The translations under genes were made by a program, and so were the position numbers. Below the pieces are notes generated by a model. That model saw only the letters and a program-made list of their open reading frames with translations, was not told the origin of the DNA and searched no databases. Positions 1 to 64,000 of a stretch of 64,000 nucleotides of DNA are shown piece after piece (position 1 is the stretch's first letter; each line of letters opens with the position of its first letter). Source of the stretch: Sphingobacteriales bacterium (lineage in GTDB: Bacteria; Bacteroidota; Bacteroidia; Chitinophagales; CAIOSU01); contig JAIXOI010000009.1 in NCBI GenBank assembly GCA_027486795.1, positions 86,147 through 150,146 of the forward strand, written 5' to 3'.

Positions 1-435
1 CTGTTTGGTTTGTCTAATATCGATACACGCAAAACAGCCTTGGTGCGTAGCACCTTTAACGACCAGCTTACCGGATTCAACCCATCGCCTGACCCTAATG
101 GTAGTATAACGCTTACGGAGTATAAACCGGACCAATTGAAGTATGCGTTTAAGAGTAGCAACAAAGAATTGGTGGTGTTTTCTGAAATATACTACCCCGA
201 CGGTACTAGCTGGAAAGCTTTTATTGATGGGCAACCGGTGCAACACTTGCGTGCCGATTATGTATTGCGGGCATTGGTAGTTCCGGCAGGTGAGCATACT
301 ATTGAGTTTAAGTTTGAGCCAGCTTTCTATAAGATAGGTAGCTCCGTTTCGTTGGTCTCATCCCTTTTGATATTTATCGCACTTGGTGTATTTATCTATT
401 TGAAGGTAAAAAAAGGTGATACTTTTAATGCCTAA
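1..435 (+). CDS. YfhO-like membrane protein, C-terminal part
   Basis: The reading frame is open from the first base, so only the last 144 codons of a longer gene are present. The visible part has a beta-rich extracytoplasmic section with SEIYYPDGTSWKAFIDG and RALVVPAGEHTIEFKFEP, then one membrane segment (about SLVSSLLIFIALGVFIYL) and a short basic tail. This arrangement matches the end of large Bacteroidota multi-pass YfhO-family proteins, which are linked to glycosylation of cell-wall or exported polymers. The stop codon overlaps the next start by one base (TAATG), so the two genes are probably co-translated. The family call rests on the C-terminus alone, so function is inferred. Confidence 0.7.
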   Translation: MFGLSNIDTRKTALVRSTFNDQLTGFNPSPDPNGSITLTEYKPDQLKYAFKSSNKELVVFSEIYYPDGTSWKAFIDGQPVQHLRADYVLRALVVPAGEHTIEFKFEPAFYKIGSSVSLVSSLLIFIALGVFIYLKVKKGDTFNA

Positions 436-962
436 TGGCTATGGTAACCGGTAAGTATGCAGCAGTAATTGTTGAAACCCGCGAGGTGCAGGGTTTTGGG
501 CAAATAGTGCGCAACCACTTGAAATATCTGCCAACACACTGGCATTTGGAGGTATATTGCGCAGAAGAGAACAAACCCTTTATTGAAAAGGAGCTTCAAG
601 GCTTATCATATAACTTGCATTCCGGTATCGTTATAAAAACGGTAATGGATTATAATAATCTTTTTTTAAGCCGCAGTTTTTGGGAAGGGTTGCTACCATA
701 TACCAGGGTATTGATATTCCAAGCCGATAGTGAAATTTTACGCCACGGTATTGAAGCGTTTTTGCAGTATGACTATGTGGGGGCACCTTGGAAACTCAAT
801 TTCAGGGGGGGCAACGGCGGACTGAGTATCCGAAACCCGGCCGCAATGATTGAGGCATTGGATACGCACAAAAAACATTGGTACACGCCCGACATGATTT
901 GGCTCATGGCACGCATGAAATGGTATAGGATAATGAATAGGGGCAAACACAAAAATGGGTAG
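435..962 (+). CDS. DUF5672-type glycosyltransferase, N-terminal part (frameshifted)
   Basis: This frame encodes 175 residues with the features of DUF5672 proteins, which are putative sugar transferases. It has an N-terminal strand (YAAVIVETRE), the acidic motif FQADSEIL in place of a DXD-type site, and YDYVGAPW followed by GGNGGLSIRN. It stops at a TAG after GKHKNG, before the usual C-terminal NEDVFF block. That block starts 3 bases later in another frame (965-1177). A one-base slip in the A5 run at 951-955 would join them as ...GKHK then WVVMKFLFW, giving about 246 residues, near the family length. It is either a recent pseudogene or a sequencing/assembly error. It overlaps the upstream gene by one base and belongs to the glycan locus. 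Confidence 0.7.
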   Translation: MAMVTGKYAAVIVETREVQGFGQIVRNHLKYLPTHWHLEVYCAEENKPFIEKELQGLSYNLHSGIVIKTVMDYNNLFLSRSFWEGLLPYTRVLIFQADSEILRHGIEAFLQYDYVGAPWKLNFRGGNGGLSIRNPAAMIEALDTHKKHWYTPDMIWLMARMKWYRIMNRGKHKNG

Positions 963-964
963 TT

Positions 965-1177
965 ATGAAATTCTTGTTTTGGAAAGTAAAACTAAACGAA
1001 GATGTGTTTTTTAGCCGTTTCGTAAAAAATGTAGCTCCAAGGGAAGTAAATGCTAAATTTGCCTGCGAAACGGAGTTTAGGTTGGGCACCTTGGGTGCCC
1101 ACGCCATTGATGAATGGCTAACCCAAGCAGAATGCGAGCAAATACGCAGGCAGTATGATGGGGAGCGTAAAGTGTAA
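965..1177 (+). pseudogene. DUF5672-type glycosyltransferase, C-terminal fragment
   Basis: These 70 codons carry the C-terminal signature of the DUF5672 family: KLNEDVFFSRF, KFACETEFRLGTLGAHAID and EWLTQAECEQIRRQYDG. The ATG at 965 has no convincing ribosome-binding site and lies 2 bases after the stop of the N-terminal part. I read it as the displaced end of the preceding gene rather than an independent small gene. If the frameshift is a base-calling error, 435-1177 is one intact gene. Confidence 0.6.
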
Positions 1178-1218
1178 TTTTCGTTTAGTGTTGTTTGTAT
1201 ATTTTAATAGGTGGTTAA

Positions 1219-2010
1219 ATGAATGATTTAGAACGTTATTTTGAAAATAATAATGGCCGTTTGATTCACAAATGGATGCACTTTTTTGAAATTTATGACC
1301 GTCATTTCAGTCGATTTAGAGATAGGGAGATTGTTATTATGGAAATTGGTGTTTTCCAAGGCGGTAGCTTACAAATGTGGAAGAATTACTTTGGGCCTAA
1401 AGCAAAAATTATTGGGGTTGATATAAACCCAGACTGCAAGCAGCTTGAGGAAGAGAATATTCAAATTTTTATCGGCTCTCAATCCGACAGAGCGTTTTTG
1501 AGAGAATTGAAGCGCCAAGTTCCTAAGGTTGATATCCTTTTAGACGATGGAGGGCATACCATGAGGCAGCAGATAGTTAGTTTCGAAGAGCTGTTTTCGC
1601 ATATTAAAGATGATGGCGTCTATCTATGCGAAGATTTGCATACTTCGTATTGGTTACGATTTGGCGGTGGCCATAAAAGAATGGGTTCGTTTATTGAGTT
1701 TAGCAAAAACTACATTGATAAAATTAACGCTTGGCACTCAGAAGAGAGCAGTTTGAAGGTGGATGATTTTACTCGCAGTGCTGCATCAATGCATTATTAC
1801 GATAGTATTTTGGTAATTGAGAAGCAGCCTCGGGAAAAGCCCTACGACCGGAGAACAGGTTCAGCCAGTTTTAATTTAGAAGGACCAAACTTTTGGAAAG
1901 AAAACAATCCAACTAAACTGGAACTGTATAAAAACAAAGGTAAGCGTGGTATATTGTTTGCAGTAAATAAAATATTAAGATTGTTCAGGCTACCTAGTAT
2001 TGGATGGTAG
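1219..2010 (+). CDS. class I SAM-dependent methyltransferase
   Basis: The 263-residue product has the Rossmann-type SAM site IMEIGVFQGGSLQMW at about residues 40-54, followed by the acidic strand-2 end IIGVDINPD. The motif DILLDDGGHTMRQQ near residue 105 resembles the metal-associated region of sugar O-methyltransferases such as the MycE/tetracenomycin-rhamnose type and CmcI-like proteins. A conserved HxxxYDRHFSRF-type stretch precedes the SAM site. The position between glycosyltransferase genes suggests methylation of a sugar in a surface glycan. The substrate cannot be told from sequence. The ATG start is preceded by an AGGTGG-like stretch. Confidence 0.8.
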   Translation: MNDLERYFENNNGRLIHKWMHFFEIYDRHFSRFRDREIVIMEIGVFQGGSLQMWKNYFGPKAKIIGVDINPDCKQLEEENIQIFIGSQSDRAFLRELKRQVPKVDILLDDGGHTMRQQIVSFEELFSHIKDDGVYLCEDLHTSYWLRFGGGHKRMGSFIEFSKNYIDKINAWHSEESSLKVDDFTRSAASMHYYDSILVIEKQPREKPYDRRTGSASFNLEGPNFWKENNPTKLELYKNKGKRGILFAVNKILRLFRLPSIGW

Positions 2011-2074
2011 CTTTATTCATACATGGATAAGTTACGGAGGCGAATATCAAGGTAATAGTAACACTTATGCTTTT

Positions 2075-2216
2075 TTGTTACTAGTAAAGGGTTCAATACC
2101 TGTTCAAATGGGCTTAATTTGCTTTTGAAATGGACATTGAATTCGACACTTTAGGTACGTAGACTTTCGGTGAATAGCTACGTAAGGAAGAATGTGAGAA
2201 ATTACGAGGGCAATAG
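2075..2216 (+). pseudogene. decayed second copy of a DUF5672 C-terminus
   Basis: In the frame beginning at 2121 the DNA reads FAFE, IEFDTLGT, stop, TFGE, stop, LRKEECEKLRGQ, stop. This lines up with KFACETEFRLGTLGAHAIDEWLTQ / AECEQIRRQYDG of the fragment at 965-1177, with a tryptophan codon turned to TAG. Upstream, 2075-2120 still resembles the NEDVFFSRFV block, but with indels. At least three stops and frame changes show it is a relic. It suggests DUF5672 genes once stood on both sides of the methyltransferase gene. Confidence 0.6.
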
Positions 2217-2246
2217 GGCATCAAAAATTAGCAATATTTAGGTTGA

Positions 2247-3050
2247 ATGGAGAAATTTATTAGAATTATAGCTCGAAACTTAATTTTCGTTTTACGAGGA
2301 AAAGGTCTTGGGCTGATTGATAAACTTAGGCTAAAGCTTAAGGGGCGGTACACGCCGATGAGCGTGAAATTATTCGGTAGCAAATTGTTACTATCAGATG
2401 CTGCCTCCTTTGTGGCTATGTATGAAGAGCTATTTATCAAAAACATTTATGCTTTCAATTCAGACAAAAAAGCCCCCCTTATAATTGATTGCGGCGCTAA
2501 TATTGGGTTAGGAATTGCTTCTTATAAACGTGTTTATCCTAATGCAAGGGTTATAGCTTTTGAGCCCGACAACGTTATTTTTGAAATGTTAAAAAGTAAT
2601 GTTGAGGCAGCAGGATACAGCCATGTGGAGATTGTGAAAAAAGCTATTTGGATTAGCAATGAGCCATTGAAGTTTGTGTCGGATGGAGGCCTATCGGGTA
2701 GGCTCGAAGAAGGGGCCTCAGGCGAGAGAGTAATTACCGTTGAAGCACAGCGATTGAAAGAAATATTGAACCAACCAATAGATTTACTGAAGATTGATAT
2801 TGAAGGAGCTGAGCATTCGGTAATGAAAGATTGCGCTGATAGCTTGGGGCAAGTGAAATTATTGTTTGTTGAGTACCACTCGGATATTAACGAGCCACAG
2901 CAGCTCCAAGATATCTTAGAAATAATTACCAAAGCCGGCTTTAGATATCACATTCAAGAAGCCTATGTAAACCAGCAGCCGTTTTTGGGTATTAAGCCTA
3001 TGCTGCACATGGATTTGCAATTGAATATATTTGGCTATCGTGCCAACTAG
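2247..3050 (+). CDS. FkbM family methyltransferase
   Basis: The 267-residue protein has a SAM-binding Rossmann core: LIIDCGANIGLG near residue 75, VIAFEPDN about 25 residues later, and the FkbM hallmark LLKIDIEGAEHSVMKD near residue 175. FkbM-type enzymes O-methylate hydroxyls of polyketides or sugars, and in surface-polysaccharide loci they are taken as sugar methyltransferases. It is the last gene of the glycan locus at the left edge. The ATG at 2247 follows a 30-base stretch after the decayed DUF5672 copy. The family is clear and the substrate unknown. Confidence 0.88.
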   Translation: MEKFIRIIARNLIFVLRGKGLGLIDKLRLKLKGRYTPMSVKLFGSKLLLSDAASFVAMYEELFIKNIYAFNSDKKAPLIIDCGANIGLGIASYKRVYPNARVIAFEPDNVIFEMLKSNVEAAGYSHVEIVKKAIWISNEPLKFVSDGGLSGRLEEGASGERVITVEAQRLKEILNQPIDLLKIDIEGAEHSVMKDCADSLGQVKLLFVEYHSDINEPQQLQDILEIITKAGFRYHIQEAYVNQQPFLGIKPMLHMDLQLNIFGYRAN

Positions 3051-3070
3051 TCAGCATCAGCCCTTTTGCG

Positions 3071-3078
3071 TAGTTTTG
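3071..3078 (+). promoter_or_regulatory. Bacteroidota -7 element TAGTTTTG, likely leaderless start
   Basis: The octamer fits TAnnTTTG exactly and ends 4 bases before the purK ATG at 3083. Transcription would begin at or very near the start codon. The -33 TTTG box is not obvious at the usual spacing. Confidence 0.6.
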
Positions 3079-3082
3079 CACC

Positions 3083-4219
3083 ATGCTTTATCGTAACGGA
3101 CTTAGAGTAGGTATATTGGGCGGTGGCCAATTGGGCCGGATGCTGATACAGAGCGCCATAAACTATAATCTTACTAACTGCATCCTCGACCCGGACGCAA
3201 ACGCACCGTGCAAAAATATTGCTGATGAGTTTACGCAAGGCAAGCTCACCGATTTCGATACGGTTTACCATTTCGGTAAGCAATGCGATGTGGTTACTAT
3301 TGAAATTGAGAACGTAAACTGCGAAGCCCTTAAAAAGCTTGAGGAAGAAGGCATACCCGTATATCCTCAGCCACACATTATTGAACTCATTCAAGACAAG
3401 GGGCTGCAAAAGCAGTTTTATCTGGATCATAATATACCCACTGCACCGTTTGTGTTTATAAACAGTCCAAGTGAAATAGGGGAGAAATGGAGTCAGTTTC
3501 CGGCCATATTGAAGCTACGACGTGAAGGCTATGATGGCCGCGGTGTAATGAAACTGAATAGCATTGCTGACATAAATAAAGCTTTTGACAAACCTTCGAT
3601 TGTTGAAGAGCTTATTCCTTTTGAAAAAGAACTGGCGGTAATTGTGCACCGCAGTATCAATGGTGAAGTACGCACCTTTCCGGTAGTAGAGATGGATTTC
3701 CACCCAGAACACAATTTGGTTGAGTTTCTGTTTTGCCCGGCTAACATCAATTGGCAAATATCGAAAATGGCAAGCGATGTGGCAGTGCAAGTGGCAGAAG
3801 CCTTGGGGATTGTAGGCACCTTGGCAGTTGAAATGTTTTTAACAAAGGATGGGAAAATATTGGTAAACGAAGTGGCACCGAGGGTGCATAATAGCGGCCA
3901 CCAAACCATTGAAGGCAATGTAACTAGCCAGTTTGAGCAACACTTGCGCGCCATTATGGGTTTGCCACTAGGTAATACCCATGTAAAACAACCAGCCGTA
4001 ATGGTAAACTTGTTGGGAGAAGATGGCTATGATGGTACTGCCCAATACAAAGGTTTGGAGGAAGTGTTGGCGTTAGATGGCGTTAGCATTCACTTATACG
4101 GTAAACAGTTTACCCGACCGTTCCGTAAAATGGGCCACGTAACCATTACCGACCCTGATTTGCAAACAGCCCGTGCCCGGGCTAAGAAAGTTAAAGAAAC
4201 CTTAAAAGTAGTATCATGA
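3083..4219 (+). CDS. purK: 5-(carboxyamino)imidazole ribonucleotide synthase
   Basis: PurK uses ATP and bicarbonate to carboxylate AIR to N5-CAIR in de novo purine synthesis in the cytoplasm. The 378-residue protein starts with the nucleotide-fold motif VGILGGGQLGRML and continues as an ATP-grasp enzyme: IEIENVNCEAL, KLRREGYDGRGV around residue 145, VEELIPFEKELAVIV near 175, and VNEVAPRVHNSGH near 265 with the metal-binding Glu and the Asn. Length and motif order match the family. The stop overlaps the purE start in ATGA, so the pair is translationally coupled. A TAnnTTTG element ends 4 bases before the ATG. Confidence 0.96.
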   Translation: MLYRNGLRVGILGGGQLGRMLIQSAINYNLTNCILDPDANAPCKNIADEFTQGKLTDFDTVYHFGKQCDVVTIEIENVNCEALKKLEEEGIPVYPQPHIIELIQDKGLQKQFYLDHNIPTAPFVFINSPSEIGEKWSQFPAILKLRREGYDGRGVMKLNSIADINKAFDKPSIVEELIPFEKELAVIVHRSINGEVRTFPVVEMDFHPEHNLVEFLFCPANINWQISKMASDVAVQVAEALGIVGTLAVEMFLTKDGKILVNEVAPRVHNSGHQTIEGNVTSQFEQHLRAIMGLPLGNTHVKQPAVMVNLLGEDGYDGTAQYKGLEEVLALDGVSIHLYGKQFTRPFRKMGHVTITDPDLQTARARAKKVKETLKVVS

Positions 4220-4725
4220 GCCAGCCACTAGTAGGTATAATTATGGGTAGCCAAAGCGACTTGCCAATAATGCAAGAGGCAGCTGATGTGTTAACCGAAC
4301 TGGGCGTAGCGTTTGAGCTTACTATCATTTCGGCGCACCGCACCCCCGAGCGCATGATTGAGTATGCACAAAGTGCCCGCAGTCGTGGTATAAAAACCAT
4401 AGTTGCCGGAGCTGGCGGTGCTGCACATTTACCAGGTATGGTAGCCTCACTTACTACTTTACCGGTTGTTGGGGTTCCCGTTAAATCTTCCAATAGCATC
4501 GATGGTTGGGATTCTATCTTATCTATTCTGCAAATGCCTGCGGGTATACCCGTAGCTACCGTAGCACTTAATGGTGGTAGAAATGCGGGTATTTTAGCGG
4601 CAAGTATAGTTAGCACCTTCGATAACAGTGTAGCTGATAGGCTAGCTAGCTTTAAAGAACAACTAAAAGCTAAAGTACTTAAGCAAGTTGAAGAGGTAAA
4701 GGGCAAATACCCTAGCAACTTGTAG
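4216..4725 (+). CDS. purE: N5-carboxyaminoimidazole ribonucleotide mutase
   Basis: PurE converts the PurK product N5-CAIR to CAIR. The 169-residue protein has the class I motifs IIMGSQSDLP at residues 8-17, the catalytic histidine in ISAHRTPERM near residue 45, AGAGGAAHLPGM, and LPVVGVPVKS followed by the MPAGIPVATVAL stretch. These residues form the octamer active site known for the family. It overlaps purK by 4 bases. The next gene starts about 50 bases later, beyond an octamer repeat, so it may be transcribed with the pair but is functionally unrelated. Confidence 0.96.
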   Translation: MSQPLVGIIMGSQSDLPIMQEAADVLTELGVAFELTIISAHRTPERMIEYAQSARSRGIKTIVAGAGGAAHLPGMVASLTTLPVVGVPVKSSNSIDGWDSILSILQMPAGIPVATVALNGGRNAGILAASIVSTFDNSVADRLASFKEQLKAKVLKQVEEVKGKYPSNL

Positions 4726-4756
4726 GCTAGCAATGCTTATCAATACATAATTTTTT

Positions 4757-4796
4757 ACCAATCAACCAGTGAACCAATGAACCAATCAACCCAGTA
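4757..4796 (+). repeat. five degenerate 8-bp tandem words (ACCAATCA family)
   Basis: The sequence divides into ACCAATCA, ACCAGTGA, ACCAATGA, ACCAATCA and ACCCAGTA, a clean period of 8. The third unit supplies the ATG (4777) of the downstream oxidoreductase, and the next units encode its residues Asn-Gln-Ser-Thr-Gln. This is one of several word-type repeats in the window. Confidence 0.75.
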
Positions 4797-5823
4797 TATT
4801 ATAGTGGGCCAAGGCATAGGTGGCACTATGGTGAGTTATTTTCTCCATAAAGCAGGGCTTGACTTTATTGTTATCGACCCAGCATTGCCCAGCAATGCCA
4901 GTAGGGTAGCGGGTGGCATTATCAATCCTGTAACTGGAAAAAAGCTAGCTAAAAGCTGGCGAATTGACGAGTTACAGCCCTTTGCGTTAAAAAGCTATCA
5001 AGAAATTGGGGGCCTGCTTGGTAAAGAGTTGGTGCTGCAAACTCGCGTGCACCGATACCATAGCAACCCTGAGGATGCAACGAAGTTTGAGGAGCAAGCT
5101 GAAACCCAAGATTGGTTTGATGATTATATACTCCCGCTGCAAGTAAACGAACCTGCTATAAACAATACCTTAGGCGGCTTTACTATTAGCCCAGCGCTTA
5201 AAATCTATGGCGCCGATTTGATGGATGGCTGGCGCGACTTCTTAAAGCAAAAAGGGTGTTTTATCCAAGACTCATTTGAACATACACAGCTAGAAGTATT
5301 ACCTAATAGCATTCGGTATAAAGATATTGAGGCACACAAAGTGATTTTTTGCGAGGGTTGGGGCGTGCAACACAATCCGTGGTTTAAAGATTTGCCATTT
5401 AATGCGGCAAAGGGAGAGGCTCTAGTAGTAAAAATTGAAGGACTACAGCCCGATGAAGTATATCTCAAAGGCGTTTTTCTGGTTCCTTTGGGCAACGGTC
5501 TGTATTATATTGGAAGTACTAATGAGTGGGTGTTTACCGATGACTATCCATCGGATCACAAGCGTGAGGAGTTAGAGCGTAAACTGCAAAAAGCTCTGAA
5601 CTTGCCCTACAAGGTATTGAAGCATATAGCGGCAGTTAGGCCAGCCGTTAAAAACCGCAGGCCGCTAATTGGGCCGCACCCGCAGCACAGCCAGCTATGG
5701 TTATTTAATGGTTTGGGCACCAAAGGTTATTCATTGAGCCCTTTTTTTGCGAATCAACTCGTAACAGTTTTGCAAGGCAAAGGCGGTTTAGATGTGGAAG
5801 TGCTACTTTCCGAAAGCCGGTAA
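4777..5823 (+). CDS. FAD-dependent oxidoreductase (DAO family)
   Basis: The 348-residue protein begins with the dinucleotide-binding motif IIVGQGIGGTMVSYFL (residues 8-23), the acidic strand end FIVIDP, and SNASRVAGGIINPVTGK, which is typical of glycine/D-amino-acid oxidase-like flavoproteins. Near the C-terminus it has GLYYIGSTNEW, AAVRPAVKNRRPLIGPHP and LFNGLGTKGYSLSPFFA, the conserved FAD-binding end of DAO proteins. Substrate is unknown, though an amine or amino acid is likely for the family. The first residues (MNQSTQ) lie inside an octamer repeat, so the start may be recruited from repeat DNA; no other in-frame ATG lies close. No signal peptide is visible. Confidence 0.85.
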   Translation: MNQSTQYIIVGQGIGGTMVSYFLHKAGLDFIVIDPALPSNASRVAGGIINPVTGKKLAKSWRIDELQPFALKSYQEIGGLLGKELVLQTRVHRYHSNPEDATKFEEQAETQDWFDDYILPLQVNEPAINNTLGGFTISPALKIYGADLMDGWRDFLKQKGCFIQDSFEHTQLEVLPNSIRYKDIEAHKVIFCEGWGVQHNPWFKDLPFNAAKGEALVVKIEGLQPDEVYLKGVFLVPLGNGLYYIGSTNEWVFTDDYPSDHKREELERKLQKALNLPYKVLKHIAAVRPAVKNRRPLIGPHPQHSQLWLFNGLGTKGYSLSPFFANQLVTVLQGKGGLDVEVLLSESR

Positions 5824-5828
5824 ATTAA

Positions 5829-5865
5829 AACAGGCACTACTCGCAGCGCGTGAGTAATGCCTGTT
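5829..5865 (+). terminator. hairpin after the FAD oxidoreductase
   Basis: Arms 5829-5842 and 5852-5865 pair over 14 bp with a single mismatch, around a 9-base loop, starting 6 bases after the stop codon. There is no clear U-tract, so termination is likely but not certain. Confidence 0.55.
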
Positions 5866-6209
5866 GAAAACCTTCCAAGTAAGGCGACTTATAGTAGCCG
5901 CAACTTTGCCCCTTGTATCATACTGGTTGGTGCAATTGCCCTTACTGAAAGCTAAGCTAGGTTTTGAAATTTGAATTAAATACTGTGGCTTGATAGGTGT
6001 GTTGTTTTACTTGATAAGTGTGTAAGGGATGTAAATAGTAGTAGCAGCTATTGGTCAAATTGCTTATTCAAACCAGTTAGCAGGTGGGTTTTAAATGATG
6101 CGATTTGGATGAAAAAACAGGGTGTTACGAAAAAAGTGGCACCATAGCGGCTTGTACGGTTACTTAAACTTATCTTTACGGTAATTAACCTTACAAATCA
6201 ATATTATAG
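5866..6209. other. gene-free stretch upstream of the DEAD-box helicase
   Basis: No credible ORF is present. It holds two near-identical 14-mers (5989-6002 and 6010-6023) with a 21-bp spacing, and a near-consensus -7 element TATCTTTA at 6171-6178. The length is compatible with a regulated 5' region, as is common for RNA-helicase genes, but no known riboswitch or cold-shock structure is recognisable. Confidence 0.5.
5989..6023 (+). repeat. direct repeat of 14 bp with 21-bp period
   Basis: CTTGATAGGTGTGT at 5989-6002 recurs as CTTGATAAGTGTGT at 6010-6023 with one mismatch. The 21-bp offset is two helical turns, so both copies face the same side of the helix, as regulator half-sites often do. 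Confidence 0.45.
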
Positions 6210-7616
6210 ATGCCCATAGAGTTTAAAGATCTCGGATTTCACGAGAGCCTAATGGAGAGCCTGGATGCAATGGGCTTTAGCAAGGCAACACCCATACAAG
6301 AACTAGCAATACCTAAGATTATAGAGGGTAAAGACTTAATAGGTTGTGCCCAAACTGGAACCGGAAAAACGGCAGCCTTTCTTTTGCCAGTTATCGATTA
6401 TTTAGTAAAAAATCCGAGCAAAGGCCGCAATGGCATTCGTGCTATGGTAATAGTACCTACCCGTGAGTTGGCCACCCAAATTGACCAACAAATGGAGGGC
6501 TTCTCTTATTTCGTAGGTTTAAGTTCATTGCCTGTGTATGGCGGTGGCGACTCCATGGGATGGGAGCAACAGCGCCGCGCGCTTGAGCAGGGTGCCGATT
6601 TGATTATTGCTACCCCAGGCCGATTGATTGCCCATTTGCAAATGGGTTATGTAAACTTAGATGAGGTGGAGTTTTTGATTTTGGATGAAGCCGACCGCAT
6701 GTTGGATATGGGTTTCTATGATGATTTAATGTCCATTATTACCAAGCTGCCAGCCAAGCGCCAAAACCTAATGTTCTCGGCAACCATGCCGCCAAAAATA
6801 AGGGAATTGGCCAATAAGATATTGAACAACCCCGACCAAGTAAACCTTGCACTGAGTAAACCAGCAGAAGGCGTATTGCAAAGTGCCTATTTGGTGTATG
6901 ATAACCAGAAATTGCCGCTCATTAAGCATTTGCTCAAGGATAAAGACTTGCCAAGCATCATCATATTTTGCTCACGCAAGAATACGGTGCGTGAGATAAA
7001 CCGAGAATTGCAAAAAGGTGGATTTAAGTCGCGAGCCATCAGTTCTGATTTGGAACAAAACGAGCGTGAAGAAGTGCTACTGGCTTTCCGCAACCGTAAG
7101 TTGCAGATTTTGGTAGCTACCGATGTATTGTCGCGTGGTATCGATATAAAAGACATTAACCTAGTTATAAATTACGATGTACCTGGTGATGCGGAAGACT
7201 ATGTGCACCGTGTAGGCCGCACGGCCCGTGCATCTACTACCGGTGTTGCCATTACGCTTATCAATGAATATGACATGCGTGGCTTTGGCGATATAGAAAC
7301 GCTTATTGAGCGCGTAATAACCAAATCGCCATTGCCAGAAGATTTAGGCGAAGGCCCAGTTTACGACCCTAAAAAGCGAGTTGGTAAGCCAGGCGGTGGA
7401 AAAGGTCGCTCTGGTGGCGGCGGCGGCCGTTCAGGAGGAAAGCCGGGTGGCGCCCCAAGAGGTGATAGGCCTAGTGGCAGTGGCAACAATAAAGGTGGTG
7501 GCAACCGTGACCGTGGTCCTCGTAAAGAAGGTGGCCCCCGCAGAGATGGCGGCGGCGGAGTAGGTAGGCCGTTGCCTCCAACTGCTGGCGGCGATGGCAA
7601 TGGAGGCGCTGCCTAA
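6210..7616 (+). CDS. DEAD-box ATP-dependent RNA helicase, RhlE-like
   Basis: This 468-residue protein unwinds RNA duplexes in ribosome assembly or RNA decay. All core motifs are visible: the Q motif (GFSKATPIQ), motif I AQTGTGKTAAF near residue 50, PTRELA, TPGRL, motif II DEAD (LILDEADRMLDMGF) near residue 155, SAT, VATDVLSRGIDI and HRVGRTAR. The core ends near residue 375. A Gly/Arg/Lys-rich low-complexity tail follows (RSGGGGGRSGG, DRGPRKEGG), typical of RhlE-like helicases and likely an RNA-binding tail. A 386-base gene-free region precedes it, and a strong convergent terminator follows. Confidence 0.93.
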   Translation: MPIEFKDLGFHESLMESLDAMGFSKATPIQELAIPKIIEGKDLIGCAQTGTGKTAAFLLPVIDYLVKNPSKGRNGIRAMVIVPTRELATQIDQQMEGFSYFVGLSSLPVYGGGDSMGWEQQRRALEQGADLIIATPGRLIAHLQMGYVNLDEVEFLILDEADRMLDMGFYDDLMSIITKLPAKRQNLMFSATMPPKIRELANKILNNPDQVNLALSKPAEGVLQSAYLVYDNQKLPLIKHLLKDKDLPSIIIFCSRKNTVREINRELQKGGFKSRAISSDLEQNEREEVLLAFRNRKLQILVATDVLSRGIDIKDINLVINYDVPGDAEDYVHRVGRTARASTTGVAITLINEYDMRGFGDIETLIERVITKSPLPEDLGEGPVYDPKKRVGKPGGGKGRSGGGGGRSGGKPGGAPRGDRPSGSGNNKGGGNRDRGPRKEGGPRRDGGGGVGRPLPPTAGGDGNGGAA

Positions 7617-7755
7617 GAAACAATAGCTTTTAACTATCGAGATATAAGACAGCATCGGAATGATTGGCTTAAAACCCTTTTATTAGTGGGTATTTCCATT
7701 ATTGCTGTTGTTTTGTATGAGTGCTGTTTCCAGTCGACCAAAGCCCTAAAAACAT

Positions 7756-7786
7756 AGTGGCCTAAGAGGGGGTCTTAGGCCACTAC
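7756..7786. terminator. bidirectional terminator between helicase and htrA
   Basis: A perfect 13-bp inverted repeat (7756-7768 with 7774-7786) encloses a GGGGG loop between two convergent genes. Position and symmetry suit termination in both directions. A U-tract is lacking on both sides. Confidence 0.65.
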
Positions 7787-7863
7787 GCAAACACACAACT
7801 AACTAACCAACTATATACATAACGCTCGTGCTGAGAAAAAAGTCCCCAACTAACGGAATTTTT

Positions 7864-9336
7864 TTACAATCCGAACGCATAGTAAAAGGTACCTTTCTGG
7901 TCAGGGTACACACCCTCTACCATCACACCACCCTTTTTGTTGTTCAATATTTCTGCTAGCTTTTCTTTTGAGGTAATGGGTTGTCTATCAATATGGGTAA
8001 TCACAAACCCTTCATGCATATCGGTATAGCGTTTAATGGCACCGTTACCTATGCTTTTTACTTTTACGCCTGCTTTTATACCCAATTCTCGTTTTTCGTC
8101 GGCACTCAATTCTTCAAACGATACCCCCAAAAGGTCATCTACTTTCATATTTTCTTTACTAAGCAGGTCAAGCCCTTGGTTTTTATTCCTTAAGGTTACT
8201 ACCGTGCTGTTCAATTTGCCATCCCTGTAGTATTCCATGTTCAGCTTATCGCTCGGGCGGAATTGGGCAACCGTCTCTTGCAATTGCGAGGTGCTGTTTA
8301 TCTTGTTACCATTTATGCTTCTTATCACATCGCCGGGTTTCAAGCCCGCGTCATCTGCTGCGCTGCCACCTAATACTTCGTTTACGTAAACACCGTTCGG
8401 GTCAGGCAATTTCAAGGTCTTCATTTGGTCCACATCCACATTCCTGATAGTTACGCCCAGGAAGCCACGTTGTACTAGTCCAAATTCTTTCAGGTCGCCC
8501 ACAACTTTGCGCACTAGGTTAGATGGCACAGCAAACGAGTACCCAGCAAATGTACCGGTAGGCGACGCAATGGCTGTGTTTACGCCAATCAATTGTCCGC
8601 GCAAATCAACTAATGCACCGCCACTATTACCTGGGTTTACGGCAGCATCGGTTTGTATAAACGATTCGATGGCTGCATTGTCTTCCAGAATGTTAATCGA
8701 CCTTCCTTTGGCGCTAACAATACCTGCTGTTACGGTCGATTCTAGGTTAAATGGGTTGCCCACTGCCAATACCCATTCACCCACGCGCACCGAATCGGAA
8801 TTGGCGAACGGCAGGAATATTAAATTGGTAGCATCTATTTTCAGCAAAGCAATATCCGTGGATGGGTCGGCACCAATAACTTGGGCCACGTACTTTTGTT
8901 TGTCATTTAACACTACTTCTACTTCGCTAGCACCACTAATTACGTGGTTATTGGTTACTATGTACCCGTCAGGCGAAATAATTACGCCTGAACCAGAGGC
9001 TACTCGAGGTTGTGGCTCAAAACTATGGCCACCGCCAAAAAAATCAAATGGATTAATAAACTGCGGCATGCCTTGATTTGAAGCCTTACTGGTTGAAGTA
9101 ACGTGAACTACCCCTGGTGTGCTTATAGCTGCGGCATAAGTGAAATCAAGATTCCCATTTACGGGTATATTAGTAGCCGAGGCATCCGAAAAATTAGCAT
9201 AGCGCACAGGTTGCTCTGTTTGTATCGCCAATGTCTGGGTTGTATTATTGCCTTCAAAAGCTTTGTATCCGCCAATAGCTGCAGCGGCACTCAAAAAGGA
9301 TACGGTAACTAAGGTCAAAAGTGTCTTGGAGTTCAT
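7864..9336 (-). CDS. HtrA/DegP-type periplasmic serine protease
   Basis: The 490-residue enzyme degrades or chaperones misfolded envelope proteins. An N-terminal hydrophobic segment (LLTLVTVSFLSAAAAIGGY) serves as signal or anchor. The trypsin-like domain shows the catalytic triad: His in VTNNHVISGA, Asp in DPSTDIALLKID, and Ser in VNPGNSGGALVDLRG. Two PDZ domains follow: the first from about residue 285 (RGFLGVTIRNVDVDQ), and the second, more divergent, in the last 90 residues (LLGVSFEELSADEKRELGI). This is the Do-family layout. A near-consensus -7 element (CATATTTG on the minus strand, 9383-9390) lies upstream. It is convergent with the helicase. Confidence 0.93.
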   Translation of the reverse strand: MNSKTLLTLVTVSFLSAAAAIGGYKAFEGNNTTQTLAIQTEQPVRYANFSDASATNIPVNGNLDFTYAAAISTPGVVHVTSTSKASNQGMPQFINPFDFFGGGHSFEPQPRVASGSGVIISPDGYIVTNNHVISGASEVEVVLNDKQKYVAQVIGADPSTDIALLKIDATNLIFLPFANSDSVRVGEWVLAVGNPFNLESTVTAGIVSAKGRSINILEDNAAIESFIQTDAAVNPGNSGGALVDLRGQLIGVNTAIASPTGTFAGYSFAVPSNLVRKVVGDLKEFGLVQRGFLGVTIRNVDVDQMKTLKLPDPNGVYVNEVLGGSAADDAGLKPGDVIRSINGNKINSTSQLQETVAQFRPSDKLNMEYYRDGKLNSTVVTLRNKNQGLDLLSKENMKVDDLLGVSFEELSADEKRELGIKAGVKVKSIGNGAIKRYTDMHEGFVITHIDRQPITSKEKLAEILNNKKGGVMVEGVYPDQKGTFYYAFGL

Positions 9337-9468
9337 AAAGCAACTAATTTTGTGTTAATTGGTAATGTCTTAACTTACTCAACAAATATGGTACCGTCTG
9401 GTTGACGCGGATATCGGATAAACCGAATGAAACCCATTTTTATTTCACATACTAAGGCGGTATTCACA

Positions 9469-9476
9469 TATCTTTG
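9469..9476 (+). promoter_or_regulatory. -7 element TATCTTTG upstream of dapF
   Basis: This is an exact TAnnTTTG match on the plus strand, about 63 bases before the dapF ATG at 9540. It leaves a 5' leader of about 55 bases and argues against translation starting near 9474. Confidence 0.55.
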
Positions 9477-9539
9477 CATTACTTAACACTTATTAACCAA
9501 AACCTTGATAAACAAGGGCAAGGAAGTGACAATTTGAAC

Positions 9540-10337
9540 ATGGAACTGACATTTTTTAAATACCAAGGTGCTGGAAATGACTTCTTGATGATTGACAATC
9601 GCGCCAGGGTTTTTAATGGCATTGAGCGAGAATTGTTTGAGCAACTATGCCACAGGAGGTTTGGTATTGGTGCCGACGGCTTGATATTGTTACAAGAAAA
9701 GGAAGGATTTGATTTTGAAATGAAATACTACAATGCCGATGGACGTGAAAGTACCATGTGCGGCAACGGTGGTAGGTGCGTAGTGATGTTTGCCAAGCAA
9801 TTGGGGATTATTGAGGCAAGCGCTAGTTTTTTAGCGATTGATGGTCCGCACCAAGCGATAGTTTTGGAGGATGGAAACGTAAGCTTACAAATGGGGGATG
9901 TTTCAAGCATTGGGCGAGATAACGATGCTTACGTGCTTAATACAGGCTCTCCACATTATGTGCAGCAGGTAAATGATGCAAAGGGAGTTGATGTTTATCG
10001 TAATGGGAAGGCAATTCGAAATTCAACCAATTATGCTGCAGAAGGCATTAATGTAAATTTTGTGGAAGTTGTTGGGGATGGGCAATTGAAGGTGCGTACC
10101 TATGAACGTGGTGTAGAAGACGAAACTTATGCTTGCGGCACTGGGGTAACAGCTAGCGCTATCGTGGCCTCGCTAATGCAGGGTCTGCCTGAAGGAGATT
10201 ATGCTTATAGCATTGAAACCTTAGGTGGGCAACTTGGGGTTTCTTATAATTTTAAAGATGGAAAAGCCAGCAAAGTGTGGCTAACTGGGCCTGCTAAAAG
10301 GGTTTTTGACGGGAAGATAGATTTTAATTTGGCCTAA
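9540..10337 (+). CDS. dapF: diaminopimelate epimerase
   Basis: DapF converts LL- to meso-diaminopimelate for lysine and peptidoglycan synthesis. I start it at the ATG at 9540 (MELTFFKYQGAGNDF), since the family begins almost exactly there and the upstream frame overlaps the promoter; an AAGGAAG stretch lies about 17 bases before. The 265-residue protein has both catalytic cysteines, in STMCGNGGRC (about residue 69) and YACGTGVTAS (about residue 205). Substrate-binding motifs GAGNDFLMIDNR, FNADGR-like YNADGRES and NTGSPHYV are also present. It appears monocistronic, with a hairpin just downstream. Confidence 0.95.
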   Translation: MELTFFKYQGAGNDFLMIDNRARVFNGIERELFEQLCHRRFGIGADGLILLQEKEGFDFEMKYYNADGRESTMCGNGGRCVVMFAKQLGIIEASASFLAIDGPHQAIVLEDGNVSLQMGDVSSIGRDNDAYVLNTGSPHYVQQVNDAKGVDVYRNGKAIRNSTNYAAEGINVNFVEVVGDGQLKVRTYERGVEDETYACGTGVTASAIVASLMQGLPEGDYAYSIETLGGQLGVSYNFKDGKASKVWLTGPAKRVFDGKIDFNLA

Positions 10338-10346
10338 AATGCAAAA

Positions 10347-10368
10347 GAGGGGCACAATGTGCCGCCTC
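10347..10368 (+). terminator. hairpin after dapF
   Basis: GAGG-GGCAC (10347-10355) pairs with GTGCC-(G)-CCTC (10359-10368) around an AAT loop, 10 bases after the dapF stop. There is no U-run, so efficiency is uncertain. Confidence 0.5.
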
Positions 10369-10833
10369 CTTGCTATCAACCAACCACATTATTCAATCTT
10401 CACAATGCTGTTTTGGAGCAGCACTAGCAAGTTAGGGTAATCCCTGTTTTAGATAAATTTCCACCGACCAAAGTAGCATTTATCGGTAATTGGCACTAAA
10501 AAACCCGGATATGAGTTGTAAATGATGCCGGTAAACTTGTTTCTATTTCTTGTTACGGGACCTCGTTGCGGAAGTTTCGTTGTTTGTTAATAAATTTTTA
10601 ATAAACAAACTAATTGCTTGTTTATCAATTGTTTATGGTAGGCATTAGGCGCTGATTGCAATAATTATCAAACAAACTATTGATTTTGTTGGTTTCCGAT
10701 ACTACATTGAACCTGTGATTGATCATGTGATGTTTGACAATTTAATATCTTATTGTTAGTTTTACTGGGATAATAAACGACCAGACCACTTGTTTCGACC
10801 ATAGTTTTTAAAGAATAAACTAAATACCCGGAT
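10369..10833. other. AT-rich gene-free region upstream of a surface-protein gene
   Basis: No supportable ORF lies here. The middle (about 10575-10700) is very AT-rich and repeats the word GTTTGTT/AACAAAC in both orientations (for example 10582-10588 against 10604-10610). A 13-mer ACCCGGATATGAG at 10503-10515 recurs at 10826-10838 across the start codon of the next gene. Near-consensus -7 elements (TAGTTTTA about 10757, TAGTTTTT about 10802) are possible promoters. Confidence 0.45.
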
Positions 10834-12516
10834 ATGAGAAAATTGTACATGATCTTTTCCCTTTTATTGGTGACTGTTTTAGCGGCCAACGGCCAAGCAT
10901 TTTATAATGCCGGAACGGTAACTATTGAGGGAACAGGCCTACTGTATGTAGATGGAGATGTGGAAATTGCGAGCACGGGCTCTGTTACCAACGATGGTAT
11001 AATGGAGATTAAAGGTAATTACACCAATGCGCGTACGGATGGTGCCATTTCTAATGGCGCTTCTGGTGAGCGCATCGTTAAATTTACAGGCGCTGGTAAC
11101 CTGCAAACCATTTCGTCCCCGAATGCCTCTTCAATAAGTTTTTATGAACTTGAGACACAGAACCCTGCAACTTACATTGCAGGTGCGCCAGCTGCAGGTG
11201 TTCAAGCTACAACCAATATTGTAATTAACAGTGAAGTTACTTTTAACAGTGGCGCACTGATGATGGAAAGCAACGACCTTATTTTGGGTTTGAATGCTAC
11301 TTCAAGCGGTTACAGTGGGTTTTATAGCGCACACTTTACTTCTGGTTCGTTTGTGAAAAAAGTAGCTACAGGCCAATCATCAACTGTACACCAGTTTCCT
11401 TACTACAAGCGCGATTTTAATGGCGGCACATACCTGCCAGCTACTCTTCGCTTGAATACCGCGCCGGTGCAAGCTGATGAGATTCGCGTGAAGTTTGAAG
11501 AGAACAGCAATTTGGGTAACATTTTCCATGTTGGTGGCTGCTCTAACATTGGTCCTGGCGGAAACCAGAACATTATGTTGAACAGGATGGTGGAGAACTT
11601 TGGTGTATGGCGCATTGATGCAGAAGATGCAAGCAACAACAACCTTGACAACACTGCAGGCTGGGAGTATGATTTGACTTTGTATCCTACGGCAGCAGCA
11701 TTGAACAACTTGACCAGCACATACGGCTCTGAATACTACAAATTGTTGCGTATCGCATCTCACAGTGGCAACACCCTATTGAATGCTCCTGGTAGCTCAA
11801 CCGACTGGACCGCTTCTGCAACTCAATCTGGTACTTATTGCGATGGAATAGTAGAAATTGCAGCTTACAGCCAAGCTACTGGTATTACTGCCACCCGATT
11901 GAATCTGTTCTCTCGCTTTGGCGGTGCAGGCAACGAAGGTGGTGCTAGCTTGCCAATTGAATTGATAAGCCTTGAGGCGGTGCCTGTTGACAATCAATAC
12001 ATCGCCGTTAATTGGGCTACTTCTATTGAGATCAACAATAAAGGTTTTGAAGTATTGCGTAGCACCGATGGTGATAACTTTACCACCCAAGGTTGGGTTG
12101 ATGGTAATGGAAATAGCACCGTGCAACACAACTATAGTTTCCTTGACAAAAATGTAGTGCCAAACCAATTGTACTACTACCGTTTGCGCCAAGTTGATAA
12201 TGATAACAATGCCGAACTAACCCACATTGTAAACGCAATGATTACTGGTTCTTCAGTATTTACTATCAGCGATTTTATTCCTAACCCAACCACTAATAGC
12301 ACTCGTATCGAGATCGTGAGCAGCGATGTGAAACATGTTAGTGTAGTTATCTACAATACCTTGGGTCAGATTATTAGCAACCAAGAAGTGGATACCAACG
12401 TAGGTACAACCCCGATAAACTTTGACATGACCGAAGTGGCCTCTGGCACATACTACGGTGTAATTAAAGTGGATGGCGAAGAATACAACAAGAAATTGGT
12501 TATTGCCCGTCAATAA
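10834..12516 (+). CDS. T9SS type A sorted surface protein
   Basis: The 560-residue protein begins with a signal peptide (KLYMIFSLLLVTVLAANGQ). Residues 20-130 contain beta-helix-like text (VEIASTGSVTNDGIMEIKG) as seen in Bacteroidota cell-surface proteins. A fibronectin-like segment is visible near residues 380-470, starting LPIELISLEA and including VNWATSIEINNKGFEV. The C-terminal 80 residues form a type A sorting domain: FIPNPTTNSTRIEI, VVIYNTLGQIIS and GTYYGVIKVDGEEYNKKLVI. It is therefore exported by the type IX system and likely attached to the cell surface. Function beyond that is unknown. The coding strand favours AAC and GGT codons, hinting at good expression. A strong terminator follows. 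Confidence 0.85.
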   Translation: MRKLYMIFSLLLVTVLAANGQAFYNAGTVTIEGTGLLYVDGDVEIASTGSVTNDGIMEIKGNYTNARTDGAISNGASGERIVKFTGAGNLQTISSPNASSISFYELETQNPATYIAGAPAAGVQATTNIVINSEVTFNSGALMMESNDLILGLNATSSGYSGFYSAHFTSGSFVKKVATGQSSTVHQFPYYKRDFNGGTYLPATLRLNTAPVQADEIRVKFEENSNLGNIFHVGGCSNIGPGGNQNIMLNRMVENFGVWRIDAEDASNNNLDNTAGWEYDLTLYPTAAALNNLTSTYGSEYYKLLRIASHSGNTLLNAPGSSTDWTASATQSGTYCDGIVEIAAYSQATGITATRLNLFSRFGGAGNEGGASLPIELISLEAVPVDNQYIAVNWATSIEINNKGFEVLRSTDGDNFTTQGWVDGNGNSTVQHNYSFLDKNVVPNQLYYYRLRQVDNDNNAELTHIVNAMITGSSVFTISDFIPNPTTNSTRIEIVSSDVKHVSVVIYNTLGQIISNQEVDTNVGTTPINFDMTEVASGTYYGVIKVDGEEYNKKLVIARQ

Positions 12517-12532
12517 TACATTTAAGGGTTAA

Positions 12533-12576
12533 AAAATTAAAAAGGTTGGAGCAAGTGCTCCAACCTTTTTAATTTT
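12533..12576. terminator. strong intrinsic terminator
   Basis: A perfect 20-bp stem (12533-12552 with 12557-12576) with loop AAGT is followed by T-rich sequence. The GC-rich centre GGTTGGAGC/GCTCCAACC flanked by A and T runs is a classical rho-independent terminator for the surface protein gene. Confidence 0.9.
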
Positions 12577-12658
12577 ACCAAGGATAAAAGTAATATAAAC
12601 CATTGTGGCATATTCTTTGTGCAATGGTTTACAAATTCTTAATCATCAATTAAACTCC

Positions 12659-13363
12659 ATGAAAAATCACATACTCCTTTTCGCTGCTGCTGCCTTTGGT
12701 TTTATGCCTTTAGCTGCCGAAGCCCAAAAGAACACTAGTGCTGGCAATAATATTGTAACCACCAACAAAACTATATATGCTAAGGCTGTTGAGTTTGGCG
12801 ACTTTAATACGGCTATAGTGGCGGCGCACACCATTTTGGCCAACTCTCCCAACGATTACCATTATTTAGACTCGCTGGTGAGTTTGTATAGTGCCAATGG
12901 CAATTTGGTTGCTGCTGTAAATGTAGGTAATACCATTTTAGACGCCGCACCGCAAAACACAACTGTAAGAGAACTGGTGGCCAATAGTTTAGTAGGATTG
13001 GGCATGAACGGCGAGGCAATAGTGCATTACAACGATTTATATAGTCGTACCTCGAACATTATTTACTTGTACAATATTGCCACCACCGAGTTTAGTATGA
13101 AAAACTATACCGATTGTGGCTTGACTGTAGAGCGCATACTAAAAGCCGACGGAAACTTGACCAAGGTGGCAATAAATGGTGCCGATGGCAAAACGCAGGA
13201 TATACCGGTAAAAGCAGCTGCCTACAATATTAAAGGTGCTATAGCAGTAGAGGTGAACAATACCATCATAGCTAAAGCAAGCTTTGAGGAGGCGCTAAAA
13301 ATAGCCCCAGAATTTTCGTTGGCCAAAAGCAATCTCGAGGTGCTAAAAAAGACTACTAAATAA
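12659..13363 (+). CDS. secreted TPR-repeat protein
   Basis: I start it at the ATG at 12659, where a clean signal peptide begins (KNHILLFAAAAFGFMPLAAEAQ); the frame is open 18 codons further upstream, but that would bury the signal. The mature part (about 210 residues) is alpha-helical with TPR-like repeats: FGDFNTAIVAAHTILANSPN, NLVAAVNVGNTILDAAPQN, NGEAIVHYNDLYSR and AKASFEEALKIAPEF. TPR proteins are protein-interaction scaffolds; here it would act in the periplasm. No partner gene is apparent from context: it stands between the T9SS cargo gene (after its terminator) and the CorA gene. Confidence 0.7.
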   Translation: MKNHILLFAAAAFGFMPLAAEAQKNTSAGNNIVTTNKTIYAKAVEFGDFNTAIVAAHTILANSPNDYHYLDSLVSLYSANGNLVAAVNVGNTILDAAPQNTTVRELVANSLVGLGMNGEAIVHYNDLYSRTSNIIYLYNIATTEFSMKNYTDCGLTVERILKADGNLTKVAINGADGKTQDIPVKAAAYNIKGAIAVEVNNTIIAKASFEEALKIAPEFSLAKSNLEVLKKTTK

Positions 13364-13432
13364 CATTGTTTTTTATGCACCAAAGCGGCCTTCAATCTTT
13401 GAGTGCTAATAGGTTTCTAGCGTTTGGATTTG

Positions 13433-13440
13433 TACCTTTG
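13433..13440 (+). promoter_or_regulatory. -7 element TACCTTTG upstream of corA
   Basis: This is an exact TAnnTTTG match, 44 bases before the GTG proposed as the CorA start, within the 120-base gap after the TPR gene. Confidence 0.5.
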
Positions 13441-13483
13441 CTCGGTAAAGAGGTAATAACCATCTTAACCCCCATGGACAGTA

Positions 13484-14437
13484 GTGGTAGATATTTTCAA
13501 AAAAACTGGCGATGAACTAATACGCATCGAACAGGCCGAACCGGGCTGCTGGATAAATATTTACCCTCCTTTTAACCATGATAATCTTGAGGACATAAGC
13601 AATACTTACAACATTCCTCTCGATTTCCTTATTGACTCGCTGGATATTAACGAACGGTCTCGCTACGAGTTTGAAGACGATGTGAAGTTAATCGTATTGA
13701 ATACCCCTGTTGATAATGAAGGCGAAATTGTGGATGATGATAGGTCGGTTTATGTTACCTTACCTATTGGTATTATTCTGTTGCCCGATATGATACTGAC
13801 CCTTAGTCAGCACCCCAATCCGGTAATTGATAGCTTCATCAATCAAAGGGTAAAGCGCTTTGACCCAGCCGACACCAAGAAGTTTGTATTGCAGTTGTTT
13901 GATAGGAATGTATTTTACTTTTTGCATTACTTGCGCCAGATAAACAATAAGCGTAATCTCATTGAAGATGAGTTATATAATTCGTCTAGGAATACTGAGC
14001 TGGCGCAATTGATGAATCTTCAAAAGGCCTTAGTGTATTTTGTAAATACGCTTCGTGGTAACGAGCTTACCATGGCAAAGCTTGCCCGTACCGATTTTTT
14101 AAAAATTAAGAGCGACGAAGACCTATCGGATTACTTAGAGGATGTAATAGTAGATAATAGCCAGGCTTTGGAGATGGCAAACGTTTATACCAACATCTTG
14201 AATGGCACTATGGATGCTTTCGCTAGCATTATCTCCAACAACTTGAATACCGTAATGCAGCGCCTTACCTCAGTAACCATAGTATTGATGGTGCCAACAT
14301 TGGTAGCTAGTTTTTATGGTATGAACGTAGAGCTTCCTTTTCAACATCAGCCAAGTGCCTATGTTATAGCCATAGGTATTTCACTAATGCTTTCCTTTCT
14401 GTTAGTAATGTTTTTCCGCAGGAAAAAGTGGTTCTGA
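13484..14437 (+). CDS. corA: CorA family magnesium/divalent cation transporter
   Basis: The 317-residue protein has a long soluble N-terminal domain and two C-terminal membrane helices. The first helix ends in the family signature Y-GMN (FYGMNVELPF) and the second is YVIAIGISLMLSFLLVMFF, followed by the basic tail RRKKWF. This is the CorA pentamer topology for Mg2+ uptake. The start is unclear: GTG at 13484 is the only start in frame near the family N-terminus, because the nearby ATG at 13474 is in another frame and is quickly stopped. It has its own TAnnTTTG element. Confidence 0.9.
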   Translation: MVDIFKKTGDELIRIEQAEPGCWINIYPPFNHDNLEDISNTYNIPLDFLIDSLDINERSRYEFEDDVKLIVLNTPVDNEGEIVDDDRSVYVTLPIGIILLPDMILTLSQHPNPVIDSFINQRVKRFDPADTKKFVLQLFDRNVFYFLHYLRQINNKRNLIEDELYNSSRNTELAQLMNLQKALVYFVNTLRGNELTMAKLARTDFLKIKSDEDLSDYLEDVIVDNSQALEMANVYTNILNGTMDAFASIISNNLNTVMQRLTSVTIVLMVPTLVASFYGMNVELPFQHQPSAYVIAIGISLMLSFLLVMFFRRKKWF

Positions 14438-14440
14438 TTT

Positions 14441-14553
14441 GGTTATTGGTTTACCCGTTATTGGTTATTAGTGCCTTTTAGTTTCTCTGTGTGTTATCTT
14501 AAATTTATTTTAGCGATTGGTTAACCCTAATTAACAGATAACCAATAAACTGA
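14441..14553. repeat. degenerate GGTTATT words in inverted arrangement
   Basis: The left part reads GGTTATT, GGTTTAC, C, CGTTATT, GGTTATT (14441-14469). The right part (14515-14553), read on the minus strand, has words such as ATAGTTA, ATCAGTTT, ATTGGTTA and TCTGTTA. The two blocks lie about 45 bases apart between the convergent corA and fmt genes and may pair imperfectly. No other terminator is visible for either gene. Confidence 0.5.
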
Positions 14554-15468
14554 TTAACTATTGCTTCTCCAGCCTAATAAAAAGTCTTTCACCGCTAGTC
14601 GTTTTTTACCTTCTAGTTGTAATTCTTCGGCGTAGATGTAGCCGCCCTTTACAGCAAACTTTAGGTATGTTTTGCCGTCGGTGTCAATACTACCAATAAG
14701 TAAATCATGATTGGCTGCTTCCTTTTTAGTTTGATAGATTTTTAGGGTCTTGCCATCCAACTCGGTCCAAGCAGCAGGGTAGGGGCTAAGGCCTCGAATG
14801 TGGTTGTAAACTTTATCAAGCGGTTGATGCCAATCAATCTTACAATCATCCCTGAAAATTTTTGGGGCATGTGGGTAATCGCCTGTCATATCTTGCGGAG
14901 TGGCTTTTACCGTGCCTTGCGCTATTTCTTTAACTGTTTGTAGCACCGTTTTAGCCCCTAGGGCCATCATACGGTCGTGCACGTCACCAGTGTTTTCATC
15001 AGGACCAATCGGCATAGTGGCTTGATGTATTATACTCCCAGTATCAATTTCGTGTTGGAGGAAAAAAGTAGTTACGCCAGTTTGGGTTTCGCCATTCATA
15101 ACTGCCCAGTTAATAGGTGCTGCCCCACGATAAGCAGGCAACAATGAGCCATGTAAGTTGAACGTGCCGCGGGGCGGCATATTCCATACCACTTCGGGCA
15201 GCATCCTGAAAGCCACCACTATCTGCAGGTCGGCATTTAAGCCTTTTAGTTCCTCTAAAAAACTTGGGGCTTTTAATTTCTCTGGCTGCAAAACAGGTAA
15301 GTGGTGCTCTATGGCATATTTTTTTACAGCACTTTGCTGTATTTGGTTACCACGGCCAGCAGGTTTGTCGGGTGCAGTTATTACACCAACAATGTTATAA
15401 CCGTTTTGTACCAATATATCTAAAGAGGCAACTGCAAAATCGGGCGTGCCCATAAAAACAATACGCAT
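14554..15468 (-). CDS. fmt: methionyl-tRNA formyltransferase
   Basis: Fmt formylates initiator Met-tRNA using 10-formyl-tetrahydrofolate. The 304-residue protein begins RIVFMGTPDFAV and contains VGVITAPDKPAGRG. The catalytic Asn, His and Asp lie in FNLHGSLLPAYRGAAPINWA (about residues 105-124) and HEIDTGSI. The C-terminal domain (IRGLSPYPAAWTELDGKTLKIYQ) binds tRNA. It lies 5 bases downstream of the muramidase gene on the same strand, so the two are probably one transcript. Confidence 0.96.
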   Translation of the reverse strand: MRIVFMGTPDFAVASLDILVQNGYNIVGVITAPDKPAGRGNQIQQSAVKKYAIEHHLPVLQPEKLKAPSFLEELKGLNADLQIVVAFRMLPEVVWNMPPRGTFNLHGSLLPAYRGAAPINWAVMNGETQTGVTTFFLQHEIDTGSIIHQATMPIGPDENTGDVHDRMMALGAKTVLQTVKEIAQGTVKATPQDMTGDYPHAPKIFRDDCKIDWHQPLDKVYNHIRGLSPYPAAWTELDGKTLKIYQTKKEAANHDLLIGSIDTDGKTYLKFAVKGGYIYAEELQLEGKKRLAVKDFLLGWRSNS

Positions 15469-15473
15469 AGCGG

Positions 15474-16667
15474 TTATTTTGTAAAATCGGGGTAAAGAAG
15501 GTATTGTTTGCGCATTGCCATATATGCATCCAATTCAGGTTTCCAAAATGAGCCAGCCTCTGCTGTGTTGTAACCACTAGTAATAACTTCGCGCAGTTTT
15601 GCTGTGCCAGCTAATTTCTCAAAAAATGCATTGAAGAACTCTTGGCCTTTGCCTGCATTATTAAAGTATTGATATGATTGCAAAAGCCATTGAAAATCGA
15701 GTTTTCGACTACGCTCAAAGTAGTCTTGGCCAAACTCTTGCAATTCTGTGCCGCGGCATTGCAGGTCTTTGTAAGGCGGGCTTTGGGCACCTGGTATGCT
15801 CATGGGTGTAAACTCATAGTCGCCTATGGCATATTCGGGGTGGCCAAATATCTGGAAGGGCCTGTCAGTGCCCCTGCCCACACTCATAATGGTGCCTTCA
15901 AAAAAGCATAATGATGGATACAAGTAAATAGCCTCCATATTGGGCAGGTTGGGCGATGGTTTCACGGGCAATTGGTACATGGTTTGGTGCTTGTAGCCAA
16001 AGCATGGTACAACTGTTATGTTGCATTGTATACCGTTGGCAAGCCACTTTTGCCCGTTAATCATTTGTGCCAATTCGCCAACGGTAAGGCCATGAACTAC
16101 TGGTATGGGGTGCATGCCCACAAAACTCTTGTAGCTTTCCTCCAAAATAGGACCGTCAACATAAAAGCCATTAGGGTTGGGGCGGTCAAGTATTATAACA
16201 GGTATTCCCGCTTCGGCACAGGCCTCCATAACGTAGTGCATAGTGCTTATGTAGGTATAAAACCGAGCTCCTACATCTTGTATATCAAATATCACCACGT
16301 CTAAGCCTTCTAGGTGCTCAGCCGTAGGTTTTTTGATGTTGCCATATAGCGAAATTACAGGCAATCCTGTCTTTGGGTCGGTTTCGGAGTTAATCTCTTG
16401 CCCGGCATCCCCCATACCTCTGAAACCATGTTCAGGGGCAAATACTTTGGTAACTTTTATTTTTTGTGCCAAAAGTGTATCAACCAAATGGGTTTGAGAT
16501 GAACCCACAATACTGGTATGGTTTACTACCAATCCTACAGTTTTACCTGCCAATGACGGCACATACTCGCGCATTCTTTCGGCACCTACAAGCAGTGGTT
16601 TGCCACTCTGCGCAAATAGCGTAAGGCTAAAGAATAATAATGATACAATGGCGGTTACAATTTTCAT
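15474..16667 (-). CDS. NamZ-type exo-beta-N-acetylmuramidase (DUF1343)
   Basis: I start it at the ATG at 16667 because a signal peptide begins there (KIVTAIVSLLFFSLTLFAQ); the frame is open 57 codons further upstream without plausible content. The 397-residue protein has the family blocks GKTVGLVVNHTSIVG, VFAPEHGFRG near residue 90, VISLYG, VVIFDIQDVGARFYTYISTM and ILDRPNPNG, then SVGRGTDRPFQIFGHPE. Characterised members release terminal MurNAc from peptidoglycan fragments, so a role in cell-wall recycling in the periplasm is likely. It precedes fmt by 5 bases. Its 5' region overlaps the upstream part of the divergently read LolC/E-like frame. Confidence 0.88.
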   Translation of the reverse strand: MKIVTAIVSLLFFSLTLFAQSGKPLLVGAERMREYVPSLAGKTVGLVVNHTSIVGSSQTHLVDTLLAQKIKVTKVFAPEHGFRGMGDAGQEINSETDPKTGLPVISLYGNIKKPTAEHLEGLDVVIFDIQDVGARFYTYISTMHYVMEACAEAGIPVIILDRPNPNGFYVDGPILEESYKSFVGMHPIPVVHGLTVGELAQMINGQKWLANGIQCNITVVPCFGYKHQTMYQLPVKPSPNLPNMEAIYLYPSLCFFEGTIMSVGRGTDRPFQIFGHPEYAIGDYEFTPMSIPGAQSPPYKDLQCRGTELQEFGQDYFERSRKLDFQWLLQSYQYFNNAGKGQEFFNAFFEKLAGTAKLREVITSGYNTAEAGSFWKPELDAYMAMRKQYLLYPDFTK

Positions 16668-16734
16668 ATTTTTGAGCGTAATTAATGACGAAATTAGCCA
16701 AATCCTTTTTAACTGCCCGAACCCATTTGCGGAT

Positions 16735-18051
16735 TTGAACATCGAACAATTTTTGACCCGGCGATTAGCTTTCAGCAAAAAGCGTACCTTTTCTCGCTTC
16801 ATCATCGGTATAGCTACCGCTGCAGTGGCGCTTAGCATTACAGTAATGATTGTGGCCGTATCTTTGGTTAATGGCTTTCAGCAAGAAGTAAGCGATAAGA
16901 TTTACGGTTTCTGGGGGCACATTGTTATCAGTAAGTATGGGTTTGGTCAACGCTTCGAGGAGGCCCAGCCTATAAACTTGGCCATGATTGAGGCTACCGA
17001 ATTAAAGAATATCGCCAACATTAAACACGTGCAAGTTACGGGTTATAAGCCGGGTATAATAAAAGCTAATGATGCGATTGAAGGGATAGTGCTTAAAGGC
17101 GTAAGTACCGATTTTGATTGGACTTATTTTAAAAAGTACTTGATAGAGGGGGATACACTTACAATTGGCGAAGAGGATAGCATGGGTTCGCGAGGTTTGT
17201 TTTTGTCGCAAATTACCAGCAGGCGGCTGGGGCTTTCCGTTGGCGATAATTTGGAGGTTCATTTTATAAGGAAAGTGCCGTTAGTGCGAAAATTTAAGGT
17301 GGTAGGCATTTATAATACCGGATTAGAGGAGTTTGATGAGAAGTTTGCGATGGTGGATATGAGAATCATTCAAAACCTAAACGGTTGGACTGCAGGCCAA
17401 GTGGGAGGTATAGAAGTTTTTGTAAACAAATACCAAACCAACGACATACTGGTTTCGGTAAACGGAAAATGGGAAAAATATTTTGGGGAGGAGCTTTTTG
17501 ATGTTGCAACCCTTGACCCGCTTACCGCCACCAACGATGAAGTATATTACGACATACTTGGGGCATACCCTGAACTAATGTCGCAAACGCTGAAAGAGAT
17601 AGAACCCAATATTTTCGATTGGTTATCGCTCCAAAACTTAAACAAGTACATCATATTGATTTTGATGGGCATTGTGGCACTCATTAATATGACCACCTGT
17701 ATACTGATATTGATATTGGAGCGCACTAATATGATAGGTATATTGAAAGCCCTTGGTGCTACCAATGCAGTTATAAGCCGCATGTTTTTAGTAAATGGTG
17801 CCATTATTATGGGTTTGGGAATATTAATTGGCAATATCCTAGGCATAGGACTTTGTTTGGCACAGCAACATTTTGGTTTTATTACCTTGCCGCCAGAGTC
17901 TTACTACGTTACTTCGGCTCCAGTTGATTTAAATTACACGACCATTTTTGTCATCAACTTGTTGGTGTTTGTTTTCTGCGAGGCTTTATTGTTTATACCT
18001 TCGTTGCTGGTCAGTCGCATTTCGCCTATTAAAGCCATCCGTTTCAGCTAA
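16735..18051 (+). CDS. LolC/LolE-type ABC transporter permease
   Basis: The product is a FtsX-fold permease of about 438 residues, of the lipoprotein-releasing type. It starts NIEQFLTRRLAFSKKRTFSRFI, then a first membrane helix (IGIATAAVALSITVMIVAVSLV) and NGFQQEV, a large periplasmic domain, and three C-terminal helices with the loop LERTNMIGILKALGATN. Such proteins pass lipoproteins from the inner membrane to a carrier; no ATPase gene is adjacent. The frame is open to 16600, but family homology begins at the TTG at 16735, which I take as start; the upstream part would overlap the muramidase gene. The downstream gene begins 4 bases after the stop. Confidence 0.82.
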   Translation: MNIEQFLTRRLAFSKKRTFSRFIIGIATAAVALSITVMIVAVSLVNGFQQEVSDKIYGFWGHIVISKYGFGQRFEEAQPINLAMIEATELKNIANIKHVQVTGYKPGIIKANDAIEGIVLKGVSTDFDWTYFKKYLIEGDTLTIGEEDSMGSRGLFLSQITSRRLGLSVGDNLEVHFIRKVPLVRKFKVVGIYNTGLEEFDEKFAMVDMRIIQNLNGWTAGQVGGIEVFVNKYQTNDILVSVNGKWEKYFGEELFDVATLDPLTATNDEVYYDILGAYPELMSQTLKEIEPNIFDWLSLQNLNKYIILILMGIVALINMTTCILILILERTNMIGILKALGATNAVISRMFLVNGAIIMGLGILIGNILGIGLCLAQQHFGFITLPPESYYVTSAPVDLNYTTIFVINLLVFVFCEALLFIPSLLVSRISPIKAIRFS

Positions 18052-18055
18052 TATT

Positions 18056-18991
18056 ATGTGGTTATCATACCTTAAAACTTCGCGTCCAGTCAATTTGCTT
18101 ATCATGGTAGCTACTATGGTGTTGGCCAAGTTGTTTGTGGTGCAACCAGTGTTCGATTTGTATCGCCAGGACAATGGACTCAGTTGGTTGCAATTTGCGC
18201 TTATGGCATTGGCTACCATTATGATTGCAGCAGCGGGCTATTGGCTCAACGACCAGCAAGATGTTGAGGCCGATCGCATTAATAAGCCAGGCAAAAACCT
18301 AGTTGGCACAATGCTGAATAGCCAAAAAGTGATGAAAGGTGCCTTGTGGCTTACCTTGTTAGGCGTAATGTTGGGCAATGGTTTGGCTATTTGGCTTGGC
18401 GCTTACCGGCTGGGTTTCTTTTACACTGTGCCTGCAATTTTACTTTGGTTTTACAATGCTAAGTTGAAGCATTTGCCAGTTATCGGCAATATTGTAGTGT
18501 CGCTGCTGGTGGGCTTAGTACCCATGTTACCGGGAATACATGAGATGGCACTGCTCAATCAAAGTGATGTAATGGGTGCTGCACTTTTTGGGTACATTGC
18601 CAAGGGGTCAGTTGCATACGGGGTGTTGGCTTTTGGCATCAACCTTATTAGGGAGGTGGTAAAGGATATTGAAGATATGCAAGGCGATGACCACATTGGC
18701 AGCAATACGCTGCCATTGCTTATTGGCGAGCGCCAAACCAAATTTATTGCCATTATCCTATGTCTAGCTTTGGTAAGGGTGGTACTTACTGCCCAACAGG
18801 CTTATCTTGAAGATGGGGAGCTGACACTGCCTACTTACCTTGCATCAGCTGTGCAATTGCCATTGTTAGTTGCTATGGTTATGCTTTTTCTGGCAAAGGA
18901 TAACAGGCAATATGCTCGTGTAAGTGTGCTTTTGAAGTTAATTGCCACCGCGGGCGTAGGTTCTATGATTTTATATAACATCGCACTATGA
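18056..18991 (+). CDS. UbiA family prenyltransferase
   Basis: This 311-residue multi-pass membrane enzyme transfers a prenyl chain to an acceptor. The two Asp-rich motifs that bind Mg-diphosphate are visible: NDQQDVEADRINKPGK (about residues 65-80) and REVVKDIEDMQGDDHIGSNT (about 200-219). It resembles the geranylgeranylglycerol-phosphate-synthase-like UbiA group common in Bacteroidota, but the acceptor (quinone, heme or glycerol lipid) cannot be fixed from sequence. I use the ATG at 18056, 4 bases after the permease stop, rather than the open frame inside that gene. The stop overlaps the maf start (ATGA). Confidence 0.88.
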   Translation: MWLSYLKTSRPVNLLIMVATMVLAKLFVVQPVFDLYRQDNGLSWLQFALMALATIMIAAAGYWLNDQQDVEADRINKPGKNLVGTMLNSQKVMKGALWLTLLGVMLGNGLAIWLGAYRLGFFYTVPAILLWFYNAKLKHLPVIGNIVVSLLVGLVPMLPGIHEMALLNQSDVMGAALFGYIAKGSVAYGVLAFGINLIREVVKDIEDMQGDDHIGSNTLPLLIGERQTKFIAIILCLALVRVVLTAQQAYLEDGELTLPTYLASAVQLPLLVAMVMLFLAKDNRQYARVSVLLKLIATAGVGSMILYNIAL

Positions 18992-19575
18992 AACACTTAC
19001 TGCCCGAGGTAAAGCTAATACTAGGTTCTAAATCGCCACGAAGGAAATACATACTAGAGCAAGCAGGGTTTCAGTTTGAGGTATTGACCAAAGACGTGGA
19101 GGAAGTTTATCCGCCCGAAACACCTGTGCGCGATGTGCCAGAATACCTTGCCAAACTTAAGGCCGAAGTTATTGCCAAGGATACCCCGAAGGATGCTGTG
19201 GTAATAACATCGGATACTATAGTGCTGCTAGATGGCGTAATATATGGTAAGCCTGCTGGTAAAGCAGATGCTATCCGTATTTTGCAAACACTATCAGGCA
19301 ATATGCATGAAGTAATTACAGGCGTGTGCCTAGTGCAAGGCGAGCGCTCCCTTACCTTTAGTGAAACGACCAAAGTGTATTTTGACGTTTTGAACGATGA
19401 TGAAATTGAATGGTACGTTGATAATTTTGAAGTGATGGACAAGGCTGGCGCTTATGCCGTACAAGAAGGTATAGGTTTGATAGGTATAACCGGCATGGAT
19501 GGCGACTACTTTAATGTAATGGGTCTTCCTATGAATAGATTGTACAGGGAGCTACAAGTTTTTATTGAAGAGTAA
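18988..19575 (+). CDS. maf: Maf-like nucleoside-triphosphate pyrophosphatase
   Basis: Maf proteins hydrolyse non-canonical or dTTP/UTP-type nucleotides and influence septum formation. The 195-residue protein has LILGSKSPRRKYILEQAG at residues 9-26, the substrate-loop Glu in VEEVYPPET, AKLKAE, the catalytic Asp in VITSDTIVLLDG, YGKPAGKADAIRIL, and DKAGAYAVQEGIG. This order is diagnostic. It overlaps the UbiA gene by 4 bases and ends directly against the convergent DUF4442 gene with no gap, so no separate terminator exists between them. Confidence 0.93.
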   Translation: MKHLLPEVKLILGSKSPRRKYILEQAGFQFEVLTKDVEEVYPPETPVRDVPEYLAKLKAEVIAKDTPKDAVVITSDTIVLLDGVIYGKPAGKADAIRILQTLSGNMHEVITGVCLVQGERSLTFSETTKVYFDVLNDDEIEWYVDNFEVMDKAGAYAVQEGIGLIGITGMDGDYFNVMGLPMNRLYRELQVFIEE

Positions 19576-20067
19576 CTACTTAGTTTGCCGCTTTTTTAGT
19601 TTTGCTTTGTAAAACTCTGTGGTGGCCACATAAATGAGCTTCTCAACTGAAGCGTGCACAATCCCGTTTTTATCTACAATATCAAGGTTGAAGTTATAGT
19701 TTACTTCGCCTTTGTCGGCTACTTGTTGTTTTATGCTTGCAAGTTCTTCTTCGGTAATAATGAAGTTTGCATACAGCGTATCCGTACCCGGTTTCTTGAA
19801 TTTTATATTGGCGGCCTTATCCCAAACCACAAATTCTTTACCTAATATACGCATCAGCATGAGCATATACATAGGGTCGATGGCCGAATAAATACTGCCA
19901 CCATATATAGTTCCCACATAGTTACGCGTGCGCCAGCTAAGCGGTATTTTTACCCGAAGCTCTTTATAGTCGCCAGCTATATAGGTAATGCTTGCTCCGG
20001 TGCCCATATATACCGGAAACAACTTGAACATCCAGCGCATTTTGCGGCTTTCCCAACTTTCTGCCAT
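19576..20067 (-). CDS. DUF4442 hotdog-fold protein (thioesterase-like)
   Basis: The protein resembles the DUF4442 branch of the hotdog fold, related to acyl-CoA/ACP thioesterases. Features are LRVKIPLSWRTRNYVGTIYG with GGSIYSAIDPMYMLML on the central helix and KKPGTDTLYANF. I start it at the ATG at 20067 (MAESWESRKMRWMF, 163 residues), because an exact -7 element TAACTTTG ends 5 bases before it on the minus strand; the open frame up to 20136 would place the promoter inside the gene. Substrate unknown. It abuts maf tail to tail. Confidence 0.78.
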   Translation of the reverse strand: MAESWESRKMRWMFKLFPVYMGTGASITYIAGDYKELRVKIPLSWRTRNYVGTIYGGSIYSAIDPMYMLMLMRILGKEFVVWDKAANIKFKKPGTDTLYANFIITEEELASIKQQVADKGEVNYNFNLDIVDKNGIVHASVEKLIYVATTEFYKAKLKKRQTK

Positions 20068-20072
20068 AGTTG

Positions 20073-20080
20073 CAAAGTTA
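20073..20080 (-). promoter_or_regulatory. -7 element TAACTTTG, leaderless DUF4442 gene
   Basis: This exact TAnnTTTG on the minus strand ends 5 bases before the ATG at 20067. The spacing implies that transcription starts at the start codon and decides between alternative starts for the gene. Confidence 0.55.
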
Positions 20081-20199
20081 AGAAAGCTAGGTTTTCCTAT
20101 CATATCCCTTTTTGCCTTTTCCAAACATGGTAACATATTTAATAAATCGCTTTGTGGTTTGCAGAGTTTACCTTAATTTAATACTCAAACCCGCTATAA

Positions 20200-21444
20200 A
20201 TGAAACATTTTACACTAATGTTAGGCATGCTATATGCCCTGTCGGCCTTTGGCCAAACTACGAGCACCTGCGATGGGGGCCGATTTTATGACGAGCTATA
20301 CCAAGTGGATGTAACCACCAACGTTGAATATGGCCAAAATACCAACTTCTCGGGGCAAAACCAGAAGCTACGTTTCAACTTTTACGAACCACAAGGCGAT
20401 ACGCTTGAAAAAAGACCCCTCATAATTTGGGCATTTGGTGGTAGCTTTTTGTTTGGCGACAAACTCTCGCCAGATATTGTAAGGCTAAGCAATGAGTTTG
20501 CATCGAGGGGCTATACCTGTGCCGCTATCGATTATCGTTTGTTTTTTTACCCCATCAACCAAGAGCAAACTTTGAAAGCGGTAGTGCGAGCCGTGCACGA
20601 TATGAAAGCTGCCGTGCGGTTCTTCAGGAAAGATGCACTTACTGCAAACGTATACAACATCGATCCCGATAGAATTTTTGTAGGTGGCGTATCTGCAGGT
20701 GGTATTACGGCAGTGCAAGTGGGTTACTTAAATCTAACTGAGGAAATACCTGCTGCCATAGTTGCCGATTCAGCAGCATTTGGTGGTATTGAAGGCGTAA
20801 GTGGCAATCCTGGTTATCCGTCAAACCCCAATCTTATCATCAACCTTTGTGGTGCTGTAGGCGATACAAACTGGATTACGCCGAACGATGTACCTATTGT
20901 GAGCTTGCATGGCACCTCTGACGGCACAGTGCCTTACGGCAGCCAAGAAATTGAAGTTACCGGTACACCAATCGGCTTTTTTGTGGATGGCAGTGGTTCG
21001 TTGCACGTTCGTGCAGATAATGTAGGTATAGATAATTTGCTATATACTTGGCAAGGCGTTGGCCACACACCATTTATTAATACATCTAATGGTGCCATTA
21101 ACGAAGCTTATATGGATACCGTAGTGCGGACCACACGCGATTTTATGCTGCCTTATGCTTGCCGGGAGCTAAATACAGTAGGGATCAAGGAAACATTTGC
21201 ACTTGAATTTTTAGTTTATCCTAACCCTGCCAGTGGCCAAGTGCGTATCAATTTTGCTTCGGGAGCCCCTACTGGCTTGCAGCTTACTATAACCGATATG
21301 GCCGGTAAGGTGATTGTGCAAGCGCCAGTTCAGCAGGGTCAAATTTCGGCAGTTATCGAAATTGAAACCCTTGTGCCGGGCATTTATTTCGTGCAAGCAA
21401 TGCATGGTGCCCAAATAGTGAACAAAAAACTGGTTGTTTATTAA
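20200..21444 (+). CDS. secreted alpha/beta-hydrolase esterase with T9SS tail
   Basis: The 414-residue protein has a signal peptide (KHFTLMLGMLYALSAFGQ), an alpha/beta-hydrolase domain and a type A sorting domain. Hydrolase motifs: the oxyanion-type IIWAFGGSFLFGD near residue 90, nucleophile Ser in VGGVSAGGITA near residue 170, acid Asp in LHGTSDGTVPYGS near 245, and His in WQGVGHTPF near 287. The C-terminal 75 residues (FLVYPNPASGQVRINF, GIYFVQAMHG) direct it through the type IX system. It is probably a surface or released carboxylesterase with an unknown substrate. A hairpin follows the stop. Confidence 0.87.
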   Translation: MKHFTLMLGMLYALSAFGQTTSTCDGGRFYDELYQVDVTTNVEYGQNTNFSGQNQKLRFNFYEPQGDTLEKRPLIIWAFGGSFLFGDKLSPDIVRLSNEFASRGYTCAAIDYRLFFYPINQEQTLKAVVRAVHDMKAAVRFFRKDALTANVYNIDPDRIFVGGVSAGGITAVQVGYLNLTEEIPAAIVADSAAFGGIEGVSGNPGYPSNPNLIINLCGAVGDTNWITPNDVPIVSLHGTSDGTVPYGSQEIEVTGTPIGFFVDGSGSLHVRADNVGIDNLLYTWQGVGHTPFINTSNGAINEAYMDTVVRTTRDFMLPYACRELNTVGIKETFALEFLVYPNPASGQVRINFASGAPTGLQLTITDMAGKVIVQAPVQQGQISAVIEIETLVPGIYFVQAMHGAQIVNKKLVVY

Positions 21445-21457
21445 GATTTAAGGTCAT

Positions 21458-21492
21458 TTCCACGCATTTATGTTATTAATAAGTGCGTGGAA
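21458..21492 (+). terminator. hairpin after the secreted esterase
   Basis: TTCCACGCA (21458-21466) pairs with TGCGTGGAA (21484-21492) across a 17-base AT-rich loop, 14 bases after the stop. A TGTTTCCTT stretch follows, so the U-tract is weak. Confidence 0.5.
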
Positions 21493-21559
21493 TGTTTCCT
21501 TATCGAACTATTTACTTATAGCTTAGCAACAGACATAGACGTTCAAAACAACACGCCTA

Positions 21560-22801
21560 ATGCGCCACGCACTATTGCTATTTATTGTATTCGCTTTTTT
21601 CTTGGCGGTTTTTAACGCTTGCGAGAATGGCCCTTTGGCCAATCGCAAACCTGACTTTTGTCAATCTGAGTATGAGCAACAAGAATTAGCAATAAATGAA
21701 CAAAAACAGGCCAAGTTATTAAAAACCCAATGGATTGATAGCTTGTTGAACCAATGGTATACTTCTGATAGATTTAATGGTACCATTTTAGTTGCCGAAA
21801 AAGGCGAGGTACTTTTTAGGGGAGCATTTGGTTACGGAAACCTTGATACACGAGATACACTTACTTTAAGCTCGCCTTTTCAATTGGCTTCGGCCTCTAA
21901 GCCTATTACGGCACTGGCGGTTCTTACTTTATTCGAAAAGGGAGTTTTAGATTTAGATGCCCCTGTGACCGCTTACTTGCCCGAGCTACCATACAACACT
22001 GTTACAATCAGACATTTGCTTACACACCGCTCTGGTTTATCGCGGTACATGTCTTTAGGCCATTCATATTGGGATAATAAAAGCATGGCATTAAGCAATT
22101 GCGATATGTTGCAGTTGTTTATAAAATACAAACCAGCTCTTGAGTTTACGCCCGGCTCTCGATTTATCTACAGCAACTCAAATTATGCAATATTGGCTGC
22201 CGTGGTCGAAAAATTGAGCGGACAGGATTTTGGCGATTATGTGCACCAAGCCATTTTTGTGCCGCTTGGAATGAACAATTCATTTATTTACAGCAAAAAA
22301 AAAAAAAAAAAAGTACCACAAAAGGTATTGGGTTATGTTCATGGCGGGAGCGGTAGGTTTGGACAGGTAGATAACGATTACTTAAACGGGGTTACCGGGG
22401 ACAAAGGCGTTTATTCAACAGTAGAAGACTTGTTCAAATTGGATCAAGCGCTATACGATGAGACCTTGCTAAAGCAATCAACTTTGGCTGCGGCTTTTAC
22501 ACCATATGGCAACATTCCAAACAACTTTCACGATGATTATGGTTTAGGTTGGCGCATTGATAAGCTTAGGCCAAATATCGTATACCACAGCGGTTGGTGG
22601 AAAGGTTTTCGAACCATGTTTATACGTAAACTTGATACCCGCCAAACGGTTATTGCCCTCAATAACAGAGAGAATATGCTTCCGTATCAGCTTTGTTGGC
22701 AAATAATTGAACAGCTAAATAATATGCCTGACAGTTCGCCTCGCTATACCAACTCTGAGAATGAAGGGGATAAAGGTGAAAAAGTTGGTGGAGGATTGTA
22801 A
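21560..22801 (+). CDS. serine hydrolase lipoprotein (class C beta-lactamase fold)
   Basis: The 413-residue protein has a lipoprotein signal ending VFNAC, so it is lipid-anchored in the envelope. The penicillin-binding/beta-lactamase fold shows all three motifs: S-x-x-K in QLASASKPITAL (about residue 113), Y-x-N in FIYSNSNYAI (about 212), and H-x-G in YHSGWWKGF (about 338). Such proteins include D-peptidases and esterases; resistance cannot be inferred. Codons 246-251 are six AAA codons inside an unbroken A18 run (22295-22312), a site prone to polymerase slippage. The gene ends 8 bases from the convergent diadenylate cyclase gene. Confidence 0.86.
   Translation: MRHALLLFIVFAFFLAVFNACENGPLANRKPDFCQSEYEQQELAINEQKQAKLLKTQWIDSLLNQWYTSDRFNGTILVAEKGEVLFRGAFGYGNLDTRDTLTLSSPFQLASASKPITALAVLTLFEKGVLDLDAPVTAYLPELPYNTVTIRHLLTHRSGLSRYMSLGHSYWDNKSMALSNCDMLQLFIKYKPALEFTPGSRFIYSNSNYAILAAVVEKLSGQDFGDYVHQAIFVPLGMNNSFIYSKKKKKKVPQKVLGYVHGGSGRFGQVDNDYLNGVTGDKGVYSTVEDLFKLDQALYDETLLKQSTLAAAFTPYGNIPNNFHDDYGLGWRIDKLRPNIVYHSGWWKGFRTMFIRKLDTRQTVIALNNRENMLPYQLCWQIIEQLNNMPDSSPRYTNSENEGDKGEKVGGGL
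22295..22312 (+). repeat. A18 homopolymer within the serine hydrolase gene
   Basis: Eighteen consecutive A residues encode Lys x6 between FIYS and VPQKV. Homopolymers this long are rare in bacterial coding DNA and commonly vary by slippage. The gene is in frame as given. Confidence 0.95.
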
Positions 22802-22809
22802 TACCTGCC

Positions 22810-23619
22810 TTAATAGTATGCCTCGTAGAATTTAACAAGTATCGAATGTAACTCATCAATGGTTATATTCTGTGTCAGCCGCCCGTTGCGAGCATACGAA
22901 ATAGTGGTTTTCTCTTCTGAAATTACTATGGCCAATGAATCGCTTAGCTCGGTTATACCTACAGTTGCTTTATGGCGCATACCAATTCTTGAAGGAAGCT
23001 CATTGTTATCAGAAACGGGAAGTACGCAACCAGCGGCAATAATTCTTAAGTCTGAAATAATAACTGCTCCATCGTGCATGGGCGAGTTTTTTTCGAAAAT
23101 ACTTTCCAAAAGTTTACTGCTTACTAAGCTATCCATTAACACGCCAGTGTTTGCATAAAACTGCAGCCGGGAAGATTCGCTTAAGACCAATATAGCGCCG
23201 GTTCCTTGCTCGCGCATGTGCTCCGCCGCCGCCACAATGCTCTTAATAATTGGATAGTATTCGGCTTCCTTTCTGTTGCTTTTCGAAAAAATACGTCTTA
23301 GTGAGAACCCTTTGCGTAATATGCTTCCACGGCCAAGATAAATGAGAAACTTTCTAACTTCGGGTTGAAAAACTATCAAAAGTGCTATAACACCCACTTC
23401 AATAAACTGCCCCAATATGCTTGCTAGTAGTCGCATTTCTAGCAAGCCCACCAAAAACCAAACAAAGTATACCAATACCAAGCCCAAAAATATATTTAGG
23501 GCCAAACTGCCTTTCAGTAATCGGTATATCTGATAAATGAGCAAGCCTACCAGAAATATATCCAGCAGGTCGGCAAAACCAATTTCCAGAAAACCAATCT
23601 TTACGAAAAGGTATAACAA
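22810..23619 (-). CDS. diadenylate cyclase, CdaA-like
   Basis: CdaA makes the second messenger c-di-AMP from two ATP at the inner membrane. Three membrane helices lie in the first 85 residues (LLDIFLVGLLIYQIYRLL, ALNIFLGLVLVYFVWFLV and GVIALLIVFQPEVRK), followed by the DAC domain. Catalytic motifs are present: MHDGAVII near residue 190 and RIGMRHKATVGIT near 220. The frame is open to 23670, but an exact -7 element on this strand lies at 23636-23643, so the ATG at 23670 would be untranscribed; the TTG at 23619 is the first plausible start. The true start could lie slightly further in. It is convergent with the serine hydrolase. Confidence 0.88.
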   Translation of the reverse strand: MLYLFVKIGFLEIGFADLLDIFLVGLLIYQIYRLLKGSLALNIFLGLVLVYFVWFLVGLLEMRLLASILGQFIEVGVIALLIVFQPEVRKFLIYLGRGSILRKGFSLRRIFSKSNRKEAEYYPIIKSIVAAAEHMREQGTGAILVLSESSRLQFYANTGVLMDSLVSSKLLESIFEKNSPMHDGAVIISDLRIIAAGCVLPVSDNNELPSRIGMRHKATVGITELSDSLAIVISEEKTTISYARNGRLTQNITIDELHSILVKFYEAYY

Positions 23620-23635
23620 GCACACAGGGTTTGTG

Positions 23636-23643
23636 CAAATATA
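23636..23643 (-). promoter_or_regulatory. -7 element TATATTTG of the diadenylate cyclase gene
   Basis: This is an exact TAnnTTTG match on the minus strand, 16 bases before the proposed TTG start. It excludes the upstream ATG at 23670 if used. Confidence 0.5.
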
Positions 23644-23704
23644 GCTTAGTAAGCAGTAATTAATAGGCAACCACTAGCTATAAGTGCTATAAAGTAACAG
23701 TTCG

Positions 23705-24904
23705 CTACACAAAGCACTGGCCTTCGCCCCTATATGTGGGTGCGGTGCCAGTTATTTTGCCATTGCTTACCAAATACAAATCTTTAAATCGTTCGCAAAG
23801 CTCACCAGCCTTGCTGTGCCGCAAATATACTGGATCGCCTAGATGTAGTTTTTCAGGCCCATTGTATAATATAGGTGTCTGCACTTCGCCAGCACCTTCT
23901 TGGTCAAGCAGTGAGGCTCCAGTAGGCAAATATGGCACCGGAAGTTTGTCTTTGCCTGCAGCACCCGAAGCGGTATATCCGCCACTGTGGCAGGTGTATA
24001 AGTTTGGTTTTGGCTGGCGCACTATTTCTACAGCATAAGCCGCGCTTGGGTAGTGTCGAAAGTTGGTATAATGATCGAACAAGCCAGAGTTATAGAGCCC
24101 CGAGCCAACAGTTACCTCGGTTACCCAGGGTTCCTGTATGGTCCATTCAAGACTGCCTGTACCGCCGCCGTTTACTAACGGAAGTGTAGCACCTGCATCT
24201 CGCAAAGCCTGTACCGTGTCTCCGCGACGTTTGGCAATTTCCTTTACCGAGCGGTTTTTTAGAAAACGGATAACATGGTTCATGGCATTCTTACCGGGCC
24301 AGTTGTCGCCTACTCCCGCTATTTGGGCTTCGTAGCCCATTACACCCATTAAATTTAAGTTCGAGCAACTTTTTATTACTCCCCATAATGTTAGAGCATC
24401 TTCTTTGCCTCTCACACTGCTGCGCCATACACCAAAGTGCAAACCAGGGTAATCGCTGCTCATATCCAAGTCAATACAAATTGGTATGGTTACACCATTG
24501 GCTTTGCCAATTTTATCGAGATGGGTGACATGTTCGGGCAAGTCCACCATGAAAATGATGGTTTTACCTTTTGCTATCTCTTTACAAGCCTGTGCTACTT
24601 GTTCGGCATGCCACGATGGGTAACCAATCAAAAGGTCATCAAAGCCTTCTTGGCTAAGCCACACAGCCTCGAGCGTGGTGTAGCACATTATGCCTTGATA
24701 AATCGGGTCGGCAGCCAATGTGCGTCTCAACAACTCTTTGCAGCGAACGGATTTGGATGCGATTCGAATGGTTTTGTTACCAGCCCGTTTCGCTATTTGT
24801 TTTATGTTTTCGTCAAACAAATCGAGGTCAACAAAGGCATAGGGAAATTGAACCCCATTAAAAATATTACGGTAATAACCGTAAGTGCGCTCAAATCCAC
24901 TCAT
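23705..24904 (-). CDS. PLP enzyme, alanine racemase-fold (D-threonine aldolase/D-serine dehydratase-like)
   Basis: The 399-residue protein has the fold-type III PLP barrel at its N-terminus: FPYAFVDLDLFDENI, then the PLP lysine in IRIASKSVRC near residue 49. Other barrel motifs are IPICIDLDMSSDYPG, GVMGYEAQIAG and LPLVNGGGTGS. The C-terminal part has HSGGYTASGAAGK, and HLGDPVYLRHSKAGEL near the end with GEGQC, which fit the metal site of D-threonine aldolase/eukaryotic-type D-serine dehydratase relatives. It should act on a D-beta-hydroxy amino acid, but the substrate is unproven. Its start overlaps the ceramidase stop (ATGA), so the two are translationally coupled. Confidence 0.84.
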   Translation of the reverse strand: MSGFERTYGYYRNIFNGVQFPYAFVDLDLFDENIKQIAKRAGNKTIRIASKSVRCKELLRRTLAADPIYQGIMCYTTLEAVWLSQEGFDDLLIGYPSWHAEQVAQACKEIAKGKTIIFMVDLPEHVTHLDKIGKANGVTIPICIDLDMSSDYPGLHFGVWRSSVRGKEDALTLWGVIKSCSNLNLMGVMGYEAQIAGVGDNWPGKNAMNHVIRFLKNRSVKEIAKRRGDTVQALRDAGATLPLVNGGGTGSLEWTIQEPWVTEVTVGSGLYNSGLFDHYTNFRHYPSAAYAVEIVRQPKPNLYTCHSGGYTASGAAGKDKLPVPYLPTGASLLDQEGAGEVQTPILYNGPEKLHLGDPVYLRHSKAGELCERFKDLYLVSNGKITGTAPTYRGEGQCFV

Positions 24905-26634
24905 TTCTTGCTGCTATATGCAAAGGTACGTTTGTTCAATTCTTCTTCGGTAAACTCTACTGGCGCTACGCTAGTATCAATTTGCCTTTCTTCAGGGTTT
25001 TTAAGTAGTTGCTGTGCAAGTTCCTTAAACTTGGTTTGGAAAGCTGCCAATGTCCACTGCCCATAGGGGGTATGCCCTCCCTCGTAGCACTGCACTTGGT
25101 ACTCTTCAAAGGTAGTAATATAGCCGCAGTAGGCATTTGAATAGCTGCAAATAATTACCTCACTTACTCCTCGTTGGGCCAAGTTATCCAATACCGTTTG
25201 CCGAAGTCTTTTGGCAGCAATAGTAGTTATTTCTCCAGGAATTGCCACAAAAGCTACTTGGCCCAATGTTACAATTTGTAGAGGCAATGTTTGTGGGGTC
25301 CAAGGCTTATGGTCTAAACCGCCCGACTTGTGAAACACCTTGAAATATTTAATCGTAGGATCAATAAAAGCAGGCACAATAAAACCGGTTACATTTCGAG
25401 TACCCAATAATCTCCGATCGCCCGTTTCAATCAATATCTTTTTAGGGCCTTGTATGCGATACTTTTCATGTATTTTGGTCCGTTCGGCTTTACTTACAAA
25501 CATGGCGCGAGTGTAATCATATACTTTTACCGCTGCTGTTGCAAAGTTGGCTACAGCCACTAGTATTGGTGCCATGCCGGGTCCTTCGGTAGTGCCTTTA
25601 AAAAAGGCCACCCCGTGGCATGATAGAAATGTTTTTGCTTGGGGGTTGTTAGTAAATTCTAGGTCGGGGGTAATATTGGCAAAGTTGGCATGCGATAGCG
25701 CATAATCTATACCTAAGGCTACTGATTCTCCTTTTTCCTGAGCCAGTTCGTTTAGTTCTTTAGCTTTTTCAAATTGTAGTTTGCCATTGTATTTCGCCGA
25801 CTCTATATCATCTTCAAACTTACCTCGGGTCCATTTTTTCTTTTTGTCCCATATATAGTTAGGTGTTACATCTCCCGTGGCTTTTTGTGCAAACACGCTA
25901 ATATAGTCAGGGTTTTGATTGTGCATTTCTGCCTCCAGAAATGTAGAAGCATATCCCTTGTTGTCGGCATTTATTTTAGTATTGTCATTGTGTATGCTAG
26001 TGGTGTGCACGCCAAAAAAGTTGAAACTACCTATTGGCTTACCATCAATGCCATCTACCCTAAACAAATGCATCTCTCGGTCAACGGCTAAGTGGGCATC
26101 TTTCTCGCTTACTTTGGCTACTTCAGGATTCTGGTTATACGCTTTAACTGAGCGGTTAATGGCCACGTCAATATCGGGTGCAAAGCTACCTTTGTTAAAA
26201 CTAATTTTGGCTGGCCTCATTTTACTCTCGGCCTCCACAATGGCGTTTACTATGCCATCAACTATGTTTTGGTACACTTCTGGCACAAAGCCTGGCACGG
26301 CAATATTGTATAGCCCGTAGTGCGAGTATCCACCTGGGCCACTATGGGTATGTTGTGCGGTAAGTAAAACATTTTCGGGTTCAAACTCAAGTTCAGCGTG
26401 GTGGCGTTTGAGTTTTTTCATTACGCCACGCTTAATGGAAATAGTAATAAAGGCAATTTCGGCATTTACGAAAGCAATCTTGCGTTTGGTGGTTAAATCC
26501 CTGACAACGAAGGCCCGCGCGTAAAGTGGGGTTTCTACACCCTTAATGCGGTTATGGAACATACCATAACCCATCATGCCTACATCTTTTTTGAATGCGG
26601 TAATATCTGCTTTGCCAGTGCCTACTTCGTACAT
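24901..26634 (-). CDS. neutral/alkaline ceramidase-like hydrolase
   Basis: The family splits the amide of ceramide into sphingoid base and fatty acid. The 577-residue protein starts at the catalytic domain (YEVGTGKADITAF) with ETPLYARAFVV, metal-binding histidines in VLLTAQHTHSGPGGYSHYGL (about residues 91-110), the nucleophile region AINRSVKAYNQNPE (about 163) matching the family NRSP motif, ATGDVTPNY, and YSNAYCGYITTFEEYQVQ near 500. There is no signal peptide, unlike secreted ceramidases, so this copy appears cytoplasmic. It overlaps the next PLP-enzyme gene by 4 bases. Ceramidase-type chemistry is inferred from motifs; a different N-acyl lipid is possible. Confidence 0.85.
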   Translation of the reverse strand: MYEVGTGKADITAFKKDVGMMGYGMFHNRIKGVETPLYARAFVVRDLTTKRKIAFVNAEIAFITISIKRGVMKKLKRHHAELEFEPENVLLTAQHTHSGPGGYSHYGLYNIAVPGFVPEVYQNIVDGIVNAIVEAESKMRPAKISFNKGSFAPDIDVAINRSVKAYNQNPEVAKVSEKDAHLAVDREMHLFRVDGIDGKPIGSFNFFGVHTTSIHNDNTKINADNKGYASTFLEAEMHNQNPDYISVFAQKATGDVTPNYIWDKKKKWTRGKFEDDIESAKYNGKLQFEKAKELNELAQEKGESVALGIDYALSHANFANITPDLEFTNNPQAKTFLSCHGVAFFKGTTEGPGMAPILVAVANFATAAVKVYDYTRAMFVSKAERTKIHEKYRIQGPKKILIETGDRRLLGTRNVTGFIVPAFIDPTIKYFKVFHKSGGLDHKPWTPQTLPLQIVTLGQVAFVAIPGEITTIAAKRLRQTVLDNLAQRGVSEVIICSYSNAYCGYITTFEEYQVQCYEGGHTPYGQWTLAAFQTKFKELAQQLLKNPEERQIDTSVAPVEFTEEELNKRTFAYSSKK

Positions 26635-26651
26635 AGTTGCGCGCTTAACTC

Positions 26652-26758
26652 GTTATTGTTTTTCGAAAACTCGGCCCCATTTTCTAGTGATAACTATAAT
26701 AGCTATGAGCGTGGCAGATGGCAAAAAGTTGCCTGCCGCCAACAATAACATAGTTATC
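26652..26758. repeat. nested inverted repeats between receptor and ceramidase genes
   Basis: GTTATTGT (26652-26659) and GATAACTAT (26689-26697) recur inverted at 26742-26749 and 26750-26758. Inside is a hairpin GGCA-gat-GGCAA / TTGCC-TGCC (26713-26737) with loop AAAG. The structure follows the stop of the minus-strand receptor gene and may end its transcript or shape the ceramidase leader. Confidence 0.45.
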
Positions 26759-26819
26759 GAACTAATTTAAGGCTTTTGTTCTACTAAAACAATCAACAAG
26801 TAATAAGGGCAACTAATTC

Positions 26820-29180
26820 CTAAAACTGGTATGCAACCTGGAAGGTATAGTTACGTGGGGCTTCCATAAAGGCTGGGCGTAAAGTATATTGGTTGTTGGT
26901 AAGGTTCTTTACAATAAAAGAAATCTTTGCATCGTCGGTAATATTGTATGCTATGCGGGCATCCAAAACTGATTCGCCTTTATCGTTTTCTTTCCGATAA
27001 CCCGATACGTTGTTGATACCAAACTGCCCGATGTTTTTCATAAAACTGAAGTATGTACCGGTAATACCAAGGGTTATCTTTTTGTAAGTAGCCTCAGCAT
27101 CAGCCTTTGCAGAGTGCTTAAACCGGAAGGTGAGGTATTTACCATCTGGGTTAGCAGGGTCATCTTCGTAGTTTAAATCGATAGGCGAAATGTAAGTATA
27201 ACCCAACATAATGTTTACTGGTATTCTAAATACTTTGCCTTGGCCTACTAATGACATATCAAACCCAGAAATTCGAGCATCGGTATAGTTTTGGGCTTGC
27301 GTGGTCAATACACCTTCAACCAATAAAAACTCAATCATGTCGGTATATTGGGTTACAAATCCGGCCATGTCAACATATCCTTTCCAGTCGTCAGTTATTT
27401 TAAGTAGCTGTTTTACACCAATTTCTGCGTTCCAGCCATGTTCGGGTTGCAATTCGGGGTTCGGTATTACACTTACACCTGAGCGTTTGGTGGCCACATA
27501 CTTTTCGGCAATAGTAGGGTAGCGGTATCCTTGTCCGAACGATGCCCTGATGTAGGTGGCTTCTGTAGCTTGGAAGTTTACACCAGAACGAACAATAGGG
27601 TATAAAACAGGTTTTAGCGTATCCATTTGGTTAAACTCAGCCCTGAAACCTAAGTTAAAGGTAAGACGTTGAAAGAATTTCTTATCCACTTGCAAAAACA
27701 AAGCAGCGTTTGTGGCATTTCGTTCACCAAAAGTTTCGCTGGTAACGCTAGTAAAAAAGCCAGCTACACCAGTTACAAAGTTCAAGCCTAGGCGTTTCAA
27801 CTCGCTATGGAAATTATATTCGCCATAGCCTTGGTTGGCCACAGAGCTTTCTCCTGAACTGTTGCTATATCGGGTGCGATAAAACCTACCTTTAAAACTA
27901 TGTTGGTTTTGCCTCTTATCGAAGTAGGTCAGCCATGGGTCAATGCTAACGGGTGTAGATGAGAAAGTGCCAATTTCGGCAGGTAAGTATGCATAAGCAT
28001 CTCTTGGTATGTTGCTTTTAACATAGCTAGGTATGTCAGCCTCATTTACGCCATTTTCCAGTGCGTTTAGGTATTGTTGTAAATATAATCCGCTCGAATC
28101 GGTAATGCTACCCTCTGGTGTATTTGCCCAGCCTTTCCAAAGAAAAAAGTAGCCGCCGCCCTGCGCCGAAATATTGGTATTTACACCCATACTCAACCTA
28201 TCGTTCTTTTTGCTTCGGTACCTCAATTTAACAAAAGTGTTCAATCTGCGCTGGTTGTTGGCATAAAGGTAGTTGGCATCTTGAAACGCGGTTCCACTAA
28301 TTACTAGGTCAAGGTTTTTGAAACGTTTGCGGTGCGCAAAGTTGGCTCCACCAAACATAGGGCGCTGATCCCACCAAATAAGGTCTTTCTTGTTGCCGCT
28401 GAAAGGGTTCTCGTAAAAACCATAAAACACGGTCAGTTTAGTGTACGACTCTTCAGTAGCGTTGCTAGTAATCAAGTTAATAATGCCATTAAGTGCCGAA
28501 GAACCATAGGCAGCCGATGATGCACCTTTGATCACTTCAATCTGTTGGATGTTTTCCATTGGCAACGATGCAAAATCGATTATGCCATTATCGGGTTTTA
28601 ACAATGGTATACCATCCAACAACATCATAACCCTGCTACCAGCACCTGCACTGTACCCGGCACCGCCGCGAATGTTTACTTGCTCACCAACCAAATTTAC
28701 CCCTGGAACCTTGTTTAACGCTTGGTCAATAGAGGTGGCGTTTGAGTTGGAAATAAAGGTTGGCGATAGTATCTCCATCGATACGGTTTGTTCGCCAATG
28801 CCCTGCTTGTATTTTCCACCCGTTACTACGGTTATTTCTATTTGATTGATAGAATCGAGCATAGTGAAGCTGAGGTTCACAGTTTGTCCAGCATCCAAAC
28901 GTACTTTTTTATACGTGGTTTTCATGCCCAACGAACTAACCTGCAAATCGTAATTGCCAGCTTTTAGCTGCATCGAAAACTTGCCATCTAAGTCGGTAAC
29001 GGTTCCTAAACCAGGTCCGTAGGTTACAGTGGCAAACGGCAGTAGTTCACCAGATTTTTCTTCTTTTACAATTCCGTTTATAGTACCTAGGCCCAACGAA
29101 TCACTCACTTGGCCTTGCATGGATGCAGGCAAGCAAAGCAACAAAAAAAGTAGAATAGAATAAGTGTAGTTCTTTTTCAT
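26820..29180 (-). CDS. TonB-dependent outer-membrane receptor (downstream copy)
   Basis: The 786-residue receptor imports a ligand across the outer membrane using TonB energy. I start it at the ATG at 29180, giving signal peptide KKNYTYSILLFLLLCLPASMQ. A carboxypeptidase-regulatory-like domain follows (INGIVKEEKSGELLPFATVT), then a plug (SNATSIDQALNKVPGVNLVG, LDGIPLLKPDNG, VIKGASSAAYGSSALNGIIN) and a beta-barrel ending RNYTFQVAYQF with the terminal aromatic. No SusD-type partner is adjacent. It is a paralogue of the next receptor upstream, from which it is separated by a terminator and its own -7 element, so regulation may differ. Ligand unknown. Confidence 0.9.
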   Translation of the reverse strand: MKKNYTYSILLFLLLCLPASMQGQVSDSLGLGTINGIVKEEKSGELLPFATVTYGPGLGTVTDLDGKFSMQLKAGNYDLQVSSLGMKTTYKKVRLDAGQTVNLSFTMLDSINQIEITVVTGGKYKQGIGEQTVSMEILSPTFISNSNATSIDQALNKVPGVNLVGEQVNIRGGAGYSAGAGSRVMMLLDGIPLLKPDNGIIDFASLPMENIQQIEVIKGASSAAYGSSALNGIINLITSNATEESYTKLTVFYGFYENPFSGNKKDLIWWDQRPMFGGANFAHRKRFKNLDLVISGTAFQDANYLYANNQRRLNTFVKLRYRSKKNDRLSMGVNTNISAQGGGYFFLWKGWANTPEGSITDSSGLYLQQYLNALENGVNEADIPSYVKSNIPRDAYAYLPAEIGTFSSTPVSIDPWLTYFDKRQNQHSFKGRFYRTRYSNSSGESSVANQGYGEYNFHSELKRLGLNFVTGVAGFFTSVTSETFGERNATNAALFLQVDKKFFQRLTFNLGFRAEFNQMDTLKPVLYPIVRSGVNFQATEATYIRASFGQGYRYPTIAEKYVATKRSGVSVIPNPELQPEHGWNAEIGVKQLLKITDDWKGYVDMAGFVTQYTDMIEFLLVEGVLTTQAQNYTDARISGFDMSLVGQGKVFRIPVNIMLGYTYISPIDLNYEDDPANPDGKYLTFRFKHSAKADAEATYKKITLGITGTYFSFMKNIGQFGINNVSGYRKENDKGESVLDARIAYNITDDAKISFIVKNLTNNQYTLRPAFMEAPRNYTFQVAYQF

Positions 29181-29230
29181 AAGCACCATTTGGTGAGTAT
29201 AAAAGTTTGTTAAGCGAGTGTTATCAGTGT

Positions 29231-29238
29231 CAAAACTA
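29231..29238 (-). promoter_or_regulatory. -7 element TAGTTTTG of the downstream receptor gene
   Basis: This is an exact TAnnTTTG match on the minus strand, 50 bases before the ATG at 29180 and just past the upstream gene's terminator. Confidence 0.5.
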
Positions 29239-29301
29239 ATCAATCCGGCAAATTTTGGCGTTCGGACAGGTTTAGTCGTACTCCTATATTTGTGGAAAAT
29301 T

Positions 29302-29346
29302 AAAAACCGGCTAACGATGGTGGTGTTTCCAAAACGTTAGCCGGTT
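29302..29346 (-). terminator. intrinsic terminator of the upstream receptor gene
   Basis: A 12-bp perfect stem (29305-29316 with 29335-29346) is followed on the minus strand by TTTAATTTT. It lies about 80 bases after the stop at 29425 and separates the two receptor genes into two transcripts. Confidence 0.75.
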
Positions 29347-29424
29347 GATAACTTAATTATTCTAGTTGAAATTACAAGTGCATTTCACACTCAATGTTAA
29401 ATGATAAGTCAACTAGCGATTCAA

Positions 29425-31812
29425 TTAAAATTCTAGTGACATTTGAACGGTGTAGTTGCGGGGCTGGCTCAAATAAGCCGGACGCTCCATCATTACTTGG
29501 TTCAACACGTTTTTACAAATTAGCGAAATTTTGATTTTCGGAGAAACGTTGTAGGCCATGCGCAAATCAAGCAAGGTATTTCCGCGCTCATTTTTCTCAC
29601 GGAATTCTTTCAAGCCAGAAAAAGCTTTCGTTCCAAGACTCTGCTCGAATGTTATAATTGCATCACTTACAAACAGGAAATCAATACTTTCCATAAAGCT
29701 AGTGTATTGAACACTGGCACCAAATTCAAATTTCTTTACACCAATTTGGGCATCAAATTTTATCGTATGGCGGTTACGATATTTCAAAATGTTTTTTTCT
29801 GATGAAGAAGTGCCTGCATATGTTGGCATACCATCCCTAGCAAACCCAGTTGAGACAGCATTATCGCCTTGATCATTAAACAGCACCAATGTATCGTTCC
29901 AGTTCAACGATTTAGGATCGATGTAGGTATAACCAGCTAGGATTTGAAGGGGGAATTTGTTCGCAATCTCACCTTGTCCTATAAGTGTCAATTCGGCACC
30001 CATGATGCGAGTATCGCCTATGTTTTGTGAGCTAAAGCCTAAACCAAACAAAGGTGGAAGTGATGGTCCAAATTGGCCGAAGGTGAACTCCATCATGTTT
30101 TTGTATTGGTTAATAAAACCGGCAAGATCGACATAACCTAACCATTTACCTAACTTAACACCTTGTTTAACACCGATTTCGGCGCTCCATCCTGTCTCAG
30201 GCTGAAGTTCTGGGTTCGGAAATATACCAATACCGCCTACGTTGGTGTTTACAAATTTCTCGGCAATGGTAGGAAAACGGTAACCTTGGCCCCAAGATGC
30301 TCGGATGAAGGTAGCTTCGGCTGCTTGGTAGTTCAAACCAGCGCGGAACACGGGTAGTGCATCACTGGTAAAGGTATCGATACGGAAATATTCGTAACGA
30401 ACGCCAAAACCTACTGTTAGTTTTTCAAAGAATTTTTTCTCTATCTGAGCGTACACGGCAAAATTGCTACCATTGTGCTTGCCTACTAAAGATGCAGTAT
30501 CATCAGCGCCGCCTGGAGGGCGCACATCAGCATAGTAACCTGCTACACCTGCCACTACGTTCATTTCAATAGGTACAAAACGGCGTTGGTATTGGAATTC
30601 GCCATAGAACAACTGCGGCAATGAACCTTGACCCGTGTTATTGGTATTCAAAGCGTTGAAATAACGAGCAGTAAATTTGTAGCGGTTATCTCTTTTGTCA
30701 AAATAGGTTAAGAATGGGTCGGCAGTGAAACGCAGGGTTGAGTAATCTGATACGGAACCAGGAAGCGGTCGGTATGCTGAGCTATCAGCATCATTCCAAA
30801 GGAAGAAGGTGCTACCAGTACTATTGTAGGCGTTTAAGTTAACACCGTAAGATAGGCCAGCTACTTTTTTAGGCCTGTGGCGCAATTTGATACTGGTGCG
30901 CACTTCTTGGTTGCTTCCACCTTCCAAATGGCTTTTGGTTGCATTAAAGCTGGCACTCATTACAAAATCCCACTGGCCAAATTTGTGGCGGTGCACAATA
31001 TTGCCACCACCAAACAGTGGTTGGTTACGGCCCCACCAAATATATTGGCCTTGCTTAGGGTTTTCGGTAAAACCAGTGTACATAATTACTTTGGTAAAAG
31101 GCTCGTTTTTAGGCCAAGCAGTTACCACGTTTATTACACCGTTCAATGCCGAAGAACCATATAGTGCCGATGCGGCACCTTTTACTACTTCTACTTGCTC
31201 TACGTTTTCGGTAGGTATAAAGCTCCATTTTACGTCGGCAGCATCGGCAGTAAGTAGCGGAATGTCGTCAACTAGCACCAATACGCGGCTACCAGCACCA
31301 TAGCTCCAACCACTACCACCACGAATGTTGGCTTGGCCATCCACTATAGTTACACCTGGCACTTTTTCCATGGCCTCATCCATATCAAAAGCGCTAGAGT
31401 TATCAATAATGTTACGGTTCAATACTTCAACTGTAACAATCTCTTCTCCCAATGCTTTTGCAAATTTACCACCTACAACGGTAGTGATGCCCAATACTTG
31501 GGTTTGGGTAGCTCCTTTGTGGTTCTGAACTGTTTCTTGCCCCGAGGTGATAGTTACGGTGTAAGAGGCAGCGGTATACCCCACGTTAGAAAACTTGATT
31601 TCGTGTGTGCCGGCGGGCAACGATAGTGTGTATACTCCATCAAAATCGGTGGTGGTACCAGTGCCATTGGGTCCAGCTACTGCGGCGAACGGAACCGGCT
31701 CACCAGTAACGGCGTCGGTAAATTTACCCGTAAGCGTGCCATTTTGTGCCCAAGCAGTGCCGAAACACAGCATTAAAACAGAAATAAGCAGACTTGATCT
31801 AAAAGTGCTCAT
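29425..31812 (-). CDS. TonB-dependent outer-membrane receptor (upstream copy)
   Basis: The 795-residue receptor has a signal peptide (FRSSLLISVLMLCFGTAWAQ), a regulatory-like domain (GKFTDAVTGEPVPFAAVA), a plug (FDMDEAMEKVPGVTIVDG, GAGSRVLVLVDDIPLLTADA, VVKGAASALYGSSALNGVIN) and a 22-strand-type barrel ending RNYTVQMSLEF. Shared blocks with the adjacent receptor, such as YIRASFGQGYRYPTIAEK against FIRASWGQGYRFPTIAEK, and the same order throughout show a tandem duplication that has diverged. Ligand is unknown. An exact TATCTTTG element lies upstream. Confidence 0.9.
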   Translation of the reverse strand: MSTFRSSLLISVLMLCFGTAWAQNGTLTGKFTDAVTGEPVPFAAVAGPNGTGTTTDFDGVYTLSLPAGTHEIKFSNVGYTAASYTVTITSGQETVQNHKGATQTQVLGITTVVGGKFAKALGEEIVTVEVLNRNIIDNSSAFDMDEAMEKVPGVTIVDGQANIRGGSGWSYGAGSRVLVLVDDIPLLTADAADVKWSFIPTENVEQVEVVKGAASALYGSSALNGVINVVTAWPKNEPFTKVIMYTGFTENPKQGQYIWWGRNQPLFGGGNIVHRHKFGQWDFVMSASFNATKSHLEGGSNQEVRTSIKLRHRPKKVAGLSYGVNLNAYNSTGSTFFLWNDADSSAYRPLPGSVSDYSTLRFTADPFLTYFDKRDNRYKFTARYFNALNTNNTGQGSLPQLFYGEFQYQRRFVPIEMNVVAGVAGYYADVRPPGGADDTASLVGKHNGSNFAVYAQIEKKFFEKLTVGFGVRYEYFRIDTFTSDALPVFRAGLNYQAAEATFIRASWGQGYRFPTIAEKFVNTNVGGIGIFPNPELQPETGWSAEIGVKQGVKLGKWLGYVDLAGFINQYKNMMEFTFGQFGPSLPPLFGLGFSSQNIGDTRIMGAELTLIGQGEIANKFPLQILAGYTYIDPKSLNWNDTLVLFNDQGDNAVSTGFARDGMPTYAGTSSSEKNILKYRNRHTIKFDAQIGVKKFEFGASVQYTSFMESIDFLFVSDAIITFEQSLGTKAFSGLKEFREKNERGNTLLDLRMAYNVSPKIKISLICKNVLNQVMMERPAYLSQPRNYTVQMSLEF

Positions 31813-32117
31813 AATTGTGCGGTTAGTTAAGTAAGAGGGTTAATTTTTTATAGGGGTTAAATCTTTTTTTATCTTCTAGACTGCAAAAACCAGCTTAATG
31901 TTAAGTTCATCTTGTTTTGAAGTTGACAAAGATAATTTTCTTTTCCAAAAAACACACCTCGGTAACAATTTAGACTCAAAATGTTACACTTGCATGTTCG
32001 CCCTCAGCAGCATCTGCGGGTGTATGCGGTTAAGGCCACTTGCTGTAACGTAATTAATGCAATAGTTTTTTTGAAAAAATGCTATTTTTACCGCTCGCAC
32101 ATTTCAAACATAAATTT
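31813..32117. other. divergent intergenic region
   Basis: About 300 bases separate the minus-strand receptor and the plus-strand PKD protein. Besides the minus-strand -7 element at 31927-31934, I see T-rich near-matches (TAGTTTTT about 32061) that could serve the plus-strand gene. There is no ORF and no clear RNA structure. Confidence 0.4.
31927..31934 (-). promoter_or_regulatory. -7 element TATCTTTG of the upstream receptor gene
   Basis: This is an exact TAnnTTTG match on the minus strand, about 114 bases before the ATG at 31812, implying a leader of roughly 105 bases. No known riboswitch fold is recognisable in that leader. Confidence 0.5.
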
Positions 32118-33956
32118 ATGTATAAAGTAATTTTACTCCTCCTTGTGGTATTGGTTAGTTTTGGCAACGCAATTGCTCAATCTTGTGCTACTTGCAATAT
32201 CGATTCGTTGGCGCTATCGCCAGCCAGTAATTACCCTGATGGAGCCCTATACCCCGATCCGTTTCCTACCATAACCCAAGGCGTGGCATACGATACCAGT
32301 ATTACCTATGTAATGCCTAAAAGCTATGATACTGGTATACCAGGTGTAGGAGTAGTAAATGTGGATCAAGTAAAGATAAGCAGTGTGTCGGGCTTGCCGA
32401 GTGGATTAACTTGGACTTGTAATGTGCCCAGCTGTACTTTTTTCCCGCAGCAGAACCAGTATGGCTGTGTGCGCATTTGCGGCACCAGCTTTGCGCCTCC
32501 GGGTACATATGCCATTACCATTACTGTAATTGGCACGGCGTTGGGCGTGCAACAACCCATCACTTTCAATTTGGAAGTTGATGTAGTGCAAGGTGCTGTA
32601 AATACAGGCAGTTTTACGGCTAACAATACTTCTGGTTGCGATAGTGTAACGGCCTCATTTGAAGCCATAATTGATGGCACCCCGAACCCAACCACCTATG
32701 CCTGGGATTTTGGTAACGGAAACACCAGCACTAGCAAAATACCACCTACCCAAACATACACTGCTCCTGGTACTTACCCAGTTGTGCTAGAAACCAACAT
32801 TGGTAACTTAAGGCTTACTGCCCTATCGCTTACCTCCGTAAATGAGAACTGGGAAGATGCGGCCCTTGAATGTAATGATGTGATACCCATTGTAAACTTA
32901 CCCCAGTGCGCTGCCAACACCAAGCCCGACCTGCTGATAAGGGTGTACGACGGTAGCTCGAACCTAGTATATACCACATCGGAAAAAACAGACCAAAACC
33001 CAACGGTAAGTTGGAGCGGTATTGCTGTTGATATAACCAACGGCCCTTACACCATCCAGATTTATGATATTGATCTTATCGGTGAAGATTTTATTGGCAC
33101 CTTCTCGCTTAATAATCTAACAGTTGGTACCAACAATTTTAGTGGCAACCTTACCAGCGGCAGTTATACCTTTGCCTTTGTGCCTACTGTAACTTATACC
33201 GATACCGTAAATGTAGAGGTGTTTGCTACCCCAGCGGCACCCGTGCTTACCAATATTGAGGGCATCAATACCTTTTGCCAAGGCGATAGCGTAACACTAG
33301 TTTCGAGTGCTGCCGATACATACCAGTGGATTAAAGACGGCATTGAAATAGCCGGCGCTACCGATTCGTTGCTGGTAGTGAATGCCAGTGGCGCATACGG
33401 CGTGAAAATTACAGTTGGCGCAGGTGGCTGTATTGCCGAAGCCGACGTGTTGGATACTATTACGGTAAATGCTAATCCTGGTATTCCTAATGTATCTTAC
33501 ACGGCATCGTTGAACAGGCTTACCACCAACAACAGTGGCAGCAATAGCCGCCAATGGTATTACAATGGGCAACCAATACCAGGCGCCACCGATGGCTTCT
33601 ACAGCGACCCAGTTGCTGGAGTATATACATTAGAGTTTACCAATTCGGCGGGTTGCAAGAGCCTATCGGCGCCGTTTACATTTACCAGCGTTGCCAACCT
33701 AGGCGACAATACCTTGGACTTTAATCTTTACCCTAACCCAACCAAGGGCTTGGTAAGTTTGCAGGTAGGCACTGTAAACAGTCCAGTTACATGTAATGTA
33801 TATAGCGTAGTGGGTAAGCTGGTATATACTACCACCATTAGTGCTGGCAGTACTCAATTAGATATAAATCTTAGCGATTTATCCAACGGTATGTATATGG
33901 TAGAACTGCTCTCTGGCAGCGATAAGGGCATACAGCGCTTGGTAATCAATAAGTAA
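32118..33956 (+). CDS. PKD-domain T9SS type A surface protein
   Basis: I start it at the ATG at 32118, which gives a clean signal peptide (YKVILLLLVVLVSFGNAIAQ). The N-terminal 160 residues carry VDQVKISSVSGLPSGLTWTC, GCVRICGTSFAPPGTYAITI and a final strand. This resembles the domain shared by the next three genes. A PKD-like module follows (TTYAWDFGNGNTST, TYTAPGTYPVVLE), then an Ig-like segment (FCQGDSVTLVSSAADTYQWI) and a second one. The C-terminus is a type A sorting domain (FNLYPNPTKGLVSLQV, VYSVVGKLVYTTTI, GMYMVELLSG). It is likely a surface adhesin or structural protein with unknown ligand. Confidence 0.83.
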   Translation: MYKVILLLLVVLVSFGNAIAQSCATCNIDSLALSPASNYPDGALYPDPFPTITQGVAYDTSITYVMPKSYDTGIPGVGVVNVDQVKISSVSGLPSGLTWTCNVPSCTFFPQQNQYGCVRICGTSFAPPGTYAITITVIGTALGVQQPITFNLEVDVVQGAVNTGSFTANNTSGCDSVTASFEAIIDGTPNPTTYAWDFGNGNTSTSKIPPTQTYTAPGTYPVVLETNIGNLRLTALSLTSVNENWEDAALECNDVIPIVNLPQCAANTKPDLLIRVYDGSSNLVYTTSEKTDQNPTVSWSGIAVDITNGPYTIQIYDIDLIGEDFIGTFSLNNLTVGTNNFSGNLTSGSYTFAFVPTVTYTDTVNVEVFATPAAPVLTNIEGINTFCQGDSVTLVSSAADTYQWIKDGIEIAGATDSLLVVNASGAYGVKITVGAGGCIAEADVLDTITVNANPGIPNVSYTASLNRLTTNNSGSNSRQWYYNGQPIPGATDGFYSDPVAGVYTLEFTNSAGCKSLSAPFTFTSVANLGDNTLDFNLYPNPTKGLVSLQVGTVNSPVTCNVYSVVGKLVYTTTISAGSTQLDINLSDLSNGMYMVELLSGSDKGIQRLVINK

Positions 33957-34096
33957 ATTATAGGCGTTTTGTCGATAATAACAGTTAATTGTTGAAAAAA
34001 TACTGTTAGTAGCACATACACCTAATTATAAAATCTATAACTTAGCCTAATCTTAAGTAACCCATTAAAACCTAACAAATAACAAAAATTTACACC

Positions 34097-34957
34097 ATGA
34101 AAAAGCTTAACCTAATTTTGGTAGCTGTATGTACCTTGTTTATTGGTACTTTCTCAGCTTCTGCACAAGGAACTCTTTGCGACCTTGACCCTCAGTACAC
34201 TGAGCCAGGTTTGTACCCACTACCTGAAGACCTACCATGCTTGGTTGGCGACGGTGTGTTTAACGACATCACTGTTCAATTCATCAACTTTGACTCAACT
34301 ACCGTTTCTGGTATCCGTGTTCGTGTTGATTACATTATCATTGACAGTATTTTGAACTTGCCTTGTGGCATTTTGTGGTCTACTAGCGCTCAAGATGCAG
34401 CTACTAAGCACCGTTTCGAAAACCAAGAGAAAGGTTGTATCCGCTTTTGGGGTGTAACTGCTGATGCAGCTGGCCAATACAAATTGAAAATCAAAGTAAA
34501 AGCTAAAGTTAGCTTGTTGCCAAACGAAGTACCATACGAAGCTGAAGCTCTTGGTTTCCGTGTTGACGTACGTTTGAAAGCTACTGCTGCTGCAGTTTGC
34601 CCAGCCAATGATACCACTTCTGGTGCTACTTTGTTGACTGCTTCTTGCACTTCAGTTGATAAAGATACTTTCTTTATCACAGGTATCAACGAGATTGCTT
34701 CTATCAACTCTTTCAGCTTTTACCCTAACCCAACTGCTAACAACGCTACTGTAAGCTTCACTGCCGACAAAGCAGCTTCTTACACTACCCGTATCGTTAA
34801 CATCTACGGTCAAGAAGTTAGCCGCGAAGTATTGAACGTAACTACTGGTTTGAACGTAAACAAAATTGACGTTTCTACCTTGGCTACTGGTGTTTACATC
34901 TTCACCATCACTGATGGCAAGAATGTACAAACCCAACGTTTCGTAGTAGAGAAATAA
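34097..34957 (+). CDS. T9SS type A cargo, shared-domain paralogue A
   Basis: The 286-residue protein has a signal peptide (KKLNLILVAVCTLFIGTFSA), an N-terminal domain of about 150 residues (DPQYTEPGLYPLPEDLPCLV, VDYIIIDSILNLPCGILW, FENQEKGCIRFWGVTADAAG, YKLKIKVKAKVSLLPNEVPY) and a type A sorting domain (FSFYPNPTANNATVSFTADK, RIVNIYGQEVSR, GVYIFTITDGKN). Two conserved Cys (LPCG and GC) may form a disulphide. I do not recognise the N-terminal domain. Codons are strongly biased (AAC, GGT, GCT, CGT, GTT), much more than in its neighbour, which suggests an abundant protein. A strong terminator follows directly. Confidence 0.8.
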   Translation: MKKLNLILVAVCTLFIGTFSASAQGTLCDLDPQYTEPGLYPLPEDLPCLVGDGVFNDITVQFINFDSTTVSGIRVRVDYIIIDSILNLPCGILWSTSAQDAATKHRFENQEKGCIRFWGVTADAAGQYKLKIKVKAKVSLLPNEVPYEAEALGFRVDVRLKATAAAVCPANDTTSGATLLTASCTSVDKDTFFITGINEIASINSFSFYPNPTANNATVSFTADKAASYTTRIVNIYGQEVSREVLNVTTGLNVNKIDVSTLATGVYIFTITDGKNVQTQRFVVEK

Positions 34958-34978
34958 GCTACTGCTAATACATACCGA

Positions 34979-35007
34979 AAGCCCTACCTGCACCGCAGGT
35001 GGGGCTT
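34979..35007 (+). terminator. intrinsic terminator after paralogue A
   Basis: AAGCCC-T-ACCTGC pairs with GCAGGT-G-GGGCTT (one G-U pair) around ACC, then TTTATTTT follows. This is a classical rho-independent terminator, 22 bases after the stop. Confidence 0.9.
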
Positions 35008-35055
35008 TTTATTTTATGCAAAAAACTTTGCTATATTGGAGTAAAATAAAAACGG

Positions 35056-35868
35056 ATGAAACAGCTATACTTACTATTGTTTGCTTTGGTACTAGGTACC
35101 AACACAAATTTAACTGCCCAATGTATTATCGACCCGCAATACACGTCGCCTGGCCTTTATCCCTCGCCTGATAGTTTACCATGCTTTCTGGGAAATGGGT
35201 TTTATAACGACATTACGGTTCAATTCGTAAACTTCGATTCAACCACCGTTTCGGGTATCCGTGTAAGGGTTGATTACCTTATTATTGATAGTATATTGAA
35301 TTTGCCATGTGGTATAAGGTGGACTACTAGTAATTACGATGCGGCTACCAAGCACCGTTTCGAAAACCAAGAGAAAGGCTGTATCCGCTTTTGGGGCGTA
35401 ACTTCTGATATTGCTGGGCAATACAAACTGAAAATAAAAGTAAAAGCTAAAGTTAGCTTGTTGCCTAACGAAGTGCCATATGACGCTGAATCATTGGGCT
35501 TTCGCGTTGATGTGCGCATTAAAGAGGATGTTAATGCTGTTTGTCCAGATATTGATACTACTGCCAATGCAGTTTTATTAAATGCTTGCAATACTGGTAT
35601 AACCACTATCAATTCAATCGCTCTATTTAGGCTCTATCCCAATCCAGTTAAAACTTCAACTACTGTAAGCTTCACTGCCGACAAAGCAGCCTCTTACACT
35701 ACCCGTATCGTTAACATCTACGGTCAAGAAGTTAGCCGCTGGCAGTTGCAGGTGCAACAGGGTGCCAATACCAATCCGATTGATGTATCAGCATTGCCAG
35801 CAGGGGTGTATTTCTTTACCATTACCGATGGTAAAAACGTTACTAGCCAGCGGTTTGTGATAGAGTAG
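35056..35868 (+). CDS. T9SS type A cargo, shared-domain paralogue B
   Basis: The 270-residue protein is a tandem duplicate of paralogue A with the same layout: signal peptide (KQLYLLLFALVLGTNTNLTA), the shared domain (DPQYTSPGLYPSPDSLPCFL, VDYLIIDSILNLPCGIRW, FENQEKGCIRFWGVTSDIAG) and a sorting domain (FRLYPNPVKTSTTVSFTADK, GVYFFTITDGKN). Two blocks are almost identical to A at the DNA level while adjacent sections have diverged, so conversion between copies is likely. Its codon use is ordinary, unlike A. It follows A's terminator by about 50 bases, so it needs its own promoter; TATATTGG near 35031 is a near match. Function unknown. Confidence 0.8.
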   Translation: MKQLYLLLFALVLGTNTNLTAQCIIDPQYTSPGLYPSPDSLPCFLGNGFYNDITVQFVNFDSTTVSGIRVRVDYLIIDSILNLPCGIRWTTSNYDAATKHRFENQEKGCIRFWGVTSDIAGQYKLKIKVKAKVSLLPNEVPYDAESLGFRVDVRIKEDVNAVCPDIDTTANAVLLNACNTGITTINSIALFRLYPNPVKTSTTVSFTADKAASYTTRIVNIYGQEVSRWQLQVQQGANTNPIDVSALPAGVYFFTITDGKNVTSQRFVIE

Positions 35869-35961
35869 GAGTGCAGGTTTAACTTACTGGTAATCATGGC
35901 TTTGGTTTTTATTCGCACCACTTGTTGATTTCTTGCCTTGTCTCTAAGTGGTGAAAAATGT

Positions 35962-35969
35962 TAGTTTTG
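35962..35969 (+). promoter_or_regulatory. -7 element TAGTTTTG with TTG box upstream of paralogue C
   Basis: This exact TAnnTTTG lies 31 bases before the ATG at 36001. A TTG at 35938-35940 sits 21 bases upstream, within the usual -33/-7 spacing, so this is one of the better promoters in the window. Confidence 0.6.
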
Positions 35970-36000
35970 CATCTATTAATTGTTAAACTAAAATTCAACT

Positions 36001-36786
36001 ATGAAATCAATAATTTTTACTCTTGCTCTAGCGTTGGTTGGTGTTGTTGCTTCAGCACAATGCACTTCAGTAGCGCTAACTGACCCAGGCGCATTCCCTG
36101 CTGGCGATACTTCACATTGTTTTGTTCGTGGCGTGGCCGATAGCGCATTAGTGTATTTCAAAAATTTCGAACAAGTGGTTGTTGGCCCAATTACTGCCGA
36201 CATCGATTCTATCCGTTTGGACTCAATAGCGGGTTTACCTTGCGGCCTAAACTGGACAACCAATAAAGCAGCCCAAAACAACGTATTTGCTAAAAACGAA
36301 GTAGGTTGTTTCTTAATTTACGGTACCTCATCGGGCGATGAAGGTGTGTTTAAAACAGATATGATTATTACCGCTTGGATAGTAGGTGGCCCGCCAGCAG
36401 GCATTCAACAGCCTGCAAGCGCCATTGGTATTTACCTAAATATGAAATCTATCAATGCAGGTAGTGTTTGCTCTGCAGTAACCGATACCGTTACTGGTTG
36501 CACCGTTGGTATTAACGAAGTAGCTGCCAATTTAGGCGCTTTCCGCAATCAGCCAAATCCTTTCAATGCATATACTAGCATTGAGTTTACTGCTCAAAAG
36601 AGCGCTGCATATACTTTGAAAGTAGTAAATATGCTTGGTGCCGTGGTTTACACAGAGCAAATTTTGGCCGAGCCGGGCATAAACAATATCCGTTTTGAGC
36701 GTAACAGCTTACCTGCAGGTGTTTATGTATACAGCATAAGCAATGGCACTGCCAGCGTCAACAACCGTATGATGGTTGCAGAATAA
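36001..36786 (+). CDS. T9SS type A cargo, divergent shared-domain paralogue C
   Basis: The 261-residue protein has a signal peptide (KSIIFTLALALVGVVASAQ) and a diverged form of the shared domain: DPGAFPAGDTSHCFVRGVAD, IDSIRLDSIAGLPCGLNWTT, NEVGCFLIYGTSSGDEG and FKTDMIITAWIVGG. It ends in a sorting domain with QPNPFNAYTSIEFTAQKSAA, VVNMLGAVVYTEQ and GVYVYSISNG. The order of LPCG-x-W, GC-x4-GT and the glycine before the last strand matches paralogues A and B and the N-terminus of the PKD protein at 32118. Function unknown. It has its own promoter and terminator. Confidence 0.78.
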   Translation: MKSIIFTLALALVGVVASAQCTSVALTDPGAFPAGDTSHCFVRGVADSALVYFKNFEQVVVGPITADIDSIRLDSIAGLPCGLNWTTNKAAQNNVFAKNEVGCFLIYGTSSGDEGVFKTDMIITAWIVGGPPAGIQQPASAIGIYLNMKSINAGSVCSAVTDTVTGCTVGINEVAANLGAFRNQPNPFNAYTSIEFTAQKSAAYTLKVVNMLGAVVYTEQILAEPGINNIRFERNSLPAGVYVYSISNGTASVNNRMMVAE

Positions 36787-36812
36787 ACTGCCGAATCCAT
36801 AGAATAATACTA

Positions 36813-36848
36813 AAAAGGCCCTATGCACGCACTTGCATGGGGCCTTTT
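36813..36848 (+). terminator. intrinsic terminator after paralogue C
   Basis: Arms 36813-36827 and 36834-36848 pair over 15 bp with one G-U pair around a 6-base loop. The 3' arm ends in TTTT, 26 bases after the stop. Confidence 0.85.
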
Positions 36849-36923
36849 GTAATTATGGTGGGTAATTCATAACTTTATAACTATACTACTCAAAACTCAC
36901 TCAATCATAAAATTCTGCTGCCT

Positions 36924-37406
36924 ATGAAAACCGTTGATCAATGGCTAGATGAATATGGCGATAGCCACAAAAATGCAACCAATAAGCTTATCCATTGGAT
37001 TTGTATCCCGTTAATCATGTTTAGCCTGTTTGGCATGCTCTGGGCTATACCTGTGCCTTCGCAGTTTGTTAAAATAAGCCCATTATTGAACTGGAGTAGT
37101 ATTATTTTAGGGTTGGCGTTAATTTTTTATATCCGCTTATCAATCCCATTGTTCCTTGGCTTTGTGCTCATTTCGTTGGGTATAGTGCTGGGCAACAATG
37201 TATTATTTAATTTGGTCGGCGGCAATCCGGGCCTTCAAGTGTTGGTTAGCCTATTAATTTTTATATTGGCATGGGTAGGCCAGTTCATTGGGCACAATAT
37301 TGAGGGCAAGAAACCGTCATTCTTCAAAGATCTTCAATTTTTGTTGATTGGTCCGGCATGGTTGCTTCACTTTGCGCTAAAAAAAGTGGGTTTGCCGTAC
37401 AAATAA
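36924..37406 (+). CDS. Mpo1-like (DUF962) membrane protein
   Basis: This 160-residue protein has four hydrophobic helices and the DUF962/Mpo1 signatures: WLDEYGDSHKNATNKLIHWI near the N-terminus, with the conserved His residues, and WVGQFIGHNIEGKKPSFF near residue 115, followed by LIGPAWLL. The yeast relative Mpo1 is an Fe-dependent dioxygenase that removes one carbon from 2-hydroxy fatty acids in phytosphingosine breakdown. A similar role here is inference. The ceramidase-like gene about 10 kb away makes sphingolipid-type chemistry plausible in this organism. A near-consensus TAACTTTA lies about 50 bases upstream. Confidence 0.85.
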   Translation: MKTVDQWLDEYGDSHKNATNKLIHWICIPLIMFSLFGMLWAIPVPSQFVKISPLLNWSSIILGLALIFYIRLSIPLFLGFVLISLGIVLGNNVLFNLVGGNPGLQVLVSLLIFILAWVGQFIGHNIEGKKPSFFKDLQFLLIGPAWLLHFALKKVGLPYK

Positions 37407-37445
37407 TTTTTTGATTCAATTGAACATTTCAACTACTTCTGGCAT

Positions 37446-37453
37446 TATTTTTG
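37446..37453 (+). promoter_or_regulatory. -7 element TATTTTTG with TTG box
   Basis: This exact TAnnTTTG lies 52 bases before the ATG at 37506. A TTG at 37420-37422 is 23 bases upstream, at the edge of the expected spacing. Confidence 0.55.
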
Positions 37454-37505
37454 CCGTAAAAGAGCCATATTTTATTTATAAACTCCCAAATTGCCCTAAT
37501 CTCAA

Positions 37506-38375
37506 ATGAAAAAATCACTTTTTGTTTTATTGCTAGCTACGGTTAGTTTCGTCGCATTCCGTTATGCGCCAATAGCATCTGAAAATACAACAACAGCCAG
37601 CTCACGAGATATAATCAATAACATGCTGGCTAGTATTGACAAGTTAAAAACCTTACAATATACTTTGAAAGGATGGGAGCGTGTAGGTAACAAAGACAAC
37701 TACAGCGAAGTTGACACTAAATTGAACGTAAGCCCTTTTAAAGTACATCTATACAGTAAGGCGGCGCCCAATGATGGTATACAGATAATATACAACGAAG
37801 CTAGCCACGGCAAAAAAGCATTTGTAAACCCTGGTTCTTGGTTACCAAATGTTAGTCTTGATCCGTACGGCTCAAAAATGCGCAAAGGGCAGCATCATAC
37901 CATCTTGAATTCTGGATTCGCCTTTTTGTCAAAGATTATTAGGGCTGCCATATTGAAAGCAGATAAAGAAGCTGCTGGCGAGTTTGAAAAACATTTTGTT
38001 TATGAAGGCGATGTGGTATGGAGTAATAGAAAGTGCTACAAAATAGTAATTAATGACCCAACCTTTAAGTATGAAAACTATACCGTAAAGGCTGGCGAAA
38101 ATGCCGACATAATTGCCAAAAACAAAAATATTTGCGGTTTTTTGATTGTGGAGAAAAACCCAGGTGTTAGCGATTTTAGCGATTTGAGCGCAGGACAGGT
38201 AATTAAGATTCCTACTACTTACGCCAAAAAGACAACCCTGTATATCGATCAGCTAACCTTGTTACCTATAGTGCAAATAATGCACGACGAGGTAGGCCAA
38301 TTCGAACGTTACGAATTTCATAACGTTGTAGTTAATCCAAAACTTAGCGACGAAACTTTTGTTAGCTTCCCTTAA
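37506..38375 (+). CDS. DUF1571 protein with an inserted LysM-like segment
   Basis: The 289-residue protein has a signal peptide (KKSLFVLLLATVSFVAFRYA) and the DUF1571 pattern: MLASIDKLKTLQYTLKGWER, SPFKVHLYSKA, NPGSWLPNVSLDP and LYIDQLTLLPIVQIM. Between the two halves, about residues 197-240, the text YTVKAGENADIIAKNK, LIVEKNPGVSDFSDLSAGQ and VIKIP matches a LysM module, which binds N-acetyl sugars of peptidoglycan. A periplasmic, wall-associated role follows, but DUF1571 itself has no known function. It carries its own promoter and a very strong terminator shared with arfB. Confidence 0.82.
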   Translation: MKKSLFVLLLATVSFVAFRYAPIASENTTTASSRDIINNMLASIDKLKTLQYTLKGWERVGNKDNYSEVDTKLNVSPFKVHLYSKAAPNDGIQIIYNEASHGKKAFVNPGSWLPNVSLDPYGSKMRKGQHHTILNSGFAFLSKIIRAAILKADKEAAGEFEKHFVYEGDVVWSNRKCYKIVINDPTFKYENYTVKAGENADIIAKNKNICGFLIVEKNPGVSDFSDLSAGQVIKIPTTYAKKTTLYIDQLTLLPIVQIMHDEVGQFERYEFHNVVVNPKLSDETFVSFP

Positions 38376-38401
38376 CTAGGAGCGAAGAAAGCAGAACATA
38401 C

Positions 38402-38445
38402 AAAACAAGAACGGGGAACTATTGCTAGTTCCCCGTTCTTGTTTT
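38402..38445. terminator. bidirectional terminator, DUF1571/arfB
   Basis: A perfect 20-bp stem (38402-38421 with 38426-38445) with loop TTGC ends in GTTTT on the plus strand and has the matching A run for the minus strand. The right arm overlaps the arfB stop codon (38444-38446) by two bases, so it serves both convergent genes. Confidence 0.92.
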
Positions 38446-38857
38446 ATAATAATTTTCTCCACTCGGTTTTACCTTTTAGTTTCTCTGCCCGGATGCGTTT
38501 AACTTTTATGCGCTCTTCTTTAACCGCCGTGGGTACTTTGGTTGGTTTTCGGGGCTTTTCTTCTTCAAGCGCTTTGTAAAGCAAAGCTTTAAGTTTATTT
38601 ATAGCCTTTTCTTTATTGGTTATCTGCGATCGGGTTTGTTGGCAAACCACGCACAATTGCCCCTCCTTATTAATCCGGTTTTTTAACTTATCCTGTATTT
38701 TGGCACGTTGCTCTTCAGTTAAAAAATCGGCACTTGCTATATGCAGCACAGCCTCAACTTTAGTATCGGTTTTGTTTACATGCTGGCCCCCAGGTCCGGA
38801 ACTGCGAGATACGCGGAAACTTAGTTTTTCGGCAGGTATATTTATCTTTTCGGGCAT
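38444..38857 (-). CDS. arfB: ArfB-type alternative ribosome-rescue factor (peptidyl-tRNA hydrolase)
   Basis: ArfB (YaeJ) enters the A site of stalled ribosomes and hydrolyses the peptidyl-tRNA. The 137-residue protein has the class I release-factor catalytic GGQ in RSSGPGGQHVNKTDTKVEA near residue 22, without a codon-recognition domain, and the long basic C-terminal tail (REEKPRKPTKVPTAVK-like, KVKRIRAEKLKGKTEWRKLL) that enters the mRNA channel. Length and tail are typical. A TAACTTTG element ends 4 bases before the ATG, so it looks leaderless. It is convergent with the DUF1571 gene and shares its terminator. Confidence 0.93.
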   Translation of the reverse strand: MPEKINIPAEKLSFRVSRSSGPGGQHVNKTDTKVEAVLHIASADFLTEEQRAKIQDKLKNRINKEGQLCVVCQQTRSQITNKEKAINKLKALLYKALEEEKPRKPTKVPTAVKEERIKVKRIRAEKLKGKTEWRKLL

Positions 38858-38861
38858 GGGG

Positions 38862-38869
38862 CAAAGTTA
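38862..38869 (-). promoter_or_regulatory. -7 element TAACTTTG, leaderless arfB
   Basis: This exact TAnnTTTG on the minus strand is followed by CCCC and then the ATG at 38857, the same spacing as at purK and at 60256. Confidence 0.6.
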
Positions 38870-38906
38870 TACAAAACCTTTTTGATGGTTTTATAGTTCA
38901 TTAAGC

Positions 38907-39239
38907 ATGCGCTCGGTAAAACTTACCATAGTATTGTTGCTTTTAGTATACACCGCAATTGCCCAAGATTCGGTAATGGTGGCCAACCAAACTTTTTATC
39001 TAGTGCAAGGTAGGTTAGTGAAATCAAAAGCAGCCCAGTTTGATGTAAATAGAACCTATGGCGTAGTTTCAATACCTCAAAGTTTACCAATTATATCAAT
39101 AACAACAGCACCACCGCAAGTATATAGCTACCAACAAGGCAAGCTACCTGTTTTTTGTGCCATTGAAGACCGTATATGGAGGCGCACCGGTTTGGATATG
39201 CGGTTTAGAATAACCGAAAGACCGATGGGAAGCAGGTGA
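38907..39239 (+). CDS. small exported protein of unknown function
   Basis: The 110-residue product begins with a clear signal peptide (RSVKLTIVLLLLVYTAIAQ). The mature part has alternating hydrophobic strands (VMVANQTFYLVQGRLVKS, YGVVSIPQSLPIISI) and a basic end (RIWRRTGLDMRFRITERPMG). I recognise no family. It is divergent from arfB, with about 50 bases between. The signal peptide and codon use support a real gene, but a short length leaves doubt. Confidence 0.55.
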   Translation: MRSVKLTIVLLLLVYTAIAQDSVMVANQTFYLVQGRLVKSKAAQFDVNRTYGVVSIPQSLPIISITTAPPQVYSYQQGKLPVFCAIEDRIWRRTGLDMRFRITERPMGSR

Positions 39240-39391
39240 TTTAATGTATCGAACCCATAAAGTATTCCCTTTATCGTCATTAGTACTTCGCTTAACGAAT
39301 ATTTTACTTGGCGTATGATAATCGCTGTATTTTCGCAACGTGATTAGTATCTCGCACTAGTAAAACTCTTCTGCCCAAGGCAGTATCTATT

Positions 39392-39766
39392 ATGAAAAAA
39401 GAGATTAATAACTACCCGTTTGCGAATACTGTAAGCGATGGAAGCCCATATGGAATTTTGGTTTTCAATTCGGAACTAACTATAACTGACTGGAACCCTG
39501 CAGTAGAACGATTGATTGGGTTGAGCAAAGATTTGTGCATGGGGCATAATTTGTTAGCGGCATTTGCATTGCATGAAGAGATTATAAAGCGGATAACTTT
39601 CAATAGCCAAACCCGCGGCACTTTGGTTGTAGCCGAAGATTTATCTAGTTTATTTGTTGCTGGTGCATTAAATGGCATTAAGGTATCTACCGTTGTAGAT
39701 AAAAGTGGCTCAATAAGTGGTGGCACTTTAATCATCACTACTCAGGATAGTTCGCTTCAAATATAG
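39392..39766 (+). CDS. single PAS-domain protein
   Basis: The 124-residue protein fits one PAS domain: PYGILVFNSELTITDWNPAV (about 20-39), ERLIGLSKDLCMGHNLLAAF, and the later strands TRGTLVVAEDLSSLF, NGIKVSTVVDKSGSISGGTL and IIT. No kinase, cyclase or DNA-binding domain is attached. It may sense a small ligand and signal by interaction with another protein. Neighbours give no hint. Ribosome-binding site and promoter are not obvious. Confidence 0.65.
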   Translation: MKKEINNYPFANTVSDGSPYGILVFNSELTITDWNPAVERLIGLSKDLCMGHNLLAAFALHEEIIKRITFNSQTRGTLVVAEDLSSLFVAGALNGIKVSTVVDKSGSISGGTLIITTQDSSLQI

Positions 39767-39884
39767 ATTTGACTGCAAAGAATTTATCATTATCGTCCTT
39801 TTGTGCAATTAATAGTGACCGATATTAGTATAATCATCATTTTTTTCTCATTTTTGATAGGCTTGCATAGCAAAGGTTTTTGCT

Positions 39885-39892
39885 TATTTTTG
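39885..39892 (+). promoter_or_regulatory. -7 element TATTTTTG upstream of the first porP/sprF-like gene
   Basis: This exact TAnnTTTG lies 52 bases before the ATG at 39945. A TTG at 39863-39865 is 19 bases upstream, a good -33 spacing. Confidence 0.6.
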
Positions 39893-39944
39893 CTATGCCC
39901 CTTTCATTGGGTGATAATACTAACTGACCGAATAACCAACCGCT

Positions 39945-40976
39945 ATGAAACTTAAGGCCCTGGCTTTTTTGCTTGTGCTATCAACCCTTTCAATAGGGGT
40001 TAATGCCCAAGATTATCAGTTCACTCAATTTTTCAATTCTCCCCTAACGCTTAACCCTGCCCTTACTGGTAAGGTGAATGGTAGCTTTAGGGCTGCTTTG
40101 AATTATCGAAACCAATGGTTTAACCCTGCAGAGAAACCTTTTATAACTTATTCAGGCTCATTTGATGCGCCTATTATGTTCAAAAAAGATGCCCTAGGTT
40201 TGGGTGTGGTTATCGTAAATGACCAAACCAATAATGGCCTGTACAACAATACGGTTATTATGGGCTCAGCTGCCTATCATAAGGCGCTTGATAAAAAAGG
40301 CAAGCATTCATTGAGCCTAGGCGTGCAGGCTGGGTACTACCAGCGCCGACTTGACCGCAACGATTTACGATTCTACAATCAATTTGACGGTGGAGTGTTT
40401 AACTCAAATTTGCCTAGCAACGAGACCAATATTGCTACCCAAGACGGTAATTTTGATTTGCAAATTGGCTTATTGGGTTTTAACCAATTGAGCAAAAAAG
40501 TTTCTATTTATTATGGTGGCTCCATGTTCCATGTGCTGCAACCTAAGGAGCAGCTAATTGGCGCAGGCGAATATGAGCTTAAGCGTCGGTATGTGGGTCA
40601 TGCCGGAGCCGAAATTGCAATAGGTAAAGTGGTTCGTTTAATGCCATCGGTAATATACTTGAACCAGGCCAAAGAGAACTCTTTGAATCTCGGCTTCTCA
40701 GTTGGTTTTGATATGACCAAAGATGTCTATTTGCACACTGGTGCATATTACCGTGTAGTTGACAAGCTTGATGGTAAGTTTGGAGCATCTGATGCTGGTA
40801 TTTTTTATGCAGCATTTGAGTACAAAGTTGTGCGTTTAGGCTTTAGCTACGATGCAACTGTATCGTCTTTGAAAAAAACGCCTAAACCAACAGGAGCATT
40901 TGAGATGTCCCTTATTATTATGGGCTTGCCGCGTGTTGTCGACAACAAATCATTGTTGTTTTGCCCAAGGTTTTAG
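39945..40976 (+). CDS. PorP/SprF family T9SS outer-membrane protein (first copy)
   Basis: The 343-residue barrel protein has a signal peptide (KLKALAFLLVLSTLSIGVNA) followed by the family start YQFTQFFNSPLTLNPALTGK and ALNYRNQWF. Later blocks include ALGLGVVIVNDQTNNGLYNN, HSLSLGVQAGYYQRRLD and FGLSYD-like LGFSYDATVSSLKK. SprF-type members accompany specific type B cargo proteins and are needed for their secretion or anchoring. The giant PKD protein starts 530 bases downstream and a second family member follows it, so these two are candidate partners of that cargo. Confidence 0.92.
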   Translation: MKLKALAFLLVLSTLSIGVNAQDYQFTQFFNSPLTLNPALTGKVNGSFRAALNYRNQWFNPAEKPFITYSGSFDAPIMFKKDALGLGVVIVNDQTNNGLYNNTVIMGSAAYHKALDKKGKHSLSLGVQAGYYQRRLDRNDLRFYNQFDGGVFNSNLPSNETNIATQDGNFDLQIGLLGFNQLSKKVSIYYGGSMFHVLQPKEQLIGAGEYELKRRYVGHAGAEIAIGKVVRLMPSVIYLNQAKENSLNLGFSVGFDMTKDVYLHTGAYYRVVDKLDGKFGASDAGIFYAAFEYKVVRLGFSYDATVSSLKKTPKPTGAFEMSLIIMGLPRVVDNKSLLFCPRF

Positions 40977-41508
40977 GAGATCTTCAGGCCAGACGAAAAT
41001 TTGTTTTTAGCCTTTCTTCCAACTTCTAGTTTTAATGCTGTGGCTTAAAATAGTCTTAGGCAGTGCCAGATAATTCTTTTTACAGGAGCTATTTTTAGGT
41101 GTGGCGCGCTTAAGTTTAGGAATTTTCAAGACAATAACCTATATTTAAATTGAAGAGCGATTCTTTTTCAGTGATCATGAAGGTTCTTGCATTGTTAAAA
41201 TTTTAAGGAACAATAGTGATACCGTTAACTTGAAAAGCCCTGCATTACCAAATTCAAACCCTGATGGTTCTGATAGTCCGACAACAGACAACTTAACAGG
41301 CGCATAAATTTGTGATGATTAGTGAACTTAGTGATTGAAGAACGAAGTTATTAAGTGGTGTAGATTCTCTATTTGGATTATTTTAAATGTCTATATAGTA
41401 ATCTGAACCATATTGGTGTAACATTGTTACTAAGTTTGTCTACTAGTTTTTACTTATTTCAAGCCTTTTTTGTAACTTCAGTTTGTGTCAATTTGCCGTA
41501 GGCGATAT
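40977..41508. other. gene-free stretch before the giant PKD protein
   Basis: About 530 bases hold no gene I can support. One frame (41149-41307) is open for 52 codons without an ATG and reads plausible residues (VKILRNNSDTVNLKSPALPN), which could be a relic or chance. No clear terminator or TAnnTTTG element is seen, so the promoter of the next gene is undefined. Confidence 0.4.
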
Positions 41509-44500
41509 ATGGGTTGGAATAGCTTAAAAATGATGTTTCTGGTAGCATTTTTGCTAATGGTTTCCATTGGCGCAAAGGCCCAGTTAAGTGCTTCGTTTAG
41601 GATGGATAATTTTGCTGGCGATTCAATTACTTCAGGATGTCAGCCCCTGGTAGTGCTTTTCGTAGATAGTTCTAAGTTTAATGGCAATCCCGTTACCTAC
41701 TCATCCATTTCAAGTGGTGGGAGTTATGATTCGCATAAATGGTTTTTTGGAAACGCATTGAACAATACTTCAACCCAAAGGTCGCCTAGTTTTGTTTATA
41801 GCACTCCCGGAACATATACCATAACCTTTATTGTAAGCAACAACGGTGTAAACTTTGATACGGTTACCAAGCAGTTAACCGTTTTTCCAGAACCTATTGT
41901 TGGGTTCACGGCAAGCCAAGTGAGTGGATGTAGCCCGCTTACCGTTACCTTTACCGATACATCTACTGGTAGCACCAATTGTACATGGTCGATGGGTGAT
42001 GGTACTGTTTATACCAATGTATGTAGCGTAACCCACACTTTTACTCAAACCCCAGGTGTAAATGCCAATTGTTTTTCGGTAACGCTCATTGCTACAAACC
42101 AGTTTGGGTGCCAAAAGTCGCTTACTAAGAGCAATTACATTTGCATCAACCCTAGGCCCAACGCAGGGTTTACATCAGATTTTCAGGCAGTGTGCGATTC
42201 GCCATTTACAGTCCAATTTACTGATACCTCTCAAAGTACGAGTGGCTTGGCATATTTCTGGCGTTTCAATTTCCCGAACAATAACCCTAGTTCTACCCTT
42301 CAAAACCCTAGCCATACTTATCCCGCTGGCACCAATGCCTATAACGTATCATTAATTGTTAGGGATACCGCATGTAATACTCTCGATACCATAACCAAAA
42401 CTGGATACATCAGCGTAAGCGATGTTAAGATAAGTTTTACTGCCAACAGGGATTCTTTTTGTTTGGGTCAATCAGTAAGTTTTACACCAGTTATAACGGG
42501 TGCCTACACCAATGTTGTCTGGGAGTTTGGGCCAGCAAACCAAACAAGTACACAGTTAAGCCCCACTTACACTTACACGCAGGCCGGAACCTGGGATGTA
42601 ACTTTACGTGTGTTCTCTGCAAATGGATGTGAGCACGACACCACTTATGTTGGGCTGGTAACAGTTTTTCCGCTACCAACGGCCAATTTTAGCTATAGCC
42701 CCGATCCAGCTACCAGCTGTCAGGCTCCATTTCCGGTTAGTTTTACCAACCTAACGGTTGGGGCTACTAACTACACTTGGCTTTTTCAAGCGCCATCACC
42801 TTTATTTACAACGGGTCAGCAAAACCCTACTTACACATACAACACACCGGGCGTTTACTCCGTAAACTTAACTGCCCAAAACCAGTTTGGCTGCCAAAGC
42901 TCCATAACTTTTAATAATATTATTGATATAGCACCTACAACAGTTGATTTTTCAGTTGATACGCCGAGTGGTTGCGCGCCTTTGACTGTAAATTTTACCG
43001 ACGCAAGTACATCGCCTGCAAGTAATCCGATTATTGGTTGGAGTTGGGATTTTGGCGACCCGGGTGGTACAGGTCCCAACACATCAAATTTGCGCAACCC
43101 GTCGCATTTATATAGCAGTGTTGGGGTTTATAACGCTTGCCTTACCATTGTAACCCAATCAGGTTGCGTGGGTACACGGTGTATTGATATTTCTGTTGGC
43201 AATTCGCCCACGGCTGCATTTAGTGTGAGTAGTTTGGTAGTTTGTGTTGATGAGCCGATAAGCTTCATAAATTCATCAACAGGTATAATTAACCAAGTAA
43301 CTTGGACTTTTGGTTTCCCTGGTGGGCAAAGTAGTGTAGCAAATAGTCCTGCACCATTTGCTTTCGATGAGCCAGGTACATTTGTCATTAATCTTTCTGT
43401 TGGTCAAAATGGTTGTCAAGATGACAGCTCAATTACTATTACCGTATTGCCAGCCCAGGCTGATTTTGACCAAACGATTAGTTGTACCACTCCTGGCAAT
43501 GTTACTTTTATTGATCAATCTATCGGTGCCGATACATGGGCGTGGCAGTTTGGCGATGGTGGAACATCGAACCTTCAAAACCCCTCGCACACTTATCTTA
43601 TGTCGGGCCTGTATACCGTTACGCTTACCGTAACCAATATTACTACCGGCTGTGTTCATGAGTTCGAAAAAGAGATAGACGTGTCGGTTCTTAACGCCAA
43701 TTTTGCCCCTAACCGGGTAACTGGTTGTGCACCGCAAAGTGTTACATTCGTAAACAGTTCAACAGGTTCAGGGCTAACGTATTTATGGAATTTCGGCGAT
43801 CCTGGGCCGAACAACAGTAGCGCTATACGAAGTCCTGTGCATTTTTACAACAACCCTGGCGTTTATACGGTAAGTTTGATTGTAACCGACGTATATGGCT
43901 GCAGCGATACCATGTTGATGACAAACGTTATTTCTATTTCGAATGTAACGGCACAATTCGATGCCAATCCACGTTCTGGTTGTATACCATCCAACTTTTC
44001 ATCTTACCCCAACATCAATTTTACCGATTTATCTACCACTTACGGAACGTCAACAATAACTAGCTGGAACTGGAACTTTGGTACAACACCTGTTTCAAAT
44101 TCCACTTTGCAAAATCCGATTAAGCAATATACAGCGCCAGGCTCTTATGATGTATCACTTACTGTAACCAATTCGTTAGGTTGTAGTTCTACCATTACTA
44201 GACCCAGTTTTGTAACTTTTAGGCAGCCTATTGCCGACTTTACATCAACCTATAATCTTTTTTGTATCGGGCAAGCAATTGATTTCACAAATCTGTCATC
44301 AGGTCAAAATACTGGAACTACGTATTCTTGGGATTTTGGTGACCCAAACAACCCAATTGCTGATACCTCGAATTTGAGAAACCCTAATTATACATACAAT
44401 GATACTGGTTCATACACGGTAACATTGATAATGACTGATGGCTTGCTCGGTTGTAAGGACACTATGGTGAAACCGCAATTGATAAATATAGATGTTCCAA

Positions 44501-47004
44501 GGCTTAGCTTTGTAGCTAACGATACATTTAGATATTGCCCACCGCACCTAGTGAATTTTACCAATTTTGCCAGCTTTGATACGGTGCAGGTAGAAAGTGT
44601 GCTGTGGGATTTTGGCGATGGCAGTTTTTCAAGTTTGCTTCAACCCTCATATATATACAATAGAGCCGGAAGCTTTACGGTTTGCTTAAAAGTAAAGTTT
44701 GTTAATGGTTGTGAAGATAGCATTTGCTATCCCAATTACATTAACATAGGCGGTGTGGTTGGTAATATTACCGCCGTGCCCGATTCGGGTTGTTCGCCGC
44801 TGAATGTATGTTTTAATGCCAATACCGATAGCTCGGCGGCAAACCATATTTGGTTTTATGGCGATAACAGCCCTTGGGAGTCGGGCGATGATACTATTTG
44901 TCACCTTTACACCGAAGCGGGGCTGTATCAGCCGGCAGTATTGCTTATTGATACACAGGTACCTGCTTGCCAGTATATACTTACATACGACGATACTATA
45001 GTAGTGGATACCGTTATTGCCGGATTTTATAGTGATTTAGATACCGTTTGCCAAAACGAACCAGTCCAATTTACCGATACATCATTTACTATAGCCAATA
45101 ACCCAATTGTGGCTTGGGAGTGGGATTTTGGAGATGGCACACCTATTGATACTAATCAAAACCCAATACATCGTTTTCAAGTTTCCGGTTTAATAAATAT
45201 AACGCTCACTGCTTATAGTAGTTTTGGGTGCGTGGGTTCAGTCACACGCCAACAGTTGGTATGGAGCAGGCCAACGGCTGCTCTCAATGCTTCGGATACT
45301 ATCGGATGTGAGCAATTGACGGTATTGTTTACCGACCAGTCGGTAGCTGGTGATGCGCCCATAAATGCCTGGTTTTGGAATTTCGGTGTGGTAGATTCAA
45401 CCAACGATACGAGTATTGTACAGAACCCGGGTGCTTACTTTTATGCTGATACAGGCCAGTATATTGCCTCGCTGCTAGTAACAGACGGCAATGGTTGCTT
45501 TGATACTGCCTATCAAACCATAAACGTTTATCCAAACCCTATTGGTTTGGCAAATCCCGATACGGTAGCAGTGTGCATTTTTGATACACTGCAGCTGCTA
45601 GGCGATACTACATATGCCTCATATGATTGGAGCCCTGGTATTTGGCTGAGCGACTCTACCATAGCGCGGCCATACTCCGTGCCTCTTGATACTATTGATT
45701 ACGAGCTGATAACTACCGATATATACGGGTGTTTTACAGTTGACTCAATACATGTAATCGTAAATCCATTGCCTACACTAACCGTTAGTCCCTATCCCGA
45801 CACTGCTATTTGCGAGGGCGATACCGTGCAGCTCACTGCCATAAGCAACGGCATAGCTTATTTATGGTCGCCACCTGATGGGCTCGATAATCCAAATTCA
45901 TCAACTCCAATTGCTACACCGGCCCAAACCACTACATACCTGGCATATACTGTTGATGGCAATGGATGTAACAGAACCGATTCGGTTAAAATAGTAGTCA
46001 ATCGCTTCTTTACCAATTATTTGGTAGAGCGGGTATGTTTAGGCAGTAGGACCGATATTGTTGATTTGAGCAGCACCAGTGATTTGCCAATTGTAACCTG
46101 GGACTGGGATTTTGGTTATCTAGGTAACGGCTCGACTGTGCGAAGCCCTAACTATACTTATCCCGATTCGGGAAATTATACCGTAACATTGATATTGACG
46201 GATGTGTTGGGTTGTATGGATACGCTGCAACAAATTGCCCGCGTTGACCATCCGGCCGAACCGGAAGCTGGGCCAGATACCATTATTTGCTTTGGCGATG
46301 CCATACAGCTTACGGCTGTAGGCGGCGATACCATTTATTGGACACCAAACGTTGATATTGATGACGATAATAGCTTTACGCCTATTGTATCTCCGCAGGT
46401 AACCACTACTTATGTAGCCCATATTACTTACGGTGTTTGTCCGTTTGATACCGCAAATGTAGTAGTTGAGGTGAATCCGACTCCATTATTGGGAGTAGCC
46501 TCGGCATTTGAGATATTGAAAGGCGATTCGGTTATATTGGCAAATGAAACCTTGCTGTACGATACCATTTTCTGGCAGCCAGCAACCGGGTTAAGTTGTG
46601 TTGATTGTGCATCGCCATTGGCAAAACCGGATACCACTACCACCTATTTGGTTACGATTATTGATAGTTTGGGTTGTACCAATACCAAATTGGTGACGGT
46701 AGCGGTGGTAGAAAAGTGCAGCGAGGACCAAATTTTTGTGGGTAATGGCTTTACGCCCAATGGCGATGGAGTAAATGATGTGGCCTACGCTCGTTTGCAG
46801 GGCTTGAAGCGTTTAATCATTTTCCGTATATTCGATAGATGGGGGAATTTAGTTTTCGAAACCAATGACCCTTATACTGGTTGGAATGGTGAAAATTCTA
46901 AAGGGGAGCAACTTAATTCAGGCGTTTACGTATATGTTGTCGAGGCCGAATGTTTTAGTGGTTCGAAACTTACTAAAACGGGCAATGTGACGATAATAAA
47001 TTGA
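41509..47004 (+). CDS. giant PKD-repeat T9SS type B surface protein
   Basis: I start it at the ATG at 41509, giving 1831 residues and a signal peptide (SLKMMFLVAFLLMVSIGAKA); an in-frame GTG at 41485 is less likely. Reading the W-x-F-G cores I count about 16 PKD-type modules (for example WSWDFGDPGG, WAWQFGDGG, WDFGDGSFSS, WEWDFGDGTP), with about four Ig-like WSP modules near the end (CEGDTVQLTAI, CFGDAIQLTAV). The last 90 residues are the type B sorting domain: FVGNGFTPNGDGVNDVAY, FRIFDRWGNLVFETND, YTGWNGENSKGEQLNSGVYV. It is a long fibre-like adhesin of the kind typified by SprB. The PorP/SprF gene starts 6 bases after its stop. Confidence 0.92.
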   Translation: MGWNSLKMMFLVAFLLMVSIGAKAQLSASFRMDNFAGDSITSGCQPLVVLFVDSSKFNGNPVTYSSISSGGSYDSHKWFFGNALNNTSTQRSPSFVYSTPGTYTITFIVSNNGVNFDTVTKQLTVFPEPIVGFTASQVSGCSPLTVTFTDTSTGSTNCTWSMGDGTVYTNVCSVTHTFTQTPGVNANCFSVTLIATNQFGCQKSLTKSNYICINPRPNAGFTSDFQAVCDSPFTVQFTDTSQSTSGLAYFWRFNFPNNNPSSTLQNPSHTYPAGTNAYNVSLIVRDTACNTLDTITKTGYISVSDVKISFTANRDSFCLGQSVSFTPVITGAYTNVVWEFGPANQTSTQLSPTYTYTQAGTWDVTLRVFSANGCEHDTTYVGLVTVFPLPTANFSYSPDPATSCQAPFPVSFTNLTVGATNYTWLFQAPSPLFTTGQQNPTYTYNTPGVYSVNLTAQNQFGCQSSITFNNIIDIAPTTVDFSVDTPSGCAPLTVNFTDASTSPASNPIIGWSWDFGDPGGTGPNTSNLRNPSHLYSSVGVYNACLTIVTQSGCVGTRCIDISVGNSPTAAFSVSSLVVCVDEPISFINSSTGIINQVTWTFGFPGGQSSVANSPAPFAFDEPGTFVINLSVGQNGCQDDSSITITVLPAQADFDQTISCTTPGNVTFIDQSIGADTWAWQFGDGGTSNLQNPSHTYLMSGLYTVTLTVTNITTGCVHEFEKEIDVSVLNANFAPNRVTGCAPQSVTFVNSSTGSGLTYLWNFGDPGPNNSSAIRSPVHFYNNPGVYTVSLIVTDVYGCSDTMLMTNVISISNVTAQFDANPRSGCIPSNFSSYPNINFTDLSTTYGTSTITSWNWNFGTTPVSNSTLQNPIKQYTAPGSYDVSLTVTNSLGCSSTITRPSFVTFRQPIADFTSTYNLFCIGQAIDFTNLSSGQNTGTTYSWDFGDPNNPIADTSNLRNPNYTYNDTGSYTVTLIMTDGLLGCKDTMVKPQLINIDVPRLSFVANDTFRYCPPHLVNFTNFASFDTVQVESVLWDFGDGSFSSLLQPSYIYNRAGSFTVCLKVKFVNGCEDSICYPNYINIGGVVGNITAVPDSGCSPLNVCFNANTDSSAANHIWFYGDNSPWESGDDTICHLYTEAGLYQPAVLLIDTQVPACQYILTYDDTIVVDTVIAGFYSDLDTVCQNEPVQFTDTSFTIANNPIVAWEWDFGDGTPIDTNQNPIHRFQVSGLINITLTAYSSFGCVGSVTRQQLVWSRPTAALNASDTIGCEQLTVLFTDQSVAGDAPINAWFWNFGVVDSTNDTSIVQNPGAYFYADTGQYIASLLVTDGNGCFDTAYQTINVYPNPIGLANPDTVAVCIFDTLQLLGDTTYASYDWSPGIWLSDSTIARPYSVPLDTIDYELITTDIYGCFTVDSIHVIVNPLPTLTVSPYPDTAICEGDTVQLTAISNGIAYLWSPPDGLDNPNSSTPIATPAQTTTYLAYTVDGNGCNRTDSVKIVVNRFFTNYLVERVCLGSRTDIVDLSSTSDLPIVTWDWDFGYLGNGSTVRSPNYTYPDSGNYTVTLILTDVLGCMDTLQQIARVDHPAEPEAGPDTIICFGDAIQLTAVGGDTIYWTPNVDIDDDNSFTPIVSPQVTTTYVAHITYGVCPFDTANVVVEVNPTPLLGVASAFEILKGDSVILANETLLYDTIFWQPATGLSCVDCASPLAKPDTTTTYLVTIIDSLGCTNTKLVTVAVVEKCSEDQIFVGNGFTPNGDGVNDVAYARLQGLKRLIIFRIFDRWGNLVFETNDPYTGWNGENSKGEQLNSGVYVYVVEAECFSGSKLTKTGNVTIIN

Positions 47005-47010
47005 CCGACT

Positions 47011-48030
47011 ATGATGAGATGTGTGTGGAGACCCGTGGTGTTAGTCATGTTCTGTCTTACCTTTTTTGAGGTACAGGCACAGGACATTCATTTTTCGCAG
47101 TATAACCAGCAACCTTTGTTTCTAAACCCCGCCTTTGCAGGTGTAAACGGTGGTGATTATAGAGTTGCGGCTACTTATCGCTCCCAGTGGGCGGGCTTGG
47201 GCAAGTTTAATACCATTGCCGCTTCGGCAGACATGGCTGTGCTTAAAAGAACCAAAAAGTCTAATTACGGAGGCGTAGGTATTTCGTTTTTCAACGACCG
47301 TGCAGGTGATTTGAGTTTTAGTACAACCCAGGTAAATATACACCTAACGTATACTGTGCTGCTTAACAACAAAGGTTCACAAACCCTCACTACAGGTCTG
47401 GTAGGTGGTTTTGGACAACGTTCAATCGACTTTTCGAAAATCACAACTGATAGTCAATTTGGCGACCAAGGCTTTGACCCCAACAACCCAACAGGTGAGA
47501 ACTTTACAAACAGCAGGAAACTGTATGCTGATGTAGGTGCAGGTATGTTGTGGAGCTACACTGCAAACAAAAACAACAACTATTATGCTGGTGTAGCGGT
47601 AACCCATGTAAACCAGCCCAATCTATCGTTTATGGACGATAGAACGGAGAAGTTGTACATGAAAATAACCTTGCATGGTGGTGGTTATTTTAAGCTTACA
47701 CGCATGGTGCATTTGCTACCTAGTTTTATGTATCTCAACCAAGGCCCGCACAATCAATTTAATCTAGGTTCTTTGGTTAAGTTCCGCATGTCTTCAATCC
47801 CTACCAACAATACAGCATTTTATGTTGGCGGATACTATAGGGTAAAGGATGCGCTTATATTGGCTACCCGATTTGATATAGCAGGATTCAATTTGGGCTT
47901 TAGCTATGACCTTAACGTATCGAAACTTACGAAAGCTACCAAATTGAACGGTGGACCAGAGATTTCACTGATTTATGCTGGCAATTTCAAGAACAAGAAA
48001 AACCGCACTGATTATTGCCCCGTGCTTTAA
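47011..48030 (+). CDS. PorP/SprF family T9SS outer-membrane protein (second copy)
   Basis: The 339-residue protein has a signal peptide (RPVVLVMFCLTFFEVQAQ) and family motifs DIHFSQYNQQPLFLNPAFAG, YRVAATYRSQWAGLG, YGGVGISFFNDRAGDLSFST and LGFSYDLNVSKLTKAT. It begins 6 bases after the giant cargo gene, a genuine operon, as in sprB-sprF. In Flavobacterium SprF is required to display SprB, so the same division of labour is likely here. The protein differs clearly from the copy at 39945, so this is not a recent duplicate. Confidence 0.93.
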   Translation: MMRCVWRPVVLVMFCLTFFEVQAQDIHFSQYNQQPLFLNPAFAGVNGGDYRVAATYRSQWAGLGKFNTIAASADMAVLKRTKKSNYGGVGISFFNDRAGDLSFSTTQVNIHLTYTVLLNNKGSQTLTTGLVGGFGQRSIDFSKITTDSQFGDQGFDPNNPTGENFTNSRKLYADVGAGMLWSYTANKNNNYYAGVAVTHVNQPNLSFMDDRTEKLYMKITLHGGGYFKLTRMVHLLPSFMYLNQGPHNQFNLGSLVKFRMSSIPTNNTAFYVGGYYRVKDALILATRFDIAGFNLGFSYDLNVSKLTKATKLNGGPEISLIYAGNFKNKKNRTDYCPVL

Positions 48031-48062
48031 ATCAATTTAAAGTCTCCGGAGAAATAGAAAAA

Positions 48063-49151
48063 TTATTTGTTATTAAATATTAGCCAGGCAGCAGGATTTT
48101 CTTGCTGCCTTTTGGTTTCCAACAACTGGTAAGCAGTGGTAGCAACATTTCCGGCAGGCAGTGCAACACGGTAAAGTCCATTAGCGGGTATGGTAATTAA
48201 CCCTAAAAGGGATTTATGCTCCTTTATATAGTTGTTGGCATTGCGCTTACTTGAATACGCACCTAACACAATGTAATAGCCAGCATCAATATCGTTGGTT
48301 TGCATTTCGGTGATGTGCGGCACCACAACGCTGATTGGTTCTTTTACCACTTCAGCAGGTAGAGTAGTGGTCGTTGTGGGTGTTACGGTTTCAGTAGCAG
48401 TTACCTCTTCGGTTACAGGAGCTGTTGCTGCCGCATTTAGCGTACCGCTCAATACAAGGGTGCCCGCTGCTACAGGGTCGGCGGTAATTTTGATTTGTGT
48501 GGTGCTGGGCGTTTCATTGCTTGCCCCCAAGAACAGTTCAGGCTTAAAAAAGCCAAAGTTTTCGAGCGCAATAGGTTGCAAGTAAATGTCTTTTGCTATA
48601 AAAACTGCCAAAACCATCATAGCCGCCAACGATAAACCATAAGTGCCAAGCAAGCTTTTGGTTTTACCGCTTCCACGTGCGGGTTGCAAAGGAGCAATCT
48701 CAAGTGTTTCAATTGCCTGTTCGGTCACCGTGTCGAATATTTGACGGTAATGAACGGGTTTAAGTCCAAACGACTCTTGCAGCAAGTTACGACCGGGTGT
48801 CGGTTGGAAACTAATGGTACCTTCTGAGTCGGCTATCAACTTACCTACTTCTGGGAAAATAATCAAACCGCTTTGCTCTAAGCGCCTCTTGCAGGCTTTC
48901 ACAAAGTTTAGTACCCCTTCTTCGGCCTCATCATAGGTTATTCGCTCAACTAATGATATGTGGTGAATCAGCAGCCCATCGTTTCGTTGCAATTGGCCAT
49001 TAAAGCTAATGCGTTTTCCTGGTGGGTTGATAGTTTTGGTTATGGTTTGTACCTCAGCGCGCATGGCAGTGCCTATAAAACCACCCAAGCCTGGTATTAC
49101 TACACAGTCATGTTCCAGCAAAAGGTCCTTAATATAACGATTGATTTCCAC
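48063..49151 (-). CDS. HU-CCDC81 and SPOR domain protein
   Basis: The 362-residue protein has two N-terminal CCDC81-type HU-like domains (INRYIKDLLLEHDCVVIPGL, GGFIG; then YDEAEEGVLNFVKACKRRL, FPEVGKLIADSEGTISF). A single membrane helix (GLSLAAMMVLAVFIAKDIYL) lies near residue 185, followed by a Thr/Pro/Val-rich linker and a C-terminal SPOR domain (YYIVLGAYSSKRNANNYIKE, YRVALPAGN). SPOR binds denuded peptidoglycan at division sites, while HU-CCDC81 faces the cytoplasm, so it may connect the nucleoid or cytoplasm to the septum. Start is GTG at 49151. It is convergent with the second PorP/SprF gene, 32 bases apart. Confidence 0.87.
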   Translation of the reverse strand: MEINRYIKDLLLEHDCVVIPGLGGFIGTAMRAEVQTITKTINPPGKRISFNGQLQRNDGLLIHHISLVERITYDEAEEGVLNFVKACKRRLEQSGLIIFPEVGKLIADSEGTISFQPTPGRNLLQESFGLKPVHYRQIFDTVTEQAIETLEIAPLQPARGSGKTKSLLGTYGLSLAAMMVLAVFIAKDIYLQPIALENFGFFKPELFLGASNETPSTTQIKITADPVAAGTLVLSGTLNAAATAPVTEEVTATETVTPTTTTTLPAEVVKEPISVVVPHITEMQTNDIDAGYYIVLGAYSSKRNANNYIKEHKSLLGLITIPANGLYRVALPAGNVATTAYQLLETKRQQENPAAWLIFNNK

Positions 49152-49233
49152 AGGAGGTAAAGTAAAAGTTTTCCGGCCACCAATGCAACAGGTTTGTGCA
49201 ATTTACAATAAAAAGAGAAAAGCAGCAAGGATG

Positions 49234-49397
49234 TTAATTGGGTAGTTTGGTAATTTGAAAATTTGAAAATAATCAGGTAACGATGTGGTTATCCAAATTA
49301 TCATTATTCGCTAAACGTGAACACTGCAACATAAAGATGGTGTCCAATCAATTTTCAAATTTTCAAATTGGCCAATTTTCAAATTCCTTAATTGTAC
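49234..49397. repeat. degenerate 8-bp words in an inverted pair
   Basis: Left block (49234-49273): TTAATTGG, GTAGTTTG, GTAATTTG, AAAATTTG, AAAATAAT. Right block (49350-49397): AATTTTCA, AATTTTCA, AATTGGCC, AATTTTCA, AATTCCTT, AATTGTAC. The right block is the inverted form of the left word. Its last unit holds the stop codon and the last codon of the barrel gene that ends at 49388. Confidence 0.65.
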
Positions 49398-51046
49398 GTA
49401 AATATAACGCCTGCCATACAGTTAAAACCGTAAGTAGGGTAAAGGTAGTACTGTTGGTATTTGAAATTGGCGACATTGTTTAAGTTGGCAAAAAACGAGA
49501 ACGATTTGCTGAACTTGTAGGTGGCGCCTAAGTTTACATCTACAGTACCTTTAAGCTTCAGTGCAGTGCCATCAGCTAGTTTGGTATATACACCATCAAT
49601 GGTGTATATTTTAGCGTTTATAAACAACTTGTCGCCTATTTTTAAGCGGGTGGTGAAACTTGCATACCAGCGGGGCATATGCCAAGCATATTGTTCAACT
49701 TCAACTTCGTACATATTGTACTCGCCAAACAAGGTAAAATCTAAGTTACTGTTTACGCGATAAGAAAACTCTGCCATCGGCTTTAGAATGTTCAGCCTTC
49801 CGCGTGCATACAGTACATTAAATTTACTGGGGTCGTCTGGGTTGTTTACATATAGCGGGGCGCGGCGTAGCACTATTTGTCGAACACTTCCGTCATAGCT
49901 AAACTTACCCGCGGTTCCTTTAAAACCAGCAATCAATCGTTCTTCATAGCGCGTGTGTTTCAACTCAAAACTTTCGGGCATTATCCAAGGGTTAGCGCCA
50001 GCTAATTCACGATAGCCCAAACGTCGCAACTCCATTTTCCAGCCATTGTACATTACCAAATACTCCTTAAACAAAGGTCTTTCGAAGCCCAATTGAGGCA
50101 ATAAGTGGAAAGTTTTGTCCTCGTAGGCAAAACCTACCCCACCGGTAATTTTCCAAGTAAGATCGTTGTACTCATAAAAAGGACGCAGCATAAACAAGTT
50201 TCGGCTGCTGGTTATGGTGTTACTTTTAAAGCTGACATAGTCCTCATCAATGCGCAAGGCCACAAAGTGCTTTTCCTTGAAGCTCTTTTGCAATTTGGCC
50301 GAGGCCGAAATGCCGAATTCTTTTTGCCCGAATTTGTCACTGAAGTTGTAAAAGTTGAGGATTGTGCTGTGATCGAAATGCGATTTATTGATTTTGGTGT
50401 TAAGCAACTCAACAGTGGCGTTGAATTGATTAAATGCTTGCCTAACATCTTTCTTTTTCACATCGACCGAATCGGGTACATCAATACCATAGTAGAACCG
50501 TGCATCCCTGCGGTACTCTAATTTAGTGTTGATACGCACATTGTTGAGAAATATACTGCCATTGACGGCGGCACGGTTCTCGCTAAAATCTTGGAAATCA
50601 ATTTTTTGGCCATAAGCGGAGTGGTGCTTAAGGTATAGGCCATAGCTAAACTTTTCTTGATCTTTTACTAATTTTCTACCGTTGTGCATGGCTTCAAAAA
50701 GAGGACTCAACTGGGTACCAAACCCTATTTTCACAAAACTGCTCGGAAAATCAATAGGTTTTTCCTTGGCTATACCCAGCGGCCTAATGGTTACAGGTTC
50801 GTAGGTTACTTCGGCCTGCCTATTGGGTATATCGTATTTAGGAACAGTTGTTTCGCGCACATAAACGGGTATTTCGGCGGGGTAGTTCACTTTTACGGCA
50901 TCTTGTACCACTGGTGTTTGGTCAGAAAAAACTGTAACGGTTTGTGCACCAATTGAATCTTTTGGTGCGCCACCTGTTTGTGCCACCGCTGTATTTAACA
51001 TCAATCCGGCAACAGCAACTATTATGCTCTTATATAGGGTTCTCAT
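49388..51046 (-). CDS. outer-membrane beta-barrel protein in the TPR operon
   Basis: The 552-residue protein has a signal peptide (LYKSIIVAVAGLMLNTAVAQ), about 80 residues of linker with VTYEPVTIRPLGIAKEKPID, then a run of amphipathic strands (FVKIGFGTQLSPLFEAMHNG, FSYGLYLKHHSAYG, LEYRRDARFYYGIDVPDSV, FNLNNV-like AKIYTIDG, LGATYKFSKSFSFFANL) and an aromatic-rich end (YGFNCMAGVIFTYN). It resembles the barrel of TonB-dependent receptors but has no plug domain. Family unknown to me. It starts 11 bases after the large TPR gene, so the two probably form one outer-membrane assembly. Confidence 0.75.
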   Translation of the reverse strand: MRTLYKSIIVAVAGLMLNTAVAQTGGAPKDSIGAQTVTVFSDQTPVVQDAVKVNYPAEIPVYVRETTVPKYDIPNRQAEVTYEPVTIRPLGIAKEKPIDFPSSFVKIGFGTQLSPLFEAMHNGRKLVKDQEKFSYGLYLKHHSAYGQKIDFQDFSENRAAVNGSIFLNNVRINTKLEYRRDARFYYGIDVPDSVDVKKKDVRQAFNQFNATVELLNTKINKSHFDHSTILNFYNFSDKFGQKEFGISASAKLQKSFKEKHFVALRIDEDYVSFKSNTITSSRNLFMLRPFYEYNDLTWKITGGVGFAYEDKTFHLLPQLGFERPLFKEYLVMYNGWKMELRRLGYRELAGANPWIMPESFELKHTRYEERLIAGFKGTAGKFSYDGSVRQIVLRRAPLYVNNPDDPSKFNVLYARGRLNILKPMAEFSYRVNSNLDFTLFGEYNMYEVEVEQYAWHMPRWYASFTTRLKIGDKLFINAKIYTIDGVYTKLADGTALKLKGTVDVNLGATYKFSKSFSFFANLNNVANFKYQQYYLYPTYGFNCMAGVIFTYN

Positions 51047-51057
51047 AGTTTTGGTGC

Positions 51058-54000
51058 TTAAGGTTGATTCAAATCAATGGTTCCAGATGGATCGGGCACC
51101 AAGGTACCGCCATCATCTTCATCTTCAGGCGCCAACTTGTTGGTGTCAGCCTCAGCATCAATAATCATTTGCATTTTGGTGCGCGCTTCTTCCTTATATT
51201 CGTCTTCGGGGGCGTAATTGTCTAGTATGCTTTGAAGGGTAGCCTTTGCTTGGAAGTTGTTACCTTTCTTAAAGTAATTGTCGGCAAGCAGCAAGTAGCT
51301 TTGTAAAACTGATTCCTCGTAGCTACCACGTTTGTTTATCACCTCGTAAGCCTTTTCAATTGATTTGTCGTAGCTGGCATTGAGGTATAAAATTTTTGCC
51401 AATAGGTATTTGGCATCGGTACCTTCCAAGTTATCGGTAGTTTCTATTTTCTTGAATTGGGTTTCGGCCTTAGCAAAGTCTTTGTTGTTAAAGGCTACTT
51501 TGCCAATATAGTAATCGGCTTCGAACACCTCTTTTGGGCTAGCTTGTCCTGAGCTTATAAGTGCAGTGCCATATTTTTCCGTTTCGTTAAATTTTTTGAG
51601 GATAAAAGTACTGCGCATTAAGCCAAGGTTTGCAGCAAATATGCTCTCTTTATCTTGGGTGTTATCAAGTAAAAGCTTGAACAGCGTGTAAGACTTTTCG
51701 TAATCTTTCACTTTATAAAAGGCTATCCATGAGGCTTTTGCCAAGGCTGGCTCTAAGAAGTGATTGGGTGCCATGTCAATAACTGTCTCATAATCGGGCA
51801 AGGCATCGTTATACTTGTTCAATTCTAAGTAGCTATCAGCACGATAGTAGTATGCGTTTAGCGCATAAGCCCCTTTCGAGAACCCAATCAGATATTCGTT
51901 AAAGAGCTTAATGGCTTGTGCAAAGTTCTTTTTAGCGAATTGATTTTCTGCAATGCGGTAATTCAGCTCGTCGGCCTCATCTATTTCCACATTGTATTTC
52001 TTCATTATATTCAGCACAATGCTCTTATCGCCAGTAGCAATGGCAACTTCTTGTATGCCCGCAAAAGCCTCTTTTGCCTTTGAGGTATTGGGAGCTAATT
52101 GCAGCACTTTCTCGTAGTTATCAACTGCTTTTTTGTAATCCTTATCGTTAAAGAAAATAAGGCCAAGTTTTAGATAGCTTTCTACTTTATATTGAGTGCT
52201 CGAATATTCTTTTTGCAATTTTTGGTAATAAACTACCGCGGTTGCGTTTTTGCCCTGTTCAAAACTGGTATTGGCTGCTTCAAACAGCGCATCATCGGCA
52301 TACAGCGAGTTTGGGAATTGCTTCTGTAGCTCGAGCATAGAACTAATTTTTCCATCTAACTTACCAAGCAGGCCTTCAATCATACCTTTTTGAAACATAG
52401 CATAATCTTTACCATTAGCGCTGCGGCTGTATATTTCATCGTAGCTGGTAAGTGCTTTGGTATATTCTTTCAGCAAGTAATAGCAGTCGCCGTTTCGTAA
52501 AATGGCATCGGGCAATACCCGTTTTTGAATTTCGTTGTTTTTGCTCTTACGCGCATCGGTTATCGCTTTCTCAAAGTAAAGGGTCGCATCTCTATAACGT
52601 TCTTGTTTCAAGAAAGAATAACCAAGCCCGTAGTTGCCATTTATCAGGTACCACTCAGCATTTTCTATTTCTGATACACTTGCAATTCCGTTGAAATTTG
52701 AATATTGCCATCCTGCTTTTTGGTATTCGCCTTGAGCAAAGAAAGCTTCTCCTTTCCAGTAGTAGGCCATGGCCTTGTACTTAGGTATAATTGGGTTTTT
52801 GAGCGATACATCGAGCATTTGAATGGCTTCGTTGTATTGCTGGTTGTTGTATAATTGCACTCCACGATTAAATGCAACCACTTGGTAGGCCTTTTTTACC
52901 TGTGGCGATTGGTCAGTAATACCTTCGATAATGGTTAATGCCTTTACATAATCGCTTGACGATACCAATAATTGCGATAGCAATGATTTGGCTTCGTTGC
53001 CGTATTTCGATTTTGGATAATCTTTGATAAAACTTTCCAAGGCAACTACCGCCTCGTTGTCCAATCCTGCTTCATAACTTAGTTTTCCGTAGTTGAATCT
53101 TGCGCTTTCGGTTATGGCAGGGTCAAAATCGAACGATGCAGCTTTTTGAAACGCGCTGCGGGCATTTAACTTATTGCCGCTCTTCAAGTAGCAATCGCCT
53201 AATAAGTATAGGGCATTTTGGCCCACGGTATCTTTTAGGTCGGCAAGCTGCGTGAAATTAGCTATCGCATTTTTGCAGTCTTCAATTTGATAGTAAGCAT
53301 AACCCAATTGATACAATTCGCTTTTTTTAAGGCTACGGTTTTTTTCGGCATATATTCCGATGTATTTTACTGCGCTTGAGTATTGCTCAAGCTCAAAGTA
53401 GCTCTGGCCCAAGGTAAGGTTCAGTTCGGCAAAATTAGATAGCTTGGTATCGCTTATTATTGGCTGCAGGTAAGAAATTACTTCCTTGTATTGGCCTTTT
53501 TTGAAGCGAATTTGGGCAATATAGAATGGGATAATTTTTTCGTAGGTTTTGCTTTCCTTTATTTTCTCAAAACTCTCCAGCGCTTGGTCTACATCACCTT
53601 TGGTAAAAGCAATATAGCCATAGTAATAGTTGCTGGCATAGTAGTACTTGTTGTTTACGTTCTTGGTTTGCTTAAATAGCGGATAGGCTTTATCGAAGTC
53701 TTTATTAAAAAAGTAAGAGTAGGCCATCATAAAACGATACTCCTCTAGTTCGCCCCTACTTAAATCGTTGGTTTCTATTTTCTTGAAGTACTCAATAGCA
53801 TCCTTGTAGTTGTGCTCCCTAAAGTGGTAACGACCCAAAAAGTAATAAGCCATGCGCTTATCTGGGTTTTCGTAAGGGGTGCTGTATATAAAATCGAGTA
53901 AAAGCTTTTCGGCATCGGGCTGAAAAAGCTCAACAGCGCATACAGCCACCATAAACTGAGCATGGCTGCGGGCAGTACCGTTTGCAACGTCGTAAGCGGT

Positions 54001-54186
54001 TAGCTTAAAATTGCCATAATCGCGAAACAAACGTTGCGCTGTTTCATAGTTTTGCTGATCGAAAAATTGAATAGCCTCGTTATAAATAGCCCAAGGGTCT
54101 TTATATACGGTTGACTGCTGGGCTTTGGTTGCGGTTGGTGCAGATAGTGTGCCCAACACGAATAGTAGTAATAGGACTCTCTTCAC
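51058..54186 (-). CDS. large periplasmic TPR-repeat protein
   Basis: The protein of about 1042 residues has a signal peptide (KRVLLLLFVLGTLSAPTATKA), no lipobox, and TPR-type helical repeats over almost its full length: AIYNEAIQFFDQQNYETAQR, MAYYFLGRYHFREHNYKDAI, KAVDNYEKVLQLAPNT, DALPDYETVIDMAPNHF. The end is acidic (APEDEDDGGTLVPDPSGTID). I start at GTG 54186, since GGAGG (54192-54196, minus strand) lies 5 bases upstream of it; the TTG at 54198 would overlap that site. Repeats imply a scaffold in the periplasm. It sits between a TonB-dependent receptor gene (22 bases upstream) and a plugless barrel gene (11 bases downstream). Confidence 0.82.
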   Translation of the reverse strand: MKRVLLLLFVLGTLSAPTATKAQQSTVYKDPWAIYNEAIQFFDQQNYETAQRLFRDYGNFKLTAYDVANGTARSHAQFMVAVCAVELFQPDAEKLLLDFIYSTPYENPDKRMAYYFLGRYHFREHNYKDAIEYFKKIETNDLSRGELEEYRFMMAYSYFFNKDFDKAYPLFKQTKNVNNKYYYASNYYYGYIAFTKGDVDQALESFEKIKESKTYEKIIPFYIAQIRFKKGQYKEVISYLQPIISDTKLSNFAELNLTLGQSYFELEQYSSAVKYIGIYAEKNRSLKKSELYQLGYAYYQIEDCKNAIANFTQLADLKDTVGQNALYLLGDCYLKSGNKLNARSAFQKAASFDFDPAITESARFNYGKLSYEAGLDNEAVVALESFIKDYPKSKYGNEAKSLLSQLLVSSSDYVKALTIIEGITDQSPQVKKAYQVVAFNRGVQLYNNQQYNEAIQMLDVSLKNPIIPKYKAMAYYWKGEAFFAQGEYQKAGWQYSNFNGIASVSEIENAEWYLINGNYGLGYSFLKQERYRDATLYFEKAITDARKSKNNEIQKRVLPDAILRNGDCYYLLKEYTKALTSYDEIYSRSANGKDYAMFQKGMIEGLLGKLDGKISSMLELQKQFPNSLYADDALFEAANTSFEQGKNATAVVYYQKLQKEYSSTQYKVESYLKLGLIFFNDKDYKKAVDNYEKVLQLAPNTSKAKEAFAGIQEVAIATGDKSIVLNIMKKYNVEIDEADELNYRIAENQFAKKNFAQAIKLFNEYLIGFSKGAYALNAYYYRADSYLELNKYNDALPDYETVIDMAPNHFLEPALAKASWIAFYKVKDYEKSYTLFKLLLDNTQDKESIFAANLGLMRSTFILKKFNETEKYGTALISSGQASPKEVFEADYYIGKVAFNNKDFAKAETQFKKIETTDNLEGTDAKYLLAKILYLNASYDKSIEKAYEVINKRGSYEESVLQSYLLLADNYFKKGNNFQAKATLQSILDNYAPEDEYKEEARTKMQMIIDAEADTNKLAPEDEDDGGTLVPDPSGTIDLNQP

Positions 54187-54191
54187 GGCAG

Positions 54192-54196
54192 CCTCC
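54192..54196 (-). promoter_or_regulatory. Shine-Dalgarno GGAGG deciding the TPR-gene start
   Basis: GGAGG on the minus strand lies 5 bases before the GTG at 54186. Strong Shine-Dalgarno sites are uncommon in this phylum, and this one favours GTG 54186 over the TTG at 54198. Confidence 0.6.
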
Positions 54197-54208
54197 AATT
54201 TAGTTAGG

Positions 54209-56491
54209 TCAGAATGATAACGATAAAGATAGGCTAGGTAGTATAGGCAGTTGATTTACTCTGGTGTATCTAACTCTGTCAAAGTAGAAAATATTGTCGC
54301 GGTTGTAGGCATTTGTTACGCTTGCCGAAATCTTCATCGACATATATTTTCCTAAGGCTATTTCCTTTTGTATAGCTAAGTCTAACCGGTGGTATGCTGG
54401 CAATCGGCCTGCATTTAACTCTTCCTCGTATATTACCCCCAAGCTGCCATTGGCATTGGTGTAATTGGTGTTTACGCCGCCGTTAAAGTTAACTTGCTCG
54501 TAAAACGATTGGGTGCGGGTAAACGGAAAGCCCGAGCCAATGTTATAGCGCACACTGGCCTGCCACGTAAGCGATTTGCCAAAAGTATATGCGGCTACAA
54601 AGTTGGCGTTGTGCCTGCGGTCGTAAAACGGATAGTAGGTTTGTTTACCATCAAATCTATTTACCCAAGCCAATGAATAGGCACCATAGAGCATCCAGTT
54701 CTTGTTTTGGTACTTCATCATAAAATCTATGCCATAGGCTTTGCCGGTTTCGAGCATATAGTCCGATTCGGTAGCAAATAGCTTGTCGCGATTAAGGCTT
54801 ATCAACTGGGTAAACCATTTGTAATATCCTTCAACGTTTAGGGTTAGGTTGTTGGTTATATCGGCTTCAAAACCCGCTATAGCATGCCAGGCTTTTTGCA
54901 GCTTGTGGTTGGCCTGGCTTCCGTCAGGGCGAGTAAGCTCTTCTTCGGTACCCGATAGGAAACCGTTGAACAAATCAACCACATCTCTGTCCGCTCGGCT
55001 GCTTATTAAATTTTGAGAGTACAAGCCACCAGCGGCCTTCAAGCGGAAGCTATTGTGTACGTTGTATTTAATACCCAACCGTGGCTCAACGGATATATTG
55101 GCCAGTGAGGCATAATAGTCGAAACGAATACTTGGGTCAAGCACTAGTTTTTTGGCAATAACCTTCCTGAATTTGAAGTAAAGGCCTAACTCGGTAGTGT
55201 TTTGTGTTTCACTGCTAATGGTGCCAGTACTATTGTAAAAGCGGTAATCGGTTTTAAAAGCATTTACGTTTATACCGTAATCAAATTGACCTGCTGTTAC
55301 AAAATAAGTAAAGTTCATGTTTACGTTTAAGCCGCCTACCGAGCTTTCACGAGGCTTATCGTCAGCCTCTTGAAGGGCTATTTTGTAGTTAGTGTAGCCA
55401 ACTGTACCGTTCATTAATAGGTTTGAACCGCCGGGCACCAATACAAAATTGGTACCTATGCCAAAGGAGTTCCACTTGTATTTAGCGATACCTTGGTAGT
55501 TGGCCAAATCGTTGAAGTTGAAACCAAACAACGTTATTTTAGAACCGTTGCCACCAGTGTAAGCCAATTTGCCATAAAAATCGGCAAATGAGAAGGGTAT
55601 ACCATTATCGCCTTCTACATATTTATATAGCGCCTTTGAGCTTTTATCAAGGTATGAGTATCGTCCGGAGAGCACATAAGTTAGGCTGCTTCCATTGTCT
55701 TTTTGTTTTACTAATGGGCCCTCTAAAATTACCTTTGCCAGAAACGGACTTACACCTATTTTGCCGGCAGTACGTTTTTTATTGCCATCCTGCATACGCA
55801 CATCCATTACCGCTGACAGCCTTCCGCCATACTGAGCGCCGAAACCACCCGTACTAATGTCAATGTTCCGTACTAAGTCGGTTTCGAAAACCGAAAACAA
55901 ACCAATGGAGTGAAACGGGTTGTATATCAATAAGCCATCTAACAGCACCCGTGTTTGTATTGGCGAACCCCCGCGAATGTATAATTGCCCTCCTTGGTCG
56001 CCGGTAAACACTACTCCAGGCATTACTTGCAGGTATTGTGCAACATCGGGCTCGCCGCCAACCGATGGTATTTGAGATATTTCTTTTGTAGTGATGCGCA
56101 CATGCGAAACATCAACCTCAGTTTGTTTTTTCTCTTTTTCGGCAGAGACGTTTACCACATCTAGCATAATGTCGTTCAACGCTAGGTATAGGTTTTGGCT
56201 TACTATTTGCCCTTTTTTTGTAAGTGTGAATTCTACCTCCATGGTATCGTAGCCGAGGGTGGTGCTTACCAAGGTGTAAGTGCCCAGCGGCACATTGGGT
56301 ATAGCATAGAAACCGTTGATATCGGTAGTGGTACCACGGGTAGTACCCTTAATATACACGTTCGTAAATATCATAGGCTCGCCATTGCCCTTGTCGTAAA
56401 CAGTACCGCGTACGGTGCCATCTTCTTGCGCTACTGCTGCTGTGGTAATGCCGAAAATTAGGAGCAATAAAGCCCAAAAACGTATAGTCAT
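54209..56491 (-). CDS. TonB-dependent receptor heading the TPR/barrel operon
   Basis: The 760-residue receptor has a signal peptide (IRFWALLLLIFGITTAAVAQ), a regulatory-like domain (VRGTVYDKGNGEPMIFTNVY, TTTDINGFYAIPNVPLGTYT), a plug (SQIPSVGGEPDVAQYLQVMP, GGQLYIRGGSPIQTRVLLDG, IDISTGGFGAQYGGRLSAVM) and a barrel ending PSLSLSLSF. It differs from the two tandem receptors near 30 kb: it belongs to a smaller group with the GG-x-P-x-Q plug motif. The gene directly precedes the large TPR gene, and no SusD-like gene is present. A role in nutrient import or in anchoring an envelope machine are both possible. Confidence 0.88.
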   Translation of the reverse strand: MTIRFWALLLLIFGITTAAVAQEDGTVRGTVYDKGNGEPMIFTNVYIKGTTRGTTTDINGFYAIPNVPLGTYTLVSTTLGYDTMEVEFTLTKKGQIVSQNLYLALNDIMLDVVNVSAEKEKKQTEVDVSHVRITTKEISQIPSVGGEPDVAQYLQVMPGVVFTGDQGGQLYIRGGSPIQTRVLLDGLLIYNPFHSIGLFSVFETDLVRNIDISTGGFGAQYGGRLSAVMDVRMQDGNKKRTAGKIGVSPFLAKVILEGPLVKQKDNGSSLTYVLSGRYSYLDKSSKALYKYVEGDNGIPFSFADFYGKLAYTGGNGSKITLFGFNFNDLANYQGIAKYKWNSFGIGTNFVLVPGGSNLLMNGTVGYTNYKIALQEADDKPRESSVGGLNVNMNFTYFVTAGQFDYGINVNAFKTDYRFYNSTGTISSETQNTTELGLYFKFRKVIAKKLVLDPSIRFDYYASLANISVEPRLGIKYNVHNSFRLKAAGGLYSQNLISSRADRDVVDLFNGFLSGTEEELTRPDGSQANHKLQKAWHAIAGFEADITNNLTLNVEGYYKWFTQLISLNRDKLFATESDYMLETGKAYGIDFMMKYQNKNWMLYGAYSLAWVNRFDGKQTYYPFYDRRHNANFVAAYTFGKSLTWQASVRYNIGSGFPFTRTQSFYEQVNFNGGVNTNYTNANGSLGVIYEEELNAGRLPAYHRLDLAIQKEIALGKYMSMKISASVTNAYNRDNIFYFDRVRYTRVNQLPILPSLSLSLSF

Positions 56492-56679
56492 ATCCTATTA
56501 ATTCTACACTTAAAAATCAAGTCGTGAAATTAGGTAGAATTCCGCTAACATCAGGGCAGTGGTTTTAAACAATCGACAAACTGTTTGTGTAAAAAAATAG
56601 GTAGTTGGACGTTTCTTTACGCCATCTCAGTAAAGGATGGGTGCTATAAATTCTAAAATCTGATTTGCAACAGCGGGTG

Positions 56680-57345
56680 TTACATTTTGAACACTGCCGT
56701 ACCCATATTAGCTGCGGCCTCAGCATCTTCAGGAAACAGGTGTGGGTAGTGGTTGCGCAATACTTGTATCATGTATTCGCGAGGTAGGTCAGGGTATGTG
56801 CCGTGGTAATATACATACTCCATAAATTTGCCTCCCTCGCCGTCGTTCTCTTGAAAAATAGAATCATCAATGCCATTAAACTCTAAAGGTGCTACATTTA
56901 ACTTCTCGCAAAGCTCTTTGTTGAATGCTGGTGTGGCTTTCACCCATTTGCCATTCAAGTACAACTCTACATAACCATGCAGAGCCATAACATCTGATTG
57001 CAATACTTGCATCAGTTTGCCCGTGCCTACATGGTTTTTTACATCGGCAAAACCAAAACGGCTAGGTATGCCCAATACGCGAGCACAAGCTGCCATAATG
57101 TTGGCTTTTTCTACACAGTAGCCATATCCTCGGGCCAGCGCAGTACTCGCTTTTAAGCCATGCTCGCTTAAGTCTACTTCGTAAGGGTTGTAAGGGAACT
57201 TATCGCGCACGGCATAATACAACTTCACGGCCTGTTCAACAGGATTAGTAATCGTACCCACCGCTTTGTAGGCAAAAGCTACAATGTTGGGGTTGTCGCT
57301 ATCCACAAACGCGGTAGCATCCAAATATTTACTAAAGTCTTCCAT
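56680..57345 (-). CDS. transglutaminase-like cysteine protein
   Basis: The 221-residue protein has the transglutaminase/protease core: LYYAVRDKFPYNPYEVDLSE, the catalytic Cys in ARGYGYCVEKANIMAACARV near residue 77, and His in LHGYVELYLNGKWVKATPAF near residue 125. The third catalytic position, usually Asp in the W-V-x-x-D context, reads KATPAF, so the acidic partner is replaced or shifted. There is no signal peptide, so it is cytoplasmic. It starts 3 bases after the asparaginase-like gene and likely acts in the same process, perhaps on peptides or amides. Confidence 0.83.
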   Translation of the reverse strand: MEDFSKYLDATAFVDSDNPNIVAFAYKAVGTITNPVEQAVKLYYAVRDKFPYNPYEVDLSEHGLKASTALARGYGYCVEKANIMAACARVLGIPSRFGFADVKNHVGTGKLMQVLQSDVMALHGYVELYLNGKWVKATPAFNKELCEKLNVAPLEFNGIDDSIFQENDGEGGKFMEYVYYHGTYPDLPREYMIQVLRNHYPHLFPEDAEAAANMGTAVFKM

Positions 57346-57348
57346 CCG

Positions 57349-57858
57349 TTATTGTGAAACCTTTGCAGGGTCATTTAGTTCCTCGAAATAGCCAGTACGT
57401 TTGTTTTTGCGAACGTTATCGGCCGTATAAAACTTTCCGTTCATTGCTATGTACACGCCGTGGGGCAATATTTGCACGAAGGCTAATGTGCTACCTAGAT
57501 TAAAGAGCCCATCGCTGCTACCGAACTTATAGGGCATCATAGCTCCGGTAAGCACAATGGTTTTAGGTAATTGTGCCGCGGCAAGGGTTTTGGCGGTGTC
57601 TACCATGGTGTCGGTGCCATGTGTAATAACTATTTGCTCATCAACACAACGTTTGCAGTGCTTTACTATCAACTCGCGATCCTCTTCTGTCATTTCCAGA
57701 CTATCAATCATCATCAAGGTGCGAATGTTTACATCCAGCGTGCAGCGCCCAAGTTTAAAAATTTCGGGTAGGTGCGTATCCTTAAAAAACAAGCGGCCGT
57801 TGATGATGTCGTATTCTTTATCAAACGTACCGCCAGTAACAAATACATTAATAGGCAT
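57349..57858 (-). CDS. single-domain asparaginase-like protein
   Basis: I start it at the ATG at 57858 (PINVFVTGGTFDKEYDIING), where family homology begins; the frame is open 28 codons further through the heptamer repeat. The 169-residue protein has the first catalytic Thr in VTGGTFDK and the second with Asp in ITHGTDTMVDTAKTL near residue 84, plus VLTGAMMPY and SSDGLFNLG. It corresponds to the N-terminal domain of type I L-asparaginase without the C-terminal domain that helps build the usual active site, so activity or partner is unsure. It precedes the transglutaminase-like gene by 3 bases. Confidence 0.83.
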   Translation of the reverse strand: MPINVFVTGGTFDKEYDIINGRLFFKDTHLPEIFKLGRCTLDVNIRTLMMIDSLEMTEEDRELIVKHCKRCVDEQIVITHGTDTMVDTAKTLAAAQLPKTIVLTGAMMPYKFGSSDGLFNLGSTLAFVQILPHGVYIAMNGKFYTADNVRKNKRTGYFEELNDPAKVSQ

Positions 57859-57895
57859 GAAAATAGAGTTAAGGTGCTGTAAAGTTATGCTTATT

Positions 57896-57972
57896 GGTCG
57901 ACGGTCCATAGTCCGTGGTCCATAGTTTTTATTTTTTACCATGGTCTATCGACTATAGACCATGGACTATTA
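57896..57972. repeat. inverted pair of degenerate 7-bp words between divergent genes
   Basis: Left: GGTCGAC, GGTCCAT, AGTCCGT, GGTCCAT, AGTTTTT (57896-57930). Right: ACCATGG, TCTATCG, ACTATAG, ACCATGG, ACTATTA (57938-57972), which is the same word family read on the other strand. The phase of 7 is kept in each arm. The pair lies exactly between the divergent asparaginase and glycosyltransferase promoters and could form an imperfect cruciform. Confidence 0.8.
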
Positions 57973-57983
57973 ATACAATTACT

Positions 57984-57991
57984 TATTTTTG
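57984..57991 (+). promoter_or_regulatory. -7 element TATTTTTG of the GT2 gene
   Basis: This exact TAnnTTTG ends 7 bases before the ATG at 57999 (10 before the second ATG at 58002). It implies a leaderless or near-leaderless transcript. Confidence 0.55.
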
Positions 57992-57998
57992 CCCTGCT

Positions 57999-58748
57999 AT
58001 GATGAACGGTAAAAAAGTAGTGGTAGTATTGCCTGCCTATAATGCGGAGCTTACACTGGAAAAAACATACCGCGAAATTCCTTTTGATATTGTAGACGAC
58101 GTAGTGTTGGTGGATGACCATAGCACCGACGCTACTTCGCAGCTTGCCCGCAAATTAGGTATAAAGCATGTGGTGCGTCACGAGAAAAACCGAGGATACG
58201 GTGGCAACCAAAAAACTTGCTACAAAACCGCCCTTGAACTGGGTGCCGACATTGTGATTATGGTGCACCCCGACTACCAATATACCCCATTGTTGATACC
58301 GGCCATGGCCAGTATTATTGCCAACGATTTGTATCCAGTGGTTTTAGGTTCGCGTATATTGGGTAATGGTGCCTTGAAAGGCGGTATGCCCGTTTATAAA
58401 TACATTGCCAACCGCTTGCTTACCTTTACCGAGAACGTGCTTACAGGCCAAAAACTTTCAGAATACCACACGGGTTACCGAGCGTTTAGCAAAGAAGTGC
58501 TGACCAAATTGGATTTGGAAATAAATTCCGACGATTTTGTGTTCGATAATCAAATGCTATCCCAGATTATTTATGCAGGTTTTGGTATCGGTGAAGTAAC
58601 CTGCCCAACCAAATATTTTGCCGAGGCTAGTTCCATTAACCTTCGCCGCAGCACTATCTATGGTTTTGGGGTTTTAGGGGTAAGTGCTAAACACTTTTTG
58701 CAGCGCATAGGCTTGGCTAACTTTGCCATGTACAAGGGTTTGAAATAG
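57999..58748 (+). CDS. family 2 glycosyltransferase
   Basis: The protein (249 residues; 248 if the second ATG is used) is a GT-A fold sugar transferase related to dolichol-/polyprenyl-phosphate sugar synthases. Motifs: KVVVVLPAYNAELTLEKTY at the N-terminus, VVLVDDHSTDATSQLARKLG near residue 40 with the nucleotide-binding Asp residues, HEKNRGYGGNQKTCYKTAL, and IVIMVHPDYQYTP in the DXD position. No C-terminal membrane helices are present, unlike full-length DPM/GtrB types. The open frame upstream to 57915 runs through the heptamer repeat and its promoter, so I do not use it. Confidence 0.9.
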   Translation: MMNGKKVVVVLPAYNAELTLEKTYREIPFDIVDDVVLVDDHSTDATSQLARKLGIKHVVRHEKNRGYGGNQKTCYKTALELGADIVIMVHPDYQYTPLLIPAMASIIANDLYPVVLGSRILGNGALKGGMPVYKYIANRLLTFTENVLTGQKLSEYHTGYRAFSKEVLTKLDLEINSDDFVFDNQMLSQIIYAGFGIGEVTCPTKYFAEASSINLRRSTIYGFGVLGVSAKHFLQRIGLANFAMYKGLK

Positions 58749-58802
58749 TTTTTGCCATTCGCACCGCTGAGGCGTTATATTTACTTACCAATCATCAATA
58801 TT

Positions 58803-60044
58803 ATGCAAGCCACCATTATTACCATTGGCGACGAATTGCTTTATGGCCAAACTATTGATACCAACTCGGCGTATATGGGCCGCGAGCTGGCGTTGTTAGG
58901 TATTCGTGTAAGAGAAATACTATCTATAAGTGATGATAAGTCGGCTATACTGGAGGCACTTGCTCGCGCTGAACAGGCTTCAAGCTTGGTTTTAATAACT
59001 GGTGGCCTTGGCCCAACAAAAGATGATATTACCAAAGTTACTCTAGCTCAATATTTTAATACTACTTTGGTGCGCAATCAGGAGATATTGGCACAGCTGG
59101 AAGCCTTTTTTGCCAGCCGAAATAGGCCAATGTTGCAATCGAATGCCGACCAAGCTTTAATGCCAGCAAGTTGCACACCATTGCGCAACGATAGGGGAAC
59201 GGCTTGGGGTATGTGGTTCGAAAAAAACGGAAAAGTATTTGTATCGATGCCAGGAGTGCCTTTTGAGATGGAGGCTTTGATGCAACAAGAGGTGTTGCCA
59301 AAAGTGAAGACCTATTTTAAACTGCCAGTAATCATACATAAGCACATTCTAACCGCTGGCATTGGAGAGTCGTTTTTAGCAGAGCAGATTGCCGATTTTG
59401 AGGATAACCTCCCCACCAATATTAAGCTAGCTTACTTGCCGGGAATTGGTTCAGTGAAACTACGTTTAACCGCAAATGGCACAAATAGGGAAGTGGTGCA
59501 AGAAGCCCTAGATACCGAAGTGGCCAAGTTGGTAGCCCAAATTGATAAGCACATTTACGGTTATGACGACGACCAATTAGAAGAAATAATCGGAAAGCTT
59601 CTAACTGCAAAAGACAAAACCTTAGCCACCGCAGAGAGTTGCACTGGAGGCTATATTGCCAGCCAAATAACCATGGTTGCAGGTAGCTCGGCATACTACA
59701 ATGGAAGCGTAGTGAGCTATACTTACGAATCGAAGCAAGCATTGTTGGGTGTAAAACAAGAAACACTGGATAGCTTTGGTGCTGTAAGCGAAGAAACCGT
59801 AAGAGAAATGTTGCTTGGGGTGTGTACCAAGTTTGGCACCGATTATGCCATAGCTACTTCGGGCATTGCCGGACCTGCAGGTGGCACTCCTGATAAACCA
59901 GTGGGCACAGTATGGTTGGCCTATGGTTCGCCAACCGATATGCGCACCAAGAAGCTAACTTTTAAAGGCAACCGTAAACAAAACATACAGCTTACGGCAC
60001 TTATGGCACTAGAATTGTTTAGAAAATACCTGATTGAAATTTGA
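58803..60044 (+). CDS. cinA: CinA family nicotinamide-nucleotide amidohydrolase / damage-inducible protein
   Basis: The 413-residue protein has an N-terminal MoCF-like COG1058 domain (ATIITIGDELLYGQTIDTNS, LVLITGGLGPTKDD, VFVSMPGVPFEMEALM) and a C-terminal PncC domain (TLATAESCTGGYIASQITMV with the catalytic Ser near residue 283, YYNGSVVSYT, ATSGIAGPAGGTPDKPVG). The family splits NMN to nicotinic acid mononucleotide and recycles ADP-ribose-type by-products. I start at the ATG at 58803 because the family begins there. The TGA stop at 60042-60044 falls inside an octamer repeat that extends past the gene. Confidence 0.94.
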   Translation: MQATIITIGDELLYGQTIDTNSAYMGRELALLGIRVREILSISDDKSAILEALARAEQASSLVLITGGLGPTKDDITKVTLAQYFNTTLVRNQEILAQLEAFFASRNRPMLQSNADQALMPASCTPLRNDRGTAWGMWFEKNGKVFVSMPGVPFEMEALMQQEVLPKVKTYFKLPVIIHKHILTAGIGESFLAEQIADFEDNLPTNIKLAYLPGIGSVKLRLTANGTNREVVQEALDTEVAKLVAQIDKHIYGYDDDQLEEIIGKLLTAKDKTLATAESCTGGYIASQITMVAGSSAYYNGSVVSYTYESKQALLGVKQETLDSFGAVSEETVREMLLGVCTKFGTDYAIATSGIAGPAGGTPDKPVGTVWLAYGSPTDMRTKKLTFKGNRKQNIQLTALMALELFRKYLIEI

Positions 60045-60062
60045 AAATTTGGAAACCTGCCT
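60031..60062 (+). repeat. degenerate 8-bp words spanning the cinA stop
   Basis: TGATTGAA, ATTTGAAA, ATTTGGAA, ACCTGCCT (60031-60062) follow an 8-bp phase and carry the last codons and stop of cinA. A further TAATTTGAAAATG lies at 60081-60093, after a GCC-GAAA-GGC hairpin. The word matches the AATTTGAAA family near 49.3 kb. Confidence 0.5.
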
Positions 60063-60200
60063 GCCGAAAGGCTGGTGTGCTAATTTGAAAATGACCAGCT
60101 GTTTAAATGGTAGGGGCAATGAAATTGGGAAAACATTCGTTTTTGTAAAGTTTAGGGTCTGTAGGTTATTCTAAATATCATCAGGGATAATGCTTCTTTT

Positions 60201-60235
60201 GTCTCATGTCTTATGTCTTGTGTCTTGAGTCTTCG
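60201..60235 (+). repeat. five degenerate 7-bp words, GTCTTNN family
   Basis: GTCTCAT, GTCTTAT, GTCTTGT, GTCTTGA, GTCTTCG stand in an exact period of 7 with a constant GTCT core. They lie just before the promoter of the gene at 60256. Confidence 0.85.
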
Positions 60236-60243
60236 GTAATAAC

Positions 60244-60251
60244 TAACTTTG
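60244..60251 (+). promoter_or_regulatory. -7 element TAACTTTG, leaderless gene
   Basis: This exact TAnnTTTG is followed by CCCT and then the ATG at 60256, identical in layout to the arfB promoter. Confidence 0.6.
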
Positions 60252-60255
60252 CCCT

Positions 60256-61224
60256 ATGAAATACATTTGTTTGTTGATGGTGTGGTTGCCACTTTTTGCC
60301 TTTGGGCAAGGCAAGGGCGGTAAAAAGAGCCCAACTAAAGGTAAGGTTGAACTCACCCCAGAAAACAGGGCAAAACTGCTTCAAGTAGAAGAAACCTTGA
60401 ATCCGCTGTCTTATATCATGTTTGGCGATACAAACAATCTAAACCGGATGAAGGCCTGCTATGCTTTTATTCCCAAGTTTGTAGAAGCATTAAAAGTGCC
60501 TGGTTCTTTTGCTTATCCGTTCGATTCGGTACCTATTCTATCCATTTTGTACCCAACCGATAGTAGTTTTAGGGTAATAACATGGCAGGTATCTTTAGAG
60601 GGTGGGGCATATCGCTACTTTGGTACCATACAAATGAACAATGGCAAAGACTTGAAGCTCTACCCGCTTATTGACCGAACTGATTCCATTGCAAGTCCTC
60701 AAGATACGCTACTATCGCCTAGTTGCTGGTATGGCGCATTTTATTATAACCTTATTGAAACCAAAGCTAAAGGCAAAACTTATTACACGCTGTTTGGCTT
60801 TGATGGTAACGATTTGTATAGCCGTGTAAAGGTGATGGATGTGCTGCATTTTGATGAAGGTAAGCCTGTATTTGGTGCCCCAATATTCGATATACCCGAT
60901 ACCATTACCGAGACGTTTCCGTACCCGGTAACCAAGCCGCAGACTAGGTTTCTGGTTTATTATAAGTTTGATGCCAAGCTTACGCTCAATTATAACCCCG
61001 ATGACAATATCGTGGTGTTCGACCACATTAAGTCTATCTCAGATTTTGGAAAAGATATACCGGTTTCGTTGATACCCGATGGCAGTTACGACGCTTTTGA
61101 ATGGAAAGACGGAAAGTGGAAGTACATATCTAATGTATATCTGCTTACTATTGATAGGGGCAACCCGCCGCTGCCTCAACCATCTACTAATGTGCATGGC
61201 GATATAAACCAAAACAAACCTTAG
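60256..61224 (+). CDS. exported protein of unknown function
   Basis: The 322-residue product has a signal peptide (KYICLLMVWLPLFAFGQ), a basic Gly/Lys stretch (GKGGKKSPTKGK), then a globular beta-rich body: SPSCWYGAFYYNLI, TYYTLFGFDGNDLYSRVKVM, TRFLVYYKFDAKLTLNYNPD, VVFDHIKSISDFGKD and FEWKDGKWKYISNVYLL. It ends in a Pro/Asn-rich tail. I do not recognise the family, though the layout recalls conserved Bacteroidota envelope proteins. It looks leaderless and ends overlapping the convergent OstA-like gene by 3-4 bases. Confidence 0.75.
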   Translation: MKYICLLMVWLPLFAFGQGKGGKKSPTKGKVELTPENRAKLLQVEETLNPLSYIMFGDTNNLNRMKACYAFIPKFVEALKVPGSFAYPFDSVPILSILYPTDSSFRVITWQVSLEGGAYRYFGTIQMNNGKDLKLYPLIDRTDSIASPQDTLLSPSCWYGAFYYNLIETKAKGKTYYTLFGFDGNDLYSRVKVMDVLHFDEGKPVFGAPIFDIPDTITETFPYPVTKPQTRFLVYYKFDAKLTLNYNPDDNIVVFDHIKSISDFGKDIPVSLIPDGSYDAFEWKDGKWKYISNVYLLTIDRGNPPLPQPSTNVHGDINQNKP

Positions 61225-62888
61225 GGTTTAATGGGTGTCGCGCTCGTATCGTTGGTTATGGGTTGTGGGCTGGGGGGCGGCATTGGCGCTTCGCCAGTGG
61301 GCTTATCAACAGTAGTATTTGCAGCTGGCTTTGTCCCTTTGCGCGCGCCATTTGCATTTGCATCGGTGGCAGGCAGGGGTGCGGGCTCAGGTTCGGTTAG
61401 CAAGTCTTCTTTGCTTTGGGGGCGTTGGTCGTAGCGCCAGTTAAAGTTTTCGAGCTTAAATGTTTCAGGGTCAACCAACTGTATTGGGTGAAATGTTGCT
61501 GTAGGTTTGGTATAAAATTTTATCCTGTTTACTTTGTTTTCGTTAATGTATATCCACATTTCGCTGCACTGCGCCTTGTTTATGCCTAGGTAAGCGCTTC
61601 GCGAGTCTTTGCCATAGTAAACGCTTTCTCCGTTGCCAGCAACGTGCATGTTGTTTAGGTCGCCATCTACAAAATAACCCCAAATATGTCGGCCTTTTAT
61701 CTGGTCGTATAATTTTGGGAACGATTCGTTAATGATAAACCCGTTCGGAAAAAGCTCCACCCGATCCATCTTGCTATCTTTCATGTATAGGTAAATAGTG
61801 TCGCCGGTCATTTGGCTTTTATCGCCCCATAGCACCGGCTCTCGATACATGCGAATTGTTGAATCGCGAAAAGCATATACCAGCGAGTCGCATTTGCCTT
61901 GCATGTCGCTTTTAAAAAGGCGTACTTTATGAAAGGCAAACAGTTCGCGCTCCCCAACGGTATCTTTTCGGCTTATGAGCGTATCGGCGGCAATGTGCAA
62001 CGAGTCGCCATCTAGTATGTACGTAAGTAGCGGCTTTTCGGTAGCTGTTATAGAGTCGGTCAGTTCATAAAAAATAGCCTTGCCGCCACTGAGTATGATG
62101 TTCTGGCTCGTATCTATCCAATCGAAGTGATAATAGGCCTCTCCATAACCTTTCTTCTTTTCATAATACAAACTATCGGCATATAGTATTTGCGGAGGAT
62201 TGTCTAGCACAGTGTTTTTTCCGAAATTTGATATTTCAGTTTTGCTGTTGTACCAGCCGCTTTCGCAATATATTTTACTCTCGTTGGTAGTAATCTTAGT
62301 TGGGCCAAAAAAGTAGCTTATTTCGCGCTCCATATTATAGCCCAACGTGTCGCATTTTAGGGTGTAGTTGGGGTTTACTAGCTTTACACCATATCTAAAA
62401 TAAGCCATCTTACTTTCCGAATAGTAGTAACCAATGCGGCTCACCAAATCGGTGCCTTTGCTTATTACGTGGCCACCATTACTATATTTGGCGGTTTTGG
62501 TATTAAGGTTATACGTTAATTTTTTTGTGGTCAATTCCATTCGTGGCTCTAAAAGACGCACATTACCATATAAGTCGGCAATACGTTCATCGCCGTTGTA
62601 CTTCAACGAGTCGGAGTAGATTTGCAAATCGCCTTGGTGTATGTATACATGGCCAAATGCATCAACGGCATTTCGGTCGGCATAAAAGTAAGCGCTGTCG
62701 CAGTCCATGTACACATCGCCTTGCTTCATTTTTACGCTACCTATTAGCTTCCGTACATTTTCACCACGTACGTTACCTTTGGTAAGTATATCGGCACCTA
62801 GTATTTCAATCTTTTTCTTTTCCTGCGCAATTAGCGAGGAAACAGAATAGGTTAGAAACAAAAGGGCAAATACAAACCGTATAGTCAT
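61221..62888 (-). CDS. OstA/LptA-like organic-solvent-tolerance protein
   Basis: I start it at the ATG at 62888 (TIRFVFALLFLTYSVSSLIA, a signal peptide), 555 residues. The mature protein has repeated LptA/OstA-type beta-jellyroll units: KIEILGADILTKGN, LIGSVKMKQGDVYMDCDSAY, RMELTTKKLTYNLNTKTAKY and SKIYCESGWYNSKTEISNFG. A Pro/Ala/Thr-rich tail follows (about residues 490-555). OstA-like proteins carry lipopolysaccharide across the periplasm. The MCE gene upstream, 58 bases away, is a common neighbour in this phylum, so an envelope-lipid transport unit is likely. It is convergent with the unknown protein at 60256. Confidence 0.86.
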   Translation of the reverse strand: MTIRFVFALLFLTYSVSSLIAQEKKKIEILGADILTKGNVRGENVRKLIGSVKMKQGDVYMDCDSAYFYADRNAVDAFGHVYIHQGDLQIYSDSLKYNGDERIADLYGNVRLLEPRMELTTKKLTYNLNTKTAKYSNGGHVISKGTDLVSRIGYYYSESKMAYFRYGVKLVNPNYTLKCDTLGYNMEREISYFFGPTKITTNESKIYCESGWYNSKTEISNFGKNTVLDNPPQILYADSLYYEKKKGYGEAYYHFDWIDTSQNIILSGGKAIFYELTDSITATEKPLLTYILDGDSLHIAADTLISRKDTVGERELFAFHKVRLFKSDMQGKCDSLVYAFRDSTIRMYREPVLWGDKSQMTGDTIYLYMKDSKMDRVELFPNGFIINESFPKLYDQIKGRHIWGYFVDGDLNNMHVAGNGESVYYGKDSRSAYLGINKAQCSEMWIYINENKVNRIKFYTKPTATFHPIQLVDPETFKLENFNWRYDQRPQSKEDLLTEPEPAPLPATDANANGARKGTKPAANTTVDKPTGEAPMPPPSPQPITNDTSATPIKP

Positions 62889-62946
62889 TTGATGATATTG
62901 GGAATTTGAGCTAGCGTACTCAAAAAGCAAGCCAATACAACGAGAA

Positions 62947-63918
62947 TTACTTTTTAGGAGTTTTGGGTTTGTCGGAGCGTCCAAAAACGGAGAAGTGAAT
63001 ATATCTGCCTGGCGATTCTTTAAAGTCGACCAATAAACTATCCAAATCGGCAGTTGCTCTTTCAAGGTTGTCATAAACCGTTCGGTCATGAATCAGCAAC
63101 CCTACCGTTCCTTCGCCTTCGTTTATTTGCTTGAGCAATAACTTGGCTTGGTTTAGGGTACTATCCAGGGTGGTTATCATACCCTTTATATCCGATTCGG
63201 CAAGGGAGCCGGTAAGATGGTTCAAGTTTACAAATGTCGAATCTAGGTTATCGCCATTGCGCTTTACGATAGCCAGCACACCTTCTAGGTTTCGTATAAT
63301 ACCTTGTATCGACTGCATTTCGCTTAGCAAAAGCGAATCAACGTGTTTGGCCAAAATAGAGAACCTAGCAGTTGCCGATTCAACATTGGTTAAACTATTA
63401 TTGATGGAGTTGTTTCCTAAAATACCTTCCACCACGCTCATTACCGTATCTATAGAAGAGATCAAGCCTTCAGCTTTCGTTTTCAAAGGGGCAATCTGTT
63501 CGTTAACCATGTCGGCCAGCTTGGGCTCTAGAGCGCTCTTTAGGGTATCGCCAGTTACTACATAGCCATTTACTTCATCTGCAAAAATTATTTGTACGGC
63601 TCTGGTGCCCAAAAAATCAAGGCTCACCAGTTTTGCAGTTGAGTTTTTAGGAATCCTTACGGTTTCGTCTGTAATTTTTATTTCGGCTACCAATTTGCCG
63701 TCTGGGCGCATACTAATTTGTCCAACCCTTCCAACTCCGTAGCCGTTTACTACTACTGCGCTTGATTTGGTAAGCCCATCAACACGATCGTAAACCGCAT
63801 ACAACTTTATGGATTTGTCGAAAATGTTGTTGCCCTTTAGGAAGCTATAGCCAATAATCATAATGGCAATGCCAAAAGCTGCCATTATGCCGACCTTGGT
63901 TTCATCAGATATTTTCAA
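62947..63918 (-). CDS. MlaD/MCE domain lipid-transport protein
   Basis: The 323-residue protein has one N-terminal membrane helix (VGIMAAFGIAIMIIGYSFL) and an MCE domain (IKLYAVYDRVDGLTKSSAVV, NGYGVGRVGQISM, DFLGTRAVQIIF) at residues 38-115. A long helical region follows with Leu/Ile heptads (SSIDTVMSVVEGILGNNS, TTLDSTLNQAKLLLKQINEG) that ends near residue 300. MCE proteins form tubes that move phospholipids between membranes. The start codon at 63918 is TTG; no better start is in frame. It stands 58 bases upstream of the OstA-like gene, forming one transcript. Confidence 0.88.
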   Translation of the reverse strand: MKISDETKVGIMAAFGIAIMIIGYSFLKGNNIFDKSIKLYAVYDRVDGLTKSSAVVVNGYGVGRVGQISMRPDGKLVAEIKITDETVRIPKNSTAKLVSLDFLGTRAVQIIFADEVNGYVVTGDTLKSALEPKLADMVNEQIAPLKTKAEGLISSIDTVMSVVEGILGNNSINNSLTNVESATARFSILAKHVDSLLLSEMQSIQGIIRNLEGVLAIVKRNGDNLDSTFVNLNHLTGSLAESDIKGMITTLDSTLNQAKLLLKQINEGEGTVGLLIHDRTVYDNLERATADLDSLLVDFKESPGRYIHFSVFGRSDKPKTPKK

Positions 63919-64000
63919 CGGGAGCGGTTTTAGTCAAAGGGTAAAAATAGCTAAAAGTATTTAGTAGTGCATAATGCATATACGGTTGCGAACCGAATAT

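Follow-up and report, generated by a model that had tools for sequence, protein, structure and literature searches.

The window, meaning the whole 64,000-nucleotide stretch of DNA that was analysed, contains a block of short repeats between two divergent genes. On the minus strand lies an asparaginase-like gene (57349-57858, ATG at 57858), whose 169 aa product covers only the N-terminal domain of PF00710, and on the plus strand a GT2 glycosyltransferase gene (57999-58748, ATG at 57999; PF00535, 249 aa). These ATG positions bear out the placement of the block between the two gene starts in a first-pass annotation of the locus. Genes were called with a simple script. For the asparaginase-like gene it chose a start at 57909, which falls within the left arm of the block, and an ORF beginning at 57942 reads through that arm. 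We consider 57858 a likelier start than 57942, because the left-arm stretch is occupied by another word in sister genomes.

The left arm (57897-57926, plus strand) reads GTCGACG GTCCATA GTCCGTG GTCCATA GT and follows the word GTCNAYR. A loop that is T-rich as judged by eye (57927-57938, no strand) separates it from the right arm (57939-57973, minus strand), which reads CCATGGT CTATCGA CTATAGA CCATGGA CTATTAA, the reverse complement of the same word with a degenerate last unit. The arms are thus inverted forms of one word, as had been annotated, and they keep the annotated 7-bp phase, but with four clear units per arm rather than five. Part of the inversion is built in, since the word is nearly its own reverse complement (CYATRG plus W); it has no G-C skew, and its orientation is defined by GTC versus GAC. 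The annotation had further argued that a 7-bp phase does not match the helical pitch and so speaks against a repeated protein site. This argument is weak, as three 7-bp steps make 21 bp, or two turns of B-DNA. Taken alone, the window word is also weak, with a Tandem Repeats Finder score of 32 at a minimum of 30 and, for a loose word pattern, 11 matches in the window compared with 6.0 expected, a number reached by 7 of 100 shuffles. The strong evidence for the repeat comes from the genome as a whole and not from the window.

The motif TAnnTTTG, which we take to be the -7 box, was the basis for naming a putative box on either side of the block. The putative -7 box of the GT2 gene, TATTTTTG (57984-57991, plus strand), is kept in all five aligned genomes of the genus. 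That of the asparaginase-like gene, TAACTTTA (57887-57880, minus strand), has the form TAACTTTR in four of the five and TAACTTCA in the sister genome G002. Promoter elements had been annotated as flanking the arms; such boxes do lie about 10 bp outside them. A sigma-70 promoter scan gave no site at the block and a single site at 57693-57665. Both putative promoters have the arms on their upstream side, so the arms should be absent from the transcripts of the two genes themselves.

Folded as RNA, the 77 bases of the block reach -28.1 kcal/mol (z -4.1) and, folded as DNA, a z of -5.1; in both cases none of 200 dinucleotide shuffles matched the fold. When the heptamers were permuted within each arm, 80% of 300 trials produced an RNA fold that equalled or beat the original. 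The corresponding share was 26% when units were pooled across the arms and 4% when they were placed in mixed orientation, and folds as good were obtained in 2.7% of trials with letters permuted inside the word. Placing all units in direct orientation cost about 10 kcal/mol and was as good in 0.3%. The effect of letter permutation is partly due to the nearly self-complementary word. Taken together, these permutations indicate that folding depends on orientation and on the nearly self-complementary word, and not on unit order. The first-pass annotation had preferred a stepwise hairpin and had named folding no better than that of shuffled words as evidence against it. The hairpin does beat dinucleotide shuffles, both as RNA and as DNA, but it folds no better than most permutations of its units within the arms, which weakens this reading.

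The window word is dispersed. Its strict pattern occurred 12 times at 8 places in its own genome, compared with no match for the reversed control, and a looser pattern with 3 mismatches gave 163 matches per strand against 47 in the control; the looser pattern is its own reverse complement, so that both strands count the same places, and its matches overlap within arrays. A 29-base pattern ending in TCCATGGA (1 mismatch) was found in all five genomes of the genus and in none of 55 others, which include two other genera of the family. Triplets of a second word, GTTRCGR, were present in 5/5 genus genomes and 1/35 others, and an octamer of the AATTTGAA kind (1 mismatch) in 5/5 and 4/35. The genome of the window (G000) carries at least nine such words, in which the units keep a constant core while other positions vary; the nine were chosen after the arrays had been seen, and 67 of 212 arrays fit none of them. 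By inspection, eight of the nine have no run of three G, so quadruplex formation is not general; GTTRCGR can hold such a run where its last base is G, and the window word has none. Nested pairs, with outer AGTATCA arms round inner GTACGAR arms, were seen by eye at L113:1132-1342.

We then asked which periods occur in spacers, with score thresholds that range from 8.5 to 12 between analyses. In 464 kb of the own genome (the window and a further 20 stretches spaced regularly along three long contigs, a part of the genome), which include 43.4 kb of intergenic DNA, score 12 gave 20 intergenic segments at period 7, three at period 8 and none at periods 4-6 and 9-13. The remaining intergenic segments had periods of 14, 16, 21 and 24, with one exception each at 15 and 22. 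Coding DNA of the same sample lacked segments at periods 7 and 8 but had four at each of the periods 6, 9 and 12, and order-3 Markov simulations gave about none at this score. At score 10, 542 kb yielded 38 segments at period 7, 11 at period 8 and five at period 15, with none or one at each of 4-6 and 9-13 (minor periods 5, 11, 13, 15, 22 and 23: 1, 1, 1, 5, 1 and 2 segments); at score 9 the minor periods 4, 5, 12, 13 and 15 had 1, 1, 3, 2 and 6. Periods 7 and 8 together account for 49 segments in these 542 kb, from which the genome would be expected to hold some hundreds of arrays. Most period-7 arrays (81/121) have four or five units (41 and 40, respectively), and 19 of 41 period-8 arrays have four.

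Period sampling of three sister genomes (G001, G002 and G004, leaving out G003) gave 5, 19 and 6 period-7 segments at score 9. At the same score, genomes of other genera held none at period 7 and one at period 8 (G005) or one and four (G006). A sample of 200 kb of E. coli K-12 with 111 spacers held none at either period. We also analysed 72 named loci (72 of the 79 in L142-L220, seven under 6 kb being dropped and N-bearing spacers left out), nearly all of them titled Bacteroidota or groups within and one, L153, Leptospiraceae. They held 28 segments at period 7, 15 at period 8 and one to five at each of 4-6 and 9-13, and arrays were present in 25 of the 72.

In four genomes of the genus, 407 spacers contained 134 arrays. 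Gene orientation matters little for their occurrence: 49 of 250 co-directional, 15 of 58 convergent and 27 of 99 divergent spacers bear arrays. Only 41 of the 91 array-bearing spacers have two or more detected arrays. Where they do, about half of the array pairs match as inverted at score 15 (23 of 45, with 3 direct), compared with 3.8% inverted and 3.6% direct for array pairs from different spacers. Same-word pairs within one spacer, counted for the nine words, were '+-' in 28 of 30 cases, '++' in two, and never '-+' or '--'. Pairs seen earlier had served to define the '+' orientation, and orthologous pairs from different species are among those counted, so what matters here is the constancy within each word. 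At score 13, the named loci had 16 pairs, of which 7 match as inverted and 1 as direct.

Position in the spacer is polar as well. G-rich arrays lie nearer the left gene (62 versus 17) and C-rich arrays nearer the right gene (67 versus 16; Fisher p 2e-14), a rule obeyed by 129 of 162 skewed arrays and, in the named loci, by 35 versus 9 (p 1.5e-4). A slight bias in the same direction is also present in spacers without arrays (86 versus 65 of 157). The median distance from an array to the nearest gene end is 4 bp if this is a 3' end (76 arrays) and 41 bp if it is a 5' end (86 arrays).

Pairing does not make two arms more similar to each other than to arms elsewhere: inverted similarity is 0.73 within pairs and 0.72 for same-word arms in other spacers, with a mean percentile of 0.49 over 22 pairs. 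Arm complementarity is therefore not kept up, and fold-back copying between arms is not supported. A search for shared non-array DNA among 247 spacers (E 1e-4), which could miss loops of a few dozen bases, found only 10 spacer pairs, one of them with arrays in both. Two convergent spacers, L101:15500-15819 and L107:11389-11538, have about 121 bp in common at 73% identity outside their arrays.

Aligned sister genomes hold a different word at the place of the window block. The arms follow GTCNAYR in G000 and G003 and GTTRCGR in G001, G002 and G004, with flanks and promoter boxes largely kept. GTTRCGR is likelier to be the ancestral word at this spacer, as three of the five genomes agree. The first-pass annotation had said that base-by-base conservation of the block as a single regulatory site would speak against its hairpin. 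Such conservation was not found, since three of the four sister genomes hold GTTRCGR, and this makes a protein operator conserved base by base unlikely. By eye, the loops of G000, G001 and G004 all have T-runs, and the loop seems to outlive the change of word.

A second replacement was found at G000:C52:3525-3879, where the arms are AGTATCA in G000 and GTTRCGR in G003 and G004. In G001 the right arm is nearly letter-identical to that of G000 while the left arm was not detected; this one arm suggests that AGTATCA is probably ancestral here. No array was detected at this place in G002. G003 thus shares its word with G000 at the first spacer but with G004 at the second, a pattern suggestive of recombination among closely related strains. 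The spacer 14438-14553 may be a third case, as judged by eye.

Unit number also differs between relatives, by 7-bp steps at 60045-60276 and by 21 bp at L113:7949-8060. An array of TCTTATG/TCTTGTG heptamers at 60195-60233 of the window lies immediately upstream of a TAACTTTG box; its length varies by unit steps in G003 and G004, and in G001, where the spacer is shorter by 115 bp, no such array was detected.

Presence of arrays was compared between G000 and G004 over 99 orthologous spacers, the part of 265 spacers with an ortholog in the portion of G004 covered. Both genomes had arrays in 19 of them, only G000 in two (49152-49387, with short arms in G004, and 4726-4776), only G004 in one and neither in 77; these counts include five extra loci picked for holding arrays, and the spacers of L046 and L047 may count twice because both lie inside L248. 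With arrays mostly in the same spacers and few replacements, it seems that presence is retained even as words are exchanged, and this could point to a function.

We consider it moderately probable that the block is one copy of a class of intergenic repeats dispersed throughout the genus, acting at the DNA level if it acts at all, and not a regulator tailored to the asparaginase and GT2 genes. The class is dispersed, has a period of 7 or 8, forms inverted pairs of fixed polarity and comes in several words per genome; unit number changes in steps of 7, and in close relatives the same spacer can carry a pair built from a different word. In a full copy, two arms built from one word face each other in inverted orientation and with fixed polarity. 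Each arm has some four to five imperfect units of 7 bp, or about four of 8 bp, and the loop between them is usually not common to other copies; single arms occur as well. Slippage in unit steps together with replacement from other copies is the likeliest, if unproved, dynamics. Arms would grow and shrink through slippage, selection would keep them out of genes and promoters, and they would be replaced in place by copies from elsewhere, perhaps since hairpin-prone or cruciform-prone spacers break and are then repaired from other copies.

Several points count against this explanation. No source copy or copying enzyme for the replacement was identified, and replacement was seen at two spacers plus the one judged by eye, compared with 19 spacers in which arrays are kept. 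Plain slippage accounts neither for inverted pairs of one word nor for polarity. With words this short, known gene conversion would hardly replace two arms in a single event, and array-free spacers lean weakly towards the same polarity.

The main rival is a structural role that any word could fill, in which words are replaced but selection keeps, in given spacers, a pair with the capacity for a hairpin or cruciform some 30 bp long; such a pair could, for example, shield adjacent promoters from each other or absorb supercoils. The retention of arrays in the same G000 and G004 spacers (19 in both, 3 in one only) is in its favour, as are the enrichment of the inverted orientation, the better folding of the window's inverted layout compared with a direct one, and the location of arrays near gene 3' ends, with room left for promoters at 5' ends. 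We nevertheless regard it as unlikely, given that pair arms are no more complementary than same-word copies from elsewhere, that unit order is irrelevant for folding, that density is similar between convergent, divergent and co-directional genes, and that fewer than half of the array-bearing spacers have two or more detected arrays.

A bolder proposal, which we hold to be rather unlikely, is that an as yet undescribed DNA-level process of Bacteroidota, perhaps also of other phyla that have heptameric repeats, writes short inverted pairs of 7- or 8-nt words into spacers and can overwrite both arms, so that the pair takes on a different word. Unit length, about four copies and polarity would then matter, and letters and loop would matter little.

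It is improbable that the arms are terminal inverted repeats of a mobile element of the MITE or REPIN kind, read unit by unit by a trans-acting transposase. REP and REPIN elements, with their RAYT transposases, are short dispersed intergenic inverted pairs, and their REP arms are palindromes without a 7-bp phase; the block resembles them as a short dispersed inverted pair but differs in its 7-bp phase and in that the inspected Y1 genes carry other hairpins. Dispersed words, fixed polarity and the nested AGTATCA/GTACGAR pairs would suit a mobile element, and Y1 transposase matches above the cut-off occur in all seven genomes. In two loci an IS200-type Y1 gene with hairpins of its own even lies inside a GTTRCGR-bounded spacer (L256:1333-2197 and L254:1425-2241, the latter with a weak left arm). 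Among 16 Y1 loci examined, these two were the only ones with an inverted pair round the Y1 gene, while 7 had non-coding heptamer arrays. The interior common to copies that marks a MITE is rare, with only the 10 sharing pairs among 247 spacers and arrays in both members of just one, though very short loops escape this test. A Y1 match is present in G005 as well, a genome that lacks period-7 segments. Inspection by eye showed no target duplication among the five aligned spacers, which offered no clean empty site for comparison with filled ones. A RAYT/REP link was likewise rejected: there are 22 Y1 matches in 7/7 genomes, but the flanks of 8 Y1 genes show other hairpins. Perfect hairpins such as AACCGTTTTAACGGTT and CCACGGTTGAAACCGTGG flank the Y1 genes of L253 and L260 and look REP-like by eye.

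An operator or enhancer, with a regulator reading the 7-bp-spaced units and controlling both promoters, is very unlikely. In its favour, each arm stops some 10 bp short of a putative -7 box, and the units combine a constant core with variable positions. However, the sister word differs although the GT2 box is kept in 5/5 genomes and the other box in 4/5, and convergent gene pairs, between which no promoter would be expected, have arrays about as often as divergent pairs do.

Least likely of these is the transcribed RNA hairpin or terminator preferred by the first-pass annotation: its folds beat dinucleotide shuffles, direct-repeat and letter-permuted versions, but the block lies outside both expected transcripts, unit-permuted versions fold as well, and neither a terminator scan of 57300-58400 (no terminator-like site) nor an Rfam search of 56400-59400 at E up to 1 (no match) lends support. 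An intrinsic terminator was rejected on the same scan and on the location of the block between divergent starts. A base-paired RNA regulator of the two genes is also disfavoured by the lack of extra similarity between paired arms, by the other word in sister genomes and by the irrelevance of unit order. Telomerase-like templated addition, attractive for the polarity, was rejected as well: a reverse transcriptase match (PF00078 model only) was found in one of seven genomes, G000, and not in the array-bearing G001-G004, and the window loop seems by eye to outlive the word change.

By its layout, the block belongs with known heptameric repeats, of which it is a variant in the number of words, the scarcity of G-tracts and the replacement of pairs. 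The closest are the GGGNATC-type repeats of Xanthomonas and Nostoc, described as 7-nt, intergenic and dispersed with a preference for four units (Rehm et al. 2015, PMC4692102). According to the same account, Xanthomonas has 70 and 75 convergent pairs, always with one repeat on each strand, while few pairs are reported for Nostoc; repeats lie nearer the 5' neighbouring gene whatever its orientation, are under-represented between divergent genes and vary in length between relatives with the type (single or pair) usually kept; and each genome has one kind of G-rich word, read as a quadruplex former. The arrays of the genus share the intergenic tandem layout, the unit length and number, the convergent pairing of Xanthomonas and, for the class, the location of the G-rich form nearer the 5' neighbour. 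They differ from that description in having nine or more words, also 8-mers, mostly without the G-tracts of a quadruplex, in being no rarer between divergent genes and in the other-word pairs found at the same place in relatives (PMC4692102).

The TAACTGA repeats of Beggiatoaceae are likewise intergenic heptamer arrays, but of a word and layout different from those of the window block: they are described as a single word in direct arrays, with one indirect repeat in the main genome, mostly just upstream of start codons, and an action in translation has been proposed (MacGregor 2015, PMC4679880). That paper also notes that Gramella forsetii, A. sublithincola and Elizabethkingia have direct repeats of other heptamers in their spacers. 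Mrazek et al. (2007), as described in PMC4679880 and PMC4692102, reported an excess of 7-nt units among long simple sequence repeats and proposed slippage with a 7-nt polymerase contact; those descriptions, as far as they go, are silent on inverted pairs, on polarity and on the replacement of words. In the open-licence literature searched, we did not find inverted heptamer pairs of many words.

The heptamer excess reported in 2007 is left unexplained in the passages of PMC4692102 and PMC4679880 that concern it. Many parallel words, inverted pairs of fixed polarity and pair replacement between close relatives separate the candidate causes, as simple slippage makes no inverted pairs and stem pairing is not kept up. 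Close strains of the genus would make the mechanism directly testable.

Two further pairs illustrate the range of layouts. At 49235-49394 of the window, in the spacer 49152-49387, two octamer arms of the AATTTGAA kind form an inverted pair, with a similar pair in G001 and shorter arms in G004. At L109:6083-6223, between a convergent gene pair, AGTATCA arms come within about 2 bp of both gene ends and enclose a near-perfect terminator-like hairpin in their loop.
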